From Pseudomonas fulva (GTDB taxonomy: Bacteria > Pseudomonadota > Gammaproteobacteria > Pseudomonadales > Pseudomonadaceae), in assembly GCF_023517795.1 (NCBI RefSeq), contig NZ_CP082928.1:2108001-2172000 (forward strand): a stretch of 64,000 nucleotides of DNA. The letters are read 5' to 3'. The notes beneath the pieces are model-generated. The model saw only the letters and a program-made list of their open reading frames with translations, was not told the DNA's origin and made no database searches. Below, piece by piece: positions 1 to 64,000 of this stretch (within the stretch, counting starts at the first letter, position 1; the number at the start of each line of letters is the position of its first letter). Made by a program: the position numbers and the translations under genes.

Positions 1-950
1 TGGCCGACTACCGGGTCAAATGGCGCGAGCCGATGCGCGTAGACTGGCAGGGCAACAGCCTGTACACCGCGCCGCTGCCCAGCTCCGGCGGCATCGCCCT
101 GGCCCAGCTGATCGGCATCAAGGAGCAGCGCGCCGCCGACTTCAAGGGCGTCGAGCTGAACTCGGCGCGCTATATCCACCTCTTGGCCGAGATCGAAAAA
201 CGGGTGTTCGCCGACCGCGCCGACTACCTGGGCGACCCGGACTTTTCCCAGGTGCCGGTCGCCAGGCTGATCGACGCCGACTACCTCAAGCGCCGCGCCG
301 CCGAGGTCAACCCGAGCGCCATTTCGCCGACCGAGAAGGTTCGCCCGGGCCTGGAGCCACACCAGACCACGCACTTCTCGATCGTCGATGCCGACGGCAA
401 CGCGGTCAGCAACACCTACACCCTGAACTGGGATTTCGGCAGTGGTGTGGTGGTCGAGGGTGCCGGCTTCCTGCTCAACGACGAGATGGACGACTTCAGT
501 TCCAAGCCCGGCGTCGCCAACGCCTTCGGTGTGGTGGGCAGCGATGCCAATGCCATCGCGCCGGGCAAGCGCATGCTGTCGTCGATGAGCCCGAGCATCG
601 TCACCCGCGACGGCAAGGTCAGCCTGGTGCTGGGCACGCCCGGCGGCTCGCGGATCTTCACCTCGATCTTCCAGGTGCTCAACAACGTCTACGACTTCAA
701 GCTGCCCCTGGAAAAGGCCGTGGCTGCCCAGCGCGTCCATCACCAGCTGCTGCCCAAGGACACCCTCTACTACGACGCCTACGCGCCGCTCACCGGCAAG
801 GTCGCCGACGAGCTGAAAGCCATGGGCTACGTGCTCGAGGACCAGGGCTGGAACATGGGAGACATCCAGGCCATCCGCGTCGACGGGCGCCGCCTGGAAA
901 CCGCCTCCGATCCGCGCGGGCGCGGCGTCGGCCTGGTGGTGGAACCCTGA
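1..950 (+). CDS. ggt: Gamma-glutamyltransferase, C-terminal part (cut by window edge)
   Basis: The reading frame is open from base 3 and runs to the TGA at 948-950, so the 5' half lies outside the window. The family hydrolyses or transfers gamma-glutamyl groups (glutathione, gamma-glutamyl amides), usually in the periplasm, and self-cleaves before a catalytic Thr. That Thr is seen in QTTHFSIVDADGN (second Thr, codon 369-371), followed by the small-subunit landmarks LNWDFGSGV, SSMSPSIV and LGTPGGSRI. The gene is followed by an AauS/AauR-type two-component pair. From recall, P. aeruginosa has the order ggt-ansB-aauS-aauR, in which Aau controls acidic amino acid use. The family call is secure; only the signal peptide and large subunit are missing. 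Confidence 0.93.
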   Translation, partial: ADYRVKWREPMRVDWQGNSLYTAPLPSSGGIALAQLIGIKEQRAADFKGVELNSARYIHLLAEIEKRVFADRADYLGDPDFSQVPVARLIDADYLKRRAAEVNPSAISPTEKVRPGLEPHQTTHFSIVDADGNAVSNTYTLNWDFGSGVVVEGAGFLLNDEMDDFSSKPGVANAFGVVGSDANAIAPGKRMLSSMSPSIVTRDGKVSLVLGTPGGSRIFTSIFQVLNNVYDFKLPLEKAVAAQRVHHQLLPKDTLYYDAYAPLTGKVADELKAMGYVLEDQGWNMGDIQAIRVDGRRLETASDPRGRGVGLVVEP

Positions 951-1040
951 GCCCCGTGTCATGACCCGCCCGCCACGGCGCCGCGGCACCTGCGGCGTTG
1001 AGCCGCCACCCGCGCCGCGGCGCGGGCTGGCTCGGTCACG

Positions 1041-2943
1041 GTGACTGTGATGCAATGCGCGTCCGTCAGTCTCCCTGGGGTGCCGCCCGCCTTGGCCGCC
1101 AAACCGCGCTACGTCCGCCACCTGTCGCTGACCCTGCTGATGCTGGCACTGGTGGCCGCCTGTGGCTACGCCGGCTACTACCTCAGCGAGAAATCGGGTA
1201 TCCGCAGCCTGGTCGAAAGCGGTGAGCGCCAACTCGAGCTCAATGCCCGGGCGGTGGAAAGCGAGATCAACAAGTACACCTACCTGCCCAGCCTGCTGGA
1301 GCTCGAAGCCAACGTCAGCCGCCTGCTGCTGACCCCCGACGCCTACCGGCGCCAGCGCGTCAACGACTACCTCGAAGGCCTCAACCAGCGCAGCGGCAGC
1401 CTGGCCATCTACGTGATGGACACCGACGGCCGCGTGCTGGCCACCAGCAACTGGCGCCAGGCGGACAGCTACCTGGGCGAGGATCTCTCGTTCCGCGCCT
1501 ATTTCCAGGACGCCCTGGAAGGCGAACAGGGCCGCTTCTACGGGATCGGCAGCACCACCGGCGAGCCGGGCTATTACCTGTCCCATGGGCTCAAGGCCAA
1601 CGGCCGGATCATCGGCGTGGCGGTGGTCAAGGTGCGCCTCGACCCGCTCGAGCAGCGTTGGCAACGGGCGCGCCTGGAAGCCTACGTCAGCGACGAGAAC
1701 GGCATCATCATCCTCTCCAGCGATCCGATGCGACGCCTCAAGGCGGTACGCCCGCTCAACGCCGACACCAAGGAGCGCCTGGCGCGCAGCCTGCAGTATC
1801 ACTGGTCGTCGCTCGACGAGCTGATCCCCCTGGCGCGCAAGCCTCTGGCTACCGGGGTCGAGCAGGTCAGCTTCGCCGGCCATAACGGGCAGGATGCCAG
1901 CGAGGTCACCCACTATCTCGCCCAGAGCCGCCCCCTGGAAGACACGCCCTGGCACCTGACCCTGCTCAGCCCGCTGCAGGACCTGCGCCGCGAGGCCGTC
2001 AGCCATGGCATGCTGGCCGCCGCCGGCTTCGCCCTGCTGGCCTTTCTGCTGATCGCCTGGAACGAGCGCCGCAAGGTGATCGCCACCCGCCTCGCCGCCC
2101 GCGAAGCCCTGCAACTGGCCAACAGCGAGCTGGAGCGCAAGATCGCCGAGCGCACCGCCGACCTGCGCGCCAGCAACGACCGCCTCAAGGCGCAGATTCG
2201 CGAGCGCCGCCAGGCCGAGGAAACCCTGCGCCTGGCCCAGGACGAACTGGTGCAGGCCGGCAAGCTGGCGGTCATCGGGCAGATGTCCACCAGCATCGCC
2301 CACGAACTCAACCAGCCACTGGCGGCGCTGCGCACGCTGTCCGGCAACACCGTGCGCTTCCTGTCCCGCGGTGCCTACGACGTGGCCACCACCAACCTGC
2401 AGACCATCAACGAACTGGTCGACCGCATGGGCAAGATCACCGGCAGCCTGCGCGCCTTCGCCCGCCGCTCCAACGACGGTGGCGAAGCCAGCCTGAGCAA
2501 GGCCGTGGACGCCGCCCTGCAGGTGGTGCAGCCGCGCCTGGAGCGCACGCCACTGAACATCCATCATCAGTTCGAAGACGCCCGGCTGGCGATCAACCAG
2601 ACCCGCCTGGAGCAGATCCTGGTCAACCTGATCGCCAATGCCGCCGACGCGATGAGCGCCCAGGCCGATCGCCACCTGTGGCTGCGGGGCAGCGCCGAGG
2701 GCGAGCGCTACCGCCTGCGCGTGGTGGACAACGGCCCCGGCATCGCCCCCGAGGACCGTACCCACCTGTTCGAACCCTTCTTCACCACCAAGCCCGGCGA
2801 GCAGGGCCTGGGACTCGGCCTGACGCTATCGGCCAGCCTCGCCGCAGCCGCCGGCGGCAGCCTCAGCGCCGACCATCCGCCCCAGGGCGGCACCGCCTTC
2901 GAACTCAACCTGCCCCAGGTTGCCGCTGTCATGGAGACACCCG

Positions 2944-2951
<8 letters not shown>
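1041..2951 (+). CDS. aauS: DctB-family sensor histidine kinase, probably AauS
   Basis: 636-residue membrane sensor kinase. A membrane helix lies near residues 27-48, then a periplasmic double-PAS/Cache-like domain to about 310 (IYVMDTDGRVLATSNW; FYGIGSTTGEPGYY), a second helix near 320-340, a coiled coil to about 400, and the kinase core: H-box SIAHELNQPLAAL with His421, N-box LVNLIANAADAM, G-boxes DNGPGIAP and GLGLGL. The GTG start is weakly supported; an ATG 9 bases downstream is possible. It overlaps the response regulator by 8 bases. The protein resembles DctB, but the position after ggt fits AauS, the acidic amino acid sensor. C4-dicarboxylate sensing remains the alternative. Confidence 0.85.
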
Positions 2952-4266
<1,315 letters not shown>

Positions 4267-4307
4267 GGATTGGCGACTCAACGGGTCATGATGGTGTAGC
4301 CAAAGAC

Positions 4308-4351
4308 TGTGGGAGCGGGCATGGACTGGGCGTCCCCGCCCGCCCCCACAG
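4308..4351. repeat. REP-like palindrome, copy 1
   Basis: Intergenic palindrome opening with tgtgggagcggg and closing with cgcccccaca, with an internal gggcgtccccgccc. It lies between the convergent aauR and LysR genes. Related copies are at 8803, 17764, 26920, 32222, 45929 and 52110. Confidence 0.7.
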
Positions 4352-4386
4352 ATGGATATCCATCACGGCGACCACCAGGGCACACC

Positions 4387-5298
4387 CTAACCCTCCTCCC
4401 GTCCCACGCCACCTTCCAGCTTGCGCCACAACAGGCGCACCGCCGCCTTGCGCGACATGCTCCAGCGGTACAGGCGGATTTCCAGCGGGATATGCCAGTG
4501 CTCCTTGCCGCAGATCACCAGTTCGCCCCGCGCCAGCTCGGCGTTCATCGACAGCCGTGGCACCCAGGCCACGCCCAGGCCTTGCAGGGCCATGGCCTTG
4601 AGGCTGTCGGCCATGGCCGTTTCATGCACGGTGGTGGAACGCAGCGCGCGCTGACGCAGCAGCAGGTTCACCGAACGGCCCAGGTAGGTGCCGGCGCTGT
4701 AGGCCAGCAGCGGCACGCTCTGCCCAGAGTCCAGGTCGAAGAGCGGCGCGCCCTGCTCGTCGACGGCGCACACCGGCAGCATCTCGCTGACGCCCAGGGG
4801 CAGCGAGGGAAACAGATCGGGGGCCAGCTGCACGGCGGCGTCCTGGTCGTGGTAGGCAAGGATCAGGTCGCAGGTGCCTTCGCGCAGCGAATGCACCGCC
4901 TCACCGACGTTGGTCGCCACCAGCCGGGTGGTCAGCGGCAGGCCGTCACGACGCAGGCGGGCGATCCACTCCGGGAAGAAGCCGAACACCAGGGAGTGGG
5001 CGGCGGCGATCTGCAGGGCCTCGCCCTGCTGCCCCTCGAGATGATGCAGGTGGCGCACCACCTCCCCCAGCTGCTCGACCATGCTGCGCGCGGTGAGCAG
5101 GAACAGCTGGCCGGACTCGGTCAGCTCGACCGGTGTGCGCGAGCGGTTGACCAGGGTCAGGCCAAGCGCCGCCTCGAGACTCTGGATGCGGCGGCTGAAC
5201 GCCGGCTGGGTCACGAAACGCTTTTGCGCCGCGGCCGAAAAGCTGCGGGTGGCGGCCAGGGTGACGAAGTCTTCCAGCCATTTGGTTTCCAGGTTCAT
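4387..5298 (-). CDS. LysR-family regulator divergent from aspartase
   Basis: 303 residues from the ATG at 5298; the frame is open to 5331, but the start at MNLETKWLEDFVTLAATRS puts the winged HTH at the usual place. The HTH reads RSFSAAAQKRFVTQPAFSRR (about residues 17-36), followed by an effector domain of normal LysR length. It is transcribed away from aspA with 177 bp between the starts, so aspA is the likely target. This is inferred from position; the effector is not evident. A DctB-like pair converges on it at 4266. Confidence 0.85.
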   Translation of the reverse strand: MNLETKWLEDFVTLAATRSFSAAAQKRFVTQPAFSRRIQSLEAALGLTLVNRSRTPVELTESGQLFLLTARSMVEQLGEVVRHLHHLEGQQGEALQIAAAHSLVFGFFPEWIARLRRDGLPLTTRLVATNVGEAVHSLREGTCDLILAYHDQDAAVQLAPDLFPSLPLGVSEMLPVCAVDEQGAPLFDLDSGQSVPLLAYSAGTYLGRSVNLLLRQRALRSTTVHETAMADSLKAMALQGLGVAWVPRLSMNAELARGELVICGKEHWHIPLEIRLYRWSMSRKAAVRLLWRKLEGGVGREEG

Positions 5299-5475
5299 GG
5301 GCGTCCTCGACTCGCACAGCGCGATGCACACGCTTGGTGCAAAGGATTGGTCACGACCACATTATGCCGATTATGCATAGGCCAGCAAACAACAGCATTG
5401 GCCGCCACAGTCCTCCAGCCCTTACCATTTGGCCCATCGCGGCATCTTCCGCGCCTTTACGAGAATCCAGACATC

Positions 5476-6933
<1,458 letters not shown>

Positions 6934-6948
6934 GCGCCTACAGACCCG

Positions 6949-6979
6949 AAGCCCCGTACCGCTCAGCGCTACGGGGCTT
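6949..6979 (+). terminator. Terminator hairpin after aspA
   Basis: Perfect 10-bp stem aagccccgta / tacggggctt, followed by a modest T-containing stretch. It starts 16 bases after the aspA stop. Confidence 0.75.
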
Positions 6980-6997
6980 GGCTTTATCCAAGGACCG

Positions 6998-7058
6998 ATT
7001 GCCGTTTGCCTGCGCGCAGGCTAAAAGGGCAGCAGTCCTAATAAAGAGAAGTCGCCCC
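6998..7058 (+). promoter_or_regulatory. Upstream block shared by the two tandem binding-protein genes, copy 1
   Basis: attgccgttt, gctaaaagggcag and cctaa occur here in the same order and spacing as at 7919-7976. The duplicated unit therefore includes leader or promoter sequence. Confidence 0.55.
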
Positions 7059-7826
7059 ATGACCGTCAAAACCGCATGGCTGCTGTGCTTGCTGTCCCTT
7101 ACAGGTGCCGTCGCACTCCCCGCCCAGGCCGAATTGCCGGCCGGCTACCAGGTTGTGTTACAAACGGAAAACTTTCCGCCGTTCAACATGGCCGACAACG
7201 ACAAGAACTTCGCCCGTGACGCCAACATCCAGGGCGTCAGCACCACCATCGTGCGCGAGATGTTCAAGCGCGCCGGCATCGACTACACCCTGACCCTGCG
7301 TTTCCCCTGGAGCCGGGTCTACGATGCCACCCTGGCCAACGCCAACCATGGCCTGTTCTCCACCTCGATGAACGAGGCGCGGCGCCCGCTGTTCAAGTGG
7401 GTCGGCCCGATCGCCAAGGTCGAGCGCGTGCTGCTCGCTGCGCCCGGCTCCGCCATTCCCAACCTGACGAGCCTCGAGCAGGCGCGCCAGTACCGCATCG
7501 GCAGCTACAAGGACAGCGCCGCCGCCCAGGCCCTGGAAAAGGCCGGGCTGCAGCCGAACAACGCCCTGCGCGACCAGGAGAACATCGCCAAGCTCACCGG
7601 TGGCAAGATCGACCTGTGGGGCACCACCGACCCGGTGTGGCGCTACCAGGCTCGCCAGGCAGGCGTCACCGGCCTGCGCAACGTGTTGACCTTCGACCGC
7701 GCCGACCTCTACCTGGCGCTCAACCTCGATACCCCGGACGAAGTCGTCTCGCGCCTGCAACAGGCGCTGGACCAGATGAAGACCGAGGGCTACGGCACCT
7801 GCAACAAGCATCCGGAACTGTGCTGA
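7059..7826 (+). CDS. Family 3 periplasmic solute-binding protein, tandem copy 1
   Basis: 255 residues with a Sec signal peptide (MTVKTAWLLCLLSL..LPAQA; cleavage likely after residue about 24). The mature protein is a small polar-amino-acid-type binding fold: QTENFPPFNM, GVSTTIVREMFKRAGIDY, SRVYDATLANA, GKIDLWGTTDPVWRY, and a C-terminal Cys pair (TCNKHPELC). The ATG at 7059 follows aagagaag; the frame is open further upstream, but that would bury the signal peptide. No permease or ATPase gene adjoins it. The next gene is a close paralogue. The family also includes sensory and orphan binding proteins. The ligand is unknown; the neighbours suggest acidic amino acids or amides. Confidence 0.85.
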   Translation: MTVKTAWLLCLLSLTGAVALPAQAELPAGYQVVLQTENFPPFNMADNDKNFARDANIQGVSTTIVREMFKRAGIDYTLTLRFPWSRVYDATLANANHGLFSTSMNEARRPLFKWVGPIAKVERVLLAAPGSAIPNLTSLEQARQYRIGSYKDSAAAQALEKAGLQPNNALRDQENIAKLTGGKIDLWGTTDPVWRYQARQAGVTGLRNVLTFDRADLYLALNLDTPDEVVSRLQQALDQMKTEGYGTCNKHPELC

Positions 7827-7873
7827 GCCGCGAACGCCTCGGCCCGCACTCTGGAACGGCCGCGGCCTGCAAA

Positions 7874-7902
7874 AGCCCCAGACCGGTTCACAGTCTGGGG
7901 CT
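7874..7902 (+). terminator. Hairpin between the two binding-protein genes
   Basis: Perfect 10-bp stem agccccagac / gtctggggct with a 9-base loop. No clear T-tract follows, so it may also be an RNA stabiliser. Confidence 0.6.
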
Positions 7903-7918
7903 CTGCTCATCACGACTC

Positions 7919-7976
7919 ATTGCCGTTTACGCGGCGGCACGCTAAAAGGGCAGCGGCCTAACAAGGAGTCGTTCCA
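7919..7976 (+). promoter_or_regulatory. Upstream block shared by the two tandem binding-protein genes, copy 2
   Basis: attgccgttt (7919) and gctaaaagggcag (7941) repeat the arrangement found before copy 1. A Shine-Dalgarno aaggag precedes the ATG at 7977. Confidence 0.55.
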
Positions 7977-8741
7977 ATGAGTGTCAACGCCGCATGGTTT
8001 GCCGGCCTGCTTGCCGTTTCCAGCCTGTTCGCCCTGCCTGCCCAGGCCGAGTTGCCGCCTGACTACAAGGTGGTGCTGCAGACCGAAAACTTCCCGCCCT
8101 TCAACATGGCCGAGCAGAACAAGAATTTCGCCCGCGATGCCAATATCCAGGGCGTCAGCACCACCATCGTGCGCGAGATGTTCAAGCGCGCCGGCATCGA
8201 CTACACCATGACCCTGCGCTTCCCGTGGAGCCGCGTGTACGACGACACCCTGGCCCATGCCAACTACGGCCTGTTCTCCACGTCCATGAGCGAGGCGCGC
8301 CGGCCACTGTTCAAGTGGGTGGGCCCGATCGCCAAGGTCGAGGGCGTGCTGGTGGCGGCCGACCCGAAGATCGGCAACCTGGCGAGCCTCGATCAGGCGC
8401 GCCAGTACCGCATCGGCAGCTACAAGGACGGCGCGGTCAGCCAGGCCCTGGAGCGGGCGGGTCTGCAACCGAGCAATGCCCTGCGTGACCAGGAGAATAT
8501 CGCCAAGCTCACCGGCGGCAAGATCGACCTGTGGGCCACCACCGACCCGGTGTGGCGCTATCACGCCAACCAGGCCGGCGTCAGCGGGCTGCGCACGGTG
8601 CTGATCGTCGATCGCTCGGACATGTACCTGGCGCTCAACCTCGAGACCCCGGACGAAGTGGTCAGCCGCCTGCAACAGGCGCTGGAGCAGATGAAGAACG
8701 AAGGCTACGGCACCTGCGGCAAACACCCGGAGCTGTGCTGA
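7977..8741 (+). CDS. Family 3 periplasmic solute-binding protein, tandem copy 2
   Basis: 254 residues, clearly homologous to the gene just upstream along its full length and sharing long identical blocks (for example DANIQGVSTTIVREMFKRAG). Signal peptide to about residue 23 (LFALPAQA), same C-terminal TCGKHPELC. Strong aaggag Shine-Dalgarno. Differences cluster in the middle (PKIGNLASLDQA versus PGSAIPNLTSLEQA) and around IVDRSDM. It arose by tandem duplication with its leader. Two copies may broaden ligand range or raise dosage. No transport partner adjoins it. Confidence 0.85.
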   Translation: MSVNAAWFAGLLAVSSLFALPAQAELPPDYKVVLQTENFPPFNMAEQNKNFARDANIQGVSTTIVREMFKRAGIDYTMTLRFPWSRVYDDTLAHANYGLFSTSMSEARRPLFKWVGPIAKVEGVLVAADPKIGNLASLDQARQYRIGSYKDGAVSQALERAGLQPSNALRDQENIAKLTGGKIDLWATTDPVWRYHANQAGVSGLRTVLIVDRSDMYLALNLETPDEVVSRLQQALEQMKNEGYGTCGKHPELC

Positions 8742-8802
8742 TAGCGGCAGCACGGCCATGCCTTTACAGATGAAGGCTATGAGCAGCCGTTCGCCGATCC
8801 AC

Positions 8803-8868
8803 TGTGGGAGCGCGCCGTGCGCGCGAAAATTCGCGGGCATGGCCTGGGCGTCCCCGCCCGCTCCCACA
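8803..8868. repeat. REP-like palindrome, copy 2
   Basis: Begins tgtgggagcgcg, has an inner gcgcgaaaattcgcg hairpin, then ggcctgggcgtccccgcccg, and ends ctcccaca. It lies between the second binding protein and the convergent XRE regulator. Confidence 0.75.
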
Positions 8869-8930
8869 GGTAATGCACCAACGACCGCTCTTGCCTTGAA
8901 GCAGCCGTCCATTAGGTCGTCACACTCTAC

Positions 8931-9743
8931 TCACTCCACCTCGAACAACCCCTCACGAACCGGCGCCTGGGCCAGGCGCTGGCGGATGTCCTCGTCGATG
9001 CGCGGGTCGTCCGGCTGGTAGAGCATCACCTGGCGGTAGGTGCTGATGCGGTTGATCTCGGTACCGAGAAACTCCCATACCACCCGGGTGCAGGCCGGCG
9101 TACGGCGGTCGCCGCTGGACACCCCGGTCTTCAGGCCGTTGAGACGGGTGATGCGGCTCTTGAAGCTGGGAATCAGGATGGTCTGGCTCATCTCGTTGAC
9201 GGTCAGCGACTCGTAGTCGATGAGAAACAAGCGGTCCTGCAACTGGAAGGCGGCGCCCAGGTAGCGACAGCGCGCCGAGTCCTCGGCCAGCCCGCCGGTG
9301 GACAGCACCTGACGCTCCTGGCGCTCGAACAGGAAATTGCCACCCTCCTCGCGCACATGCACCAGCGACAGCAGGATGGTGCCCGGCACCGACATGCAGT
9401 TGGCGTACTCGAAGTAATACCCGCAATAACGCGACAGGTCACCGGAGTTTTCACGCAGTGGCTGTAACAATGCGTGTAACGGATCCTGCTCGGCAGGCGC
9501 GCCGATCTGCGTGCCACGGGCGCCGATCAGCCGGGCGAACTGATCGCCCGGCAGGCCCAGTTCGTAACCCTCGACGCCGAAGAAATCCCCGATCCGCTTG
9601 AGGTTATAGGCCGTGGGCTGGCTCTCTCCCGCCAGATACTTGTTGAACTGGGCGCGATTGATGCCGACCTTGCGGCACACCTCCGCAATCGAGCGGTAGT
9701 GGCTGCACAGCAGCCGGAGATTCTCACCGAGGTGACTGGACAT
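8931..9743 (-). CDS. XRE-family transcriptional regulator with large C-terminal domain
   Basis: 270 residues from the ATG at 9743 (MSSHLGENLRLL). The N-terminal HTH covers about residues 5-60: SIAEVCRKVGINRAQFNKYL and GESQPTAYNLKRIGDFF. The remaining 200 residues hold no domain I can name; they contain several aromatic and acidic segments (YCGYYFEYANCMSVPG, LFLIDYESLTVNEM). The gene is divergent from the AGCS symporter (165 bp between starts), so control of that symporter is the simplest inference. The frame is open to 9794, but the start used keeps the HTH at the usual place. Confidence 0.8.
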   Translation of the reverse strand: MSSHLGENLRLLCSHYRSIAEVCRKVGINRAQFNKYLAGESQPTAYNLKRIGDFFGVEGYELGLPGDQFARLIGARGTQIGAPAEQDPLHALLQPLRENSGDLSRYCGYYFEYANCMSVPGTILLSLVHVREEGGNFLFERQERQVLSTGGLAEDSARCRYLGAAFQLQDRLFLIDYESLTVNEMSQTILIPSFKSRITRLNGLKTGVSSGDRRTPACTRVVWEFLGTEINRISTYRQVMLYQPDDPRIDEDIRQRLAQAPVREGLFEVE

Positions 9744-9908
9744 GAGCGGCTCAGATGATGCGAGTGACGCCAGTATAGCATCAGGTCGCGTCACCTAGGA
9801 TCGACCCGCGAAATTGTTCCGGTGGCCACCTTGCTCAAACATTAGCCACCGCATCTCGCGTCAGCGTTCGCCTGCGAACAATCACAATAAGAATCGAGGA
9901 TTCTCATC

Positions 9909-11357
9909 ATGCTCGAAGTATTGAACGACTTCCTTTCCGGGAAAGTGTTGATCGTGCTTATCGTCGGCCTGGGTAGTTACTTCACCCTGCGCTCGCGCTT
10001 CGTCCAGTTCCGCCATTTCATCCACATGTTCAGCGTATTCAAGGAATCGCTGCGCAGCAGTGGTGGCCAGCTCAGCTCGTTCCAGGCCCTGATGCTCAGC
10101 CTCGCCGGCCGGGTTGGCGCGGGTAACATCGCCGGTGTCGGCATCGCCGTGACCCTCGGCGGCCCGGGCGCCGTGTTCTGGATGTGGGTGACGGCCCTGT
10201 TCGGCATGTCCAGCAGCTTCTTCGAATGTACCCTGGCCCAGGTCTACAAGCGCAGCGACGGCGACGGCCTGTACCGCGGCGGCCCGGCCTACTACATCCA
10301 GCATGGCCTGAAGCTGCGCTGGATGGCGATGACCTTCGCCGTGCTGCTGCTGGTCACCTACGGCTTCGCCTTCAACGGCCTGCAGTCGTTCACCGTGACT
10401 CACTCGCTGCAAAACGCCTTCGACATCCCGGTGCAATACAGCGGCATCGCCCTGGCCGTGCTGCTGGGCCTGGTGTTCATCGGTGGCATCAAGCGCATCG
10501 CCTCGGTGTCCGACCTGCTGGTACCGGTCAAGACCCTGGCCTACATCGCCGTCACCGTGTACGTGATCATCAGCCAGATCGAGCTGGTGCCGGACATGCT
10601 GGCGACCATCGTCAAGAGCGCCTTCGGCCTCGAGCCCGCGTTCGCCGGCCTGCTGGGCAGCGCCATCGTGATGGGCGTGAAGCGTGGCGTGTTCGCCAAC
10701 GAAGCCGGCCTGGGCAGCGCACCGAACGTGGCCGCCGTGGCCTCGGTCAGGCACCCGGCCGCCCAGGGCGTGGTGCAGGCGTTCAGCGTGTTCCTCGACA
10801 CCTTCGTGATCTGCACCTGCACCGCGCTGCTGATTCTGCTGTCGGGCTTCTACACCCCGGGCTTCGAGGGTGACGGCATCGTCCTGACCCAGAACTCCCT
10901 GGCCGCCGTGGTCGGTGACTGGGGTCGCACCTTCATCAGCGTCGCCCTGAGCCTGTTCGTGTTCACCTGCATCCTCTACAACTACTACCTTGGCGAGAAC
11001 GCCCTGCAGTTCCTGGTCGGCCGCAGCAAGGTCGCCCTGCTGACCTACCGTGGCCTGGTGCTGGCGCTGATCTGCTGGGGCTCGATGCAGAACCTGGGCA
11101 CCGTGTTCGCCTTCGCCGACATCACCATGACCTGCCTGGCGTTCGTCAACCTGACGGCCCTGGCCATGCTGATCAAGGTCGGCCTGCGGGTCATGAAGGA
11201 CTACGACGAACAGCGCAAGGCCGGCATCGCTCAGCCGGTGTTCGACGGCTCCAAGTTCGCTGACCTGGATCTCGATCGCGCCTCCTGGCCGACCGCCAAG
11301 GCGACCGCTGACGCTCAACCGCAGAGCGCGCCGGACCTGCTGCCGACTCAGCGCTGA
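9909..11357 (+). CDS. AGCS-family sodium/amino-acid symporter
   Basis: 482 residues, polytopic inner-membrane protein of the alanine/glycine:cation symporter family, which imports small neutral amino acids with sodium. Family blocks: GRVGAGNIAGVGIAVTLGGP, GAVFWMWVTALFG, RGGPAYYIQHGL, GVKRGVFANEAGLGSAPN. It starts at ATG 9909 shortly after an aatcgagga Shine-Dalgarno region. Asparaginase follows after 204 bp containing a hairpin. The context (aspartase, asparaginase, glutaminase) suggests asparagine or glutamine as cargo, but the family alone does not fix that. Confidence 0.9.
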   Translation: MLEVLNDFLSGKVLIVLIVGLGSYFTLRSRFVQFRHFIHMFSVFKESLRSSGGQLSSFQALMLSLAGRVGAGNIAGVGIAVTLGGPGAVFWMWVTALFGMSSSFFECTLAQVYKRSDGDGLYRGGPAYYIQHGLKLRWMAMTFAVLLLVTYGFAFNGLQSFTVTHSLQNAFDIPVQYSGIALAVLLGLVFIGGIKRIASVSDLLVPVKTLAYIAVTVYVIISQIELVPDMLATIVKSAFGLEPAFAGLLGSAIVMGVKRGVFANEAGLGSAPNVAAVASVRHPAAQGVVQAFSVFLDTFVICTCTALLILLSGFYTPGFEGDGIVLTQNSLAAVVGDWGRTFISVALSLFVFTCILYNYYLGENALQFLVGRSKVALLTYRGLVLALICWGSMQNLGTVFAFADITMTCLAFVNLTALAMLIKVGLRVMKDYDEQRKAGIAQPVFDGSKFADLDLDRASWPTAKATADAQPQSAPDLLPTQR

Positions 11358-11369
11358 GTCGTCCTGCCT

Positions 11370-11400
11370 GATCGGGTGACGCGCCTGGCGTCACCCGATC
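11370..11400 (+). terminator. Hairpin after the AGCS symporter gene
   Basis: Perfect 13-bp stem gatcgggtgacgc / gcgtcacccgatc with a 5-base loop. There is no T-tract, so termination is likely but unproven. Confidence 0.6.
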
Positions 11401-11561
11401 CCGCCGCCCGCTGGCGGCTCCCCTTTGCTGCCGCTGCCCTTGCCCGATGACGAGCGAGCCGGGATCGGCTTGGCCTGGGGATTGCTTCGCAGTCTTCATG
11501 AGCGGCGATCGGATGTATCCTGCCCCCTTTCCATACCCATTCTTTCAATAAGGAAAAAGGC

Positions 11562-12548
11562 ATGCCTGCCGTACAAAAACTCCTCGTGCTGTATACCGGC
11601 GGCACCATCGGTATGCAGGCCAGCGCCAGCGGCCTGGCCCCTGCCTCCGGTTTCGAGGCACGCCTGCGTGCGCAGCAGACCGAGCAGCGCGAACAGGTGC
11701 CGACCTGGGTATTCCGCGAGCTGCTGCCGCCCATCGACAGCGCCAACATGAGCCAGGCCAACTGGCTGGCGATGGTCGCGGCGATCCGCCAGGGCATTCA
11801 GGACGGCTGCGACGGCGTGCTGGTGCTGCACGGCACCGACACCCTGGCCTACAGCGCCGCCGCCCTGAGCTTCCTGTTGCTGGGTCTGCCGGCGCCGGTG
11901 GTGCTGACCGGCTCGATGCTGCCGGCAGGCGCCGAGAACAGCGACGCCTGGCCCAACCTGTTCGGTGCCATGCAGGCCCTGCACGACGGCGTGGTGGCGG
12001 GCGTACACCTGTACTTCAACGGTGCCCTGATGCATGGCGCCCGGGTCAGCAAGCTGAGCAGCGACGCCTTCGATGCCTTCCAGGTGGTGCCCCGCCTGCG
12101 TCAGGGCGAGCGCCTGGCCGAACTGCCCGCGCACATCGACTTCCGCCAGAGCCGCCAGGCGGTCAACCTGCTCGCCCTGCCGCTGGTGCCGGGCCTGCGC
12201 GCCAGCCACCTGCGCGCCCTGCTGGACAGCGGCGTGCAGGGCCTGGTGCTGGAATGCTACGGCAGCGGCACCGGGCCGTCGGACAACGCCGAACTGCTCG
12301 ACGTGCTGCGCGAGGCCCACGGCCGCGGCGTGGTGCTGGCGGCGATCAGCCAGTGCGCACGCGGGCACGTGGAGTTCGGCGTCTACGCCGCCGGCAGCCA
12401 GCTGGCTTCGGCAGGGCTGATCTCGGCGGGCGGCATGACCCGCGAGGCAGCCCTGGGCAAGCTGTTCGCCCTGCTCGGGGCCGGCCTGGCGCAGGACGAG
12501 GTGGAGCGTCTGTTCAGCCTCGACCTGTGTGGTGAGCGTGTGGAGTAA
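11562..12548 (+). CDS. ansA: Type I (cytosolic) L-asparaginase
   Basis: 328 residues. Hydrolyses L-asparagine to aspartate and ammonia. Both active-site Thr motifs are visible: LLVLYTGGTIGM at the N-terminus and VLVLHGTDTLAYSA near residues 85-98, plus VLTGSMLPAG and the C-terminal substrate-loop region ECYGSGTGP. No signal peptide, hence the cytosolic type rather than the periplasmic AnsB. Good aaggaaaaaggc leader before ATG 11562. Sits between the AGCS symporter and a convergent glutaminase, so product aspartate can feed aspartase at 5476. Confidence 0.93.
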   Translation: MPAVQKLLVLYTGGTIGMQASASGLAPASGFEARLRAQQTEQREQVPTWVFRELLPPIDSANMSQANWLAMVAAIRQGIQDGCDGVLVLHGTDTLAYSAAALSFLLLGLPAPVVLTGSMLPAGAENSDAWPNLFGAMQALHDGVVAGVHLYFNGALMHGARVSKLSSDAFDAFQVVPRLRQGERLAELPAHIDFRQSRQAVNLLALPLVPGLRASHLRALLDSGVQGLVLECYGSGTGPSDNAELLDVLREAHGRGVVLAAISQCARGHVEFGVYAAGSQLASAGLISAGGMTREAALGKLFALLGAGLAQDEVERLFSLDLCGERVE

Positions 12549-12555
12549 TACCCGC

Positions 12556-12581
12556 CGGGATCGAAGTGTGCTTCGATCCCG
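12556..12581. terminator. Bidirectional hairpin between asparaginase and glutaminase
   Basis: cgggatcgaag / cttcgatcccg, 11-bp perfect stem with tgtg loop, located between the stops of two convergent genes. Confidence 0.7.
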
Positions 12582-12586
12582 CTCGC

Positions 12587-13501
12587 TCAGAACACCGACC
12601 AGCCGATCCGCTCGCTGAGCACTTCCAGGGCCGCCATTCCCGCCAGGGAATTGCCCGCCTTGTTGAGCTCCGGCGACCACACGCAGATGGTGTACTGCCC
12701 CGGCACGATGGCGACGATGCCGCCACCGACGCCGCTCTTGCCCGGCAGGCCGACGCGGTAGGCGAAGTTGCCGGCCTCGTCGTACAGCCCGCTGGTGGCC
12801 ATGATCGAGTTGACCTGCTGGGTCTGCCGGGCGCTGAGGATCTGCTCGCCGCTGTGCTTGCAGAATCCGTCGCGAGCCAGGAAGCAGAACGCCTTGACCA
12901 GGTCCACGCAACTCATGCTCAGGGCGCAGTAGCTGAAGTAATTGCGCAGCACCATCTCGACATCGTTGTGAAAGTTGCCGAACGACTGCATCAGGTAGGC
13001 CATGGCCGCGTTGCGCGCGCGGTGCTGGTATTCGGAGTCGGCGATATGCCGGTCGATCAGCACGTGGGGGTTGCCCGACAAACGCCGCACGAAGTCGCGC
13101 ATCGACAGCGCCGGGGCGGCGAAGCGCGACTGGTTGATGTCACTGATCACCAGCGCGCCGGCATTGATGAACGGGTTGCGTGGCCGGCCGTTTTCCAGCT
13201 CCAGCTGCAACAGGGAATTGAACGGTTGGCCCGACGGCTCGTGGCCCAGGCGCTCCCAGATGCTCTCGCCGGAATGCTGGATGGCCTGCACCAGGCTGAA
13301 CACCTTGGAGATGCTCTGGATCGAGAACGGCGTATGCGCATCACCGGCGGTGAACAGCTCACCGTCGTTACCGTAGACGGCGATACCCAGCTGGTTCGCC
13401 GAGACCTCGGCCAGGGCCGGGATATAGCTGGCGACCTTGCCCTGACCAATCAGCGGGCGAACCTGGTCGAGGATTTCATTCAACAACGCTTGCATGGACA
13501 C
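12587..13501 (-). CDS. glsA: Glutaminase
   Basis: 304 residues from GTG 13501; an ATG two codons downstream (13495) is an equally good start. Glutaminase of the serine-dependent beta-lactamase-like fold converts glutamine to glutamate and ammonia. The Ser-x-x-Lys catalytic motif appears in [13 protein letters not shown], followed by [20 protein letters not shown] and [19 protein letters not shown]. Length matches the bacterial family (about 305). Convergent with asparaginase; upstream is the homocysteine methyltransferase-family gene, same strand, 77 bp away, possibly cotranscribed. Confidence 0.94.
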
Positions 13502-13578
13502 GCTCGCAATCCGGCCCGGCGGCTGCCGGGCTCAATCAGCCATAGACGCCACGACTGACCCGCAAAGCACAGCGACGT

Positions 13579-14475
13579 TCAGAGGCGCTGTGCCAGGATC
13601 GCGATATGCTCCGGGCCGATGCCGCAGCAACCGCCCAGGTGGCTGGCCCCGCGCGCGCGCCAGTCGGCGACCCAGCGCAGATAGCCGGGCGGGTCGAGGT
13701 CCTCGCGCAGCGGGTCGAGGCCATCGTTGGCGGTGGCTTCCTGCGGTTGCGGCGGGAAGGCGTTGGCGTAGGCGCCGATGGCCACATTCACACCCAGGCT
13801 GGCGAAGGTGTCGCGGGCCGCGTCGATGGCCGCGCCGATCACCTCCGGCTGGCTGCAGTTGAACAGCAGCACCTCGACGCCCAGCTCGGCGGCCGCGCGG
13901 GCCGCCTCGGCCACCGGCTCGCCGGAGCGCAGCCGTGGCACCTCGTCGACATCCTCGTCGCGCAGGGTGAAGGACAGCCAGAACGGCTTGCCGTCCTTTG
14001 GCAGGTGGGCGTGAATGGCCCGCGCCTCGGCGATGGCGCTCTGGGTTTCCGCCAGCCACAGGTCGACGTGGGGCGCCAGGCCATCGAGCAGCGGGGTCAG
14101 CACTTCGGCCACGCGCGCGGGCTGGAACAGGTCCGGTCGGTAGGAGCCGAACAGCGGCGGCAGCGAGCCGGCGACCCGGGCTCCACCGCCGGCCTTGTTC
14201 GCCGCACTGCGGGCCAATTGCCCGGCGCGTTCGGCCAGGGCGCGGCCTTCGGCGGCGAAGCGCTGTTCACCGATATGAAAGGGCACCACGGCGTAGCTGT
14301 TGCTGGTGATCACCTGGCTGCCGCTGGCGATATAGGCGGCGTGCACGGCTTCCACCTGCTCCGGCGCCTCGGTCAAGGCCAGGGCCGACCACTCCGGCTG
14401 GCGAAACGGCGCGCCGCGGCGCTGCAGCTCCCGGCCCATGCCGCCGTCCAGCAGAATCAGAGATCGCTCGCTCAT
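13579..14475 (-). CDS. Homocysteine S-methyltransferase-family protein
   Basis: 298 residues from ATG 14475, which is preceded by ggagcttat. The family transfers a methyl group, often from S-methylmethionine, to homocysteine using a zinc bound by three Cys. LLFNCSQPE (first Cys) and the C-terminal GGCCGIGPEHI (Cys pair) supply the zinc ligands; LLDGGMGREL at the N-terminus is the family start motif. Length is typical of MmuM. The true methyl donor cannot be read from sequence. It is divergent from the ABC binding protein with 111 AT-rich bases between, so the two may share control. Confidence 0.88.
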   Translation of the reverse strand: MSERSLILLDGGMGRELQRRGAPFRQPEWSALALTEAPEQVEAVHAAYIASGSQVITSNSYAVVPFHIGEQRFAAEGRALAERAGQLARSAANKAGGGARVAGSLPPLFGSYRPDLFQPARVAEVLTPLLDGLAPHVDLWLAETQSAIAEARAIHAHLPKDGKPFWLSFTLRDEDVDEVPRLRSGEPVAEAARAAAELGVEVLLFNCSQPEVIGAAIDAARDTFASLGVNVAIGAYANAFPPQPQEATANDGLDPLREDLDPPGYLRWVADWRARGASHLGGCCGIGPEHIAILAQRL

Positions 14476-14586
14476 ATAAGCTCCAGTCATATCTATATGC
14501 ATTCAATTCATTTGGATGCCGATGTTTATAACTATTTAATACGCCCGAATTGCCGCTCACAACCTTTTTCGCGCCCAAGGATTTCC

Positions 14587-15408
14587 GTGAAAGCCACCCT
14601 GCTCGCCGCCCTCGGCCTGACCCTCGCCGCCGTCTGCAACCTGGCCCTGGCCGGCCCCACCCTCGATCGCATCGAGAAGAATGGCGAGCTGGTCAACGTG
14701 CTGATGGAGAACTACCCGCCGTTCTCCTTTCTCAATGACCAGAACCAGCTCGACGGCTTCGACGTCGATGTCGCCAAGGCCGTGGCCGACAAGCTGGGCG
14801 TCAGGCTGCGCCTGGAAACGCCGTCCTGGGACGTGATCGCCGCCGGCCGCTGGAACGGCCGCTACGACATCTGCATCTGCTCGATGACGCCCAGCCAGGC
14901 GCGCGCCCAGGTGTTCGACTTCCCGGTGACCTATTACGCCTCCCCGGCGGTGATCGTGGTCAACGCCAGCGACGAGCGCATCCACTCGGCCAAGGACCTG
15001 TCCGGCCTCAAGGTCGGCGTCACCAGCGCCTCCTCCTACGAGGGCTACCTGAACAAGGACCTGGTCATCGAAGGCGCCGAAGACAAGCCGCTGGTCTACC
15101 CCTTCGACGCCGTACAGGTCGCGCCCTACGACAACGACACCGTGGCCTTCCATGACCTGGCCCTGGGTGCCGGCGTGCGCCTGGACGCGATCCTCACCAA
15201 CCTGGTGACCGCCCAGCCGCGCATCGACCAGGACAAGCGCTTCAAGCTGGCCGGCGACGCGCTGTACGCCGAGCCGAACGCCGTGGCCATCGAGAAAGAT
15301 GACGCCGAGTGGCGCGCCAAGGTCGAGCGCGTGTTCGCCGAGCTGCGCCAGGACGGTACCCTGGCGGCCATCTCCAAGAAGTGGATCGGTTCCGATATCA
15401 GCCAATGA
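14587..15408 (+). CDS. Amino-acid ABC transporter substrate-binding protein
   Basis: 273 residues from a GTG at 14587 preceded by caaggatttcc; the frame is open much further upstream, but only this start gives a signal peptide (VKATLLAALGLTLAAVC..LALA). The mature part is a family 3 binding protein: NVLMENYPPFSFLN, QLDGFDVDVAKAVADKLGV, CICSMTPSQAR and DGTLAAISKKWIG. The polar-amino-acid binding Arg is replaced in part (ICICSMTPSQARAQ versus the usual MTITPER), so the ligand is uncertain. Stop and the permease start overlap (ATGA), implying one operon. Confidence 0.88.
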   Translation: MKATLLAALGLTLAAVCNLALAGPTLDRIEKNGELVNVLMENYPPFSFLNDQNQLDGFDVDVAKAVADKLGVRLRLETPSWDVIAAGRWNGRYDICICSMTPSQARAQVFDFPVTYYASPAVIVVNASDERIHSAKDLSGLKVGVTSASSYEGYLNKDLVIEGAEDKPLVYPFDAVQVAPYDNDTVAFHDLALGAGVRLDAILTNLVTAQPRIDQDKRFKLAGDALYAEPNAVAIEKDDAEWRAKVERVFAELRQDGTLAAISKKWIGSDISQ

Positions 15409-16241
15409 CGCCGCCACCTGAACCCCCTCGCCCGCCGCCCCAGGCGGGCGAGTCGTTGCTGCAGCGCCTGTTCGGCTTTCGCACTCGCCTGTACCTTACC
15501 TGGGCGACCCTGTTCGCCCTGTGCGTGGCGTTCTTCCTGAGCTTCGACCTGAAGTTCTCGATCATCCTCGACAAGCTGCCCAACCTGCTCGGCACCAGCC
15601 TGGCGCCCAATGGCTTCCTGCAGGGCGCGGCGCTGACCCTGTTCCTGTGCTTCTGCTCGATCTGGGCGTCCCTGGCGCTGGGCTTCGTCACCGCCCTGGC
15701 ACGCCTGTCGAAAAGCGCCGTGGCCTTTGGCATCGCCAGCTTCTACGCCTCGTTCTTTCGCGGCACGCCGCTGCTGATCCAGATCCTGCTGATCTACCTG
15801 GGCCTGCCGCAGCTGGGCCTGGTACCCGGTGCGATCACCGCCGGGATCATCGCCCTGTCGCTGAACTACGGCGCCTACCTGAGCGAGATCTTCCGCGCCG
15901 GCCTGCTCGGCGTGCCGCCCGGCCAGCGCGAGGCGTCCCTGGCCCTGGGCCTCAAGCCGGTGGTGATCTTCTGGCGGGTGACCCTGCCCCAGGCGATGCG
16001 CACCATCATCCCACCGACCACCAGCCAGTTCATCTCGATGCTCAAGGACTCGTCGCTGATCTCGGTGATGGGCGTCTGGGAGGTGATGTTCCTGGCCCAG
16101 TCCTACGGCCGCTCGTCGTACCGCTACATCGAGATGCTGACCACCGCGGCGGTGATCTACTGGCTGCTGTCGATCGGCCTGGAGCTGATCCAGGCGCGCC
16201 TGGAGCGGCACTATGGCAAGGCCTACCTGAACGGACGATGA
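15405..16241 (+). CDS. Amino-acid ABC transporter permease
   Basis: 278 residues with a Pro-rich cytosolic N-terminus, then about six membrane helices. The HisM/GltJ-type permease signature with the EAA loop is seen: GVPPGQREASLALGLKPVVIFW, close to LPQAMRTIIPPTTSQFISML and LKDSSLIS. Inner-membrane channel partner of the binding protein encoded immediately upstream. Single permease, implying a homodimer. No ATPase gene is found next to it; the next gene overlaps its stop and encodes an unrelated small protein. Confidence 0.9.
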   Translation: MTPPPEPPRPPPQAGESLLQRLFGFRTRLYLTWATLFALCVAFFLSFDLKFSIILDKLPNLLGTSLAPNGFLQGAALTLFLCFCSIWASLALGFVTALARLSKSAVAFGIASFYASFFRGTPLLIQILLIYLGLPQLGLVPGAITAGIIALSLNYGAYLSEIFRAGLLGVPPGQREASLALGLKPVVIFWRVTLPQAMRTIIPPTTSQFISMLKDSSLISVMGVWEVMFLAQSYGRSSYRYIEMLTTAAVIYWLLSIGLELIQARLERHYGKAYLNGR

Positions 16242-16708
16242 GCATGCAGATACCCGCCGCCGCCATCGAGCGCCTGCTGCGCATCGACTGGTTCGCCAAC
16301 ATCGGCAAAGCCTCATCGCTGCCTGGCGTGCGCCAGATCGACCGAGGCGAGCTGGGCTCGTCGCTGGCCAGCGACGCCTGGGAAGCCACCACGCTGGAGG
16401 CGCGCAACGCCATCACCGGGCGCCTGGCGCGGCTGCATCCGGGCCAGTATCAGCGCTGGAACGAACTGGCCGGCCAGGCCAAGGCGGCGCTGCAACCACT
16501 GTGGCAGAAATTGCCGGTCACCCTCGCCGATAACGCCACCCTCGCCGACCTGCAGTGGATCCTGCACGCCTACCTGATGGAGGCCGCCTACCGCGACGCG
16601 CTGCTGCAGCCGCTGTTCTTCGACAGCCTGGTCCAGGTCTACGAGGCCGGGCATGTCCCCTGCGGCTGGGACGGCGAATGGCCGAACGGGCAGTTGGTCA
16701 TCTGCTGA
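16238..16708 (+). CDS. Hypothetical protein in the ABC transporter operon
   Basis: 156 residues, ATG overlapping the permease stop (ATGA), so translationally coupled. No signal peptide or membrane helix. The sequence is mostly helical by appearance, with LLRIDWFANIGKAS near the N-terminus, a Trp-rich middle (YQRWNELAGQA, PLWQKLPVTL, LQWILHAYLMEAAYRD) and a C-terminal CGWDGEWPNGQLVI. I do not recognise the family. Tight coupling suggests a role related to the transported compound, but this is inference. Confidence 0.75.
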   Translation: MSMQIPAAAIERLLRIDWFANIGKASSLPGVRQIDRGELGSSLASDAWEATTLEARNAITGRLARLHPGQYQRWNELAGQAKAALQPLWQKLPVTLADNATLADLQWILHAYLMEAAYRDALLQPLFFDSLVQVYEAGHVPCGWDGEWPNGQLVIC

Positions 16709-16777
16709 GCCACGCGCTTGCGGTGAGCGGCGCCACCACGCAGGATGACCCTCGACCGACTTTCAGGAGACCTGCCG

Positions 16778-17233
16778 ATGACCGTTCGCATTCCCGTGGA
16801 CATCCGCGCTGTCAGCGCCGCCGACCATGCCGCCTGGCTGCCGCTCTGGCAGGGCTACCAGCGCTTCTACATGACCGAGATCGATACCGCGACCAGCGAC
16901 CTGACCTGGCAGCGCTTTCTCGAACCAAGCGAGCCGATGTTCGCCGCCCTGGCCTGGCGCGACGGCGAGGCCATCGGCCTGGTGCACTGGATCTACCATC
17001 GCTCCTGCTGGACCACCGGCGACTACTGCTACCTGCAGGACCTGTTCATCGGCAAGGACGTGCGCGGCAACGGAATCGGCCGCCAGCTGATCGAACACGT
17101 CTACGCCGAGGCCGCACAAGCCGGCTGCTCACGGGTGCACTGGCTGACCCACGAAACCAACGCCAAGGCCAAGCTGCTCTACGAGCGCATCGGCGAACGC
17201 TCGGGCTTCGAGCAGTACCGCAAGCTGCTCTGA
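16778..17233 (+). CDS. GNAT-family N-acetyltransferase
   Basis: 151 residues from ATG 16778 with an aggag Shine-Dalgarno 10 bases upstream. The acetyl-CoA binding motif A is visible as LQDLFIGKDVRGNGIGRQLIE (Arg/Gly-x-x-Gly-x-Gly/Ala pattern RGNGIG), followed by VHWLTHETNAKAKLLYERIG, typical of GNAT motif B. It transfers acetyl from acetyl-CoA to an amine; substrate unknown. It follows the ABC operon by 69 bp and precedes an AsnC regulator by 57 bp, so a common amino-acid-related module is plausible. Confidence 0.88.
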   Translation: MTVRIPVDIRAVSAADHAAWLPLWQGYQRFYMTEIDTATSDLTWQRFLEPSEPMFAALAWRDGEAIGLVHWIYHRSCWTTGDYCYLQDLFIGKDVRGNGIGRQLIEHVYAEAAQAGCSRVHWLTHETNAKAKLLYERIGERSGFEQYRKLL

Positions 17234-17290
17234 GCGACGGCTGGCACACAATCCGCATCTCTGTCGGCTCAACCACCGACAGAGTGAGCC

Positions 17291-17737
17291 ATGAACAAAC
17301 TCGACAATGCGCTGCTGAATATCCTGATCAAGGATTCACGCACCTCCTTCGCCGATATCGCCCGCCAGTTGAACATTTCCCGCGCCCACGCCCGTAGCCG
17401 GGTACAGGCGCTGGTGGAGACCGGGGTGATCGAGAAATTCACCGCGGTGGTCAACCCGGAGAAACTCGGCAAGGGCATCTCCACCTTCGTCGACCTGACC
17501 GTGGCCCCCCACGCCATCGAGGCGGTCGCCGAACGGCTCTCGGCCACCCGCGAAGTGGTCAGCCTGTACATCATGAGCGACCTGAAAAGCCTGCATATCC
17601 ACACCCTGACCGACAGTTACGAGACCTTCGACGCCTTCGTGCGCCAGCACATCTTCAACCACCCGGAGATCCTCACGGTGGATTGCAAGGCGCTGATGAC
17701 CCGGGTCAAGCATCGCCGTGGCGGTGCCCGGCTGTAA
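17291..17737 (+). CDS. Lrp/AsnC-family regulator
   Basis: 148 residues. The AsnC-type HTH is at about residues 3-60 (LDNALLNILIKDSRTSFADI, ARQLNISRAHARSRVQALVE), followed by the RAM ligand-binding domain (FVDLTVAPHAIEAVAERLS, VSLYIMSDLKSLHIH). Such proteins respond to amino acids and regulate nearby transport or catabolic genes. Targets here are probably the ABC/GNAT genes upstream or the TRAP operon downstream; neither is shown by a site I can identify. Confidence 0.88.
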   Translation: MNKLDNALLNILIKDSRTSFADIARQLNISRAHARSRVQALVETGVIEKFTAVVNPEKLGKGISTFVDLTVAPHAIEAVAERLSATREVVSLYIMSDLKSLHIHTLTDSYETFDAFVRQHIFNHPEILTVDCKALMTRVKHRRGGARL

Positions 17738-17763
17738 GCCGGAAACCGTCGTTCATCGAACCC

Positions 17764-17829
17764 TGTGGGAGCGGGCAGGTACGCCTAGCCCGAGCCCGTG
17801 ATTTCACGCGCATCGCGCGCTCCCCCAAG
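17764..17829. repeat. REP-like palindrome, copy 3 (degraded)
   Basis: Begins tgtgggagcgggcaggt and ends gcgcgctcccccaag; the right arm has diverged from ctcccaca. Confidence 0.5.
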
Positions 17830-18135
17830 AGCGGCTCGCTGCCGTTACGGCAGCGACGGTGGCTACCGTCAGCGGCTAAGGCTGCGTTAAAAGCGTGCCG
17901 GCGACGCGTTTTGGTGCACAACTGACATTCGGCCGCTCACCGCGCCCCGGCTTACCGCTATGAACCTGAGCAACCGCCGCGACCTGTCAAATGTTCAGTA
18001 ATCAGGGTTCTGGTTGCCGTTTCGTCAGCGCTGCGCCTGCAGTCACGCTTGTTTTTTGTGCGCCGAGCCATCCCGGCGAAAACCTCAAGCTTGAATAAAT
18101 ATCTTCAAGATCAACGAGTTAAAAATAATTTCTCC

Positions 18136-18151
18136 TGGCATGGCAGTTGCT
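18136..18151 (+). promoter_or_regulatory. Sigma-54 promoter of the TRAP transporter operon
   Basis: tggcatggcagttgct matches the -24/-12 consensus TGGCAYG-N4-TTGCW exactly; GG at 18137-18138 and GC at 18149-18150 are 12 bases apart. Transcription should start near 18162, about 64 bases before the first gene's ATG. An NtrC-type activator is required; the AauR-like protein at 2944 is one candidate. Confidence 0.8.
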
Positions 18152-18225
18152 CAAGGCATCTGGCAGCGACTTTACATCCGGCAGGCGCAGGCCCGCCGCC
18201 ATGGCCAGAGCGACAGGAGAATCCC

Positions 18226-19335
18226 ATGAGCCTCAATCGACGCAATTTCATTGGCGCCGGCGCCCTTGCAGCCGGCGCGGGCCTGGCACTGGGTGCCAGC
18301 GGCGTGGCCAGTGCCGCGGTGAGCAGCAAGACCTTCAACTGGAAGATGACCAACGCCTACGCGCCGGGCTCGCCCTTCTACGTGCAGGGCCCGGGCAGCC
18401 CCACCGACTTCTGCAAACGTGTCGAGGACATGTCCGGCGGGCGCCTGAAGATCCAGCACTTCGCGGCTGGCGAGCTGATCCCGGCACTGGAGGGCTTCGA
18501 CGCGGTGGCCAGCGGCATGGTGGAAATGAACGCCGCCAACGCCTTCTTCTGGGCCGGAAAGATTCCCGCCGCACAGTTCTTCACCGCCGTGCCGTTCGGC
18601 ATGAACACCCAGGGCATGAACGCCTGGCTGTACAACGGTGGCGGCCTGAAGCTCTGGGAAGAACTCTACGAGCCCCATGGCCTGGTGCCGATGCCCATGG
18701 GCAACACCGGTACGCAGATGACCGGCTGGTTCCGCCAGCCCCTGGAGAACGCCGACAGCCTCAAGGGCCTGAAGATGCGTATCGCCGGCCTGGCCGGCAA
18801 GGTCTACAGCGAACTGGGCGTGGCCGTGCGCCTGCTGCCGGGCGGCGAGATCTTTCCGGCGCTGGAGCGTGGGGTGATCGACGCCGCCGAGTTCGTCGGC
18901 CCCTATCAGGATCGCCGCATGGGCCTGCACAAGGCGGCCAAGAACTACTACACCACCGGCTGGCACGAGCCGACCAACGTCACCGAGCTGATCATCAACA
19001 AGCAGGCCTGGGACAGCCTGCCCGCCGACCTGCAGGCCATCGTGAGGGTCTGCGCCCAGGCCTGCAACACCGACAGCTGGTCCTGGTGCGACGCGGTCAA
19101 CGCCGAGGCCCTGCAGGATCTGGTGGGCAACCAGGGGGTGATCGCCCGGCCACTGCCAGGCGACATCATCAAGCGCCTGCATGAGGTCACCCGCGACACC
19201 CTGTCGAGCATGGCGGCGGGCGATCCAGCGACCAGGAAGATCTACGAGCATTTCTTCGTCTTCCGCAAGCAGTACATCTCCTGGGCCTCGGTCGGCGAGA
19301 AGGCGTTCATGGACATCGGGATGGACGCGTCATGA
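18226..19335 (+). CDS. TRAP transporter substrate-binding protein (DctP type)
   Basis: 369 residues from ATG 18226 with an aggaga Shine-Dalgarno. The N-terminus is a twin-arginine signal (SLNRRNFIGAGALAAGAG, then Ala-rich h-region to ASA), so it is exported folded. Mature domain features: SGGRLKIQHFAAGELIPAL, GLKMRIAGLAGKVYSELGV (including the conserved carboxylate-binding Arg), GEIFPALERGVIDAAEFVGP. It belongs to the branch that resembles TakP, which binds 2-oxo acids; the ligand here is unproven. First gene of a coupled three-gene operon with the two membrane subunits, behind a sigma-54 promoter. Confidence 0.92.
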   Translation: MSLNRRNFIGAGALAAGAGLALGASGVASAAVSSKTFNWKMTNAYAPGSPFYVQGPGSPTDFCKRVEDMSGGRLKIQHFAAGELIPALEGFDAVASGMVEMNAANAFFWAGKIPAAQFFTAVPFGMNTQGMNAWLYNGGGLKLWEELYEPHGLVPMPMGNTGTQMTGWFRQPLENADSLKGLKMRIAGLAGKVYSELGVAVRLLPGGEIFPALERGVIDAAEFVGPYQDRRMGLHKAAKNYYTTGWHEPTNVTELIINKQAWDSLPADLQAIVRVCAQACNTDSWSWCDAVNAEALQDLVGNQGVIARPLPGDIIKRLHEVTRDTLSSMAAGDPATRKIYEHFFVFRKQYISWASVGEKAFMDIGMDAS

Positions 19336-19850
19336 TGGCCCTCGTCACTCGCATCGAAGGGCTGGTCGAGGCACTGGGCTCCCTTGCCCGGGCCTGCGTA
19401 CTGCTGCTGGTGCTGCTGGTGTCGTTCGACGTGCTGATGCGCTACCTGTTCGACTTCAGCCCCGTCGCCTTGCAGGAACTGGAGTGGTACCTGATCTCGC
19501 CCATCGCCCTGCTCGGCATCGCCTACACCCTCAAGCACCGCCAGGACGTGCGCGTGGATTTTCTCTACGAGAAATTCAGCGTGAAGACCAAGGCTGCCGT
19601 CGACCTGTTCAGCGGCATCGCCACCGCGGCCATCGGTTTCTACATCGCCCACCTGGCGTTCAAGTACACCCTGCAGTCCTACCACATGGGTGAAGGCTCG
19701 CCTGACCCGGGCGGCCTGCCCTATCGCTTTCTGGTCAAGGCTTTCCTGCCCCTGGGTTTCGGCCTGTTCGGTTTGCAGGGGGTGGCCGATAGCCTGCGCG
19801 CGTTGTGCGTGCTGCTGCAGCCCGCCTCCGCTCGGGAGGTGCGCGCATGA
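19332..19850 (+). CDS. TRAP transporter small membrane subunit (DctQ)
   Basis: 172 residues, ATG overlapping the binding-protein stop (ATGA). Four membrane helices are apparent, with family landmarks FDVLMRYLFDFSPVALQELEW (Arg and Glu-Glu region) and YTLKHRQDVRVDFLYEKFS. The subunit pairs with DctM in the inner membrane to form a sodium-driven secondary transporter. Its stop overlaps the DctM start. Confidence 0.92.
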   Translation: MMALVTRIEGLVEALGSLARACVLLLVLLVSFDVLMRYLFDFSPVALQELEWYLISPIALLGIAYTLKHRQDVRVDFLYEKFSVKTKAAVDLFSGIATAAIGFYIAHLAFKYTLQSYHMGEGSPDPGGLPYRFLVKAFLPLGFGLFGLQGVADSLRALCVLLQPASAREVRA

Positions 19851-21172
19851 GCCCCAACGAATGGCTGGCCATCGCCATGGTGTTCGGTTTCTTCGCCATG
19901 ATGATGGCGGGGGTGCCGGTGGCCATTTCCCTGGCCGTGTCCGGCTTCGTCGCCGGCATGGTCGGCTTCGGCCCGATGCTCTTCGCTCTGCTGCCGGCGC
20001 GCATGTTCGGGGTGGTCAGCAACTACACGCTGCTGGCGATACCGCTGTTCACCTTCATGGGGGTGATGCTGGAGAAATCCCGGGTCGCCGAGGACATGCT
20101 CGACACCATCGGCCGCGCCATGGGCGGTCTGAACGGCGGCATGGGCCTGGCGATCATTCTGGTCGGCGTACTGCTGGGCGCCTCCACCGGTATCGTCGGC
20201 GCCACGGTGGTGACCATCGGTTTGCTGACCCTGCCCACGCTGCTGCGCCGTGGCTACAACAAGACCGTGGCCTGCGGCACCATCTGCGCCTCCGGCACCC
20301 TGGGGCAGATCATTCCGCCGAGCCTGGTGCTGATCCTGCTGGCCGACATCCTCGGCCAGTCGGTGGGTTCGATCTTCGCCGCGGCCTTCATTCCCAGCCT
20401 GGTGCTGGCGCTGATCTACGTCGCCTACATGCTGCTGCTCGGCTGGCTGCGCCCGGATTGGGTGCCGGCGATTCCCGCCGAGGAACGCGCCCTGACCAGC
20501 CGCAAGCAATTGCTCAAGGACATGGCACGCAGCGTGCTGCCACCGCTGCTGCTGGTGATGGCGGTGCTCGGCTCGATCATCGGCGGCGTCGCCGCGCCCA
20601 CCGAGGCGGCCTCCATGGGTGCCCTCGGCGCCCTGCTGATCGCCGCGCTTTCAGGCCGGCTGAGCTGGTCGACGCTCAAGGCCACGCTGCACGGCACCCT
20701 GACCATCAGCGCGATGATCTTCCTGATCCTGCTCTGCTCGCAGCCCTTCTCCCTGGCCTTCCGTGGCCTGGGTGGCGAAGCCCTGGTACACGAGCTGTTC
20801 ACCCTGCTGCCGGGTGGCGAGCTGGGGGCGATCCTGTTCCTGATGGCGGTGCTGTTCGTGCTCGGCTTCTTCCTCGAGTGGATCGAGATTTCCTATATCG
20901 CCCTGCCGATGTTCCTGCCGGTGTTCATCGCCTACGACACCGACCTGGTGTGGCTGGGCATTCTGGTCGCCCTGAACCTGCAGATGTCCTTCCTCACTCC
21001 ACCCTTCGGCTGGGCGCTGTTCTTTCTCAAGGGCGTGGCGCCGCCGGGGATCACCACCAAGGACATCTACATCGGCGCGCTGCCTTACGTGTTCCTGCAG
21101 ATGCTCGCCGTGGCGGTGGTGTTCTGCTTCCCGCAACTGGCCACCTGGCTGCCGGAGGCCATCGGTTGGTAG
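19847..21172 (+). CDS. TRAP transporter large membrane subunit (DctM)
   Basis: 441 residues from ATG 19847, overlapping the DctQ stop and preceded by gggaggt. Polytopic, with family motifs GASTGIVGATVVTIGLLTLP, ASGTLGQIIPPSLVLILLAD, VAAPTEAASMGALGALL and NLQMSFLTPPFGWALFFLKG. Forms the transport pathway of the TRAP system. A GGT-like enzyme gene follows after 63 bp without a visible terminator and may be in the same transcript. Confidence 0.94.
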   Translation: MSPNEWLAIAMVFGFFAMMMAGVPVAISLAVSGFVAGMVGFGPMLFALLPARMFGVVSNYTLLAIPLFTFMGVMLEKSRVAEDMLDTIGRAMGGLNGGMGLAIILVGVLLGASTGIVGATVVTIGLLTLPTLLRRGYNKTVACGTICASGTLGQIIPPSLVLILLADILGQSVGSIFAAAFIPSLVLALIYVAYMLLLGWLRPDWVPAIPAEERALTSRKQLLKDMARSVLPPLLLVMAVLGSIIGGVAAPTEAASMGALGALLIAALSGRLSWSTLKATLHGTLTISAMIFLILLCSQPFSLAFRGLGGEALVHELFTLLPGGELGAILFLMAVLFVLGFFLEWIEISYIALPMFLPVFIAYDTDLVWLGILVALNLQMSFLTPPFGWALFFLKGVAPPGITTKDIYIGALPYVFLQMLAVAVVFCFPQLATWLPEAIGW

Positions 21173-21235
21173 TACATCGAACCCGGGCCGCGCCGGCTAT
21201 GATCGCGGCCTGACAACAACAAGGAATTCGCACCC

Positions 21236-22819
21236 ATGCTCAAGAGCACCCACGCCACCGGCGGCCTGTTCGTCGCTCCCCACCATCTTGCCGCCCAGGC
21301 CGGGCGCGACGTGCTCAAGGCCGGCGGCAGCGCCGTGGAAGCGATGGTCGCCGCGGCGGCCACCATCGCCGTGGTCTACCCGCACATGAACGCCATTGGT
21401 AGCGACGGCTTCTGGCTGATCCACGAGCCGGGCAAGCGGCCCATCGCCATCGATGCCTGCGGCAGCAGTGCGGCGCTGGCCAACCGCGATTTCTACGCCG
21501 GCCATACGCAGATTCCCAGCCGCGGCCCCCTGGCCGCGCTGACCGTGGCCGGTACCGTCGGTGGCTGGGCCGAGGCGCTGACGCAGACCGCTCACTGGCA
21601 GCCGCAAAAGGCCCTGCCCGAGCTGCTCGCCGATGCCATTAGCCATGCCCGCCGCGGCATGGTGGTCAGCCGCAGCCAGGCGCAACTGACCCGGGGCAAA
21701 CTGGCGGAACTGCAGGATGTGCCGGGCTTCGCCGAGGTTTATCTGCCCGGTGGCCAGCCGCCACGCGAAGGCGATCTGCTGCGCCAGCCGGCCCTGGCCG
21801 ACACCCTGCAGCGCCTGGCCGACGCCGGCCTGGATGACTTCTACCGCGGTGAGCTGGCCGAACGCATGGCCGCCGATCTCGAACGCCTGGGCAGCCCGCT
21901 GCGCCTGGCCGACCTGCAGGGCTACCGGGCCCGCGCCGTCGCACCGCTGAGCGTGCGCCTGCACGACGCCACCCTCTACAACATGCCGCCGCCGACCCAG
22001 GGCCTGGCCTCGCTGCTGATCCTCGGCATCTTCGACAAGCTCGACGTCCAGCAGGCCGAAGGCTTCGCCCATGTGCACGGGCTGGTGGAGTCGACCAAGC
22101 AGGCCTTTCTGATTCGCGACCGCGTGGTGACCGACCCCGGCCGCGTGCCGGAGGACCCACAGGGCCTGCTGGCCGACGCCAACCTGCAGCGCCTGGCCGC
22201 CGCCATCGACCCGCAGCAGGCACTGGCCTGGCCGCGACCGGCGCAGCCGGGCGATACCATCTGGATGGGCTGCATCGACGATCAGGGCCGCGCCGTCAGC
22301 TTTATCCAGAGCGTCTACTGGGAGTTCGGCTCCGGCGTGGTGCTGCCGTCCACTGGCGTGGCCTGGCAGAACCGCGGGATCAGTTTCTCTCTGGACCCGA
22401 CCGCGCTGCAGGCCCTGGAGCCGGGGCGCAAACCGTTCCACACCCTCAACCCGGCCCTGGCCCTGTTCGACGACGGTCGCACCCTGAGCTACGGCACCAT
22501 GGGTGGCGAAGGCCAGCCGCAGACCCAGGCGGCGATTCTCAGCCGCTATCGCCTGGGCAGCGACCTGCAGGCCGCCGTCAGCGCGCCGCGCTGGCTGCTC
22601 GGCCGCACCTGGGGCGACGTGAGCACCACGCTCAAGCTGGAAAGCCGCTTCCCCAGCGAACTGGTCGAAGAGCTGCGTAAAGCGGGGCATATCGTCGAGC
22701 AACTGGACGAAGCCTTCAGCGACACCATGGGCCATGCCGGCGCGCTGCTGCGGCATCCCAACGGCGTGCTGGAAGGCGCCGCCGACCCGCGCAGCGACGG
22801 CAGCGTTTGCGGCTTGTAA
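21236..22819 (+). CDS. GGT-family hydrolase (cytosolic gamma-glutamyltransferase-like)
   Basis: 527 residues, no signal peptide. The Ntn-hydrolase GGT fold is clear: VLKAGGSAVEAMVAAAATIAV at the N-terminus, the predicted self-cleavage Thr341 in PGDTIWMGCIDDQGRAVS, YWEFGSGVVLPSTGVAWQNRG, and GTMGGEGQPQTQ near the C-terminus. It differs from the window's first gene (ggt, periplasmic class) and resembles YwrD-like cytosolic members. Directly downstream of the TRAP operon, so it may process the imported compound, for example a gamma-glutamyl or N-acyl amide; this is inference. A perfect terminator follows. Confidence 0.88.
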   Translation: MLKSTHATGGLFVAPHHLAAQAGRDVLKAGGSAVEAMVAAAATIAVVYPHMNAIGSDGFWLIHEPGKRPIAIDACGSSAALANRDFYAGHTQIPSRGPLAALTVAGTVGGWAEALTQTAHWQPQKALPELLADAISHARRGMVVSRSQAQLTRGKLAELQDVPGFAEVYLPGGQPPREGDLLRQPALADTLQRLADAGLDDFYRGELAERMAADLERLGSPLRLADLQGYRARAVAPLSVRLHDATLYNMPPPTQGLASLLILGIFDKLDVQQAEGFAHVHGLVESTKQAFLIRDRVVTDPGRVPEDPQGLLADANLQRLAAAIDPQQALAWPRPAQPGDTIWMGCIDDQGRAVSFIQSVYWEFGSGVVLPSTGVAWQNRGISFSLDPTALQALEPGRKPFHTLNPALALFDDGRTLSYGTMGGEGQPQTQAAILSRYRLGSDLQAAVSAPRWLLGRTWGDVSTTLKLESRFPSELVEELRKAGHIVEQLDEAFSDTMGHAGALLRHPNGVLEGAADPRSDGSVCGL

Positions 22820-22836
22820 ACCTGAGCCGCAGAATG

Positions 22837-22864
22837 AAAACGCCCCGCTAGTGCGGGGCGTTTT
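22837..22864 (+). terminator. Rho-independent terminator after the TRAP/GGT-like operon
   Basis: aaaacgccccgc / gcggggcgtttt, 12-bp perfect stem with tagt loop and a T-run in the right arm. Confidence 0.9.
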
Positions 22865-22898
22865 CATTGGCGAGCGAGGTATCAGGTCTTGCAGCCTC

Positions 22899-22963
22899 GT
22901 AGGGTGGACGTCGCTTTTCACGTCCACCGCAACGGTGGATCGATGAAGCGTGATCCACCCTGC
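22899..22963. repeat. gtagggtgg-type palindromic repeat
   Basis: gtagggtggacgt followed by acgtccaccgc, then ggtggatc and gatccaccctgc: nested inverted repeats. Related sequences begin at 45997 and 54035. Confidence 0.6.
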
Positions 22964-23017
22964 AGTCTGTGGGCGCGCGCCCGCACTGAATCGCGGAAGG
23001 CCGGCAGCGGCAGCTGA

Positions 23018-24391
23018 TCAGTCCTCGGTCTTCCAGTTCTTGCGGCTCATGTAGTCGCGGGTTTCCTTGACCACGATACCGGAGAGCAGCAACAGGCCGA
23101 TCAGGTTGGGCAGCGCCATCAGGCCGTTGGCGATATCGGAAAAGGTCCATACCACCTCCAGCGAGGTGACCGCACCGACAAACACCACCACCGAGAAGAT
23201 CAGCCGGTACGGCATCACCGCCACCCGGCCCATCAGCCGCTCCATGCAGCGCTCGCCGTAGTACGACCAGCCGAGGATGGTGGTGAAGGCATACACCAGC
23301 ACGCCGATGGTCACCGTATAGATGCCCCAGCCGCCGCCCAGGCCCTGCTCCAGCGCCCAGGCGGTCATGGGCGCGCCCTTCAGGCCTTCCTGGGTCCAGG
23401 CGCCGGTGACGATGATCGCCAGCGCGGTGAAGGTGACCATCACCAGGGTGTCGAGAAAGGTCTGGGTCATCGACACCATGGCCTGGCGCACCGGCTTGTC
23501 GGTCTTCGCCGCGGCCGCCGCGATCGCGCCGGTACCCAGGCCCGACTCGTTGGAGAAGATGCCGCGGGCCACGCCCATCTGCACCGCCAGGATGATGCTC
23601 GAACCGAGGAAACCACCGGCTGCCGCGCTGCCGCTGAAGGCATCGGTGAAGATCAGGGTGATGGCGTCCGGCAGGCGGTCGGCGAACACCACCAGCACCG
23701 CGACGTTGCTGATGATGTACAGCACGATCATCACCGGCACCACGCCAGCGGCGAAACGGCCGATGCTTTTGATGCCGCCGATGATCACCACCGCCGTGCC
23801 GACCGCCAGCACCAGGCCGCTGAGCGTTGGCGAGATGCCCCAGGTGTCCTGCAACTGATGGGCGGCGGTGTTGGCCTGCACCATGTTGCCGATGCCGAAG
23901 GAGGCCACCGCGCCGAAGATCGCGAAGGCGATGCCCAGGGTCTTGCCCAAGGTGCCGCCGACGCCGTTGGTGAGGTAGTACATCGGCCCGCCGCTCTGCT
24001 CGCCTTTGGCGTCGGTGACCCGGTACTTCACGCCCAGCAGCGCTTCGGAATACTTGGTGGCCATGCCCACCAGGCCGGTCATCCACATCCAGAACAGCGC
24101 ACCGGGCCCGCCGATGCCGATGGCGGTGGCCACCCCGGCGATATTGCCGACGCCGATGGTCGCCGCCAGCGCGGTGGCCAGGGCCTGGTAGTGGGAGACG
24201 TCACCGGGCACATCGCCCTTTTCCGAACGCTTGATAAAGGCGAGCCAGAAGGCATGGCCAAGTACGCGAAACTGGATGCCACGCAGGCGGATGGTCAGGT
24301 ACAGGCCGGTCAGCAACAGCAGGGGTATCAGCAGAAACGGCCCCCAGATAAAGCTGCTGATGGCCGTGAGCAAAGCGAGAAATTGGTCCAT
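23018..24391 (-). CDS. AGCS-family sodium/alanine symporter, second copy
   Basis: 457 residues from ATG 24391; the open frame extends to 24526, but this start (MDQFLALLTAISSFIWGPF) gives the usual N-terminus and has aaggat upstream. Family blocks: GVGNIAGVATAIGIGGPGA, GGPMYYLTNGVGGTLGK, MGVARGIFSNESGLGTGAI and GWSYYGERCMERLMG. Imports alanine or glycine with sodium. It is only distantly similar to the AGCS protein at 9909, so not a recent duplicate. Stands alone; convergent with the GGT-like gene. Confidence 0.93.
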   Translation of the reverse strand: MDQFLALLTAISSFIWGPFLLIPLLLLTGLYLTIRLRGIQFRVLGHAFWLAFIKRSEKGDVPGDVSHYQALATALAATIGVGNIAGVATAIGIGGPGALFWMWMTGLVGMATKYSEALLGVKYRVTDAKGEQSGGPMYYLTNGVGGTLGKTLGIAFAIFGAVASFGIGNMVQANTAAHQLQDTWGISPTLSGLVLAVGTAVVIIGGIKSIGRFAAGVVPVMIVLYIISNVAVLVVFADRLPDAITLIFTDAFSGSAAAGGFLGSSIILAVQMGVARGIFSNESGLGTGAIAAAAAKTDKPVRQAMVSMTQTFLDTLVMVTFTALAIIVTGAWTQEGLKGAPMTAWALEQGLGGGWGIYTVTIGVLVYAFTTILGWSYYGERCMERLMGRVAVMPYRLIFSVVVFVGAVTSLEVVWTFSDIANGLMALPNLIGLLLLSGIVVKETRDYMSRKNWKTED

Positions 24392-24697
24392 GGCGGTATC
24401 CTTGTCTTGCTGTCCAGTGCGGCTCGTGGCCGGCAGGAACGGCGCCCAGGCCGGTAGAGCCGAAGTGCCGAGCGAGTGAACGCAAACGCGTCCGTGCAAA
24501 CATCGGAGGTCTGTCGCAGGCCCCAAGGGCGTAACAAAATGTCAGGCGAATCAATCGATTGCAACGCGGGCGATTGGTGCCAGGAGGGCAAGGCTATAAC
24601 AACTTGGCCGTCAATGGCCGGAAAAAACGTGCCATTCAGTTGCCTGGATGAATCGAGTCAGGTGTTCGGCGCGCCAGGGCGCCAGCCAGCGGGGCGA
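24392..24697. other. 306-bp intergenic stretch
   Basis: Lies between the start of the AGCS gene and the stop of the lipoprotein gene, both on the minus strand. It should contain the AGCS promoter. A short ggcc-attgac-ggcc hairpin next to an A-run is near 24609. No gene or named repeat seen. Confidence 0.5.
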
Positions 24698-25534
24698 TCA
24701 GTTACCGCACTGAAGCGGCCGAGACTGCCAGTGTGCCCATGCCTGCCCCCAGCCTGCGTGGTGCGATACCTGCGGCAGCTGGACCACCTGCACGCAGCGC
24801 GCTTCGCCGAGGCCGCCCAGGTAGTGATGCAACACCGCGACCGGCACCACGCCATCCCCGTCGCCGGCCAGGTGACGCTGGGTAACGCTCCGCAGCCGCT
24901 CGCGGTAATCCAGCGGCTCCAGTGAGCCCTCGAGCGGGCTCAGTTGCAGCAGGCCCGCCCAGTAACGGGGGCTGAGATTGCCGGCGAGGGTCTGCACGCT
25001 GGTGACGTCATCGCGCCGCGCGGCCAGCAACAACGCCAGTGCGGCGCCGCCGGAATAGCCAACCAGTTCGAACGTCTGGTTGCCATAGCGCGCCTTGATC
25101 AGGTCGAGGGCCCCGTCGAGGCTGGCCAGCACTTCGCTGCCGAAGCGCCGACTTGTCCACAGGCTGTTGGTACAACCAGGGGCCGTGACGAACTGACAGG
25201 GCCGCGCCAGGTACAGGCTGGGTGTCGGGTCGCCGAACGCCAGGCGCGCCACCAGCAGATCACGCGGGGACGGGTCCAGGCTGGGCTGCAAGGGTGTCGC
25301 CCAGGCATGGCCGTCGCCTTCCAGATAAACGCGCAGGTGCGCCGCGGCCGGTGCATGGGCCGGTGCACCGAGCAGCAACGGGAAAGGCGTGCTGTCGAGA
25401 ATCTGCAGTCGCTGGTCGTGCTGGCCAGCCAGTTCGCCGAGCCGCTGTTGCGGTGACTGGCAGCCGCCCAGTGCAAGGGTCAGCAGCGCGCCGAGAAGCA
25501 GCGCTGCCGGCCTTGCACGGCGGGCGATCAGCAT
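24698..25534 (-). CDS. Alpha/beta-hydrolase-like lipoprotein
   Basis: 278 residues. The N-terminus is a lipoprotein signal with lipobox LALGGC (lipidated Cys about residue 25). The nucleophile elbow GYSGGAALALLLA (Ser) sits in the middle, an acidic candidate in HLAGDGDGVVPV, and a C-terminal His in LPQVSHHAGWG, which together suggest an intact catalytic triad. Likely anchored in the outer membrane facing the periplasm. The start overlaps the end of the sulfur-transporter gene by 7 bases, so they are coupled. Substrate unknown; a role with sulfur compounds would be context-only inference. Confidence 0.82.
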   Translation of the reverse strand: MLIARRARPAALLLGALLTLALGGCQSPQQRLGELAGQHDQRLQILDSTPFPLLLGAPAHAPAAAHLRVYLEGDGHAWATPLQPSLDPSPRDLLVARLAFGDPTPSLYLARPCQFVTAPGCTNSLWTSRRFGSEVLASLDGALDLIKARYGNQTFELVGYSGGAALALLLAARRDDVTSVQTLAGNLSPRYWAGLLQLSPLEGSLEPLDYRERLRSVTQRHLAGDGDGVVPVAVLHHYLGGLGEARCVQVVQLPQVSHHAGWGQAWAHWQSRPLQCGN

Positions 25535-26742
25535 CCGCTCAGCTTCGCCTCGCGGCGTTCACCAGGGAAAAAGAACGGCCGCAGGCGCACGCCCACACCG
25601 TTACCGACGAATGCAGCGACCAGCCACAACCAGCCGTGCAGGCTGCCGGAGGCGATACCGCTGAAGTAGGCGCCGATGTTGCAACCGTAGGCCAGGCGCG
25701 AGCCGTAGCCGAGCAGCAGGCCACCGATCACCGCGGCCACCAGCGAACGCAGCGGGATGTTCAGGTTTGGCGCAAAGCGCCCGGCCAGGCCAGCGGCCAG
25801 CAGCGCGCCGATGACGATGCCGATGTCCATCACCGTGGTGATGTCTTCCCACAGCGGCGCAGCGAGCGCCTGGGCATTGCCCGGCTGCTGCCAGAACGCC
25901 CAGCTGGAAACGTCGACACCGGTGCCCTGCAGCACCTTGGCGCCCCACAGCGCGAACGCCGAGGTGATGCCCCAGGGACGACCGGCCAGGGCCAGGGTGG
26001 CGAAGTTGAGCAGCGCCAGCAGCACTGCACCCCAGATCAGCGGCCAGGGGCCACGCAGAAACCGCTGCCAGCCCTGGTGTTCACTGGGCGCCGCGCGTTC
26101 CAGGCTGCCATGGCGGCGCAGCTCCAGGCGCGCGCTGATGGCCGCGATGGCGGCGAACAGCGCCAGGCTGACGATCAGTGCCGGCACCAGGCCCAGGCTG
26201 CTGACGATGGAGGTCGGCGGCAGGCTCGGCAACGCCGACCACCATTGCAGATGGTGAGTGGCGATCACCCCGCCGATGATGAAGAACAGCAACGTCACCA
26301 GCATCCGTGCGTTGCCGCCACCCACGGTGAACAGCGTGCCGGAAGCACAACCACCGCCCAGCTGCATGCCGATGCCGAAGATGAACGCGCCGACGATCAC
26401 CGAGGTGCCCGCCGGCGCCACCAGGCCCCTGACCGGCTCACCGAACAGCGTGCCGGCCGACAACGCCGGGAAGAACAGCAGCACGGCGATGGCCAGCATC
26501 ACCATCTGTGCCCGCAGGCCGGCGCCGCGGCGCTCGTTGAGCAGCACGCGCCAGGCCGACGTGAAGCCGAATGCCGCGTGATAGAGCACCAGGCCCAGCG
26601 CGCCACCGACGATGAATAACAGTGCCTGACGACCACTCACCGCAAAGGTCAGCGCCAGGGCGCCAGCCAGCAGCAGCGCCACGGCCATCAGCGGCGTACC
26701 CGAGCGATTGGCCGGCGCCGCAGCAGGGATGGAAAGATTCAT
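25528..26742 (-). CDS. YeeE/YedE-family transporter (TsuA-like sulfur transport)
   Basis: 404 residues, about nine to ten hydrophobic helices, built from two related halves. The Cys motifs that carry thiosulfate in TsuA-type proteins are visible: IGMQLGGGCASGTLFTVGGG and SRLAYGCNIGAYFSGIASGS. Members import thiosulfate or supply sulfur or selenium species. No TsuB/TusA-like gene is next to it; instead a lipoprotein hydrolase overlaps the end. Start at ATG 26742 (MNLSIPAAAPANRSG). The exact sulfur species is not decidable here. Confidence 0.87.
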   Translation of the reverse strand: MNLSIPAAAPANRSGTPLMAVALLLAGALALTFAVSGRQALLFIVGGALGLVLYHAAFGFTSAWRVLLNERRGAGLRAQMVMLAIAVLLFFPALSAGTLFGEPVRGLVAPAGTSVIVGAFIFGIGMQLGGGCASGTLFTVGGGNARMLVTLLFFIIGGVIATHHLQWWSALPSLPPTSIVSSLGLVPALIVSLALFAAIAAISARLELRRHGSLERAAPSEHQGWQRFLRGPWPLIWGAVLLALLNFATLALAGRPWGITSAFALWGAKVLQGTGVDVSSWAFWQQPGNAQALAAPLWEDITTVMDIGIVIGALLAAGLAGRFAPNLNIPLRSLVAAVIGGLLLGYGSRLAYGCNIGAYFSGIASGSLHGWLWLVAAFVGNGVGVRLRPFFFPGERREAKLSGC

Positions 26743-26919
26743 ATAGACCTTCGAATAACCAATTGAAACGGTCGGCTATTCTAGCCCGTCCCAGCTGTCC
26801 GGGTATGCCGCTGCTTAGAACGATTACTGAAAAGGTTATGCCATCAGGCGGCAGTGATCAGGACACGCAATCAGGCAATGGGCGGCGTGAGCATACCGGC
26901 CGAGATACGCTGAATGCAT

Positions 26920-26986
26920 TGTGGGAGGGGGCCATGCGCCCGAAAAGATTCGCGGGCATAACTGGGCGCCCCCGCCCGCACCCACA
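26920..26986. repeat. REP-like palindrome, copy 4
   Basis: tgtgggagggggccatgcg at the left, an inner cgaaaagattcg, gggcgcccccgcccg, and cacccaca at the right end. Confidence 0.65.
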
Positions 26987-27055
26987 GGGGAGCCTGGTCG
27001 GCGGGGCCGGGTTGTAGTGAGTCGTGAGCTGAGCCGGCCTTAAGCAACGCCAGGC

Positions 27056-27078
27056 AAAAAAAGGGGCCTTGCGGCCCC
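27056..27078 (-). terminator. Terminator of the pyruvate carboxylase operon
   Basis: Read on the minus strand: ggggcc-gcaa-ggcccc followed by a run of seven T. It starts about 20 bases after the gene's stop codon. Confidence 0.85.
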
Positions 27079-27098
27079 CAGAGGTTAATCGGTAACCG

Positions 27099-28910
27099 TC
27101 AGGCTTCGACTTCGATCAGCACTTCGCCCGGGTTGACCCGGTCGCCCTTGGCCACGTGCACGGCCTTGACGGTGCCGGCGATCGGCGCCTGCACTTCGGT
27201 TTCCATCTTCATGGCTTCGGTGATCAGCACCGCCTGGCCGGCCTTGACGGTGTCGCCCTCCTTGACCAGCACGTCGACGATATTGCCCGGCATGCTGGTG
27301 CTCACGTCACCCGGTGCGCTGGCGCTGCGACGCTTGCTGCCGCTGCCGCCGGCCACGTAATCGTTGAGCGCCTCGAACACCACTTCTTCGGGCATGCCGT
27401 CGATGGACAGGTAGAAGTGCCGCTTGCCCTCGCCCTTGACGCCGACGCCGGTGATGTCCACGCGGTAGCTCTCGCCGTGCACGTCGATGATGAACTCGGT
27501 CGGCACGCCCGCGCCGCCGACGGCTGCCACGCCAGTCCCATCCGGGATCGGCAGCAGCACTTCCGGTTGCAGGGTGCCGGCTTCGCGCTCTTCGAGGAAC
27601 TTGCGGCCGATGTCCGGGAACATGGCGAAGGTCAGCACGTCCTCTTCGGACTTGGCCAGCTCGCCGATCTGCCCGCGCAGCTTGTCCATCTCCGGCTTGA
27701 GCAGGTCGGCCGGGCGCACGTCGATCGCATCGATGTTGCCGATGGCCTGCTTGCGCAGCTGCTCGTTGACCCTGCCCGGCGCCTGGCCGTAGCCACCCTG
27801 CAGGTAGAGCTTCACCTCGTTGGTGATGGTCTTGTAACGCTCACCGGCCAGCACGTTGAAGAACGCCTGGGTACCGACGATCTGCGAGGTCGGCGTGACC
27901 AGCGGCGGGAAGCCGAGGTCTTCGCGCACCCGCGGAATCTCCGCCAGCACTTCGTTCATGCGGTTCAGCGCGCCCTGCTCCTTGAGCTGGTTGGCCAGGT
28001 TGGAAATCATCCCGCCCGGCACCTGGTTGACCTGCACCCGGGTGTCGACGGCGGTGAATTCGCTTTCGAACTGGTGGTACTTCTTGCGCACCGCGTGGAA
28101 GTACATGCCGATCTCCTGGATCAGCGACAGATCCAGGCCGGTGTCGTATTCGCTGCCCTTGAGCGCGGCGACCATCGACTCGGTGCCCGGGTGGCTGGTA
28201 CCCCAGGCGAAGCTGGAGATGGCCGTGTCGATATGGTCAGCGCCCGCCTCGACGGCCTTGAGCTGGCACATGGCGCCCAGGCCGGCGGTGTCGTGGCTGT
28301 GGATGAATACCGGCAGGTCGATCTCGGCCTTCAGCGCCTTGACCAGCTCGAAGGTGGCGTAGGGCGTGAGCAGGCCGGCCATGTCCTTGATGGCGATGGA
28401 GTCGATGCCCATGGCCTGCATGGCCTTGCCCTGGGCGACGAAGGCTTTGACGGTGTGCACCGGGCTGGTGGTGTAGGCGATGGTGCCCTGGGCATGCTTG
28501 CCGCTGGCCTTCACTGCCTCGATGGCCACCTGCAGGTTACGCACGTCGTTCATGGCGTCGAAGATGCGGAACACGTCGATGCCGTTTTCCGCCGCCTTGG
28601 CGACGAAGGCGCTGACCACGTCGTCGCTGTAGTGGCGGTAGCCGAGCAGGTTCTGGCCGCGCAGGAGCATCTGCAGGCGGGTGTTGGGCAGCGCCGCGCG
28701 CAGCTGGCGCAGGCGCTCCCACGGGTCCTCCTTGAGAAAGCGCACGCAGGCGTCGAAGGTCGCGCCGCCCCAGACTTCCAGCGACCAGTAGCCGACCTTG
28801 TCGAGCTTGTCGCAGATCGGCAGCATGTCCTCGGTGCGCATGCGCGTGGCCAGCAGGGACTGGTGGGCGTCGCGCAGGATGGTGTCGGTAACCGTGATCT
28901 TTCTTGTCAT
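27099..28910 (-). CDS. pycB: Pyruvate carboxylase subunit B (carboxyltransferase plus biotin carrier)
   Basis: 603 residues from ATG 28910 (MTRKITVTDTILRDAHQS). The N-terminal HMGL-like carboxyltransferase carries DTILRDAHQS, YWSLEVWGGATFD, DSIAIKDMAGLLTP (metal and carboxylated Lys) and FIHSHDTAGLG. The conserved C-terminal region ends in a biotinyl domain with AMKMETEV (Lys about 568). Oxaloacetate decarboxylase alpha subunits share this architecture, but the adjacent biotin carboxylase subunit and LysR gene match the two-subunit pyruvate carboxylase of Pseudomonas (PycA/PycB). The product oxaloacetate refills the TCA cycle. Confidence 0.93.
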   Translation of the reverse strand: MTRKITVTDTILRDAHQSLLATRMRTEDMLPICDKLDKVGYWSLEVWGGATFDACVRFLKEDPWERLRQLRAALPNTRLQMLLRGQNLLGYRHYSDDVVSAFVAKAAENGIDVFRIFDAMNDVRNLQVAIEAVKASGKHAQGTIAYTTSPVHTVKAFVAQGKAMQAMGIDSIAIKDMAGLLTPYATFELVKALKAEIDLPVFIHSHDTAGLGAMCQLKAVEAGADHIDTAISSFAWGTSHPGTESMVAALKGSEYDTGLDLSLIQEIGMYFHAVRKKYHQFESEFTAVDTRVQVNQVPGGMISNLANQLKEQGALNRMNEVLAEIPRVREDLGFPPLVTPTSQIVGTQAFFNVLAGERYKTITNEVKLYLQGGYGQAPGRVNEQLRKQAIGNIDAIDVRPADLLKPEMDKLRGQIGELAKSEEDVLTFAMFPDIGRKFLEEREAGTLQPEVLLPIPDGTGVAAVGGAGVPTEFIIDVHGESYRVDITGVGVKGEGKRHFYLSIDGMPEEVVFEALNDYVAGGSGSKRRSASAPGDVSTSMPGNIVDVLVKEGDTVKAGQAVLITEAMKMETEVQAPIAGTVKAVHVAKGDRVNPGEVLIEVEA

Positions 28911-28920
28911 GGTGCGTTCC

Positions 28921-30336
<1,416 letters not shown>

Positions 30337-30484
30337 GAGCCAGCATCCTCGATCACGTGAACAGGCAACCCTTGGAGGGTCGAGATATGACCGGATATGT
30401 CCGCCCGGCCTTATGAGCAACCCTACGCCGCTGTAACAATTAACCAAAATCAATATTTGTTGGGTTCTGCATAAGTAAAAACTT

Positions 30485-31474
30485 ATGCTTCGCGAACAAG
30501 AAACCACCAGAGTGGTGAATGAAATTCGCAAGTCATTGTTACGCATGACCTTTCGGCAACTGCAGGTGTTTCGCTCGGTGTGCGACCAGCGCTCCTACAG
30601 CCGCGCCGCCGAGGAAATGGCCCTGACCCAGCCGGCGGTGAGCCTGCAGATCCGCCAGCTCGAGGAGCTGCTCGGCCAGCCGCTGTTCGACTACGTGGGC
30701 AAGAAGCTCTACCTGACCGAGGCCGCCGAAGCGCTGCAGGTGGCCAGCGAGGATATCTTCGGGCGCCTGGAGAGCCTCGACATGCAGCTCGCCGACCTCA
30801 AGGGCGCGCTGCAGGGGCAGTTGAGCCTGGCCATCGAATCCAGCGCCAAGTACTTCGTTCCCCACCTGTTCGCCGCCTTCCGCCGCGAACACCCGGAAGT
30901 CAGCCTGCAACTCACGGTGGTCAACCACACCCAGGCGGTCAGGCGGCTGAGCGCCAACCGCGACGACCTGTTGATCATGTCCCAGGTGCCATCGGACATG
31001 GCCCTGGAATTTCTGCCCTTTCTGAACAACCCGATCATCGCCGTGGCGCCCCCGGACCACCCACTTAGCCGGGCCGAGACCCTGCAATTGCAGGACCTGT
31101 GCGACTGGCCGCTGCTGGTGCGCGAGCCGGGCTCGGGTACGCGGCGCGCCTGCGAGGAGTACTGCCACCAGAAGCGCGCGCACTTCGCGCAGATCCAGGA
31201 AGTCGGCTCCATGGAGGGCCAGCGCGAGGGCGTGCTGGCCGGCCTGGGCCTGGCGCTGATCCCGCGCCACGCGGTGCGCCGCGAGCTGCAACTGGGCCTG
31301 CTGCGCGAGCTGCCGGTGGCCGAGCTGCCGCTGCTGCGCAGCTGGTGCGTGATGCACCCGCGCGGCAAATACCTGTCGCCCGTGGCCCAGGCGTTCTTCA
31401 ACTTCGTGCGCGACCAGCGCAAGCAGATCGGTGCGCTGGCCGAGCAGTTCAGTGGCGTGGGCAATTCGCTGTAG
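30485..31474 (+). CDS. pycR: LysR-family regulator PycR
   Basis: Up to 329 residues from ATG 30485. Homologues that I recall begin at RKSLxRMTxRQLQ; here the matching position is ATTCGC rather than ATG, so the real start is either 30485, a GTG at 30512 or 30515, or the ATG at 30545 (MTFRQLQVFRSVCDQ, 309 aa). The LysR HTH is SYSRAAEEMALTQPAVSLQI. Effector domain of normal length (PSDMALEFLPFLNNPIIAVA; GLGLALIPRHAV). Divergent from pycA with 148 bp between starts; expected to regulate pyruvate carboxylase genes. Confidence 0.87.
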   Translation: MLREQETTRVVNEIRKSLLRMTFRQLQVFRSVCDQRSYSRAAEEMALTQPAVSLQIRQLEELLGQPLFDYVGKKLYLTEAAEALQVASEDIFGRLESLDMQLADLKGALQGQLSLAIESSAKYFVPHLFAAFRREHPEVSLQLTVVNHTQAVRRLSANRDDLLIMSQVPSDMALEFLPFLNNPIIAVAPPDHPLSRAETLQLQDLCDWPLLVREPGSGTRRACEEYCHQKRAHFAQIQEVGSMEGQREGVLAGLGLALIPRHAVRRELQLGLLRELPVAELPLLRSWCVMHPRGKYLSPVAQAFFNFVRDQRKQIGALAEQFSGVGNSL

Positions 31475-31479
31475 GGCTT

Positions 31480-31489
31480 TCGTATATGA
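31480..31489. promoter_or_regulatory. Possible GntR operator upstream of the GntR gene
   Basis: tcgtatatga, nearly palindromic, 31 bases before the TTG start of the GntR regulator. It differs by one base from the perfect palindrome tcgtatacga at 43071 in front of the hydroxyproline deaminase gene. Confidence 0.45.
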
Positions 31490-31519
31490 TGGCCAGAGCT
31501 ATTGTTTGGCAGGTGCCAA

Positions 31520-32191
31520 TTGCCCTTATCCCCTGAAAATGCGCCCAATCTGGGTATCGTGCCGTCCACGTCGGAGGTGATCACCCGGCACCTGCGCGAC
31601 GCCATCGTCGCCGGGCGTTTCGCCGAGGACGAGCCGATCCGCCAGGACGAGATCGCCCGGCTGTTCAACGTCAGCAAGATTCCCGTGCGCGAGGCGCTCA
31701 AGCGCCTGGAAGCCGAGGGCCTGGTGGTGTTCCAGCGCAACCGCGGGGCGATGGTCACGCGTATCGCCGAGGCCGAGCTGGCGCAGATGTTCGAGGTGCG
31801 CATCCTGCTCGAGGACAAGGCGCTGCGCCTGGCGATCCCCAATATGACCGACGTGACCTTCGCCGAAGCCGAGCGCATCTGCACGGCGTTCATCGGCGAG
31901 CACGACGTCGGCCGCTGGGCTGCACTCAACTGGGCGCTGCACGCCTGCCTTTACGAGCCGGCGCAGCGGCCCTATCTGGTCAACCTGATCCGCTCGATCC
32001 ACGACAAGCTGGAGCGCTACCTGCGCCTGCAGATGAGCCTGTCCGAGGGCAAGGATCGCGCCGATCTCGAACACCGCGAGATCATCGCCGCCTGCCAGGC
32101 CGGGAACGTGGAACGCGCCGCGGCGCTACTGGAGCAGCACATTACCGGCGTGTGCCGGAGCTTGTTCGAGCATTTGCCTGGGCGGCGGTGA
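31520..32191 (+). CDS. GntR-family (FadR/FCD) regulator
   Basis: 223 residues from a TTG at 31520, which has caggt seven bases upstream; another TTG at 31502 is possible. The winged HTH is ITRHLRDAIVAGRFAEDEPI and RQDEIARLFNVSKIPVREAL; the C-terminal helical FCD domain (EVRILLEDKALRLAI, RWAALNWALHACLY, HREIIAACQAGNVERAAALL) includes candidate metal ligands (His and Asp). Members sense small acids. Follows pycR by 45 bp on the same strand. A tcgtatatga sequence in its promoter matches a palindrome in front of the hydroxyproline deaminase gene. Confidence 0.87.
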   Translation: MPLSPENAPNLGIVPSTSEVITRHLRDAIVAGRFAEDEPIRQDEIARLFNVSKIPVREALKRLEAEGLVVFQRNRGAMVTRIAEAELAQMFEVRILLEDKALRLAIPNMTDVTFAEAERICTAFIGEHDVGRWAALNWALHACLYEPAQRPYLVNLIRSIHDKLERYLRLQMSLSEGKDRADLEHREIIAACQAGNVERAAALLEQHITGVCRSLFEHLPGRR

Positions 32192-32221
32192 GTCGGCAGC
32201 CCGTAAGGCAGAGCCATATTT

Positions 32222-32288
32222 TGTGGGAGCGGGCCATGCCCGCGAAAGAATCGCGGGCATGGCCTGGGCGTCCCCGCCCGCTCCCACA
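32222..32288. repeat. REP-like palindrome, copy 5
   Basis: tgtgggagcgggccatgcccgcg, inner cgcgaaagaatcgcg hairpin, ggcctgggcgtccccgcccg, and terminal ctcccaca. Lies between convergent GntR and L,D-transpeptidase genes. Confidence 0.8.
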
Positions 32289-32298
32289 GGATCATTCG

Positions 32299-33912
32299 CT
32301 AAATCCGATTCGACGCCTCCAGCGCCTTGAGCAAGCGCGCGTCGTGCCCGTAGATGTCCGGGCGGAACTGCACCGTCCCGTCAGCGCCGACCTGGGCCGT
32401 CCAGTAGGCCATCAGGATCGGCACCGGCTGCGGCAGGTCGGCGCGCAGGGTGCGGCCGCTGTCCCACTGCTTGGTAATCCGCGCCCGCTCGCCGGGCGAG
32501 GCGCTGGCGAGCAGTTGGTCGACCAGCTCGGTGACCCGCTCGACCCGCACGCAACCCGAGCTGAACAAGCGCGGCAGGTTGTCGAACAGGCGCTGGCTCG
32601 GGGTGTCGTGCAGGTACACCGAGAACGGGTTGGGGAAGCGGATCGCCACCTTGCCCAGCGGGCTGTGGGCGCCTGCCGACTGACGCACCATCACCCGCCC
32701 GGGGCGCTCCCAGTCGACGCCCCGCGGGTCCACCGGATTGCCTTCGTAGTCGATCACCTGCATATGGTTGGCGGCCAGGTAGCCGGCGGCGTCACGGCGC
32801 AGCTCGGGCAGCTTGTCCTCCTTCAGGATGGTCGGCGGAATGGTCCAGGTCGGGTTGAGCGTCAGGTGGGTGATGCGCGAGCGCAGCAGCGGCGTCGGCC
32901 GGGCCGGGCGACCGACCTGGGTGCGCGCCTGCCAGGTGACGGCGTGGTCACGCAGGAACATCACCTCGGCACCCGCCACGTCGATCAGCACGCTGGTTGG
33001 CTCGATCTCGTGGGACAGCCAGCGCAGGCGCTCCAGGTTGATGCGGATCTGGTCCATGCGCTCGCTGGCCGACCGGTTCAGCTCGGCCAGGGTCCCGGGG
33101 CCGACCACGCCGTCGGGCTTGAGCAGGTGGTTGCGCTGGAAGGCCTTGACCGCCTCCACCAACGCCGTGGAATACACCGAGGTTTCCTCGACGACCAGCG
33201 CCGGCGCGCCCTGGGACAGATCACCATGCAGTTGCAGGCGCTGCTCCAGCAAGGGCACCCGGCCATCCACGGCGCCAGGCTTGAGCAGCGTACCGCCGGG
33301 AATCGCCAGCCACTGCGGCAGCTCCTGGCGGCGTAGTTCGGCGTAGCGCTGGCGCAATTGCTGGTAGGGACCGAAGTCCGGCCGCGCCTGGGCAAAGGCC
33401 TGCGCCGGATCACCCAGCCCCGCCTGGGCGACGGCCAGCAGCGGCGCCTGGCTCTGCTGGACGGCCATGCTCTCGGGCTCCCACAGCGGCTCGACCTTGG
33501 CCTGCTCCAGGCGCCCGTAGGCCAGGTCCCGCAGGGCCTGCAGATACGCCGTGGTGGCGAGCACCTCGACACAGGCCGCGAGGCGTGGCGACGGGTCGCC
33601 GACCGCCGCCAGCTCGCGCAGCGGCTCCAGGTGATAGGCACGGGGCTCCAGGCCATCGTCGGCCAATGCCTCCAGCTGGATGAACAACAGGGGCAGATTG
33701 TCCCTGTTCCACACCGGCTGGGCGCCACGTAGCAGGTAGAACGGCTCCAGCCACTCGCGATCCTTGGCGGACAGCTGGAGCATGGGCGTCACACAGCTCA
33801 GCCCAGGCTCGGCAAGCTGCTCCTGAAGCGGGCTGGGCGGCGGCGCATCGGCCAGCGCCAGGGGTGCCGTCAGGGCCAGGGCCCAGGCAGCGGTTACAGA
33901 GGGAGAAAACAA
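32299..33912 (-). CDS. Murein L,D-transpeptidase, LdtD (YcbB) type
   Basis: 537 residues from a TTG at 33912 (ggag eight bases upstream), which gives a signal peptide ending at LALADA; the open frame to 33972 lacks a good start. Order: N-terminal scaffold, a peptidoglycan-binding repeat near residue 245-285 (EAVKAFQRNHLLKPDGVVGP), then the YkuD catalytic domain with SSGCVRVE (nucleophile Cys) and the preceding His region (PFSVYLHDTPSQRLFD). Forms 3-3 cross-links in periplasmic peptidoglycan. Length is slightly below E. coli LdtD (615). Divergent from another L,D-transpeptidase-like gene. Confidence 0.9.
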   Translation of the reverse strand: MFSPSVTAAWALALTAPLALADAPPPSPLQEQLAEPGLSCVTPMLQLSAKDREWLEPFYLLRGAQPVWNRDNLPLLFIQLEALADDGLEPRAYHLEPLRELAAVGDPSPRLAACVEVLATTAYLQALRDLAYGRLEQAKVEPLWEPESMAVQQSQAPLLAVAQAGLGDPAQAFAQARPDFGPYQQLRQRYAELRRQELPQWLAIPGGTLLKPGAVDGRVPLLEQRLQLHGDLSQGAPALVVEETSVYSTALVEAVKAFQRNHLLKPDGVVGPGTLAELNRSASERMDQIRINLERLRWLSHEIEPTSVLIDVAGAEVMFLRDHAVTWQARTQVGRPARPTPLLRSRITHLTLNPTWTIPPTILKEDKLPELRRDAAGYLAANHMQVIDYEGNPVDPRGVDWERPGRVMVRQSAGAHSPLGKVAIRFPNPFSVYLHDTPSQRLFDNLPRLFSSGCVRVERVTELVDQLLASASPGERARITKQWDSGRTLRADLPQPVPILMAYWTAQVGADGTVQFRPDIYGHDARLLKALEASNRI

Positions 33913-34083
33913 GGCGCCGCTCCAATTTACGACAGAGTGAATGACAGCCCGTCGGAACGGCCCACGGGACAAGGGAACTCGGCTGCTAGAATCGCGGGCT
34001 TTGTTGTGCCCGCATCGCCTGGCGAAGGCGCGTCCCCTCGATGGCCGAAGCGTCCATCGAGGGCTGAAGCTCTGAGACTTGAA

Positions 34084-34797
34084 ATGATGACCACGATTCA
34101 GCGAATTTGCTTAGCCTTTCTTTGCCTGGCGTTGCCCGTTCCATCGGTGATCGCCGCTACCCTGGCGCCGGATCCCCTGCTCGAGGGGCTGTCGGCTCAG
34201 GCCCCGGCGCTCGACCGTAAGGTCCTCAATCACGCCCTCGATGCGATGCGCTGCGCCATCAACAATGGTGCCGTGCCGGCCCAGCGTCTGGCCGTGATCG
34301 ACTTCTCCAAACCCTCCAGCGACCGCCGCCTGTGGATCTTCGACCTGTCTAGCAAGCGCGTGCTGCTCCACGACTTGGTCGCCCACGGCCAGCAGTCCGG
34401 CGACAACTTCGCCACGCGTTTCTCCAACCGCGAAGGCAGCCATCAGTCCAGCATCGGCCTGTTCCGCACCAGCGAAAGCTACACCGGCAAACACGGCTAC
34501 TCGCTGCGCATGGATGGCCTGGAGCCCGGCTTCAACGACCTGGCCCGTCAACGCGCCATCGTCATCCACCCCGCCGACTACGTGAACCCCGCCTGGATCA
34601 AGACCCAGGGCCGCATCGGCCGCAGCCAGGGCTGCCCGGCGGTACGCCCGGAAGTGGCGCGCATGGTGGTAGACAGCCTCAAGGGTGGGCAATTCATGTT
34701 TTCGTATTACCCGGACAAGCGTTGGCTAAAGGGCTCGGCGTTCATCAACTGCAAGCCGGCCCTGGTCGCCGGGATCGTCAGCGCCAAAGAGGGCTGA
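34084..34797 (+). CDS. Small murein L,D-transpeptidase catalytic-domain protein
   Basis: 237 residues from ATG 34084 (34087 also possible) with a signal peptide (RICLAFLCLALPVPSVIA). Family landmarks: RLWIFDLSSKRVLLHDLVAH, HQSSIGLFRTSESY, GKHGYSLRMDGLEPG, AIVIHPADYV and GRIGRSQGCPAVRP with the catalytic Cys. Belongs to the YkuD-related family often annotated as murein L,D-transpeptidase catalytic domain. Divergent from the LdtD-type gene with 171 bp between starts. The exact cross-linking role is unknown. Confidence 0.85.
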   Translation: MMTTIQRICLAFLCLALPVPSVIAATLAPDPLLEGLSAQAPALDRKVLNHALDAMRCAINNGAVPAQRLAVIDFSKPSSDRRLWIFDLSSKRVLLHDLVAHGQQSGDNFATRFSNREGSHQSSIGLFRTSESYTGKHGYSLRMDGLEPGFNDLARQRAIVIHPADYVNPAWIKTQGRIGRSQGCPAVRPEVARMVVDSLKGGQFMFSYYPDKRWLKGSAFINCKPALVAGIVSAKEG

Positions 34798-34819
34798 AAT
34801 TCGATAGCGCGACCGAATT

Positions 34820-34837
34820 GGTGGGCTAGAGCCCACC
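34820..34837. repeat. Short ggtgggct palindrome
   Basis: ggtgggct-ag-agcccacc, the same core as the paired elements at 54035-54100. Confidence 0.6.
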
Positions 34838-34890
34838 TTACGGGGCGCAATAGATGTTTCCACCCAAGCGTGACGAAAGGCCTGGATCAC

Positions 34891-34976
34891 TATGCCGATT
34901 TCGTCATCGCACCCGCGCAAATCCTTCAAGCCGGATGGCCCGCCTCGCGTCACCCTGTAGCCATTCAATCGGCATA
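34891..34976. promoter_or_regulatory. Distant inverted repeat upstream of the hydroxyproline epimerase gene
   Basis: tatgccgatt (34891-34900) and its exact reverse complement aatcggcata (34967-34976), 66 bases apart, end 14 bases before the start codon. A regulator site or looping site is possible. The same 10-mer occurs once more at 5363-5372 in front of aspA. Confidence 0.4.
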
Positions 34977-34990
34977 CAGGCGCAGCGCCC

Positions 34991-36064
34991 ATGAAACGCA
35001 TCGAAGTGATCGACTCCCACACCGGCGGCGAGCCGACGCGGCTGGTGATAAACGGCTTTCCTGACCTGGGCTCCGGCAGCATGGCCGAGCGCAAACAGCT
35101 GCTGGCCAGCGAGCATGATCACTGGCGCGCCGCGGCGGTGCTCGAGCCGCGGGGCAGCGACGTGCTGGTCGGCGCCCTGCTCTGCGAGCCGGTGGACCCT
35201 GCCGCCTGTGCCGGGGTGATCTTCTTCAACAACACCGGCTACCTCGGCATGTGCGGCCACGGCACCATCGGCCTGGTGGTGTCGCTGGCCCATATGGGCC
35301 GCATCGGGCCCGGTGTGCACCGGATCGAAACGCCGGTGGGCACCGTGGAGGCGACCCTGCATGGGGACCGCTCGGTGAGCGTGCGCAACGTGCCGTCCTA
35401 CCGCTATCGCCAGGCCGTCGAGCTGCAGGTGCCGGGCTACGGCCTGGTGCGCGGCGATATCGCCTGGGGCGGCAATTGGTTCTTCCTGATCGCCGACCAC
35501 GGCCAACGCATCGCCGGCGACAACGTCGAAGCGCTGACCGCCTACACCCACGCGGTGCAGAAAGCGCTGCAAGACCAGGGCATTGGCGGTGAAGACGGCG
35601 GCCTGATCGACCATATCGAGCTGTTTGCCGAAAATGAACAGCCGGAAGGCTCGCAGCCAAGCGTCGCGAGCGAAGAGGAGGCAAGGCGGGAGCTGGCGAA
35701 AAAGCGCAGTTTACTGGCCGTAAATGAGCATTTTTCGCCAGTTCCCAACGCCGCATCATCGAGCGCAGCAGCTTCGCTGCGAGCCCACAGCAGGAATTTC
35801 GTGCTGTGTCCGGGCAAGGCTTACGACCGTTCTCCGTGTGGCACCGGCACCAGTGCCAAGCTGGCCTGCCTGGCCGCCGATGGCAAGCTGCAGCCCGGCG
35901 AAATCTGGCGCCAGGCCAGCGTGATCGGCAGCCTGTTCGAAGGCTCGTACCAGTGGCTGGGCGACAAGGTGATTCCGACCATCCGCGGTCGCGCCCATAT
36001 CAGCGCCGAGGCCACCCTGCTGCTCGAACAGGACGACCCGTTCGCCTGGGGCATCCGCCCGTGA
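34991..36064 (+). CDS. lhpA: 4-hydroxyproline 2-epimerase with an in-frame insertion
   Basis: 357 residues; the family is usually about 310. It interconverts trans-4-hydroxy-L-proline and cis-4-hydroxy-D-proline using two Cys: Cys88 in [12 protein letters not shown] and Cys283 in [12 protein letters not shown]. Residues 220-265 ([10 protein letters not shown]... to ...SLRA) are extra: relatives run from HIELFA almost directly to [10 protein letters not shown]. Removing the 46 residues places the second Cys at 237, close to the usual 236. The extra DNA has terminal inverted repeats. Whether the protein still folds is open, since the loop lies between the domains. First gene of the dehydrogenase operon; the stop overlaps the next start. 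Confidence 0.9.
35648..35785. mobile_element. MITE-like element inserted in the epimerase gene
   Basis: 138 bp (46 codons, no stop in the gene frame). Ends are ggctcgcagccaagc (35648-35662) and gcttcgctgcgagcc (35771-35785), inverted repeats with one mismatch. Inside is a second palindrome, ctggcgaaaaa (35693-35703) with tttttcgccag (35731-35741), plus tttac/gtaaa within it. No coding capacity. A 5-base direct repeat acagc flanks at 35638 and 35787, which may or may not be a target duplication. Confidence 0.7.
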
Positions 36065-37176
36065 CGCCGACGCGGGTCGCCGATGTGATCGTCATCGGCG
36101 CCGGCATCATCGGCGCCGCCTGCGCCCGCGAACTGGCCTGCCGCGGCCAGCAGGTGCTGGTGATCGACGCCGGCCTGCACGGCGCCACCGCCGCCGGCAT
36201 GGGCCACCTGCTGGTGCTCGACGACAACCAGGCCGAACTGGACATCAGCCGCTACTCGGTGCGCCGCTGGCGCGAGCTGGGCCCGCAACTGCCCGACGAC
36301 TGCGCGTATCGCAACAACGGCACGCTGTGGCTGGCCGCCAACGAAGAAGAACTGGCGAGCGCGCAAGCCAAGTGCATCAACCTGCGCGGTGAAGGTATCC
36401 GCTGCGAGATGGTGCCCGGCCACGCGCTGCAGGCGCTGGAGCCGATCCTGCGCGAAGGCCTGCATGGCGCCCTGCGCCTGCCGGACGACGGCATTCTCTA
36501 CGCGCCGAATACCGCGCGCTGGCTGCTCGACGAGCCGCGCATACGCCAGCGCCGCGCACGGGTGGTCGAGCTGGCCGGCAACCGCGTGCGCCTGGAAGAC
36601 GGCCACTGGCTGGGCGCCGATGCCGTGCTGCTGGCCAACGGCATCCAGGCCGTGGAGCTATGCCCGGCGCTGCCCATCACGGCGAAGAAAGGCCACCTGC
36701 TGATCACCGACCGCTACCCGCACCCGGTCACCCACACCATTACCGAGCTGAGCTACCTGACCAGTGTGCACAACAGCAGTGGCGCCTCGGTGGCCTGCAA
36801 TATCCAGCCTCGGCCGACCGGCCAGCTGTTCATCGGCACCTCACGGCAGTTCGACAACCAGGACCCCGAGGTGGATGGCTGGCTGCTGGCGCGCATGCTC
36901 AAGCACGCCGCGAGCTACGCGCCGGGGCTGGCACGACTCAATGGCATCCGCGCCTGGGCGGGCTTTCGCGCCGCCACGCCCGACGGCATGCCGCTGATCG
37001 GCGAGCACCCGGCGCAGCCTGGCCTGTGGCTGGCGGTCGGCCACGAAGGGCTGGGTGTTACCGCTGCGCCGGGTACTGCCGATCTGCTCGCCGCCCTGCT
37101 GTTCAACGAGGCCACGCCGATACCCGCGGCCGCCTATTCACCGCTGCGTTACCTCGGAGCACCCGCCCATGCCTGA
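36061..37176 (+). CDS. D-hydroxyproline dehydrogenase, DAO-type FAD subunit
   Basis: 371 residues from a GTG at 36061 that overlaps the epimerase stop. FAD-dependent D-amino-acid-oxidase fold: [19 protein letters not shown] (dinucleotide loop), [33 protein letters not shown], and C-terminal [20 protein letters not shown]. It oxidises cis-4-hydroxy-D-proline to 1-pyrroline-4-hydroxy-2-carboxylate, as part of a three-subunit enzyme with the two genes that follow (LhpBEF-type in P. aeruginosa, as I recall). Membrane-associated electron transfer is likely but not visible. Confidence 0.88.
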
Positions 37177-37405
37177 CCTGCATCTCGACGGCCGACCGCT
37201 CAGGGTGGCGCCCGGTACCACGGTGGCCGCCGCCCTGGCGCTGGGCGGCGATGGCAGTGCGCGCACCTCGGTGAGCGGCGGGCGGCGGGCGCCGCTGTGC
37301 GGCATGGGCGTGTGCCAGGAATGCCGGGTGACCATCGACGGCCTGCGTCGCCTGGCCTGCCAGACCCTGTGCCGCGACGGCATGCAAGTGGAGACCCGGC
37401 CATGA
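37169..37405 (+). CDS. D-hydroxyproline dehydrogenase, small 2Fe-2S subunit
   Basis: 78 residues, ATG overlapping the upstream stop. Ferredoxin-like: RAPLCGMGVCQECRVTIDG and LACQTLC hold the four Cys of a 2Fe-2S cluster (CX4CX2C...C). Similar to the HcnA-type small subunit of hydrogen cyanide synthase and octopine oxidases. Passes electrons between the two flavoprotein subunits. The start of the next gene overlaps its stop. Confidence 0.88.
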   Translation: MPDLHLDGRPLRVAPGTTVAAALALGGDGSARTSVSGGRRAPLCGMGVCQECRVTIDGLRRLACQTLCRDGMQVETRP

Positions 37406-38661
37406 ACCGCAGCACCGAGGTGCTGATCATCGGTGCGGGCCCGGCCGGCCTGTCCGCCGCCCTGGCCGCGGCCAGGGATGGCGCCCGGGTGGTGCTGATC
37501 GACGACAACCCACTGCCCGGCGGGCAGATCTGGCGTCAGGGCGCTGGGGCCAGGGTGCCCGCCCAGGCGCACCGGCTGCGCGACGCTGTGGATAACCACG
37601 CCACCATCGAGCGCCATGCCGCCACGCGCGTGGTGGCCAGAGCCGGCAGCGCCGCCTTGCTGGTCGAGGATGCCGGGCGCGGCTGGGTGATCGGCTACCA
37701 GCGGTTGATCCTGTGCACCGGCGCGCGGGAGTTGTTACTGCCCTTTCCCGGCTGGACGCTGCCCGGTGTTACCGGCGCCGGCGGCTTGCAGGCGCTGATC
37801 AAGGGCGGGTTGCCGGTGGCAGGCGAGCGCACCGTGATCGCCGGTAGCGGCCCGCTGCTGCTGGCCAGCGCAAGCAGCGCAAAACAGGCTGGCGGCCGCG
37901 TGCTGCGCATTGCCGAGCAGGCGCCCGCCGCTGCCGTCGCTGCCTTCGCCCTGCAACTGCCGCGCTGGCCGCACAAATGGCTGCAGTCCTTCGGCCTGTT
38001 CGATCGCGGCTATCGCCCCGGCACGCGAGTCATCGCTGCGCTGGGCACGGAGCGCCTGGAAGGCGTGCGCCTGCAGCGTGGCAGCCAGGTCGAGGAGTTG
38101 GCATGCGAGCGGCTGGCCTGCGGCTTCGGCCTGATCGCCAACACCGAGCTGGGACAGGCCCTTGGCTGTGCACTGGGTAACAACGCCATTGCCGTGGATA
38201 CCTGGCAGGCGACCAGCGTGGCGGGCATCCATGCAGCCGGCGAATGCACCGGCTTCGGTGGCAGCGAGCTGGCGCTGGTCGAGGGGCGCATCGCCGGGCA
38301 TGTCGCGGCCGGCAACCGCGAGGCCGCGCGGCGGCTGTGGCCGGCCCGCGCCCGCTGGCAGCGTTTTGCCGCTGCGTTGCTGCGCTACTTCGCCCTCGAT
38401 CCGGCCATCAAGCGCCTGGCCGAACCGAACACCCTGCTCTGTCGCTGCGAAGACGTGCCCTATGGTGCCGTGCACACGCATGGCAGCTGGCGCGAGGCGA
38501 AACTGGCAACCCGCTGCGGCATGGGCGCCTGCCAGGGCCGGGTATGCGGTGCCGCTGCCCAACATCTGTTCGGCTGGCAGCCAACGGCGCCCCGGCCGCC
38601 CTACAGCCCGGCACGCATCGACACCCTCATCAGGCTGGAAGAAGCGTCCCAGAGCGGCTGA
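37402..38661 (+). CDS. D-hydroxyproline dehydrogenase, HcnB-type FAD/Fe-S subunit
   Basis: 419 residues. Pyridine-nucleotide-disulfide-type FAD protein: EVLIIGAGPAGLSAALAAARD, DNPLPGGQIWRQG, ILCTGARELLLPFPGWTLPG, GIHAAGECTGFGG. A C-terminal BFD-like Cys cluster (LLCRCEDV and CGMGACQGRVCG) can bind a 2Fe-2S centre. Third subunit of the dehydrogenase, coupled to the small subunit by an ATGA overlap. Same architecture as octopine oxidase and HcnB; the neighbours make hydroxyproline the likely substrate. Confidence 0.88.
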   Translation: MNRSTEVLIIGAGPAGLSAALAAARDGARVVLIDDNPLPGGQIWRQGAGARVPAQAHRLRDAVDNHATIERHAATRVVARAGSAALLVEDAGRGWVIGYQRLILCTGARELLLPFPGWTLPGVTGAGGLQALIKGGLPVAGERTVIAGSGPLLLASASSAKQAGGRVLRIAEQAPAAAVAAFALQLPRWPHKWLQSFGLFDRGYRPGTRVIAALGTERLEGVRLQRGSQVEELACERLACGFGLIANTELGQALGCALGNNAIAVDTWQATSVAGIHAAGECTGFGGSELALVEGRIAGHVAAGNREAARRLWPARARWQRFAAALLRYFALDPAIKRLAEPNTLLCRCEDVPYGAVHTHGSWREAKLATRCGMGACQGRVCGAAAQHLFGWQPTAPRPPYSPARIDTLIRLEEASQSG

Positions 38662-38714
38662 GATGGGAATGAATCCTGTTTTCTCCCCTTCCGCCCGGGC
38701 AGCACACATCAAAC

Positions 38715-38741
38715 GGTAACAAAACGGGTAGTGCGGTAACG
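38715..38741. promoter_or_regulatory. Candidate CbrB binding sites upstream of the Crc-family RNA
   Basis: cggtaaca and cggtaacg occur as direct repeats with GTAAC at 38716-38720 and 38736-38740, 20 bp apart, about 105-125 bp before the predicted RNA start. GTAACA matches the CbrB subsite consensus as I remember it (TGTTAC/GTAACA). Confidence 0.55.
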
Positions 38742-38815
38742 CTTTTGTGCTCCGAAGCCCATTCTGAAAAACGCAGAAAACACTAAGTGATTGATAAATA
38801 TAGATATTCTAAAAC

Positions 38816-38831
38816 TGGCACAGGTTATGCT
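38816..38831 (+). promoter_or_regulatory. Sigma-54 promoter of the Crc-family RNA
   Basis: tggcacaggttatgct: -24 GG at 38817-38818 and -12 GC at 38829-38830, spaced exactly 12 bases; one mismatch to TTGCT. Predicted start at the G of gcacaacaaa (38841). Confidence 0.8.
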
Positions 38832-38840
38832 CTATGTCTC

Positions 38841-39175
38841 GCACAACAAAAATAACAAGACACATCTGATAACAAGAACAAGACAACGGCTCTAGCATAA
38901 GAAAGACAAGAACGCAGAGACGCAGCTAACTGATTTCTTTGGAGAGGACCGCCCTCGGGCTTGTACCGCAACCGGGTCGAGAACAATAAAACTGCTTTGC
39001 AAGGCAGCGACAGACGGGTTGGATCTCAGGATCACGGCAACATCAGCGTCCAAACAAATCCGTTCGCTCTTGGCCTCCTTTGGAGGCCTCGGCTAAAACA
39101 AGAACAACAGGCCGGTAGCACTAATAAGAACGATGATTCGAACAAGATTTGGGGGAGCTTCGGCTCCCCCTTCTG
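38841..39175 (+). ncRNA. CrcZ/CrcY/CrcX-family small RNA (Hfq/Crc sequestration)
   Basis: About 335 nt from the predicted sigma-54 start to a strong terminator (gggggagc-ttc-ggctccccc type, 39151-39170, then ttct). It opens gcacaacaaa, as I recall for CrcZ, and carries six or more AANAANAA catabolite-activity motifs: 38845, 38851, 38871, 38982, 39097 and 39123. An internal hairpin ggcctcc-ttt-ggaggcc lies at 39072-39088. Known members are induced by CbrAB under poor carbon supply and titrate Hfq/Crc away from target mRNAs. CrcZ normally sits near cbrB/pcnB, so this copy is more likely CrcY or CrcX, or a relocated paralogue. Confidence 0.85.
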
Positions 39176-39503
39176 CTATCTGGCGTTCAGCCTTTCTTCC
39201 CGTTGCCCTTCATCCCATTTCGCCTCGAATCATCCACAGGATGCTGCTCTCCGGCACCCGGCTGGCGGTGACGCGCAGCTGCTGGTCAACCTGCATCGCA
39301 GCGCGTGCCTGGCAATCGCTGATCTGACGCGATCCTGCAGAAGCCGCGACCTTGCGGCAAATGGCCCGCGCCGAGGTTTTGCCGGGTAACCACCGTCGCT
39401 TCGCCCGGGATCAGGGCTCCCGCCGGGTGTGGATAACCCGATTGCCTGTGCTTAGGGGCAGAGCACCCGACCTTACCCGCCCATGAAGCGCCGACATGAA
39501 AAA
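39176..39503. other. 328 bp between the Crc-family RNA and gcd
   Basis: Short open frames exist on both strands (for example up to a stop at 39389 on plus and 39286-39540 on minus), but none shows a Shine-Dalgarno or known family. The minus-strand gcd terminator follows. I see no supportable gene. Confidence 0.5.
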
Positions 39504-39529
39504 GGCCGCATCCCGTCAGGGATGCGGCC
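39504..39529 (-). terminator. Terminator of gcd
   Basis: ggccgcatccc / gggatgcggcc, 11-bp perfect stem; on the minus strand it is followed by ttttt. Lies 22 bases after the gcd stop. Confidence 0.9.
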
Positions 39530-39550
39530 TCTGTTAACACGCCGGCGAAC

Positions 39551-41968
39551 TTACGGCAGCGCGTAGGCGATCACGTAGTCGCCGCGGTCCGGCGACTGGC
39601 GGGCGCCGCCGGCGGTCACCACGATGAACTGCTTGCCGGTCCTGGGTGAGACATAGGTCATCGGCGTGCCCTGGCTGCCCACCGGCAGGCGCTGTTTCCA
39701 GACTTCCTTGCCGGTGCCGCTATCGAAGGCGCGCAGGTAGTAATCCTGGGTGCCGGCGAAGAACACCAGGCCCGACTGGGTGGCCAGGGAGCCGCCCAGG
39801 GTCGGCATGCCGACCGGCATGGGCAGGCGCATCTTGATGCCCAGCGGACCGGTGTCCTCGACGGTGCCGACCGGTACCTGCCAGGCGATCTTGCGGGTCT
39901 TCATGTCGATGGCGGTCAGGGTGCCGAACGGCGGCGCCTGGCAGGGAATACCGGCCAGCGACAGGAAGCGGTTCTTGTTGACTGCATAGGGCGTGCCCTT
40001 GAGCGGTACCGCGCCCATACCGGTGTTCACCGCCTCGCCGCCGGACGAGGCCGGGCCACGGTTCTCTGCCGGGATCATCTGCACCCAAAGGCCCAGGCGC
40101 ATGTCGTTGACGAAGATGTAGTCATTGACCGGGTCGGTGGACAGGCTGCCCCAGTTCATTCCGCCCAGGGAGCCGGGGAAGCTCAGCGACACGTCGGTAC
40201 CCGGCGCGGTGTACAGGCCCTCGTAACGCATCTGCTTGAAGCTGATGCGGCAGAGCATCAGGTCGAAGGGCGTGGCGCCCCACATGTCCGATTCGGTCAG
40301 GGTCTGCGCGCCGATCTGCGGCATGCCCACCGACAGCGGCTGCTCCAGCGCGTACTGCTCGCCCTTGATGTCCGCCGCCTTGACGGGCACGTTGCGCACC
40401 TCGGTCAGCGGCTGGCCAGTGGCGCGGTCGAGCACGTAGATCTGCCCGGCCTTGGTGCCGATCACCACGGCCGGCACCTTGCTGCCGTCGGCCTGGGGGA
40501 AGTCGATCAGGCTGGGCTGCATCGGCAGGTCGAAGTCCCAGAGGTCGTTGTGCACGGTCTGGTAGACCCACTTCTCCGCGCCGGTGGTGGCGTCCAGCGC
40601 GAGGATGGACGCGCCGTACCTGTGGTTCAGCTCGGTACGCTCGGCGCCATAGAGGTCGGTCGAGGAACTGCCCATGGGCAGGAATACGGTGTTCATCGCC
40701 GGATCGTAGGACATCGGCGCCCAGGCGTTCGGCGTGCTGCGCACGTAGCTCTGGCCGTCGGCCGGTGCCTGGCGATCCTCGGGATTGCCAGGGTCGAATG
40801 CCCAGCGCATGGCGCCGGTCACCACGTCGAAACCGCGGATCACGCCGCCCGGCATGTCGGTCTGCACGTTGTCGGCCACGCGGCCACCCACCACCACGGT
40901 GGTACCGGCCAGCAGCGGTGGCGAGGTGAGCTGGTAATGCGGATCCGGCGCAGCGCCCAGGCCGGCCTTGAGGTCGACCTGGCCGTTGTCGCCAAAGCCT
41001 TCGCACAGCGCGCCGGTGTCGGCATCCACTGCGATCAGGCGGGCATCGATGGTATTGGTCAGCAGACGACGGCGGCAGTTGGCACCCTCCGCGATAGCCA
41101 CGCTCGGCACCGCGGCGGCACCGGCAGCGCTGGGCTGCTGCAGCGGCGCGTCGGCATCGAAGTAGGCCAGGCCACGGCAACGCTGCCACACCGAGGACTG
41201 GGCGTTGATATCGTTGCGCCACAACTCGCGACCACTGTCGGCATCCAGGGCGATGAGGTTGTTGTGCGGGGTGCAGATGAACACCTTGTCGCCGACCTGC
41301 AGCGGGGTCAGCTGGTCCTCGGCACCATTGCCGTTGCTCTCGGCCACGTCACCGGTATGGTAGGTCCAGGCGACCTGCAGATCCTTCACGTTGGCTCGGG
41401 TGATCTGGTCGAGCGCGGCGAAACGGCTGCCACCCGCGGTATTGCCGTAGTGCTCCCAGTTCTTCTGCGCCTGGTCCGGGTCGACCGGCTGCACGGCCGG
41501 GCCGTCACCACTGGCCGCCACGCTGGGATGAGGCACGAAGGTCGCACCGAACCCGGCGACCAGCGCCACCGCCAGCACGGCTGCCAGGGCATAGGCGCCA
41601 CGGCCGCCGTGATCGCCGGCGGCCTTTTTCAGCGTCGGGTAGATCAGCGCGACGACCAGGGCGATCACCCCAAAGGTGAACAGGCGCGAGAACAACGGCC
41701 AGAACACCAGGCCGACATCCACCAGCGCCCACACGACAGTGGCGAGCATGGCCAGCGCGACCACCCAGGCGCCTATCGGTTTGCGCACGGCGATCAGCGC
41801 ACCGCCGGCTGCCAGGGCCACGCCCATGAATAGAAAGTACGGGCTGCCACCCAGGCTGGCCAGATACCCGCCGCCGCCAAGCAGGACGACGCCGACCAGC
41901 GCGATCAAAACGCCGATGATCAGCAACAGCGCCCGTGTGCCGCCTGCGGCACCCTTACCCTTCTCCAT
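39551..41968 (-). CDS. gcd: Membrane-bound PQQ-dependent glucose dehydrogenase
   Basis: 805 residues from ATG 41968 (MEKGKGAAGGTRALLLIIG); the frame is open to 42118 without family sequence. Five N-terminal membrane helices (to about 145), then an eight-bladed PQQ propeller with W-motifs (NLIALDADSGRELWRND, ILALDATTGAEKWVYQT, LRAFDSGTGKEVWKQ), the substrate region HNDLWDFDLPMQPSLID and the C-terminal GKQFIVVTAGG. Oxidises glucose to gluconolactone in the periplasm, giving electrons to ubiquinone. Quinate or shikimate dehydrogenases share the fold, but length and features fit Gcd. Sits inside the hydroxyproline locus with no obvious link. Confidence 0.92.
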   Translation of the reverse strand: MEKGKGAAGGTRALLLIIGVLIALVGVVLLGGGGYLASLGGSPYFLFMGVALAAGGALIAVRKPIGAWVVALAMLATVVWALVDVGLVFWPLFSRLFTFGVIALVVALIYPTLKKAAGDHGGRGAYALAAVLAVALVAGFGATFVPHPSVAASGDGPAVQPVDPDQAQKNWEHYGNTAGGSRFAALDQITRANVKDLQVAWTYHTGDVAESNGNGAEDQLTPLQVGDKVFICTPHNNLIALDADSGRELWRNDINAQSSVWQRCRGLAYFDADAPLQQPSAAGAAAVPSVAIAEGANCRRRLLTNTIDARLIAVDADTGALCEGFGDNGQVDLKAGLGAAPDPHYQLTSPPLLAGTTVVVGGRVADNVQTDMPGGVIRGFDVVTGAMRWAFDPGNPEDRQAPADGQSYVRSTPNAWAPMSYDPAMNTVFLPMGSSSTDLYGAERTELNHRYGASILALDATTGAEKWVYQTVHNDLWDFDLPMQPSLIDFPQADGSKVPAVVIGTKAGQIYVLDRATGQPLTEVRNVPVKAADIKGEQYALEQPLSVGMPQIGAQTLTESDMWGATPFDLMLCRISFKQMRYEGLYTAPGTDVSLSFPGSLGGMNWGSLSTDPVNDYIFVNDMRLGLWVQMIPAENRGPASSGGEAVNTGMGAVPLKGTPYAVNKNRFLSLAGIPCQAPPFGTLTAIDMKTRKIAWQVPVGTVEDTGPLGIKMRLPMPVGMPTLGGSLATQSGLVFFAGTQDYYLRAFDSGTGKEVWKQRLPVGSQGTPMTYVSPRTGKQFIVVTAGGARQSPDRGDYVIAYALP

Positions 41969-42176
41969 CGTTGAATCCCATTTCACAAAAGCACGAAGAC
42001 ACAACATCGGCGCGGTTATCAGACGATAGCCGACGATGCTGACGGTAATATTTTGTATGGTTTTTAGTGTGCACCGAAAAGAGCCACATGGCACGCAAAA
42101 ATTAACCAAACGGTACATTTTTCCATGCCGGTAGGACGCGCTAGGCTCAGCGCCTTCCGGTCAATCCGCAGACGCC

Positions 42177-42926
42177 ATGCAAAGCCCGCTGCCCACCGCC
42201 CTTCACGACGATTTGCCCGCATTGCTGGGTAGCCTGCGGCAGATCGAACCGCTGCTCGATGTGATGCCCGACCTGGTGTTCTTCATCAAGGACACCGCGA
42301 CCCGCTATGCGCTGGTCAACCAGACCCTGGTGCAACGCCTGGGCGCCAGGAGCAAGCAAGGCCTGCTGGGCCGGACCGCCGAACAGGTGTTTCCGGCGAG
42401 CTTCGGCCCCTCCTACACGGCGCAGGACCGGCGGGTGCTGGAGGATGGCAGCCAGCTCGACGACCAGTTGGAACTGCACCTCTATTACGGCAACCAGCCG
42501 GTCTGGTGCCTGACCCACAAGCTGGCCCTGCGCAACCCGGCAGGCGCGATCATCGGCCTGGCCGGTATCTCCCGCGACGTGCAGCTGCCGCAGTCTAGCC
42601 ACCCGGCATACCCGAAACTGGCGGCGGTGGACGCCCATATCCGCGAACACTTCGCCCGGCCGATCAGCCTGGCCGAGCTCACTGCATTGGCGGGGCTTTC
42701 GGTGGCGCAGCTGGAGCGGCACTGCAAGCGCATCTTCCAGCTTACCCCGCGGCAGATGATCCACAAGGCGCGCCTGGGCGAGGCCAGCCGCCTGCTGCTG
42801 CAGGACCTGCCGATCACCGAGATCGCCCTGCGCTGCGGGTACACGGATCACAGCGCGTTCAGCCGCCAGTTCCGCGCGCTCACCGGGCTGACACCAAGCC
42901 AGTTTCGCCTTTCCCACCCACGCTAG
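42177..42926 (+). CDS. lhpR: PAS-AraC regulator of hydroxyproline catabolism
   Basis: 249 residues. N-terminal PAS domain (about 20-135: LLDVMPDLVFFIKDTATRYA, NPAGAIIGLAGISRDV) and C-terminal AraC-type double HTH (150-247: SLAELTALAGLSVAQLERHC and ITEIALRCGYTDHSAFSRQF). AraC proteins with a PAS sensor are typically activators of hydroxyproline genes in pseudomonads, and the deaminase gene follows after 199 bp on the same strand. Divergent from gcd. LhpR assignment rests on domain layout and location. Confidence 0.82.
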   Translation: MQSPLPTALHDDLPALLGSLRQIEPLLDVMPDLVFFIKDTATRYALVNQTLVQRLGARSKQGLLGRTAEQVFPASFGPSYTAQDRRVLEDGSQLDDQLELHLYYGNQPVWCLTHKLALRNPAGAIIGLAGISRDVQLPQSSHPAYPKLAAVDAHIREHFARPISLAELTALAGLSVAQLERHCKRIFQLTPRQMIHKARLGEASRLLLQDLPITEIALRCGYTDHSAFSRQFRALTGLTPSQFRLSHPR

Positions 42927-43070
42927 CGCACCACCTGGGCGCAACACCGTGGCAACCGCTCCCTTGCGTAACAGGCTCACGGCAGCCAGCCGCACCGGTC
43001 GAGATGACAAAGGCTCAAGCACCTGGCTTGCAGCGGACCACGCGGGCCGGCACGGGCATTGCTTCATAAA

Positions 43071-43080
43071 TCGTATACGA
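43071..43080. promoter_or_regulatory. Palindrome upstream of the deaminase gene, possible GntR operator
   Basis: tcgtatacga, perfect palindrome, 45 bp before the start codon at 43126. Matches tcgtatatga in the GntR gene promoter (31480) at nine of ten bases. FCD-type GntR sites often have a GTATAC core. Confidence 0.5.
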
Positions 43081-43125
43081 AATACTCACCATTGCCCCAT
43101 CAGCCGTCCATTCCTGGAGCCAAGC

Positions 43126-44043
43126 ATGAGCAGAGCAGTCAACTGGAGCGGTGTTTTCCCCGCCGTTACCACCCAATTCAACGACGATTTCTCCCTCAAC
43201 CTGGAAGAAACCCACAAGGTCATCTCCAACGTGATTCGCGATGGCGTATCGGGCTTGGTGGTATGTGGCTCGGTGGGCGAGAACACCTCGCTCAGCGCCG
43301 AGGAAAAGATCGCCGTTACCGAGGTCGCGGTGGACGCCGCCAAAGGCCGCGTGCCGGTGATCTGCGGGGTCGCCGAATTCACCAGCGTCAGCGCCGCGAA
43401 GACCGCCAACCTGGTGCGCCAGGCCGGCGTCGACGGGGTGATGCTGATGCCCGCCCTGGTCTACGGCGCCAAGCCCCATGAGACCGCCGAGCACTTTCGC
43501 TACGTGGCCCGGCATGCCGACGTGCCGCTGATGGTTTACAACAATCCGCCCATCTACAAGAACGACGTGACGCCGGACATCCTCATCTCCCTGGCCGACT
43601 GCGACAACGTGGTGTGCTTCAAGGACAGCTCCGGCGATACCCGTCGCTTCATCGACGTGCGCAACGAGGTCGGCGACCGCTTCGTGCTGTTCGCCGGCCT
43701 CGACGACGTGGTGCTGGAAAGCCTGGCCGTCGGTGCCGAAGGCTGGGTGTCGGGGATGAGCAACGTGTTCCCCAGGGAAGGCGAAACCATCTTTCGCCTG
43801 TGCAAGGCCGGCCGCTTCGCCGAAGCCATGCCGATCTACGAGTGGCTGATGCCGATCCTGCACCTCGATGCACGGGCCGATCTGGTGCAGTGCATCAAGC
43901 TCTGCGAGGCCATCGCCGGCCGTGGCCGCGAACTCACCCGCCCACCGCGCCTGCCGCTGCGCGGCGAGGATCGCGCCCATGTCGAAGCCATCATGGCCAA
44001 GGCACTGGCCAACCGGCCGCCGTTGCCGGACGTAGGCCTGTAA
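43126..44043 (+). CDS. lhpC: 1-pyrroline-4-hydroxy-2-carboxylate deaminase (DapA superfamily)
   Basis: 305 residues from ATG 43126 (MSRAVNWSGVFPAVTTQF) with ggagc upstream; the longer open frame from 42949 is not coding by similarity. A DapA-like TIM barrel with Schiff-base Lys166 in VVCFKDSSGD, the usual GSVGENTSLS loop and MVYNNPP (catalytic Tyr). In this pathway the member deaminates pyrroline hydroxycarboxylate to 2-oxoglutarate semialdehyde. DapA itself is excluded by context (hydroxyproline epimerase and KGSA dehydrogenase around it). Confidence 0.88.
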   Translation: MSRAVNWSGVFPAVTTQFNDDFSLNLEETHKVISNVIRDGVSGLVVCGSVGENTSLSAEEKIAVTEVAVDAAKGRVPVICGVAEFTSVSAAKTANLVRQAGVDGVMLMPALVYGAKPHETAEHFRYVARHADVPLMVYNNPPIYKNDVTPDILISLADCDNVVCFKDSSGDTRRFIDVRNEVGDRFVLFAGLDDVVLESLAVGAEGWVSGMSNVFPREGETIFRLCKAGRFAEAMPIYEWLMPILHLDARADLVQCIKLCEAIAGRGRELTRPPRLPLRGEDRAHVEAIMAKALANRPPLPDVGL

Positions 44044-44237
44044 AGGCGGCAAACGCGGTTGCCGGCATTGCCGGTAACCGGATCCTGGGCAGATGCGAGT
44101 GCACCGCTAGGCGAACGTCGAGTGCGCATCCGTTGCGCATCGAGGGTCAAGTTGCGCGCCACACTTGCGCAACTGATCAGACATCGTACAATCAAAGCCT
44201 TTCGCACGTGTTCATACGTCCTCAACAGGAGCTAACA

Positions 44238-45818
44238 ATGCCCGCTACCATCGGCCACAACATCATCGGCGGCGCGTTCAGCGCAGCCGGCTCCGTCGTT
44301 CACAAGAGTCATGACGCTACCACCGGTGAAGCCCTGCCCTACGACTTCATCCAGGCCACACCTGAAGAAGTCGACGGCGCCGCCAAGGCAGCCGCTGCTG
44401 CCTACCCGACTTACCGCAGCCTGTCGGCCGAGAAGCGCGCCGCGTTCCTCGACGCCATCGCCGACGAGCTGGACGCCCTGGGTGACGAATTCGTCGCCAC
44501 CGTAACCCGCGAGACCGCCCTGCCGACCGCCCGTATCCAGGGCGAGCGCGGCCGTACCAGCGGCCAGATGCGCCTGTTCGCCAAGGTGCTGCGCCGCGGT
44601 GACTTCTACGGCGCGCGTATCGATCGCGCCCTGCCGGATCGCCAGCCGCTGCCGCGCCCGGATCTGCGCCAGTACCGCATCGGCCTGGGCCCGGTCGCCG
44701 TGTTCGGCGCCAGCAACTTCCCCCTGGCCTTCTCCACCGCCGGTGGTGACACCGCCGCCGCCCTGGCCGCCGGTTGCCCGGTGGTGTTCAAGGCCCACAG
44801 CGGCCACATGACCACCGCCGCCCACGTGGGTGAAGCCATTCTGCGCGCCGCCGAGAAAACCGGCATGCCCAAAGGCGTGTTCAACATGATCTACGGCTCG
44901 GGCGTTGGCGAGGCGCTGGTCAAGCACCCGGCCATCCAGGCGGTCGGCTTCACCGGCTCGCTGAAAGGCGGTCGCGCCCTCTGCGACATGGCCGCGGCAC
45001 GCCCGCAGCCGATCCCGGTGTTCGCCGAGATGAGCAGCATCAACCCGGTCATCCTGCTGCCCGAAGCCGCCAAGGCCCGTGGCGAGAAGATCGCCGGCGA
45101 GCTGGCCGGTTCCGTGGTGATGGGCTGTGGCCAGTTCTGCACCAATCCGGGCCTGGTGATCGGTATCCGTTCGCCGGAATTCAGCGCCTTCCTGGAAAGC
45201 TTCACCGCCAAGATGGCCGAGCAGCAGCCGCAGACCATGCTCAACGCCGGCACCCTGAAGAGCTACGTGAAAGGCCTGGAAGCGCTGAATGCGCATTCCG
45301 GCATCACCCACCTGACCGGCGCCAAGCAGGAAGGCAACCAGGCGCGCCCGCAGCTGTTCAAGGCTGACGTCAGCCTGCTGCTGAACGGCGACGAACTGCT
45401 GCAGGAAGAAGTCTTCGGCCCGACCACCATCGTCGTCGAAGTGGCCGACAAGGCCGAGCTGCTGAAAGCCATCGACGGCCTGCACGGTCAACTGACCGCG
45501 ACCCTGCTCACCGAGCCGGGCGACCTGGCCGGCAGCGAAGAGTTGTTCGCGCTGCTCGAGCAGAAAGTCGGCCGCGTGCTGTTCAACGGCTACCCGACCG
45601 GCGTGGAAGTCTGCGACTCCATGGTCCACGGCGGCCCGTACCCGGCGACCTCCGATGCTCGCGGCACCTCCGTCGGCACCCTGGCCATCGACCGCTTCCT
45701 GCGCCCGGTGTGCTACCAGAACTGCCCGGACGCCCTGCTGCCGGACGCCTTGAAGAACGCCAACCCGCTGCAGATCGCCCGCCTGGTCGATGGCGCCAGC
45801 AGCCGCGACGCGCTGTAA
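44238..45818 (+). CDS. lhpG: 2,5-dioxovalerate (alpha-ketoglutaric semialdehyde) dehydrogenase
   Basis: 526 residues from ATG 44238 with aggagc Shine-Dalgarno. NAD(P)-dependent aldehyde dehydrogenase: AVFGASNFPLAFSTAGGDTA, VGFTGSLKGGRALCDMAA, EMSSINPVILLPEAA (catalytic Glu) and MGCGQFCTNPGLV with Cys301. Sequence traits match the KGSA-dehydrogenase branch that ends hydroxyproline, sugar-acid and related routes at 2-oxoglutarate. The 194-bp gap upstream suggests its own promoter or readthrough from the deaminase gene. Confidence 0.92.
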   Translation: MPATIGHNIIGGAFSAAGSVVHKSHDATTGEALPYDFIQATPEEVDGAAKAAAAAYPTYRSLSAEKRAAFLDAIADELDALGDEFVATVTRETALPTARIQGERGRTSGQMRLFAKVLRRGDFYGARIDRALPDRQPLPRPDLRQYRIGLGPVAVFGASNFPLAFSTAGGDTAAALAAGCPVVFKAHSGHMTTAAHVGEAILRAAEKTGMPKGVFNMIYGSGVGEALVKHPAIQAVGFTGSLKGGRALCDMAAARPQPIPVFAEMSSINPVILLPEAAKARGEKIAGELAGSVVMGCGQFCTNPGLVIGIRSPEFSAFLESFTAKMAEQQPQTMLNAGTLKSYVKGLEALNAHSGITHLTGAKQEGNQARPQLFKADVSLLLNGDELLQEEVFGPTTIVVEVADKAELLKAIDGLHGQLTATLLTEPGDLAGSEELFALLEQKVGRVLFNGYPTGVEVCDSMVHGGPYPATSDARGTSVGTLAIDRFLRPVCYQNCPDALLPDALKNANPLQIARLVDGASSRDAL

Positions 45819-45838
45819 GCTTCACGGCAATGCAAAAG

Positions 45839-45863
45839 AGCCGACTTTAGGGTCGGCTTTTTT
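45839..45863 (+). terminator. Terminator after the KGSA dehydrogenase gene
   Basis: agccgac-tttagg-gtcggct followed by a T-run (45858-45863). Confidence 0.85.
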
Positions 45864-45928
45864 GTGGGTGATGTCCCGGGTGTCGCTGCGCTCGACCCGA
45901 ACTCCGGCAGAGGAATTGCGCCGTTCTT

Positions 45929-45979
45929 TTGTGGGAGCGGGCCATGCCCGCGATGCGCGGGCATGGCCCGCTCCCACAA
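45929..45979. repeat. REP-like palindrome, copy 6 (perfect)
   Basis: 24-bp arms, exact reverse complements (45929-45952 and 45956-45979), starting ttgtgggagcgggcc and ending ggcccgctcccacaa, with a 3-base loop. The most perfect copy in the window; could also terminate transcription in both directions. Confidence 0.85.
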
Positions 45980-45996
45980 GATGGCGGTGCCAGCTC

Positions 45997-46026
45997 GTAG
46001 GGTGGATAACGCGAAGCTTATCCACC
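45997..46026. repeat. gtagggtgg-type repeat
   Basis: gtagggtggataacgcgaag and cttatccacc form an inverted repeat. Related to 22899-22963. Confidence 0.6.
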
Positions 46027-46217
46027 AGCGATCACGCCGCGAGATCGGTGATTCGGCAGCCCTAAAGCGCTTACGCACAAACCCTGTCGCTCACGACTAC
46101 TCCCAGGTCGCACTCGAATCCCGCCGTGCCCGGCGAGCCACGTAGGTTATCCACAGATGGACGCCAAGGTCCGAGCCAGGCGCGTCCGCACGTTGGAGTA
46201 ATCGCGCGGAGGCCGCC

Positions 46218-47534
46218 ATGAGCGTCACGACTTATCCACAGCCGGCCAAGCCGGTCGATCTCGGCACCTTGCGCAAGGTGATCGCCGCCTCGGCCATCGG
46301 CAACTTCGTCGAATGGTTCGACTTCGCGGTCTATGGCTTTCTCGCCGTGACCATCGCCTCGCTGTTCTTCCCGCCGGGCAACCCGACCCTGGCGCTGCTG
46401 CAGACCTTTGCGGTGTTCGCCGTGTCCTTCGCCCTGCGCCCCCTGGGCGGCATCGTGTTCGGCATTCTTGGCGACCGTATCGGCCGCAAACGCGTGCTGT
46501 CGATCACCGTACTGCTGATGGCCGGCGCCACCACCCTGATCGGCCTGCTGCCCACCTACGCCAGCATCGGCCTGGTCGCGCCGCTGCTGCTGGCCCTGGC
46601 GCGCTGCCTGCAGGGCTTCTCAGCGGGCGGCGAATACGCCGGCGCCTGCGCCTTCGTGATGGAGCATGCGCCCACCGAGCAGAAGGCCCGCTACGGCAGC
46701 TTCGTGCCGGTCTCCACCTTCGCCGCCTTCGCCTGCGCGGCCGGGCTGGTGTTCGGCATGGGCATCTGGCTGGACGAGGCGCAGATGCAAGCCTGGGGCT
46801 GGCGCGTGCCGTTCCTGATCGCCGCGCCCCTGGGCCTGGTCGGCCTGTACATGCGCCTGCGCCTGGACGAGTCGCCGGCCTTCCAGGCCCTGGCGGCGCA
46901 ACCTCATCCCGAGCATTCGCCGCTGCGCGAAACCCTGCGCGAGCACGGCGCCACCGTGCTGTGCCTGTCGGCGTTCATCTCCGCCACGGCGCTGTCGTTC
47001 TACATGTTCACCACCTACCTGACCACCTACATGCAGGTGGTCGGTGGCGCGGCGCGGCCGACGGCACTGCTCGCCAGCCTGATGGCGCTGTTCTTCGCCG
47101 CGTTGCTGTGCCCATTCGTGGGCCGCTACTCGGATCGCGTCGGCCGTCGACGTACCATCCTCACCGCCGGTATCGCGCTGATCGTCGCGGTGTACCCTGC
47201 CTTCACCCTGGCCGCCTCCGGCGCCCTGTGGGCATCGGCCATTGGCGCCATGCTGCTGGCCGTCGGCGCGGTAATCTGCGGTGTGGTCACTGCGGTGCTG
47301 CTTTCCGAACAATTTCCCACCCGGGTGCGCTACACCGCCTCGGCCTTCACCTACAACCTGGCCTATACGGTGTTCGGTGGCACTGCGCCGCTGGTAGCCA
47401 CCTGGCTGATCGAGGCGACCGGCAACCGCATGTCGCCGGCCTTCTACCTGATCGCCATCGCCCTGCTTGCCCTGGCCGGCGGCCTGGCGCTGCCGGAGTC
47501 GTCGAAGCGTTCGCTGGATGAGCCGATGACGTAA
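46218..47534 (+). CDS. MHS-family MFS transporter, probable hydroxyproline importer
   Basis: 438 residues, twelve predicted membrane helices. Metabolite:H+ symporter features: SAIGNFVEWFDFAVYGFLAV, LRPLGGIVFGILGDRIGRKR (MFS loop 2-3 motif), LARCLQGFSAGGEYAGACAF and GRYSDRVGRRRTIL. Relatives include proline/betaine and dicarboxylate importers. As the last gene in the hydroxyproline block it is the best candidate for hydroxyproline uptake, inferred from position. Confidence 0.87.
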   Translation: MSVTTYPQPAKPVDLGTLRKVIAASAIGNFVEWFDFAVYGFLAVTIASLFFPPGNPTLALLQTFAVFAVSFALRPLGGIVFGILGDRIGRKRVLSITVLLMAGATTLIGLLPTYASIGLVAPLLLALARCLQGFSAGGEYAGACAFVMEHAPTEQKARYGSFVPVSTFAAFACAAGLVFGMGIWLDEAQMQAWGWRVPFLIAAPLGLVGLYMRLRLDESPAFQALAAQPHPEHSPLRETLREHGATVLCLSAFISATALSFYMFTTYLTTYMQVVGGAARPTALLASLMALFFAALLCPFVGRYSDRVGRRRTILTAGIALIVAVYPAFTLAASGALWASAIGAMLLAVGAVICGVVTAVLLSEQFPTRVRYTASAFTYNLAYTVFGGTAPLVATWLIEATGNRMSPAFYLIAIALLALAGGLALPESSKRSLDEPMT

Positions 47535-47578
47535 CGGCCACGCTATGATGCAAGCCACTCAATCTCGGTGGGCCTGCC

Positions 47579-48329
47579 ATGCGACTCGAACTCGATCCCC
47601 AAGCCGACGACAGCCTGCTCGGCCAGTGCTACCGGGCTCACGGCCCGCCAGGCTGAACTGCTCAGGGCGTACGACGAGGCGCCAGCCGGCCATCAGCACC
47701 TGTTTACCCTGGAAGATCTCGGCCAGGCGCTCTACACCTCGATGCACGCCAGCCACTACCACGACCTCGACAGCGGCGACTGGCTGGAGTCCGCCGGTAT
47801 CGAGCCGGGCTGGCTGGAAGACGGCTATCCGCGGGAAGACCTGACCGTGGCGCAACGTCTGCATATTCGCCGCCTGGGCTTTCTGCGCCTGCTTCCGCAA
47901 ACCTCGTTCGACAGCATCTTCGCCAAGGATCTGCGCCTGAACGAAGAGAGCCTGTCAGAACTGCAGGCCGCCAATAAGGATCTGGCCTCGCAACTCGACA
48001 GCGAATGTTACCTGCTGCGTATTCCGGCGCAGCGCGCTTGCGAGTCGCTCTATGGGTTTGCCAACGGCTACTTCTCCTGTGACCTGTCGCCGATGGAAAA
48101 CTTCCGCCTGGCCGAGCACCTGGAAGATAACTACGGCTACCGGCTGTTCGGCCTTGGCGCCAGCCTGATCGCCTTCCGACGCACGCACGCGCTTGACGCG
48201 CAGCAGGGCTCGACCCTGCTCGACCTGCTGGTACGCCTGTATGCCGGCGAGGAAAACATCTCTCAGGTTCGCGAGCTGTTCAAAGACAGCCTCGGCCGCG
48301 AATTACTGGTGCTGCGCTATACCGAGTAA
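47579..48329 (+). pseudogene. Hypothetical protein gene with a likely frameshift near its start
   Basis: The best start is ATG 47579 (cggtggg Shine-Dalgarno), reading MRLELDPQADDSLLGQCYRA and then stopping at 47656. A second frame picks up at about 47630 (TGLTARQAELLRAYDEAPAG) and runs 230 residues to 48329. That long frame has only a poor upstream start (GTG 47568). The two parts join naturally, so a small indel (net +1) is likely; an 8-base deletion between two accg copies would explain it. No family recognised; features include LFTLEDLGQAL, a soluble mixed fold and C-terminal LLDLLVRLYAGEEN. It may be a true pseudogene, an assembly error or recoded. Confidence 0.6.
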
Positions 48330-48330
48330 C

Positions 48331-49647
48331 TCAAGCTTGGTGTCCGTGCAGATCTGCCAGCGCCCCATCAATCTCGACGAAGTCTGGGCGGGCGCCGACC
48401 TCCGGTTGCTGGCAGCGCCGAATCAGCTTGGCCAACTGCGCCCCATGCTCAACCGGCACGTCGCAGCGCTGCAGCAGTTCCTCGAGCAGAATGCCGAACG
48501 CCCGCACCTCGATGCGCTGCAGCAACGCCTGTTTTGCCGACGCCGCGGCAGGCAGCAAAGACGCCGCGCCAAAATCACCGAGCAGCGCGTTACCGGCCTC
48601 ATCGATCAGGATGTTATGGCCATAGAGATCGCCATGGGTGACGCCCCGCTCGTGTAGGTGTCGCAGCGCCGAGGCGATGCCGCAGGCCACCCGCAGCGCC
48701 TTCATGAATGGCACGCGCCAGTCGCTCGGATAAACATCGCGGCTGCAGCTTTCCAGGCTCGGCGGCCCGGCGAGGATGCGGAAACGCGGCTCGACCAGGC
48801 TCAGCAACAAGCCCTGCTCGCCCTGTGGGTGCTGGACGACGCGGCCGATCGCGCCGATCAGATTGGCATGCTGGCCGACCGTGAGGCACGCGGCCATTTC
48901 GCTCTGCGGCGTGCCATCGCTGGTCATCTGCCCCTTGAACAGCTTCAGGGCCACGGCCTGGCGCTGGCCATCGGCCCGCTGCCAGTCGGCGCGGTGGATG
49001 ATGCCCGACGCGCCCTGGCCCAGTACCTCGCCCAGCTGCAAGTCGGCCCAGCGCACATCGGGCGTGTGGGATTCGGCTGCGCCCGCGCCATCGAAGGGGT
49101 TTCCGGCATGGGCCAGCCAGGCCAGGCTGGGCAGTTGCAGCAGGAAATCCGGCAACGCGGGCAGCTGGTTGGCAGCGATGCGCAACAGCTCCAGCTTGCG
49201 CAGCCGCGCCAGGCTCGCCGGTAATTCACGCAGGCGATTACCAGCCAGCATCAGCTTCTGCAGCTCGCTGCAGTCGCCCAGCTCGGCGGGCAGGGTTTCC
49301 AGGCAGTTGTCGGTCAGGATCAACCAGCGCAGGCGCGACGGCAGCGCCCTGGCGGACAGCTCGCGGATACGGTTGGACTTGAAGCCGACCATGCGCAGCG
49401 ACGGGCAGCGCCCCACCGACTCGGGCACATGCTCGAAGCGGTTGTTCGAGCAGAACAGCACCTGCAGGCGATGCAACCGGTGCAGATCCTCGGGCAGGTC
49501 ACTGAGCTGGTTATCGCTCAGGTTAAGCACTTCCAGGCTGTCGGCCAGGGTGAAGATTTCCTCGGGAAACTGCGTGAGCGCCGCGGACAGATCCAGGCGG
49601 CAAATGCCCTTGAGCTGGCCGGAACGCAATTGGTCGAGGGTGTGCAT
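48331..49647 (-). CDS. Leucine-rich-repeat protein kinase
   Basis: 438 residues, start ATG 49647, no signal peptide. Residues about 12-190 hold seven or so 23-residue LRRs (LEVLNLSDNQLSDLPEDLHR, LQKLMLAGNRLRELPASLAR). Residues about 200-430 form a protein-kinase fold: Gly loop GQGASGIIHRA, Lys in VALKLFK, catalytic loop THGDLYGHNILID (HGD instead of HRD) and GDFGAAS for metal. The His-Gly-Asp type suggests a divergent but probably active kinase. Substrate unknown. Convergent with the hypothetical gene; the chlD locus lies upstream. Annotated LRR-kinase fusions exist in pseudomonads, to my knowledge uncharacterised. Confidence 0.88.
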   Translation of the reverse strand: MHTLDQLRSGQLKGICRLDLSAALTQFPEEIFTLADSLEVLNLSDNQLSDLPEDLHRLHRLQVLFCSNNRFEHVPESVGRCPSLRMVGFKSNRIRELSARALPSRLRWLILTDNCLETLPAELGDCSELQKLMLAGNRLRELPASLARLRKLELLRIAANQLPALPDFLLQLPSLAWLAHAGNPFDGAGAAESHTPDVRWADLQLGEVLGQGASGIIHRADWQRADGQRQAVALKLFKGQMTSDGTPQSEMAACLTVGQHANLIGAIGRVVQHPQGEQGLLLSLVEPRFRILAGPPSLESCSRDVYPSDWRVPFMKALRVACGIASALRHLHERGVTHGDLYGHNILIDEAGNALLGDFGAASLLPAAASAKQALLQRIEVRAFGILLEELLQRCDVPVEHGAQLAKLIRRCQQPEVGARPDFVEIDGALADLHGHQA

Positions 49648-49713
49648 CGAGGAAAGGCCCTGTCGCTGAATTAGCGCGCCAGTCTACGTCAACGCCGTGC
49701 CGGCCAGGAACGC

Positions 49714-50394
49714 TCAGAACCGTGATAGCTGGGGCAGCCCTTCGATATGCAGGTAGTCCGCCCCCAGCTCACCCGCCAGTTGCACGGCTCGCCCCAGGCG
49801 GATCGGCGCGCATTCGATATCCACCAGGGTGGCGGGACAAGGGCTGATGGACAGCGCCGGCCACTCACGCAGGCGCCCATCGGTAATCACCAGCAGGCGT
49901 TGCTGCTCGCCGGGCTTGAGGCGTTGCCGGCGCTGCAGCCAGTCGTGGGCCTGCTGCAGGGCCGGGATCAGCGGGCTGCCGCCGCCGGCACCGAGCTCGC
50001 TCAACCACTGCTGCAGAGCACTAGAGGCTTTCTGACCCTGCCAGTGCCACTGCGGCTGGGCGCCATGGGCGTCGAGTACGGCAATTCGCGCGCGCTCCCG
50101 GTAAGCACGCTCGAACAGTTCGGCCAGCAAGCCCTTGGCCTTGCTCAGAGCGCCGTGGCGCCGGGTCGAGGCCGAGGCATCGACGACGATCAGCCATAGC
50201 TGCGTAGGGGCGGCGCTGCGCGGTCGGCGCTGCAGATCGGCACGACGCCTGGGCTTGCCTTGCAGCAATGTGGCGAGCCAGTCGATAGGGCCGCTATCAC
50301 CGCGCCGTTTGGCACCGCTGCGCCCGCCTGCCTGCTTGCCCGGTGTCGGTCTGGCATCCGTCCCCGCCCTGGCACGCGGGGGAATGCCTAGGGC
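49714..50394 (-). CDS. chlD: ChlD von Willebrand A part, reached by -1 frameshift
   Basis: The frame opens just after a stop near 50410 and has no ATG or GTG; the only internal candidate is a TTG at 50268. It carries a basic, Gly/Pro-rich linker, the segment GPIDWLATLLQGKPRRR, then a vWA fold with MIDAS DASAST, GAGGGSPLIPAL and LLVITDGRL. Entering from the ATPase frame by -1 slippage at 50394 adds 226 residues, giving a 560-residue ATPase-vWA protein, the normal layout of ChlD/BchD. The vWA part recruits the AAA+ ring to CobN for cobalt insertion. An independent translation from TTG 50268 (184 aa) is the alternative. Confidence 0.8.
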   Translation of the reverse strand, partial: ALGIPPRARAGTDARPTPGKQAGGRSGAKRRGDSGPIDWLATLLQGKPRRRADLQRRPRSAAPTQLWLIVVDASASTRRHGALSKAKGLLAELFERAYRERARIAVLDAHGAQPQWHWQGQKASSALQQWLSELGAGGGSPLIPALQQAHDWLQRRQRLKPGEQQRLLVITDGRLREWPALSISPCPATLVDIECAPIRLGRAVQLAGELGADYLHIEGLPQLSRF

Positions 50395-50402
50395 TTTTTT
50401 GC
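50345..50402 (-). promoter_or_regulatory. chlD: Programmed -1 frameshift signal in chlD
   Basis: Minus strand: the heptamer A_AAA_AAG (50400-50394) in frame with the ATPase gene (gca aaa aag ccc tag), stop six bases later. A 5-base spacer ccctA precedes a hairpin: ggcat-tcccc ... gggga-(cgg)-atgcc (about 50388-50354). An alternative hairpin gcccta-ggca ... tgcc-agggc overlaps it. The -1 product continues directly in the vWA frame. Confidence 0.75.
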
Positions 50403-51395
50403 CCAGCGCGGCGGCTCACGGCGCTCGCCGGTACGTTGCGCCTGCGCCGGCAGCTCGCCCCAATTGCCCTCGCCGGCTGCTGGCTGTTCGCTCGACGCCT
50501 GGGTTGGCGGGCTGGCCGGTGGCTGAGCCTGCTGCTGGGGCGGCGTGTGGCGCCGACGATGACGCAGCACGAAATCGGCCACGGCCTCGATATCTTCCTC
50601 GCTGATGGCATCGGCGCCGCGCCAGGCCGCATGGGCACGGGCGGCGCGCAGCCAGACCAGATCGGCACGCATACCGTCGACGCCGTCGGCGAAACAGCGT
50701 TCGGTGATGGCGTCGAGCGCCCTGTCATCGAGGGGAATACCCGCCACGTGCCGGCGCGCCCGCTCACAACGCTCGACCAGCGCCTGCTGTTGCTCGGCCC
50801 ACCTGGCGATAAAGGCCTGGGGGTCGGCATCGAAAGCCAGGCGACGGCGGACGATCTCGGCCCGCGCAGCCGGCTGCGGCTGGCCATCCAGGGCCAGGTT
50901 GAGGCCGAAGCGGTCGAGCAGTTGCGGGCGCAGCTCGCCCTCTTCGGCGTTCATGGTGCCGATCAGGACGAAGCGCGCGCTATGCCGGTGAGAGATGCCG
51001 TCGCGCTCGACATGGTTGACGCCGCTGGCCGCCGCATCGAGCAGCAGGTCGACCAGATGATCGGGCAGCAGGTTGACCTCATCGACGTACAGCACGCCGC
51101 CATCGGCCTTGCTCAGCAGCCCCGGCGAGAACTGCGCGCGGCCTTCGCCCAGGGCCGCGTCCAGGTCGAGGGTACCGACGATGCGCTCTTCGCTGGCGCC
51201 CAGCGGTAGGGTGACGAACACGCCGCTTTCCAGAAGCGCGGCCAGGCCACGGGCCAGGGTCGACTTGGCCATGCCCCGCGGCCCTTCGATCAGCACGCCG
51301 CCAATCGCCGGGTCGACCGCCACCAGGCACAGCGCCAGCTTCAGGGAGTCGGCACCGACCACGGCGGCGAGGGGGAAATGGACGGTGTCGGTCAT
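50388..51395 (-). CDS. chlD: AAA+ ATPase of the cobalt chelatase (ChlI-like; zero-frame chlD product)
   Basis: 335 residues. MoxR/ChlI-type AAA+: Walker A EGPRGMAKSTL, Walker B GGVLYVDEVNLL, sensor GTMNAEEGELRPQLLDRFGL, and a helical lid to about 280, followed by a Pro/Gln-rich tail (HTPPQQQAQPPASPPTQASS) and RREPPRWAKKP. Works with CobN as the ATP-driven small subunit. The tail ends at a slippery A_AAA_AAG, past which the vWA domain is encoded in the -1 frame. Both products (335 and about 560 residues) would supply the two AAA+ subunits needed. Located near cobN and cobW, supporting cobalt rather than magnesium. Confidence 0.9.
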   Translation of the reverse strand: MTDTVHFPLAAVVGADSLKLALCLVAVDPAIGGVLIEGPRGMAKSTLARGLAALLESGVFVTLPLGASEERIVGTLDLDAALGEGRAQFSPGLLSKADGGVLYVDEVNLLPDHLVDLLLDAAASGVNHVERDGISHRHSARFVLIGTMNAEEGELRPQLLDRFGLNLALDGQPQPAARAEIVRRRLAFDADPQAFIARWAEQQQALVERCERARRHVAGIPLDDRALDAITERCFADGVDGMRADLVWLRAARAHAAWRGADAISEEDIEAVADFVLRHRRRHTPPQQQAQPPASPPTQASSEQPAAGEGNWGELPAQAQRTGERREPPRWAKKP

Positions 51396-51506
51396 GGGGC
51401 AGTCCGGCTGGGCAAAGGCGCCATTGTAACAGCGGGTGGTCGAAGGACACGCGGCTGATCTGCTATGGTCGGCGGCTTCGTTCGCGCTTTATTCAGGGAG
51501 ATACAG

Positions 51507-52085
51507 ATGCGCCTGTGCATTTTCTGCGGTTCCAATGCGGGCACCAATCCCGTCTATCTCCAGGCGGCCACCCACCTCGGCCAGACCCTCGCCAAAGCCG
51601 GCATCGGCCTGGTGTACGGCGGCGCCTCGGTCGGCCTGATGGGCGCGGTGGCCAACGCGGCGCTCGAAGCCGGCGGCGAAGTGATCGGTGTGATCCCCCG
51701 TTCGCTGTGGGAAAAGGAGGTGGCCCATACCGGCCTCGATGACCTGCGCATCGTCGACTCCATGCACCAGCGCAAGGCGCTGATGGCCGAACTGTCGGAC
51801 GGCTTCATCGCCCTGCCCGGCGGCGTCGGTACGCTGGAAGAGCTTTTCGAGGTGTGGACCTGGGCACAACTGGGCCACCACCAGAAACCTTGCGCACTGC
51901 TCAATATCAACGGTTACTACGACCGCCTCGCCGGGTTTCTCGATCATATGGTCGACGAGGCCTTCGTCAAGGCACCGCACCGCGAGATGCTGATCGTCGA
52001 GCAGGACATCGAGGCGCTGTTGGCGGCGATCGATAGCTACCAGGCACCCACCGTGGGCAAGTGGATCGGCAGGCAGGAAACCTGA
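51507..52085 (+). CDS. LOG-family nucleotide 5'-monophosphate phosphoribohydrolase
   Basis: 192 residues from ATG 51507 with aggga nine bases before. Rossmann-like LOG fold: [31 protein letters not shown], and the signature [16 protein letters not shown]. These enzymes release bases from cytokinin-type or other nucleoside monophosphates. Divergent from chlD, with only 111 bp between the starts. The physiological substrate in bacteria like this is not established. Confidence 0.92.
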
Positions 52086-52109
52086 TACTCGCTCGATCAG
52101 CAGGCTTTA

Positions 52110-52173
52110 TGTGGGAGCGGGTGGGGGCGCCTAGTCCATGCCCGCGATTTCGCGCGCATGGCGCGCTCCCACA
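52110..52173. repeat. REP-like palindrome, copy 7
   Basis: tgtgggagcgggtgggggcg at the left, catggcgcgctcccaca at the right, with a cgcgatttcgcg hairpin between. Confidence 0.65.
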
Positions 52174-52272
52174 AGAACCTTCTCCACCCGAATAACAGCG
52201 GCCAAGCGCTTCCAGCACTTGCATTCCCCCCGCTCCCTGGATTACTTTCGAGCCCATTCAACGGAGCCGCAC

Positions 52273-52404
52273 ATGTCCACAGCCCTGATCCTGAACGCCA
52301 CCCGCCTCGATGCAGCCTGCATCGTGATCGCGCGTGCCCAGGCATCCGTGGTCGCTGCAGCCTCGTATTTTTATGGGTATTGGTTTAGCCACAGGCGCGC
52401 CTGA
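52273..52404 (+). CDS. Leader peptide 1 of the DAHP synthase gene (aromatic attenuator)
   Basis: 43-residue open frame with ggag six bases before the ATG. Near the end it reads SYFYGYWFSHRRA: three Tyr, two Phe and one Trp within seven codons (52366-52386). The stop at 52404 is followed by a hairpin (52414-52438) and then a rho-independent terminator at 52456-52494. This is the layout of a translation-controlled attenuator sensing charged aromatic tRNAs. Confidence 0.8.
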   Translation: MSTALILNATRLDAACIVIARAQASVVAAASYFYGYWFSHRRA

Positions 52405-52455
52405 TACCCCACAGGCGCCCTAGCAACTCAGGGTCGCCACCAGACAGTTTCTCGA

Positions 52456-52494
52456 AACCCCCGGTCGGCCTCCCGACCGGGGGTTTTGTTTTTT
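52456..52494 (+). terminator. Attenuator terminator upstream of the DAHP synthase gene
   Basis: aacccccggtcgg / ccgaccgggggtt, 13-bp perfect stem, cctc loop, then ttttgtttttt. An upstream partly overlapping hairpin (ggcgccct, 52414, with agggtcgcc, 52430) could be the alternative fold. Confidence 0.9.
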
Positions 52495-52527
52495 CCGGCA
52501 CATCGATTGTTCACAGAGGATTTCACC

Positions 52528-52632
52528 ATGACCACATACGCCACCTACCAGACCTATTACCGCTACAGCTGGCGATTTACCGGCGCTCACGCCGCTCAAC
52601 CACTCAATCGAACATCCCATCGAGCCCGATAG
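52528..52632 (+). CDS. Leader peptide 2 of the DAHP synthase gene (aromatic-rich)
   Basis: 34-residue open frame, ATG 52528 after agagga. It begins MTTYATYQTYYRYSWRF: five Tyr, one Trp and one Phe in the first 17 codons. It lies between the attenuator and the DAHP synthase ATG (52676), ending 43 bases before it. No T-tract terminator follows; a GC-rich segment (gcgccgcgcgcgg and cccgcgccgg) could fold and hide the aroF-type Shine-Dalgarno gagg. Suggests a second, perhaps translational, control step. Confidence 0.7.
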   Translation: MTTYATYQTYYRYSWRFTGAHAAQPLNRTSHRAR

Positions 52633-52675
52633 TGCGCCGCGCGCGGTAACGCCCGCGCCGGCCGAGGAAATCACC

Positions 52676-53764
52676 ATGTCCGTAGCCGTCAATTCCCGCT
52701 CCACCGCCAAAGCCGCCGACCTGCACCTGGTCGCCCAGCCGTCCCGCCGCCACACCTCGCCGCTGCCCAGCGCCACCCAGTTGCGCGAAGAACTGCCGCT
52801 CGCCGCGGCCCTCGCCCGCCAGGTACAGCAACAGCGCCAGTCGATCCGCGCGATTCTCGATGGTCACGACCCGCGTCTGTTGGTAGTGGTCGGCCCCTGC
52901 TCCCTGCACGACGATGCCGCCGTACTCGAATACGCCGAGCGCCTGGCCGCCCTCAGCCAGCGGGTGGGTGATCGCCTGCTGCTGGTGATGCGCGCCTACG
53001 TCGAGAAGCCGCGCACCACGGTGGGCTGGAAGGGCCTGGTCTACGATCCGGCGCTGGATGGCAGTGGCGACATGGCCGAAGGCCTGCGCCGCTCGCGCAA
53101 ATTGATGCTCAAGCTGCTGGAGCTGGGCCTGCCGTTGGCCAGCGAGATCCTCCAGCCGCTGGTGGCCGGCTACTTCGACGACCTGCTCGGCTGGGCGGCG
53201 ATTGGCGCGCGCACCAGTGAATCCCAGGTGCATCGCGAGCTGGTCAGCGGTTTGGAGATGCCGGTGGGCTTCAAGAACGGCACCGACGGCAGCCTCGGCA
53301 TCGCCTGCGACGCCATGCGCTCGGCGGCCCATACCCACCAGCACTTCGGCATCGATGGCCACGGTCGCCCGGCGCTGGTGCACACCCACGGCAACCCGGA
53401 CACCCACCTGGTACTGCGCGGCGGTCACGGCGGGCCGAACCACGATGCCGCCAGCGTCGCCACCGCGCGCGCCGAGCTGGAGCGCCAGGGCATCGCGCCG
53501 CGCATCATGGTCGACTGCAGCCACGCCAACAGCGGCAAGAACCCGCTGCGCCAGCCCGAGGTGCTGAGCAGCGTGCTCGACCAGCGCATGGCCGGCGACG
53601 GCGCCCTGCGAGCGGTGATGATCGAAAGCCATCTATTCGACGGCGCCCAGAGCCTCGGCGGCGAGCTACGCTACGGCGTGTCGATCACCGACGGCTGCCT
53701 CGGCTGGGCTGGCACCGAACGCATGCTGGTGGACGCCGCCATCCGCATGCGTCATCTGGTCTGA
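52676..53764 (+). CDS. 3-deoxy-7-phosphoheptulonate (DAHP) synthase, AroFGH class
   Basis: 362 residues from ATG 52676, gaggaaatcacc before it. Class I DAHP synthase: LVVVGPCSLHDDAAVLEYA, MRAYVEKPRTTVGWKG, GFKNGTDGS, MVDCSHANSGK and ESHLFDGAQS supply PEP and metal ligands. First step of the shikimate pathway (PEP plus erythrose 4-phosphate). Feedback class cannot be read safely. Two aromatic-rich leader peptides and an attenuator precede it. In P. aeruginosa a DAHP synthase gene also sits between the ChlI-like gene and cobN, so this placement is conserved. Confidence 0.94.
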   Translation: MSVAVNSRSTAKAADLHLVAQPSRRHTSPLPSATQLREELPLAAALARQVQQQRQSIRAILDGHDPRLLVVVGPCSLHDDAAVLEYAERLAALSQRVGDRLLLVMRAYVEKPRTTVGWKGLVYDPALDGSGDMAEGLRRSRKLMLKLLELGLPLASEILQPLVAGYFDDLLGWAAIGARTSESQVHRELVSGLEMPVGFKNGTDGSLGIACDAMRSAAHTHQHFGIDGHGRPALVHTHGNPDTHLVLRGGHGGPNHDAASVATARAELERQGIAPRIMVDCSHANSGKNPLRQPEVLSSVLDQRMAGDGALRAVMIESHLFDGAQSLGGELRYGVSITDGCLGWAGTERMLVDAAIRMRHLV

Positions 53765-53768
53765 CGCC

Positions 53769-53839
53769 GTAGCCTGGGTCGAGCGTAGCGATACCGGGGG
53801 CACCCCTCCCGGGTGTCGCTGCGCTCGACCTCGGGCTAC
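53769..53839. repeat. Palindromic repeat gtagcc...ggctac
   Basis: Left arm begins gtagcctgggtcgagcg (53769), right arm cccgggtgtcgctgcg to cgggctac (53808-53839). The right arm core recurs at 45875. It overlaps the stop codon of the ABC-F remnant. Confidence 0.65.
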
Positions 53840-53943
53840 AAAAGCCGCTGGTACTGCCAATCCTGCGCCGTCCACTGCAAGCGATCGGTAATCGCCAATG
53901 CCTCGATAAACGCGGCGTCGTGAGACACCAGAATCAGCGCCCC
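53836..53943 (-). pseudogene. C-terminal remnant of an ABC-F ATPase gene
   Basis: Minus-strand frame to the TAG at 53836-53838 reads ALILVSHDAAFIEALAIT and then DRLQWTAQDWQYQRLL, the Walker B-proximal switch (LILVSHD) and tail of ABC-F/Uup-type ATPases. Upstream of about 53943 the frame loses all similarity and no ATPase core is present. Evidence of a deleted gene, leaving about 36 codons between repeats. Confidence 0.7.
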
Positions 53944-54034
53944 GCAACCGAAGGGGCTCGTAAAACTCCAAAAGCGCTGGAGGCCGCTTCAAGGCAAAAG
54001 CGGCCGGTCGTGCTGCGATTTCAAACCTGCTCAT

Positions 54035-54100
54035 AGTGGTGGGCTGAAGCCCACCCTACGAGGCTGGCACGATCTGTAGGGTGGGCTTTAGCCCACCACT
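54035..54100. repeat. Inverted pair of gtagggtgggct elements
   Basis: agtggtgggctgaagcccac... (54035-54059) and gtagggtgggctttagccca... (54076-54100) are reverse complements over 25 bases with one mismatch, and each is itself palindromic. A BIME-like double element just before the cobN stop. Confidence 0.75.
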
Positions 54101-54146
54101 GCAAATGGCTGCTTGCGCCACCTTGCGGCCAACGCACCAACAGAAC

Positions 54147-57100
54147 TCAGCTTTCTTCGCTGTCGAGCAACAGGTTTTCCAGCGCCTCGCGATACTCGCC
54201 CGGCTCCTGCCAGAGACCGCGTTGCTGGGCTTCGAGCAGACGCTCGATGATATCCTGCAGGGCGCCGGGGTTGTGTTGCTGGATGAAATCGCGGGTGCCC
54301 TTGTCCATCAGGTAGGCGTCGGTGAGCAGCGCGTACTGATGGTCGTCGACCAGCTCGCTGGTGGCGTCGAAGGCGAACAGGTAATCGATGGTCGCGGCCA
54401 GTTCGAAGGCGCCCTTGTAGCCGTGGCGCTTCATGCCCTCGATCCACTTCGGGTTGGCCGCACGAGCGCGCACCACGCGCCCCAGCTCCTGCTTGAGGGT
54501 GCGGATGCGCGGGGTGTCGGGCTGGCTGTTGTCACCGAAGTAGCTGGCCACCCTGGCGCCGCACAGGGTTTCCACCGCCGCCAGCATGCCGCCCTGGAAT
54601 TGGTAGTAATCGTTGGAATCGAGGATGTCGTGTTCGCGGTTGTCCTGGTTATGCAGCACCGCCTGCATGCGCTCCAGGCGCTCGGCGAACTGCTCGCGGG
54701 CCGGCGCGCCCTCGACGCCCTTGCCATAGGCGTAGCCGCCCCAGTTCAGGTACACCTCGGCCAGATCCGCGCGGTTTTCCCACAGGCGCTCTTCGATGGC
54801 GTTCTGCACGCCCGCGCCATAGGCGCCCGGCTTGGAGCCGAAGATTCTCCAGCCGGCCTGACGCCGTGCCTCGAGTTCGTCCAGCCCGCCGTCCTGCAGC
54901 GCCAGGGCTTCCTGCCAGACCCGGGCAGACAGCGGGTTCATGTCCGGCGCCTCGTCCAGATCGGCGACCGCCTGCACGGCGTCGTCGAACAGGCGGATCA
55001 GGTTGGCGAAGGCATCACGGAAGAAGCCGGACACCCGCAGGGTCACGTCGACCCGCGGGCGGCCGAGCTGCTCCAGGGGCAGCACCTCGAAACGCTCGAC
55101 CCGCCCACTGCCGGCCTGCCACACCGGGCGTACGCCCATCAGGGCCATGGCCTGGGCGATATCGTCGCCGCCGGTGCGCATGGTCGCGGTGCCCCACACC
55201 GACAGGCCGAGCTGGCGCAGGTGGTCGCCTTCATCCTGCAGGTGACGTTCGAGCAGGCGATCCGCCGCCTGCACGCCAAGGCGCCAGGCGGTCGGCGTGG
55301 GCAGGTTGCGTACGTCCACGGAATAGAAATTGCGCCCGGTCGGCAGTACGTCGAGGCGCCCACGACTCGGTGCACCACTCGGGCCGGAGGGCACGAAGCG
55401 GCCATCCAGGGCATCGAGCAGGCCGCGCATTTCGGCATCACCACAGGCGTCCAGCAGCGGGGCGATATGGCTGCGCAGGTTGTGCAATACGGCTGCGCTG
55501 AGCGGGCCGACTGATTCGCCACCGTCGATCAGCTGCAGGCCCAGCAGCTCAAGGCGCTCGCGGGTGTCACCGAAACTGCGCCAGGGCTCGTCGCTCAGCC
55601 CAGTCAGAACGTCAGGACGCGGGCCGCTCCACGGCGCCGCCATCTCGCAATCGAGGGGATCGAAATCGAGTGCCAAGTCGCTGGCCAAGGCACGCAGCAG
55701 GCTGGCATTGCCGCCCTGCCCGTCGCCACGTGGAATGCGCAGCAGCGCCAGCAGGGTGTCACGGCGCAGTTGCCCGGCTGGCGACTCGCCAAACACATGC
55801 AGGCCATCGCGAATCTGCGATTCCTTGAGGTCGCACAGGTAAGCGTCGAGCTGCGGCAGCCAGCTGGCAGGGTCGTCGTTGAGCTGCAGGCCCAGCTCAC
55901 GGTCGAGGCTGGCCTCGCGCACCTTCTGCAGGATCTCGCCGCGCAGCTCGGCGGCGCGGCGCAGGTCGAGCTGGCTGGCGTCGTAGTATTCGTCGGCCAG
56001 GCGCTCCAGATCGCGCAGCGGGCCGTAGCTCTCGGCGCGGGTCAGCGGCGGCATCAGGTGGTCGATGATCACCGCCTGGGTGCGGCGCTTGGCCTGGGCA
56101 CCTTCGCCGGGGTCGTTGACGATAAAGGGGTAGATATTCGGCAGCGCACCGAGGATCGCAGTCGGCCAGCAGCGTTCGGACAGCCCGACGCTCTTGCCCG
56201 GCAGCCATTCCAGGTTGCCGTGCTTGCCGACGTGGATCACCGCGTTGGCCCCGTATACGTGGCGCATCCAGCAATAGAAGGCCAGGTAGCCGTGGGGCGG
56301 CACCAGATCCGGGTCGTGGTAGACCGCTGCGGCATCGACCTGATAACCCCGTGCCGGCTGGATGCCGACGAAGGTCAGGCCGAAACGCAGGCCGGCGATC
56401 ATCAGCCGGCCTGCGCGGAACATCGGGTCGTTCTCCGGCGCGCCCCAGCGTTCCAGCACCGCCTGGCGATTGGCCTCGGGCAGGGCGGCAAAGAAGCGCT
56501 GGTAGTCGTCCAGCGCCAGGCTCTGCGCACAGGCCCGCAGGTCGAGGTTGTCGAGGTCGTTGGTCACGCCACCGAGCAGCCCATGAATCAGCGCGGTGCC
56601 GCTGGCCGGCAGGCCCTCGACCGGGTAGCCCCGGGCTTGCAGGGCCCGGAGGATATTCAGCGCCGCCGCTGGCGTATCCAGACCGACGCCGTTGCCGATA
56701 CGGCCATCACGGGTCGGATAGTTGGCCAGTACCAGGGCGATGCGTTTATCCACAGCCGGCAGGCGCTGCAGGTCAGCCTGACGGCGCGCCAGTTCGGCGA
56801 CGAAATCCATGCCCGGCAGGTGCGCGCGGTAACAAACCACATCGCTCTGGCTGCGTTCGCTGCGCCAGGCCAGGCCCTTGAAGCTGATGGGCCGGGTGAT
56901 CAGGCGGCCATCCAGCTCCGGCAGCGCGATATGCATGGCCAGGTCACGGGGGCCGAGGCCCTGGGCGTTGCCCTGCCATTGTTCTTCGCTGTCCAGCGCG
57001 CAGAGCGCCTGCAGCACTGGCACGTCACGGCGGAATGGCCGCGCCTGGGGCGACTCCGGGTTGGACTGGGCGAAGCCGGTGGTGTTGATGATCAGACTGG

Positions 57101-57875
57101 CGCCCGCGTCGTCGAGCCAGTCCTCGACCTGGGCCAGGCAGGCCGCCTCCTTGAGGCTGGCCACCGCGATGGGCAGCGGGTTGAGGCCCTGGGCCTGCAG
57201 GCGCTGGCAGAAGGTATCGACGAAGGCGGTGTTGGCCGCCTGCACATGGGTGCGATAGAACAGCAAGGCGGCAACCGGTGCATCCGCTCGCCAGTCGCCG
57301 CGCCAGTCCTGCAGCGAGGCATTGCCGATACGCGGGTGATAGAGGCCAACCCGCGGCAGCGGGTGCGGCGGCTGCCAGCCGTAGTCCCGGCCCAGGTAAC
57401 GGTCGGCGATGCAGTTGAAGAACTGCCGCGCGTTATCCACACCGCCCTGGCGCAGGTACTGCCACAGGCGTTCGGCATCGTCGGCGGTCACGTTGCCCAG
57501 CGCCGTGAGCTCGGGGTCGGGGTTATCGCAACCCGGCACCAGGATCAGCGTCTTGCCCTGCCCTGCCAGCTCCACCAGCCGCTCGATGCCGTAGCGCCAG
57601 TAGCTGACGCCGCCGTGCACGGAAATCATGATCACCTTGGCGTGCCGGAGCACCTGCTCGACATAGAAGTCCACCGAGGCGTTGTTGCCCAGCTGCGCCG
57701 GGCTGGCCAGGCGCAGGCTGGGGTAATCCTCGGGCAGATGGCGGGCGACTTCGGCCAGCAACGACAGGTGCGAATCACCGGTGCACAGCACCACCAGCTC
57801 GGCGGGGGTCTGGCCGAGGTCGGCGATGCTGTCGGCCGGCAGCGACTGGCCGGGCTGGGTACGCAGCAGGTGCAT
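54147..57875 (-). CDS. cobN: Cobaltochelatase large subunit CobN
   Basis: 1242 residues, ATG 57875. CobN inserts Co2+ into hydrogenobyrinic acid a,c-diamide with the AAA+ partners (here ChlD products). Features: ISVHGGVSYWRYGIERLVEL, VLANYPTRDGRIGNGVGLDT, AVIHVGKHGNLEWLPGKSVG and ETLCGARVASYFGDNSQPDTPR, all typical of the CobN/BchH family. The magnesium enzyme BchH is excluded by the cobalamin context (cobW, cobE, cobM, riboswitches). It follows cobW by 12 bases on the same strand, downstream of a B12 riboswitch. Confidence 0.96.
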   Translation of the reverse strand: MHLLRTQPGQSLPADSIADLGQTPAELVVLCTGDSHLSLLAEVARHLPEDYPSLRLASPAQLGNNASVDFYVEQVLRHAKVIMISVHGGVSYWRYGIERLVELAGQGKTLILVPGCDNPDPELTALGNVTADDAERLWQYLRQGGVDNARQFFNCIADRYLGRDYGWQPPHPLPRVGLYHPRIGNASLQDWRGDWRADAPVAALLFYRTHVQAANTAFVDTFCQRLQAQGLNPLPIAVASLKEAACLAQVEDWLDDAGASLIINTTGFAQSNPESPQARPFRRDVPVLQALCALDSEEQWQGNAQGLGPRDLAMHIALPELDGRLITRPISFKGLAWRSERSQSDVVCYRAHLPGMDFVAELARRQADLQRLPAVDKRIALVLANYPTRDGRIGNGVGLDTPAAALNILRALQARGYPVEGLPASGTALIHGLLGGVTNDLDNLDLRACAQSLALDDYQRFFAALPEANRQAVLERWGAPENDPMFRAGRLMIAGLRFGLTFVGIQPARGYQVDAAAVYHDPDLVPPHGYLAFYCWMRHVYGANAVIHVGKHGNLEWLPGKSVGLSERCWPTAILGALPNIYPFIVNDPGEGAQAKRRTQAVIIDHLMPPLTRAESYGPLRDLERLADEYYDASQLDLRRAAELRGEILQKVREASLDRELGLQLNDDPASWLPQLDAYLCDLKESQIRDGLHVFGESPAGQLRRDTLLALLRIPRGDGQGGNASLLRALASDLALDFDPLDCEMAAPWSGPRPDVLTGLSDEPWRSFGDTRERLELLGLQLIDGGESVGPLSAAVLHNLRSHIAPLLDACGDAEMRGLLDALDGRFVPSGPSGAPSRGRLDVLPTGRNFYSVDVRNLPTPTAWRLGVQAADRLLERHLQDEGDHLRQLGLSVWGTATMRTGGDDIAQAMALMGVRPVWQAGSGRVERFEVLPLEQLGRPRVDVTLRVSGFFRDAFANLIRLFDDAVQAVADLDEAPDMNPLSARVWQEALALQDGGLDELEARRQAGWRIFGSKPGAYGAGVQNAIEERLWENRADLAEVYLNWGGYAYGKGVEGAPAREQFAERLERMQAVLHNQDNREHDILDSNDYYQFQGGMLAAVETLCGARVASYFGDNSQPDTPRIRTLKQELGRVVRARAANPKWIEGMKRHGYKGAFELAATIDYLFAFDATSELVDDHQYALLTDAYLMDKGTRDFIQQHNPGALQDIIERLLEAQQRGLWQEPGEYREALENLLLDSEES

Positions 57876-57887
57876 GACGGGCGCCGG

Positions 57888-58937
57888 TTACGCCAGCGCC
57901 GCTTTCAGCTCGGCCGTGATGGCCGTGTGATCGAGTTCCTGGCCGATCACGATCAGGCGGGTCACCCGCGCTTCATCGGGCTTCCAGGCGCGGTCGAAGT
58001 GCTTGTCGAAGCGTTGACCAACGCCCTGCAGCAGCAATCGCATGGGCTTGTTCGGCACGGCGACGAAGCCTTTCACGCGCAGAATGCCGTGTTTGCCGAC
58101 GACCTCTTTCAGGGCGTTCAACAGGCGCGCCTCGTGTGCTTCCGGTAGTTCCACGTGGAACGAGTCGAATTCGTCGTGATCGTGATCGTCGTCTTCATCG
58201 TCGTGGTGGGTGCGACGGCCCTCGATATGCAGCTCGGTCTCGCTGTTCAGGCCCAGCAGCACATCGAGCGGCAGCGAGCCGCCATGGGCCTCGACCACCT
58301 TGACCGCCGGCGGCAGCTCCTCGGCCACTTCGGCGCGCACCGCGGCCAGCGCCTCGGCATCGAGCAGGTCGGCCTTGTTGAGGATCACCAGGTCGGCGCT
58401 GGCCAGTTGGTCGGCGAACAGCTCGTGCAGCGGCGATTCGTGATCGAGGTTGGGGTCGAGCTTGCGCTGGGCATCGACCTGATCGGGGAAGGCGGCGAAG
58501 GTGCCGGTTGCCACGGCCGGGCTGTCGACCACGGTGATCACCGCATCGACGGTGCAGGCGTTGCGGATTTCCGGCCAGTTGAAGGCCTGCACCAGAGGCT
58601 TGGGCAGGGCCAGGCCGCTGGTTTCGATGAGGATATGGTCGAGATCGCCGCGGCGCTCCACCAGCTCGCGCATCACCGGGAAGAACTCTTCCTGCACGGT
58701 GCAGCACAGGCAGCCGTTGGCCAGTTCATAAACCCGGCCGTTGGCTTCTTCCTCGCTGCAGCCGATGGAGCACTGCTTGAGAATCTCACCGTCGATGCCC
58801 AGCTCGCCGAATTCGTTGACGATCACCGCGATGCGCCGGCCCTCGGCGTTTTCCAGCATGTGGCGCAGCAAGGTGGTCTTACCGGCACCGAGAAAGCCGG
58901 TGACGATGGTGACGGGAAGTTTGGCGAGCGTTTTCAT
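57888..58937 (-). CDS. cobW: CobW metallochaperone GTPase
   Basis: 349 residues from ATG 58937; the frame extends to 59003 without support. G3E GTPase: Walker [12 protein letters not shown], metal motif [14 protein letters not shown] (CxCC), [24 protein letters not shown], and a His/Asp-rich linker ([18 protein letters not shown]) before the C-terminal CobW_C domain. Supplies cobalt for CobN. Directly downstream of a cobalamin riboswitch (59051-59215, minus strand), first gene of the cobW-cobN unit. Confidence 0.95.
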
Positions 58938-59050
58938 GGTGGCCCCTGGCGTCTGCAGAAACGGCGAGCGGGCAATAGGATGGCAGGCACGAGCAGGGCT
59001 CACGCGAAGGCATCACCGGATCACCCCGCCCGGTTGTCGAAAGCGTTATC

Positions 59051-59215
59051 GAGGCAGGTCTCCTGGCTGGCAGGTCATGGCACGCGGCCGGCCTTCCCGG
59101 TCTCCCAGTGGCGATTGGCGACGCACTCGCTGCTTACAGTTGCGGGGGCAGCCACGGCGATCCGTGTTCCCTCTTGAACCTGTTAGAAGCCTTCTGAACA
59201 GGTTTCCTCTCCATG
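59051..59215 (-). promoter_or_regulatory. Cobalamin riboswitch in front of cobW-cobN
   Basis: On the minus strand: ttcaagagggaacacgg, gctgcccccgcaactgtaag, and near the end the B12-box agccaggagacctgcc (59053-59068), all highly conserved parts of the AdoCbl aptamer. It lies 114 bases before the cobW start. Expected to lower expression when cobalamin is plentiful. Boundaries approximate. Confidence 0.92.
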
Positions 59216-59319
59216 GCGACCCATGGAGAACCTCGAAGACCGCAAGGCTACGCAGAGCCTGGGTAACGGTCAATCGCGGCGCGACCTGCAGCATATTGAC
59301 GCTCTGGCCGCTTCGTGGT

Positions 59320-59510
59320 GTTCTTGCCCGGTTGTTTCAGGTGTCTCACGCCGCCGCGCGTGAGGTGAAACGGGAAGCCGGTTAGAGTCCGGCGCTGCCC
59401 CCGCAACGGTAAGCGAATGCCAGGATCGTTTTGGCCACTGTGCACACGCATGGGAAGGCCGATCCCTATCGCCGCAAGGCGATCGTCGTGAGCCCGGAGA
59501 CCGGCCTGAA
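59320..59510 (+). promoter_or_regulatory. Cobalamin riboswitch in front of cbtBA-cobE-cobM
   Basis: Plus strand: tgaggtgaaacgggaagccg, ctgcccccgcaacggtaagc, gggaaggcc and the B12-box gagcccggagaccggcctg (59490-59508). Ends about 110 bases before cbtB. Divergent from the riboswitch at 59051-59215; the two leaders are back to back, their promoters sharing about 100 bp. Confidence 0.93.
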
Positions 59511-59618
59511 TCCTCTGTTTGGCAACCCGCGGTGGGCGGGCACGCGCCGATCGCTGCCTGCTCGTGCGGGCTGTCTCGCCGTGTCCTGCTGTGCCGTTTA
59601 CCCCTGAGGTCTACGATC

Positions 59619-59804
59619 ATGTCCAGCAGTGTCCTTTCTGATTCCAGCGCCTCTGCGCTCCCCCTGTCGCAACGTATCCTGCTCGCCGTTGGCAGCTGCG
59701 TGCTGGGCGCCGTGCTGATCTTCTTCGCCGGCTTCTCCGAGGTCGAAGCCCTGCACAACGCCGCTCACGATACCCGGCATAGCGCCGCGTTCCCCTGCCA
59801 CTGA
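59619..59804 (+). CDS. cbtB: Cobalt transporter subunit CbtB
   Basis: 61 residues from ATG 59619 (gagg 10 bases upstream; the frame is open to 59532). One membrane helix (ILLAVGSCVLGAVLIFFAG) and a C-terminal metal motif with HNAAHDTRHSAAFPCH, the CbtB hallmark. Associated by riboswitch control and position with cobalt supply for B12. Followed by cbtA after 10 bases. Confidence 0.93.
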   Translation: MSSSVLSDSSASALPLSQRILLAVGSCVLGAVLIFFAGFSEVEALHNAAHDTRHSAAFPCH

Positions 59805-59814
59805 GGGCACCAGA

Positions 59815-60525
59815 ATGATCAAGCGTATCGCCCGGACCGCCGGGTTCGCCGGCCTGCTCGCCGCCATCGTGCTGACCCTGCTGCAGAGCCTGTGGGTAAC
59901 CCCTTTGATCCTGCAGGCGGAAGGCTTTGAGATCGCTGAGCCGGCAGTTATCGAACAGAGCCATGACGCCACCGCAGCCCACGACCATGGCGCGAGCGGC
60001 CATAGCCACGACGGCGAAGCCTGGGCCCCGGAAGACGGCTGGCAGCGCCTGTTATCCACAGGCCTGAGCAACCTGGTCGTCGCCGTCGGCTTCGCGCTGA
60101 TGCTCGCCGGTCTGTTCACTCTGCGTGCCCCCGAGAAAACCTGGCATGGCCTGCTCTGGGGCCTGGCGGGTTTCGCCACCTTCGTACTGGCACCCTCCAG
60201 CGGCCTGCCGCCGGAACTGCCAGGCACTGCCGCGGCGGACCTGCTGCTGCGCCAGTACTGGTGGATCGGCACCGCGGCCTCGACCGCCGCCGGCCTGGCG
60301 CTGCTGGCATTCGGCGGCAACGGGATGCTGCGCATTCTCGGTGTGGCGATTCTCGCCCTGCCCCACCTGCTCGGCGCGCCGCAGCCTGAAGCCCATGAAA
60401 GCCTGGCGCCCGAAGCGCTGGAGCATCAGTTCATCCTCGCCTCGCTGCTGACCAACGCGGTTTTCTGGGCCGCCCTGGGCCTGACTGCCGCCTGGTTCCA
60501 TGGCCCTGGGCGCCAGCCGCAGTGA
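59815..60525 (+). CDS. cbtA: Cobalt transporter subunit CbtA
   Basis: 236 residues, about five membrane helices, with a His-rich loop (HDATAAHDHGASGHSHDGEAW) that may collect cobalt, WVTPLILQAEGFEIAEP at the N-terminus and LGAPQPEAHESLAPEALEHQF near the C-terminus. Predicted CbtA; in this family the transport mode is still little studied. Its stop overlaps the GTG of the next gene. Confidence 0.92.
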   Translation: MIKRIARTAGFAGLLAAIVLTLLQSLWVTPLILQAEGFEIAEPAVIEQSHDATAAHDHGASGHSHDGEAWAPEDGWQRLLSTGLSNLVVAVGFALMLAGLFTLRAPEKTWHGLLWGLAGFATFVLAPSSGLPPELPGTAAADLLLRQYWWIGTAASTAAGLALLAFGGNGMLRILGVAILALPHLLGAPQPEAHESLAPEALEHQFILASLLTNAVFWAALGLTAAWFHGPGRQPQ

Positions 60526-60929
60526 ATGAACGGCCCATCCTCGTCGCCGGCCTGGGTTGCCGGCGCGAGTGCTCGCGCGATGAGCTGCTGGCCTTGCTCG
60601 ACAGCACCCTGGCCGAGCAGGGCTCGAGCACGGCCGAGCTGACGGCCCTGGCCAGCAGCGCCCACAAGGCGGCTGAACCTGGCCTGCAGCTGCTGGCCGC
60701 GCACCTGAACCTGCCGATCCACTTCCTGCCCGCCGAGGTGCTGGCGGGTTACCATGGGCGCCTGACCGAGACCTCGGCCAAGGCGTTGCAGCTGACCGGC
60801 ACGCCAGGCGTCGCCGAAGCCAGCGCCCTGGCCCTGGCCGAGCAGCTGAGCGGCCGACCCGCTCGCCTGTGGATAACCAAGCGCAAGAGCGCTGCCGCCA
60901 CCCTGGCCGTAGCCCGAGTCGATGGGTAG
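60522..60929 (+). CDS. cobE: Cobalamin biosynthesis protein CobE
   Basis: 135 residues from a GTG at 60522 overlapping the cbtA stop (GTGA). Resembles the C-terminal CbiG-like domain: ILVAGLGCRRECSRDELLALL at the N-terminus, GVAEASALAL near the end. CobE/CbiG-C is linked to precorrin ring contraction steps; its precise role in the aerobic pathway is not settled. Confidence 0.87.
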   Translation: MNERPILVAGLGCRRECSRDELLALLDSTLAEQGSSTAELTALASSAHKAAEPGLQLLAAHLNLPIHFLPAEVLAGYHGRLTETSAKALQLTGTPGVAEASALALAEQLSGRPARLWITKRKSAAATLAVARVDG

Positions 60930-61003
60930 GGATCACGCCCTGTCGAGCCACCGGGATTTTCATCGGTCGATACAAGACGCCGCCACCCATATTCAGGAAC
61001 CCC

Positions 61004-61777
61004 ATGACCGTCTACTTCATTGGCGCCGGCCCCGGCGACCCCGAGCTGATCACCGTCAAGGGTCAGCGCCTGATCCGCAGCTGCCCGGTGATTCTCTACG
61101 CCGGCTCGCTGGTGCCCGGGGCGGTGCTCGACGGCCACCAGGCCCATCAGGTGATCAATACCGCCGAATTGTACCTGGATGAAATCGTCGCCCTGCTGCA
61201 CGCCGCCCACGCCCGTGGCGAGGACGTGGCGCGGGTGCATTCCGGCGACCCGTCGCTGTATGGCGCCATCGGCGAGCAGATTCGTCACCTGCGCGCGCTG
61301 GGCATCCCCTTCGAGATCATTCCCGGCGTGACGGCCACGGCCGCCTGCGCGGCGCTGCTGGAAAGCGAGCTGACGCTGCCCGAGGTGTCACAGACGGTGA
61401 TCCTCACCCGCTACGCCAGTAAGTCGCCGATGCCGGCCGGCGAGCAGCTGCAAGATCTCGCCCGCCACGGCGCGACCATGGCCATCCACCTGGGCGTTCA
61501 GCACCTGGCAAAGATCGTCACCGAGCTGCTGCCGCACTACGGCGCCAACTGCCCCATCGCGGTGGTGCACCGCGCCAGCTGGCCGGATCAGGACTGGGCG
61601 ATCGGCACCCTGGCGGATATCGAGGCGAAGGTCAGCGCCAGGGGCTTCAAACGTACCGCGCTGATTCTCGTCGGCCAGGTACTGGGCGCGGAGGACTTCG
61701 CCGACTCGGCGCTCTACCGCGAAGGCCACCGCCACCTGTTCAGGACAGGCGCTGCAGACGATACAGGCTCTCGCTGA
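61004..61777 (+). CDS. cobM: Precorrin-4 C11-methyltransferase
   Basis: 257 residues from ATG 61004 (aggaac Shine-Dalgarno). SAM-dependent tetrapyrrole methylase: MTVYFIGAGPGDPELITVKG, YAGSLVP, VHSGDPSLYGAIGEQ, IIPGVTATAACAALL and TRYASKSPMPAGE. Methylates precorrin-4 at C11 to precorrin-5. Last gene of the riboswitch-controlled operon; its 3' end overlaps the end of a convergent hypothetical gene by 38 bases. Confidence 0.94.
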   Translation: MTVYFIGAGPGDPELITVKGQRLIRSCPVILYAGSLVPGAVLDGHQAHQVINTAELYLDEIVALLHAAHARGEDVARVHSGDPSLYGAIGEQIRHLRALGIPFEIIPGVTATAACAALLESELTLPEVSQTVILTRYASKSPMPAGEQLQDLARHGATMAIHLGVQHLAKIVTELLPHYGANCPIAVVHRASWPDQDWAIGTLADIEAKVSARGFKRTALILVGQVLGAEDFADSALYREGHRHLFRTGAADDTGSR

Positions 61778-62045
61778 CCTGGCCGCGGTTGTCGGCAATG
61801 GCGATCTGCGCGCCCTGACGGGCAAGGCGCTCATTAAGGTCGCTGGCGTACAGCTGCTTGAGGAAGGTCGGGTAATCGAGCGCCCCATGCTGGCCGAACA
61901 ACCAGGCATGCAGTGCGGGCAGATGAAAGCTCCACGCCCCTTCATGGCAATCGAAACCGGCCTCGCGCAGCCGTACGATCAGTTGCTGATCACCCTGCAG
62001 CACAGCCGCGCAATAGGCATACAGCGTATCCAGCCATTTGCTCAT
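61740..62045 (-). CDS. Small hypothetical protein next to the PAS kinase
   Basis: 101 residues, ATG 62045, starting one base after the PAS kinase gene ends, so probably coupled to it. Soluble, Trp/Leu-rich (MSKWLDTLYAYCAAVLQGDQ; SFHLPALHAWLFGQHGALDY). No family recognised. Its 3' end overlaps cobM convergently. A helper of the kinase is possible but unproven. Confidence 0.7.
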   Translation of the reverse strand: MSKWLDTLYAYCAAVLQGDQQLIVRLREAGFDCHEGAWSFHLPALHAWLFGQHGALDYPTFLKQLYASDLNERLARQGAQIAIADNRGQVSESLYRLQRLS

Positions 62046-62046
62046 A

Positions 62047-63978
62047 TCAGTTGGCGACCACCGGCAGTTCGATACGGAAACAGGCCCCGCCTTGCTGATT
62101 GCTCACGCTCAGCTTGCCGCCCATCTGGTTGACCAGGCCGTAGCTGACCGACAGCCCCAGGCCGGTGCCCTTGCCCACCGGTTTGGTGGTGAAGAAGGGG
62201 TCGAATACCCGATCCAGCAACAGCGGGTCGATGCCGCCGGCGTTGTCCTGAACCTGCACGATCACCTTGTCGTCCTCGCGGTCACTGCGCAGCAGGATAC
62301 GGGGCTCCAGTTCCGGATGCTTGTCCCGGGCGCTGAGCAGCGCGTCCTTGGCATTGACCAGCAGGTTGATGATCACCTGCTCGAGCTGGTCGGCATGCCC
62401 GCGCACCGGGGGCGTACCGCACAGCTCCAGGGTCAGGTCGATGTCACGGACCAGTTCGCCCTCGCGGATCAGGGTCACGGCGCCCTCGATGGCATCGTCC
62501 GGGCTGAACAGGTCGTCCTCAACCTCGGAGCGCCGCCCGAAAATGCGCATATGGTTGATGATCTTCGCGGCACGGGTGATCTGCTGCTCGATACGCCCCA
62601 GCTTGTTCTTCAGGTACTCGGGGTTGGCCGAGCCGTTTTCCACGCCCTTGAGGGTGTTGGTCAGGGCGATGCGCATGACGTTGAGCGGCTGGTTGATCTC
62701 GTGGGCCAGCCCCGTGGCCATCTCGCCCAGCACCGCCATCTTGGCGCTCTGGTTGAGCATCTGCCGGGCCTTCTGCAGCTCGGTATCGTCGCGGCCGACG
62801 GCCTGCACCTCGAGCAACTTGCCCTGCTCGTCGAACACCCCGCGCTCGGACAGCACCCACCAGATGTGCTCGCGGCCGGGCAGGTCCATGCGCACCAGCG
62901 CCGTGCCGACCGGCTCGTCAGGTGTCAGTTGGCGGTGGCGCTCGCGAAACTGGGTCAGCTCCTGGGCCGACAGGTAGCTGGCCAGGCTGGTGCCCGGCAG
63001 GTTTTCCTGGCGGATGCCCAGGTACTGGGCCAGCGGCCGGTTGGCGTAGACCAGGGTGAGGTCGGGGCGATAGCGACAGATGATCGCCGGCGAGTCCTCG
63101 ACCAGGATGCGGTAGCGCTCCTCGCTCTCGCGCACCCGTTCGGCGGCCAGGGCGGCATCGGTCACGTCCAGGCACAGGCCGACTGCCTCGATGGGGATGC
63201 CCCGCTCGTCACGCAGCAGCTTGGCCTCGTCCTGCAGCCAGTGGTAACGGCCATCGCGGTCGAGCAGCCGGTAACGGCAGCTGGCCACGCCCTGGCTGAG
63301 CAGGCTGCGGGTGTGGGCGAAGTAGATGTCGCGGTCATCGGGGTGGATGAAGTCGGCCACGCTGCGCTGCACGAAGTCGTCCAGCGTCCAGCCCAGCAAC
63401 GCACTGCAGCTGTCGCTGCAGAACACCGGCACGAAGGCGCCGTCGTCGTAGCGATTCACATAGATCACCGCCGGCGCACTGGCGACCAGGCTCTTCAAGC
63501 GCGTGGTGGCGGCGTCGGCCTCGACCTCCTTGAGCTTCATGTCGTTGATGTCCAGCACCGCGCCGACGATACGCCGCTGGCCATTGGCGTTGAGGATGCG
63601 CGTGTGGATGCGGAACCAGCACAGGGCGTCCTCGGCATCGCGCAGGCGCACCACCTGTTCGAAGGCACGGCCGCTCAGTTCGGCATCGCCCAGGCGGATG
63701 CGAAACTCGTCGCGATCGGCCGCGTTGAGCAGCTCCAGCCAGTCGGCCAGGGTGACTGCCGCACCCTGGGTGAAACCGAAGCGCTGCATCAGGCAGGGCG
63801 CCAGCAGAAAGGCGCCACTGCGCGGCACGTATTCCCACCAGCCGGTACCCAGCAGGTTCTGCAGGATGTCCACCCGCTCGCCATGCACCTTGCGATTCTG
63901 CTCGTCGAGGCGTTGCAGCAGCGGAGCGGCGACATGGGCGAACAGATCCAGCCAGTCCCGGGTATTGAGCTCGGGCAT
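62047..63978 (-). CDS. Multi-PAS sensor histidine kinase (5' end possibly beyond window)
   Basis: 643 residues from ATG 63978; the frame stays open to the window edge, so a longer N-terminus is possible. No membrane helix. Three PAS-type domains (about 45-150, 160-285, 290-405; for example FIHPDDRDIYFAHTRSLLSQ and PAIICRYRPDLTLVYANRPL), then H-box GLAHEINQPLNVMRIAL (His), N-box NLLVNAKDALL, DNAGGIDP and GTGLGLSVSYG. Cytosolic sensor of the NtrB/FixL-like type. Partner regulator not in view; it is likely to the right. Ligand unknown. Confidence 0.88.
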   Translation of the reverse strand: MPELNTRDWLDLFAHVAAPLLQRLDEQNRKVHGERVDILQNLLGTGWWEYVPRSGAFLLAPCLMQRFGFTQGAAVTLADWLELLNAADRDEFRIRLGDAELSGRAFEQVVRLRDAEDALCWFRIHTRILNANGQRRIVGAVLDINDMKLKEVEADAATTRLKSLVASAPAVIYVNRYDDGAFVPVFCSDSCSALLGWTLDDFVQRSVADFIHPDDRDIYFAHTRSLLSQGVASCRYRLLDRDGRYHWLQDEAKLLRDERGIPIEAVGLCLDVTDAALAAERVRESEERYRILVEDSPAIICRYRPDLTLVYANRPLAQYLGIRQENLPGTSLASYLSAQELTQFRERHRQLTPDEPVGTALVRMDLPGREHIWWVLSERGVFDEQGKLLEVQAVGRDDTELQKARQMLNQSAKMAVLGEMATGLAHEINQPLNVMRIALTNTLKGVENGSANPEYLKNKLGRIEQQITRAAKIINHMRIFGRRSEVEDDLFSPDDAIEGAVTLIREGELVRDIDLTLELCGTPPVRGHADQLEQVIINLLVNAKDALLSARDKHPELEPRILLRSDREDDKVIVQVQDNAGGIDPLLLDRVFDPFFTTKPVGKGTGLGLSVSYGLVNQMGGKLSVSNQQGGACFRIELPVVAN

Positions 63979-64000
63979 GCTCTGGTGGGCGACGTACGGC

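Follow-up and report, generated by a model that had tools for sequence, protein, structure and literature searches.

Biosynthetic operons such as trp, phe and his are controlled by leader-peptide transcription attenuators. Two short frames can also stand in series before a regulated gene, as do the mgtM and mgtP leaders of Salmonella mgtCBR and the two leader peptides of ermA. In the repY/repZ system of plasmid ColIb-P9, a translated leader and a pseudoknot are combined with coupled translation of the next gene. For aroF, a study on Shewanella lists an 'attenuator sensing tyr-tRNA', citing E. coli (PMC2659441), and another study proposes a single leader peptide with Phe-Tyr-Phe before aroF of Corynebacterium glutamicum (PMC4046766).

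Here we analyse a stretch of 64,000 nucleotides from Pseudomonas fulva (the window), in which two aromatic-rich leaders precede a gene for DAHP synthase. With the leader-peptide attenuators of trp, phe, his and aroF this locus shares a short leader carrying end-product codons, competing helices, an intrinsic terminator and a biosynthetic gene downstream; it differs from them in that all three aromatic amino acids are represented, an extra segment (D) serves the antiterminator and a second leader follows. Like mgtM/mgtP and ermA, it has two short frames in series before the regulated gene, but its leaders flank an intrinsic terminator and contain the same set of end-product codons. The likeness to repY/repZ lies in a translated leader, a putative pseudoknot and probable coupling to the next gene, whereas the sequence, the gene and the function are different and the candidate pseudoknot lies inside the leader frame. 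The core of leader 1 and the terminator also score above the gathering cut-off of the Rfam family P15. That family is filed as an sRNA; the present evidence points to a peptide attenuator leader instead. A suggestion based on synteny is that P15 may correspond to a riboswitch (PMC2527527). In the passages available from the openly licensed literature we found nothing on the leader pair, the pseudoknot or the coupling, and no mention that P15 acts as a peptide attenuator. We consider it likely that a two-stage switch precedes DAHP synthase, acting first on transcription through leader 1 and then on translation through leader 2.

Results

Anatomy of the locus

In the window, leader 1, an intrinsic terminator, leader 2 and the DAHP synthase gene are all present and follow one another in this order (Table 1). 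Re-reading of the sequence confirmed the coordinates given in the initial annotation. Leader 1 had been described as a frame of 43 codons ending in SYFYGYWF; the length is correct, but the real end is ...SYFYGYWFSHRRA. The strong terminator with a T-run that was placed behind this frame is a 16-pair stem (52453-52488) followed by Ts, and the second leader does have 34 codons and a Shine-Dalgarno sequence (SD) of its own. The product of the downstream gene was identified as DAHP synthase by the profiles NCBIfam aroFGH (425.5 bits, cut-off 173.2) and PRK12755 (496.7, cut-off 343), and the gene shows a pN/pS of 0.24 in an alignment anchored on a motif. In 123 of 135 loci, the 75 nt before leader 1 contain a match to the loose promoter pattern TTGnnn-N16-19-TAnnnT (a raw count). 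TTGA together with TAAGCT was found in 101 of 135 regions upstream of leader 1, and the P. fulva window is not one of these.

Table 1 Features of the leader region and the DAHP synthase gene, in window coordinates.
Feature	Coordinates	Strand	Basis
Promoter candidate: TTGCAT, 18 nt, TACTTT	52219..52248	+	Pattern match
Leader 1: SD GGAG 52263-52266, ATG 52273, 43 codons MSTALILNATRLDAACIVIARAQASVVAAASYFYGYWFSHRRA, stop TGA 52402-52404	52263..52404	+	Open reading frame and conservation
Full-length match to Rfam RF00627 (P15), from the aromatic core of leader 1 through the terminator stem	52362..52483	+	105.7 bits, gathering score 70
Helix A:B: GGGUAU 52375-52380 (in the Gly-Tyr-Trp codons) with AUACCC 52404-52409	52375..52409	+	85.1% of cells paired
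Helix B:C (ribosome on the Trp codon): GCGCCUG 52397-52403 with CAGGCGC 52412-52418	52397..52418	+	Fold of the window sequence; 85.6% of cells paired
Helix C:D, terminator-permissive: GGCGCCC 52414-52420 with GGGUCGCC 52431-52438	52414..52438	+	96.0% of cells paired
Intrinsic terminator: arms ~52455-52468 and ~52473-52486, T-rich tract to 52494	52453..52494	+	96.7% of cells paired; 4 pairs changed on both sides
Leader 2: SD GAGGA 52516-52520, ATG 52528, 34 codons MTTYATYQTYYRYSWRFTGAHAAQPLNRTSHRAR, stop TAG 52630-52632	52516..52632	+	Open reading frame and conservation
UGGCGAUUUA (Trp-Arg-Phe codons), then hairpin CGGCG-CUCA-CGCCG 52581-52594	52570..52594	+	Candidate pseudoknot at this place in most relatives
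Hairpin linking the leader-2 stop to the DAHP synthase SD	52633..52664	+	Folding compared with shuffles
DAHP synthase, 362 aa: SD GAGGA 52664-52668, ATG 52676, stop ends 53764	52664..53764	+	Sequence and profile matches

Several other features were recorded in the window. The gene upstream of leader 1 (51465-52085) encodes a TIGR00730 (LOG-type) protein (208.4 bits). Straight after DAHP synthase, at 53770-53840, an imperfect inverted repeat was spotted by eye (GGGTCGAGCGTAGCGATACC ... GGTGTCGCTGCGCTCGACC) and is perhaps a repeat element. A 30-codon frame on the minus strand (53836-53928; MSHDAAFIEALAITDRLQW...) presumably resembles the end of an ABC-type ATPase gene and is possibly a remnant. 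Beyond it lies a large minus-strand frame (54147-57875), which we take to be of the CobN type, and farther on two cobalamin riboswitches point away from each other with some 100 nt between them (59036-59225, minus strand; 59322-59523, plus strand). The CrcZ sRNA is found at 38843-39204 (234.5 bits).

Linkage of P15 to DAHP synthase

The Rfam family RF00627, listed as 'Pseudomonas sRNA P15', has a single match in the P. fulva genome, which covers the leader-1 core and the terminator. At E values up to 0.001, P15 was found in 136 of 149 Pseudomonas genomes, P. fulva included (135 above the cut-off; 13 without a match), and DAHP synthase was present at all 136 loci. The 20 listed loci that were given reversed are exactly those listed with a minus-strand P15 match, and DAHP synthase and the P15 RNA therefore lie on one strand. 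The 13 Pseudomonas genomes without P15 are also without this DAHP synthase, a 49-57% identical paralogue being all that was found; in the five paralogous loci checked, no aromatic-rich leader precedes the gene. When the search was widened to the order, 27 of 293 genomes had a match, 15 of them above the cut-off. Twenty of these 27 matches lie outside Pseudomonas (5 in the same family, 6 in family f36, all under the cut-off, and 9 in f43), and each of the 20 stands beside a DAHP synthase of 55-76% identity.

We weighed whether P15 is a trans-acting sRNA that sits upstream of the gene by happenstance. Rfam files it under sRNAs, and PMC2375449 has it among the sRNAs detected by Livny et al.; the linkage to one gene at 136 of 136 loci, the encoded peptide with its SD and the switch by ribosome position described below make such a coincidence highly improbable. 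P15 may have a role in trans in addition to that in cis.

Leader 1 as a transcription attenuator

The initial annotation had suggested comparing the leader across Pseudomonas genomes. Both frames were found in 135 of 136 loci, the remaining locus (L129) being cut by a contig end. Both leaders have an ATG behind an SD of at least three letters in all 135 loci and, as the annotation had stated for the window, each contains Tyr, Phe and Trp codons throughout. At the level of sequence, leader 1 is thus a short SD-bearing frame rich in end-product codons in 135 of 135 usable loci. The share of aromatic residues is 16.6% in leader 1 and 31.6% over the initial 20 codons of leader 2, against 3.2% over the initial 130 residues of DAHP synthase; part of the content of the leaders is by construction, because the frame-search patterns demanded Gly-Tyr-Trp codons in leader 1 and a string like Trp-Arg-Phe in leader 2. 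In the last 16 codons of leader 1, TAT and TTT are preferred (294:21 and 342:22), opposite to the usage in the first 130 codons of DAHP synthase, where the same ratios are 45:357 and 2:28.

Conservation at the level of the peptide, on which the annotation had staked its reading, held in part. The core of leader 1 has a pN/pS of 0.35 in frame against 2.34 and 0.73 in the other frames (46 representatives), favouring the frame, but leader 1 before the core (0.92 against 1.11 and 0.92) and the Tyr part of leader 2 (0.74 against 0.92 and 0.65; 40 representatives, compared ungapped though their length varies) do not favour it.

We next consider the helices, which were counted in 25 diverse leaders, family f36 not among them. 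An intrinsic terminator lies between leader 1 and the gene in the window and in these 25 leaders. Helix C:D has an antiterminator alternative, D:T1, formed by D and the terminator's 5' arm and loop (90.3% of cells paired). When helices A:B and C:D and the terminator are taken together, 8 cells have changes on both sides, the terminator accounting for 7, compared with 1.2 in shuffles (reached in 0 of 500). Covariation in B:C and D:T1 is no better than in shuffles (2 cells against 0.9; 107 of 500), though these helices are kept.

To follow the competition between the two folds, a ribosome was placed codon by codon along 157 leaders (155 distinct), and at each position the RNA beyond it was folded. 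Six were dropped as D or the terminator was not placed by the patterns, leaving 151 scored leaders in which two loci are counted twice. The probability of D:T1 minus that of D:C was +0.40 to +0.76 when the A site was anywhere from codon -5 to codon +1, counted from Trp, and -0.38 to -0.45 when it was at +2 to +5; at -10 to -7 neither fold prevailed (-0.09 to 0.03). When the B-C segment was shuffled (one shuffle each), the difference stayed between -0.02 and 0.36 and the switch was lost. Footprints of 10-17 nt (five sizes) shifted the border of the switch by at most two codons, and with the 17-nt footprint the Trp codon itself gave -0.18. In the window copy, the difference fell from +0.62 to -0.18 between the Phe codon and the codon that follows. 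In silico, these helices are mutually exclusive and are switched by a ribosome on the control codons. A ribosome on the stop codon of leader 1 left the two folds near even (0.37 for C:D, 0.43 for D:T1; antiterminator favoured in 85 of 151), and without a ribosome the antiterminator was favoured in 54 of 151 leaders, including the window copy (0.59 against 0.15).

At equilibrium, the complete terminator prevails in every ribosome state (0.95-0.97), and control at the first stage must therefore be kinetic. The foot of the terminator stem (CCCC) is seldom engaged; for Trp or Tyr, values above 0.5 were reached in 14-15 of the 155 leaders. The proposal that leader 1 is a peptide-controlled transcription attenuator is borne out in silico by the promoter-like pattern, the SD, the aromatic codons, the competing helices and a position-dependent switch that is absent from the shuffled control.

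Leader 2 and its candidate pseudoknot

Within leader 2, GCGATTTA is identical in 150 of 150 distinct sequences (135 from Pseudomonas and 15 of the 20 from outside), part of it being preset by the collection patterns, which fixed TGG, one G and TT in the Pseudomonas set and GATTTA in the farther set. A leader-2-like frame was found in 15 of the 20 loci outside the genus. Under the filter used, L164, L168, L169, L171 and L178 have no such frame, and L178 still carries TGGCGATTTA. We note that GCGAUUUA (52570-52579 and related loci) is kept in codons that are rare in DAHP synthase (CGA, UUU), and is kept even where the preceding Trp codon is lost (L167, L172).

A scan of named genomes with the f36 form of the leader-2 pattern gave 106 stretches, and the counts that follow are from the 80 listed. 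Among these matches, three are from Pseudomonas and the rest from Halomonas, Vreelandella, Chromohalobacter, Billgrantia and their kin. On look-up, Vreelandella, Chromohalobacter and Halomonas belong to the Halomonadaceae, with which family f36 is probably identical. DAHP synthase lies downstream in 76 of the 80 listed matches, the other 4 having only 143-333 nt left in their stretch; of the same 80, 77 have leader 1 and 79 have leader 2.

Behind the Trp codon, 124 of 150 sequences, namely 119 of the 135 from Pseudomonas and 5 of the 15 others, have the strings GCC[AG]CCTCCG and GGTGGC at fixed distances from TGG, without indels. The element fits an H-type pseudoknot in which CCGnUCGG would pair with CCGAnCGG (S1) and GCC[AG]CC with GGUGGC (S2). 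The pattern is absent from 26 of 150 sequences, including the window copy, which folds a 5-pair hairpin instead. For the scoring of pairs, 25 diverse rows were chosen to contain both strings, and S2 is therefore present there by selection. In S1, 90.0% of cells are paired, with a mismatch at the fourth pair in 17 of 25. Eight cells are changed on both sides, compared with 3.4 in shuffles (0 of 500); the pair types (9 against 8.0; 145 of 500) and the pairs changed on both sides (3 against 1.6; 26 of 500) stand out less. A register slid by +3 has a covariation score of 0.122, against 0.102 for the true register, though only 60% of its cells pair. The pattern-selected set is the better test, because its second strands were not fixed by the pattern. 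Among the matches listed, S2 reads GGTGG[CT] in 70 of 70 distinct sequences, and the first five pairs of S1 are paired in 89, 100, 100, 94 and 100% of these 70.

In nine loci submitted to Rfam, nothing scored over the cut-offs for the leader-2 element. Under stricter filters, the element was found in 1 of 369 genomes of the class, from family f36. Of sixteen chosen genomes, 9 match at E values up to 1, eight beside the place of P15 and one, weakly, elsewhere (E 0.78). An alternative pairing, UGGCG-YGCCR, has its partner in 22 of 28 short-type leaders, compared with a shuffled mean of 9.5 and maximum of 18 (two loci counted twice, kinship ignored).

These observations bear on the question of whether leader 1 is the sole regulator. 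Leader 2 would then be a bridging frame whose ribosomes shield the roughly 180 nt from the terminator to the gene against attack by Rho or RNase, with no sensing of amino acids. This would suit the 5 of 20 loci outside the genus that keep leader 1 with no leader-2 frame listed, the pN/pS of the Tyr part and the flat SD scans in Pseudomonas described below. Against it stand the aromatic excess over DAHP synthase in its first 20 codons, GCGAUUUA in 150 of 150 sequences and what would be a rigid pseudoknot right behind the Trp-Arg-Phe codons in 124 of them, and we regard it as unlikely.

Less probable still is that leader 2 acts as a Rho-dependent attenuator like those of mgtL and speF, its pseudoknot governing the access of Rho. 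The last 42 nt of leader 2 are indeed C-rich and G-poor (C/G 1.84, 132 loci), but a C-richness equal to that of the mean tail is also seen in 19.5% of control windows, and at the start of DAHP synthase C/G is 1.48.

From the leader-2 stop to the DAHP synthase start

The leader-2 stop adjoins the ribosome-binding site or start of DAHP synthase in both lineages. In the Halomonadaceae form, it lies -4 to +6 nt from the ATG in 66 of 78 loci among the matches listed; the start was picked by open frame, SD and second residue, and 2 of 80 loci gave no start. In Pseudomonas, the median distance from stop to SD is 34 nt and is filled by a hairpin. The hairpin has a mean energy of -21.5 kcal/mol, compared with -13.8 when shuffled, and is below its own shuffled mean in 126 of 129 loci. 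If the distance is counted across helices, no more than 3 steps separate stop and SD in 126 of 129 loci (window copy 1; mean of shuffles 7.0), and this effective distance is below its own shuffled mean in 128 of 129. Six of the 135 loci were left out of these counts as their spacing is below 30 nt, three of them having the stop beyond the chosen DAHP synthase start. The same closeness of stop and start is reached differently in the two lineages, and we therefore read it as translational coupling: the arrangement suggests that leader 2 is coupled to DAHP synthase.

Frameshifting at UUUAGC from leader 2 into DAHP synthase was also considered, and was rejected on the spacing, which is not kept modulo three in 135 loci; leader-2 stop and ATG are mostly 47, 48 or 49 nt apart (31, 32 and 14 loci).

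We then looked at access to the DAHP synthase SD. In Pseudomonas, its opening was independent of the position of the ribosome on leader 2 in three scans, all of them flat, and sequestration of the SD by leader 2 was rejected there: a leader-2 ribosome neither hides nor exposes the ribosome-binding site. In the Halomonadaceae form there is a passing effect. SD openness is 0.23-0.28 with the ribosome edge 21-36 nt past UGG, where the SD is about half paired with the pseudoknot strands, and 0.40-0.45 at 39 nt or more; it is 0.43 with the pseudoknot taken as formed (78 pattern-selected loci among the matches listed). Of the 61 GGAG-type DAHP synthase SDs among the matches listed, 59 read CGGAG, the complement of CUCCG in the pseudoknot, compared with 31 of 99 control open reading frames and 2 of 65 leader-2 SDs.

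This pattern recalls a translational attenuator of the erm type, in which a stall on Trp-Arg-Phe would keep the pseudoknot folded and the anti-SD (CUCCG) withheld, leaving translation on. The sign suits a biosynthetic gene, and the openness values and the enrichment of CGGAG agree with it. However, the pseudoknot was imposed rather than folded in the 0.43 figure, the SD reopens from 39 nt onwards so that the trap would be passing, and the related genomes behind the counts are not independent. Nor was there any effect in 117 long-type Pseudomonas leaders, where a stable hairpin stands against the SD. We hold this reading to be possible but doubtful.

Discussion

In the two-stage switch that we favour, a ribosome would follow RNA polymerase along leader 1 and would stall on FYxGYWF when Tyr-, Trp- or Phe-tRNA is scarce. 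The stall would allow B to pair with C, freeing D for the 5' arm of the terminator, and transcription would go on. With no stall, C:D would pair, the terminator would form and the released RNA would be 'P15'. The anatomy, its conservation and the competing helices are present in the sequences themselves; it is from these that we infer stalling of ribosomes and antitermination in cells.

At the second stage, leader 2 would be translated on the read-through mRNA. Its stop is close to the start region of DAHP synthase, adjoining it in the Halomonadaceae or facing it across the hairpin in Pseudomonas, a geometry suggesting that translation of DAHP synthase depends on, and would be coupled to, that of leader 2. 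The Tyr, Trp and Phe codons of leader 2 stand just before the pseudoknot or hairpin, and through them the coupling would sense the charging of the same tRNAs. The idea of leader 2 as a translational stage stands in outline (the leader is conserved, and its stop is beside the start region or joined to it by a hairpin), but hiding of the SD was not seen in Pseudomonas. With codons of all three kinds in each leader at 135 of 135 loci, the pair may integrate the three end products of the pathway, as the initial annotation had supposed. The overall reading of the initial annotation is partly supported; the identity with P15, the candidate pseudoknot of the relatives and the placement of stop and start were missing from it.

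Tentatively, the aromatic pool may be read twice on each mRNA, by the attenuator and then by a translation-gating leader that would be pseudoknotted in most relatives, with a band-pass in Pseudomonas. If this were true, transcription would open on a shortage of aromatic tRNAs, the enzyme would be made only while leader 2 can be finished, and the leader-2 stop would be handed across the hairpin to the ribosome-binding site of the enzyme.

The findings point to a likely role for P15, an RNA that was catalogued and left unexplained, and for the control of the first enzyme of the aromatic pathway. They also describe what would be a natural two-layer switch, with a conserved candidate pseudoknot within a translated leader and a hairpin joining its stop codon to the ribosome-binding site that follows. 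Because strains of Pseudomonas serve in the production of aromatic chemicals (PMC6882275), an understanding of both brakes on DAHP synthase may be of practical use.
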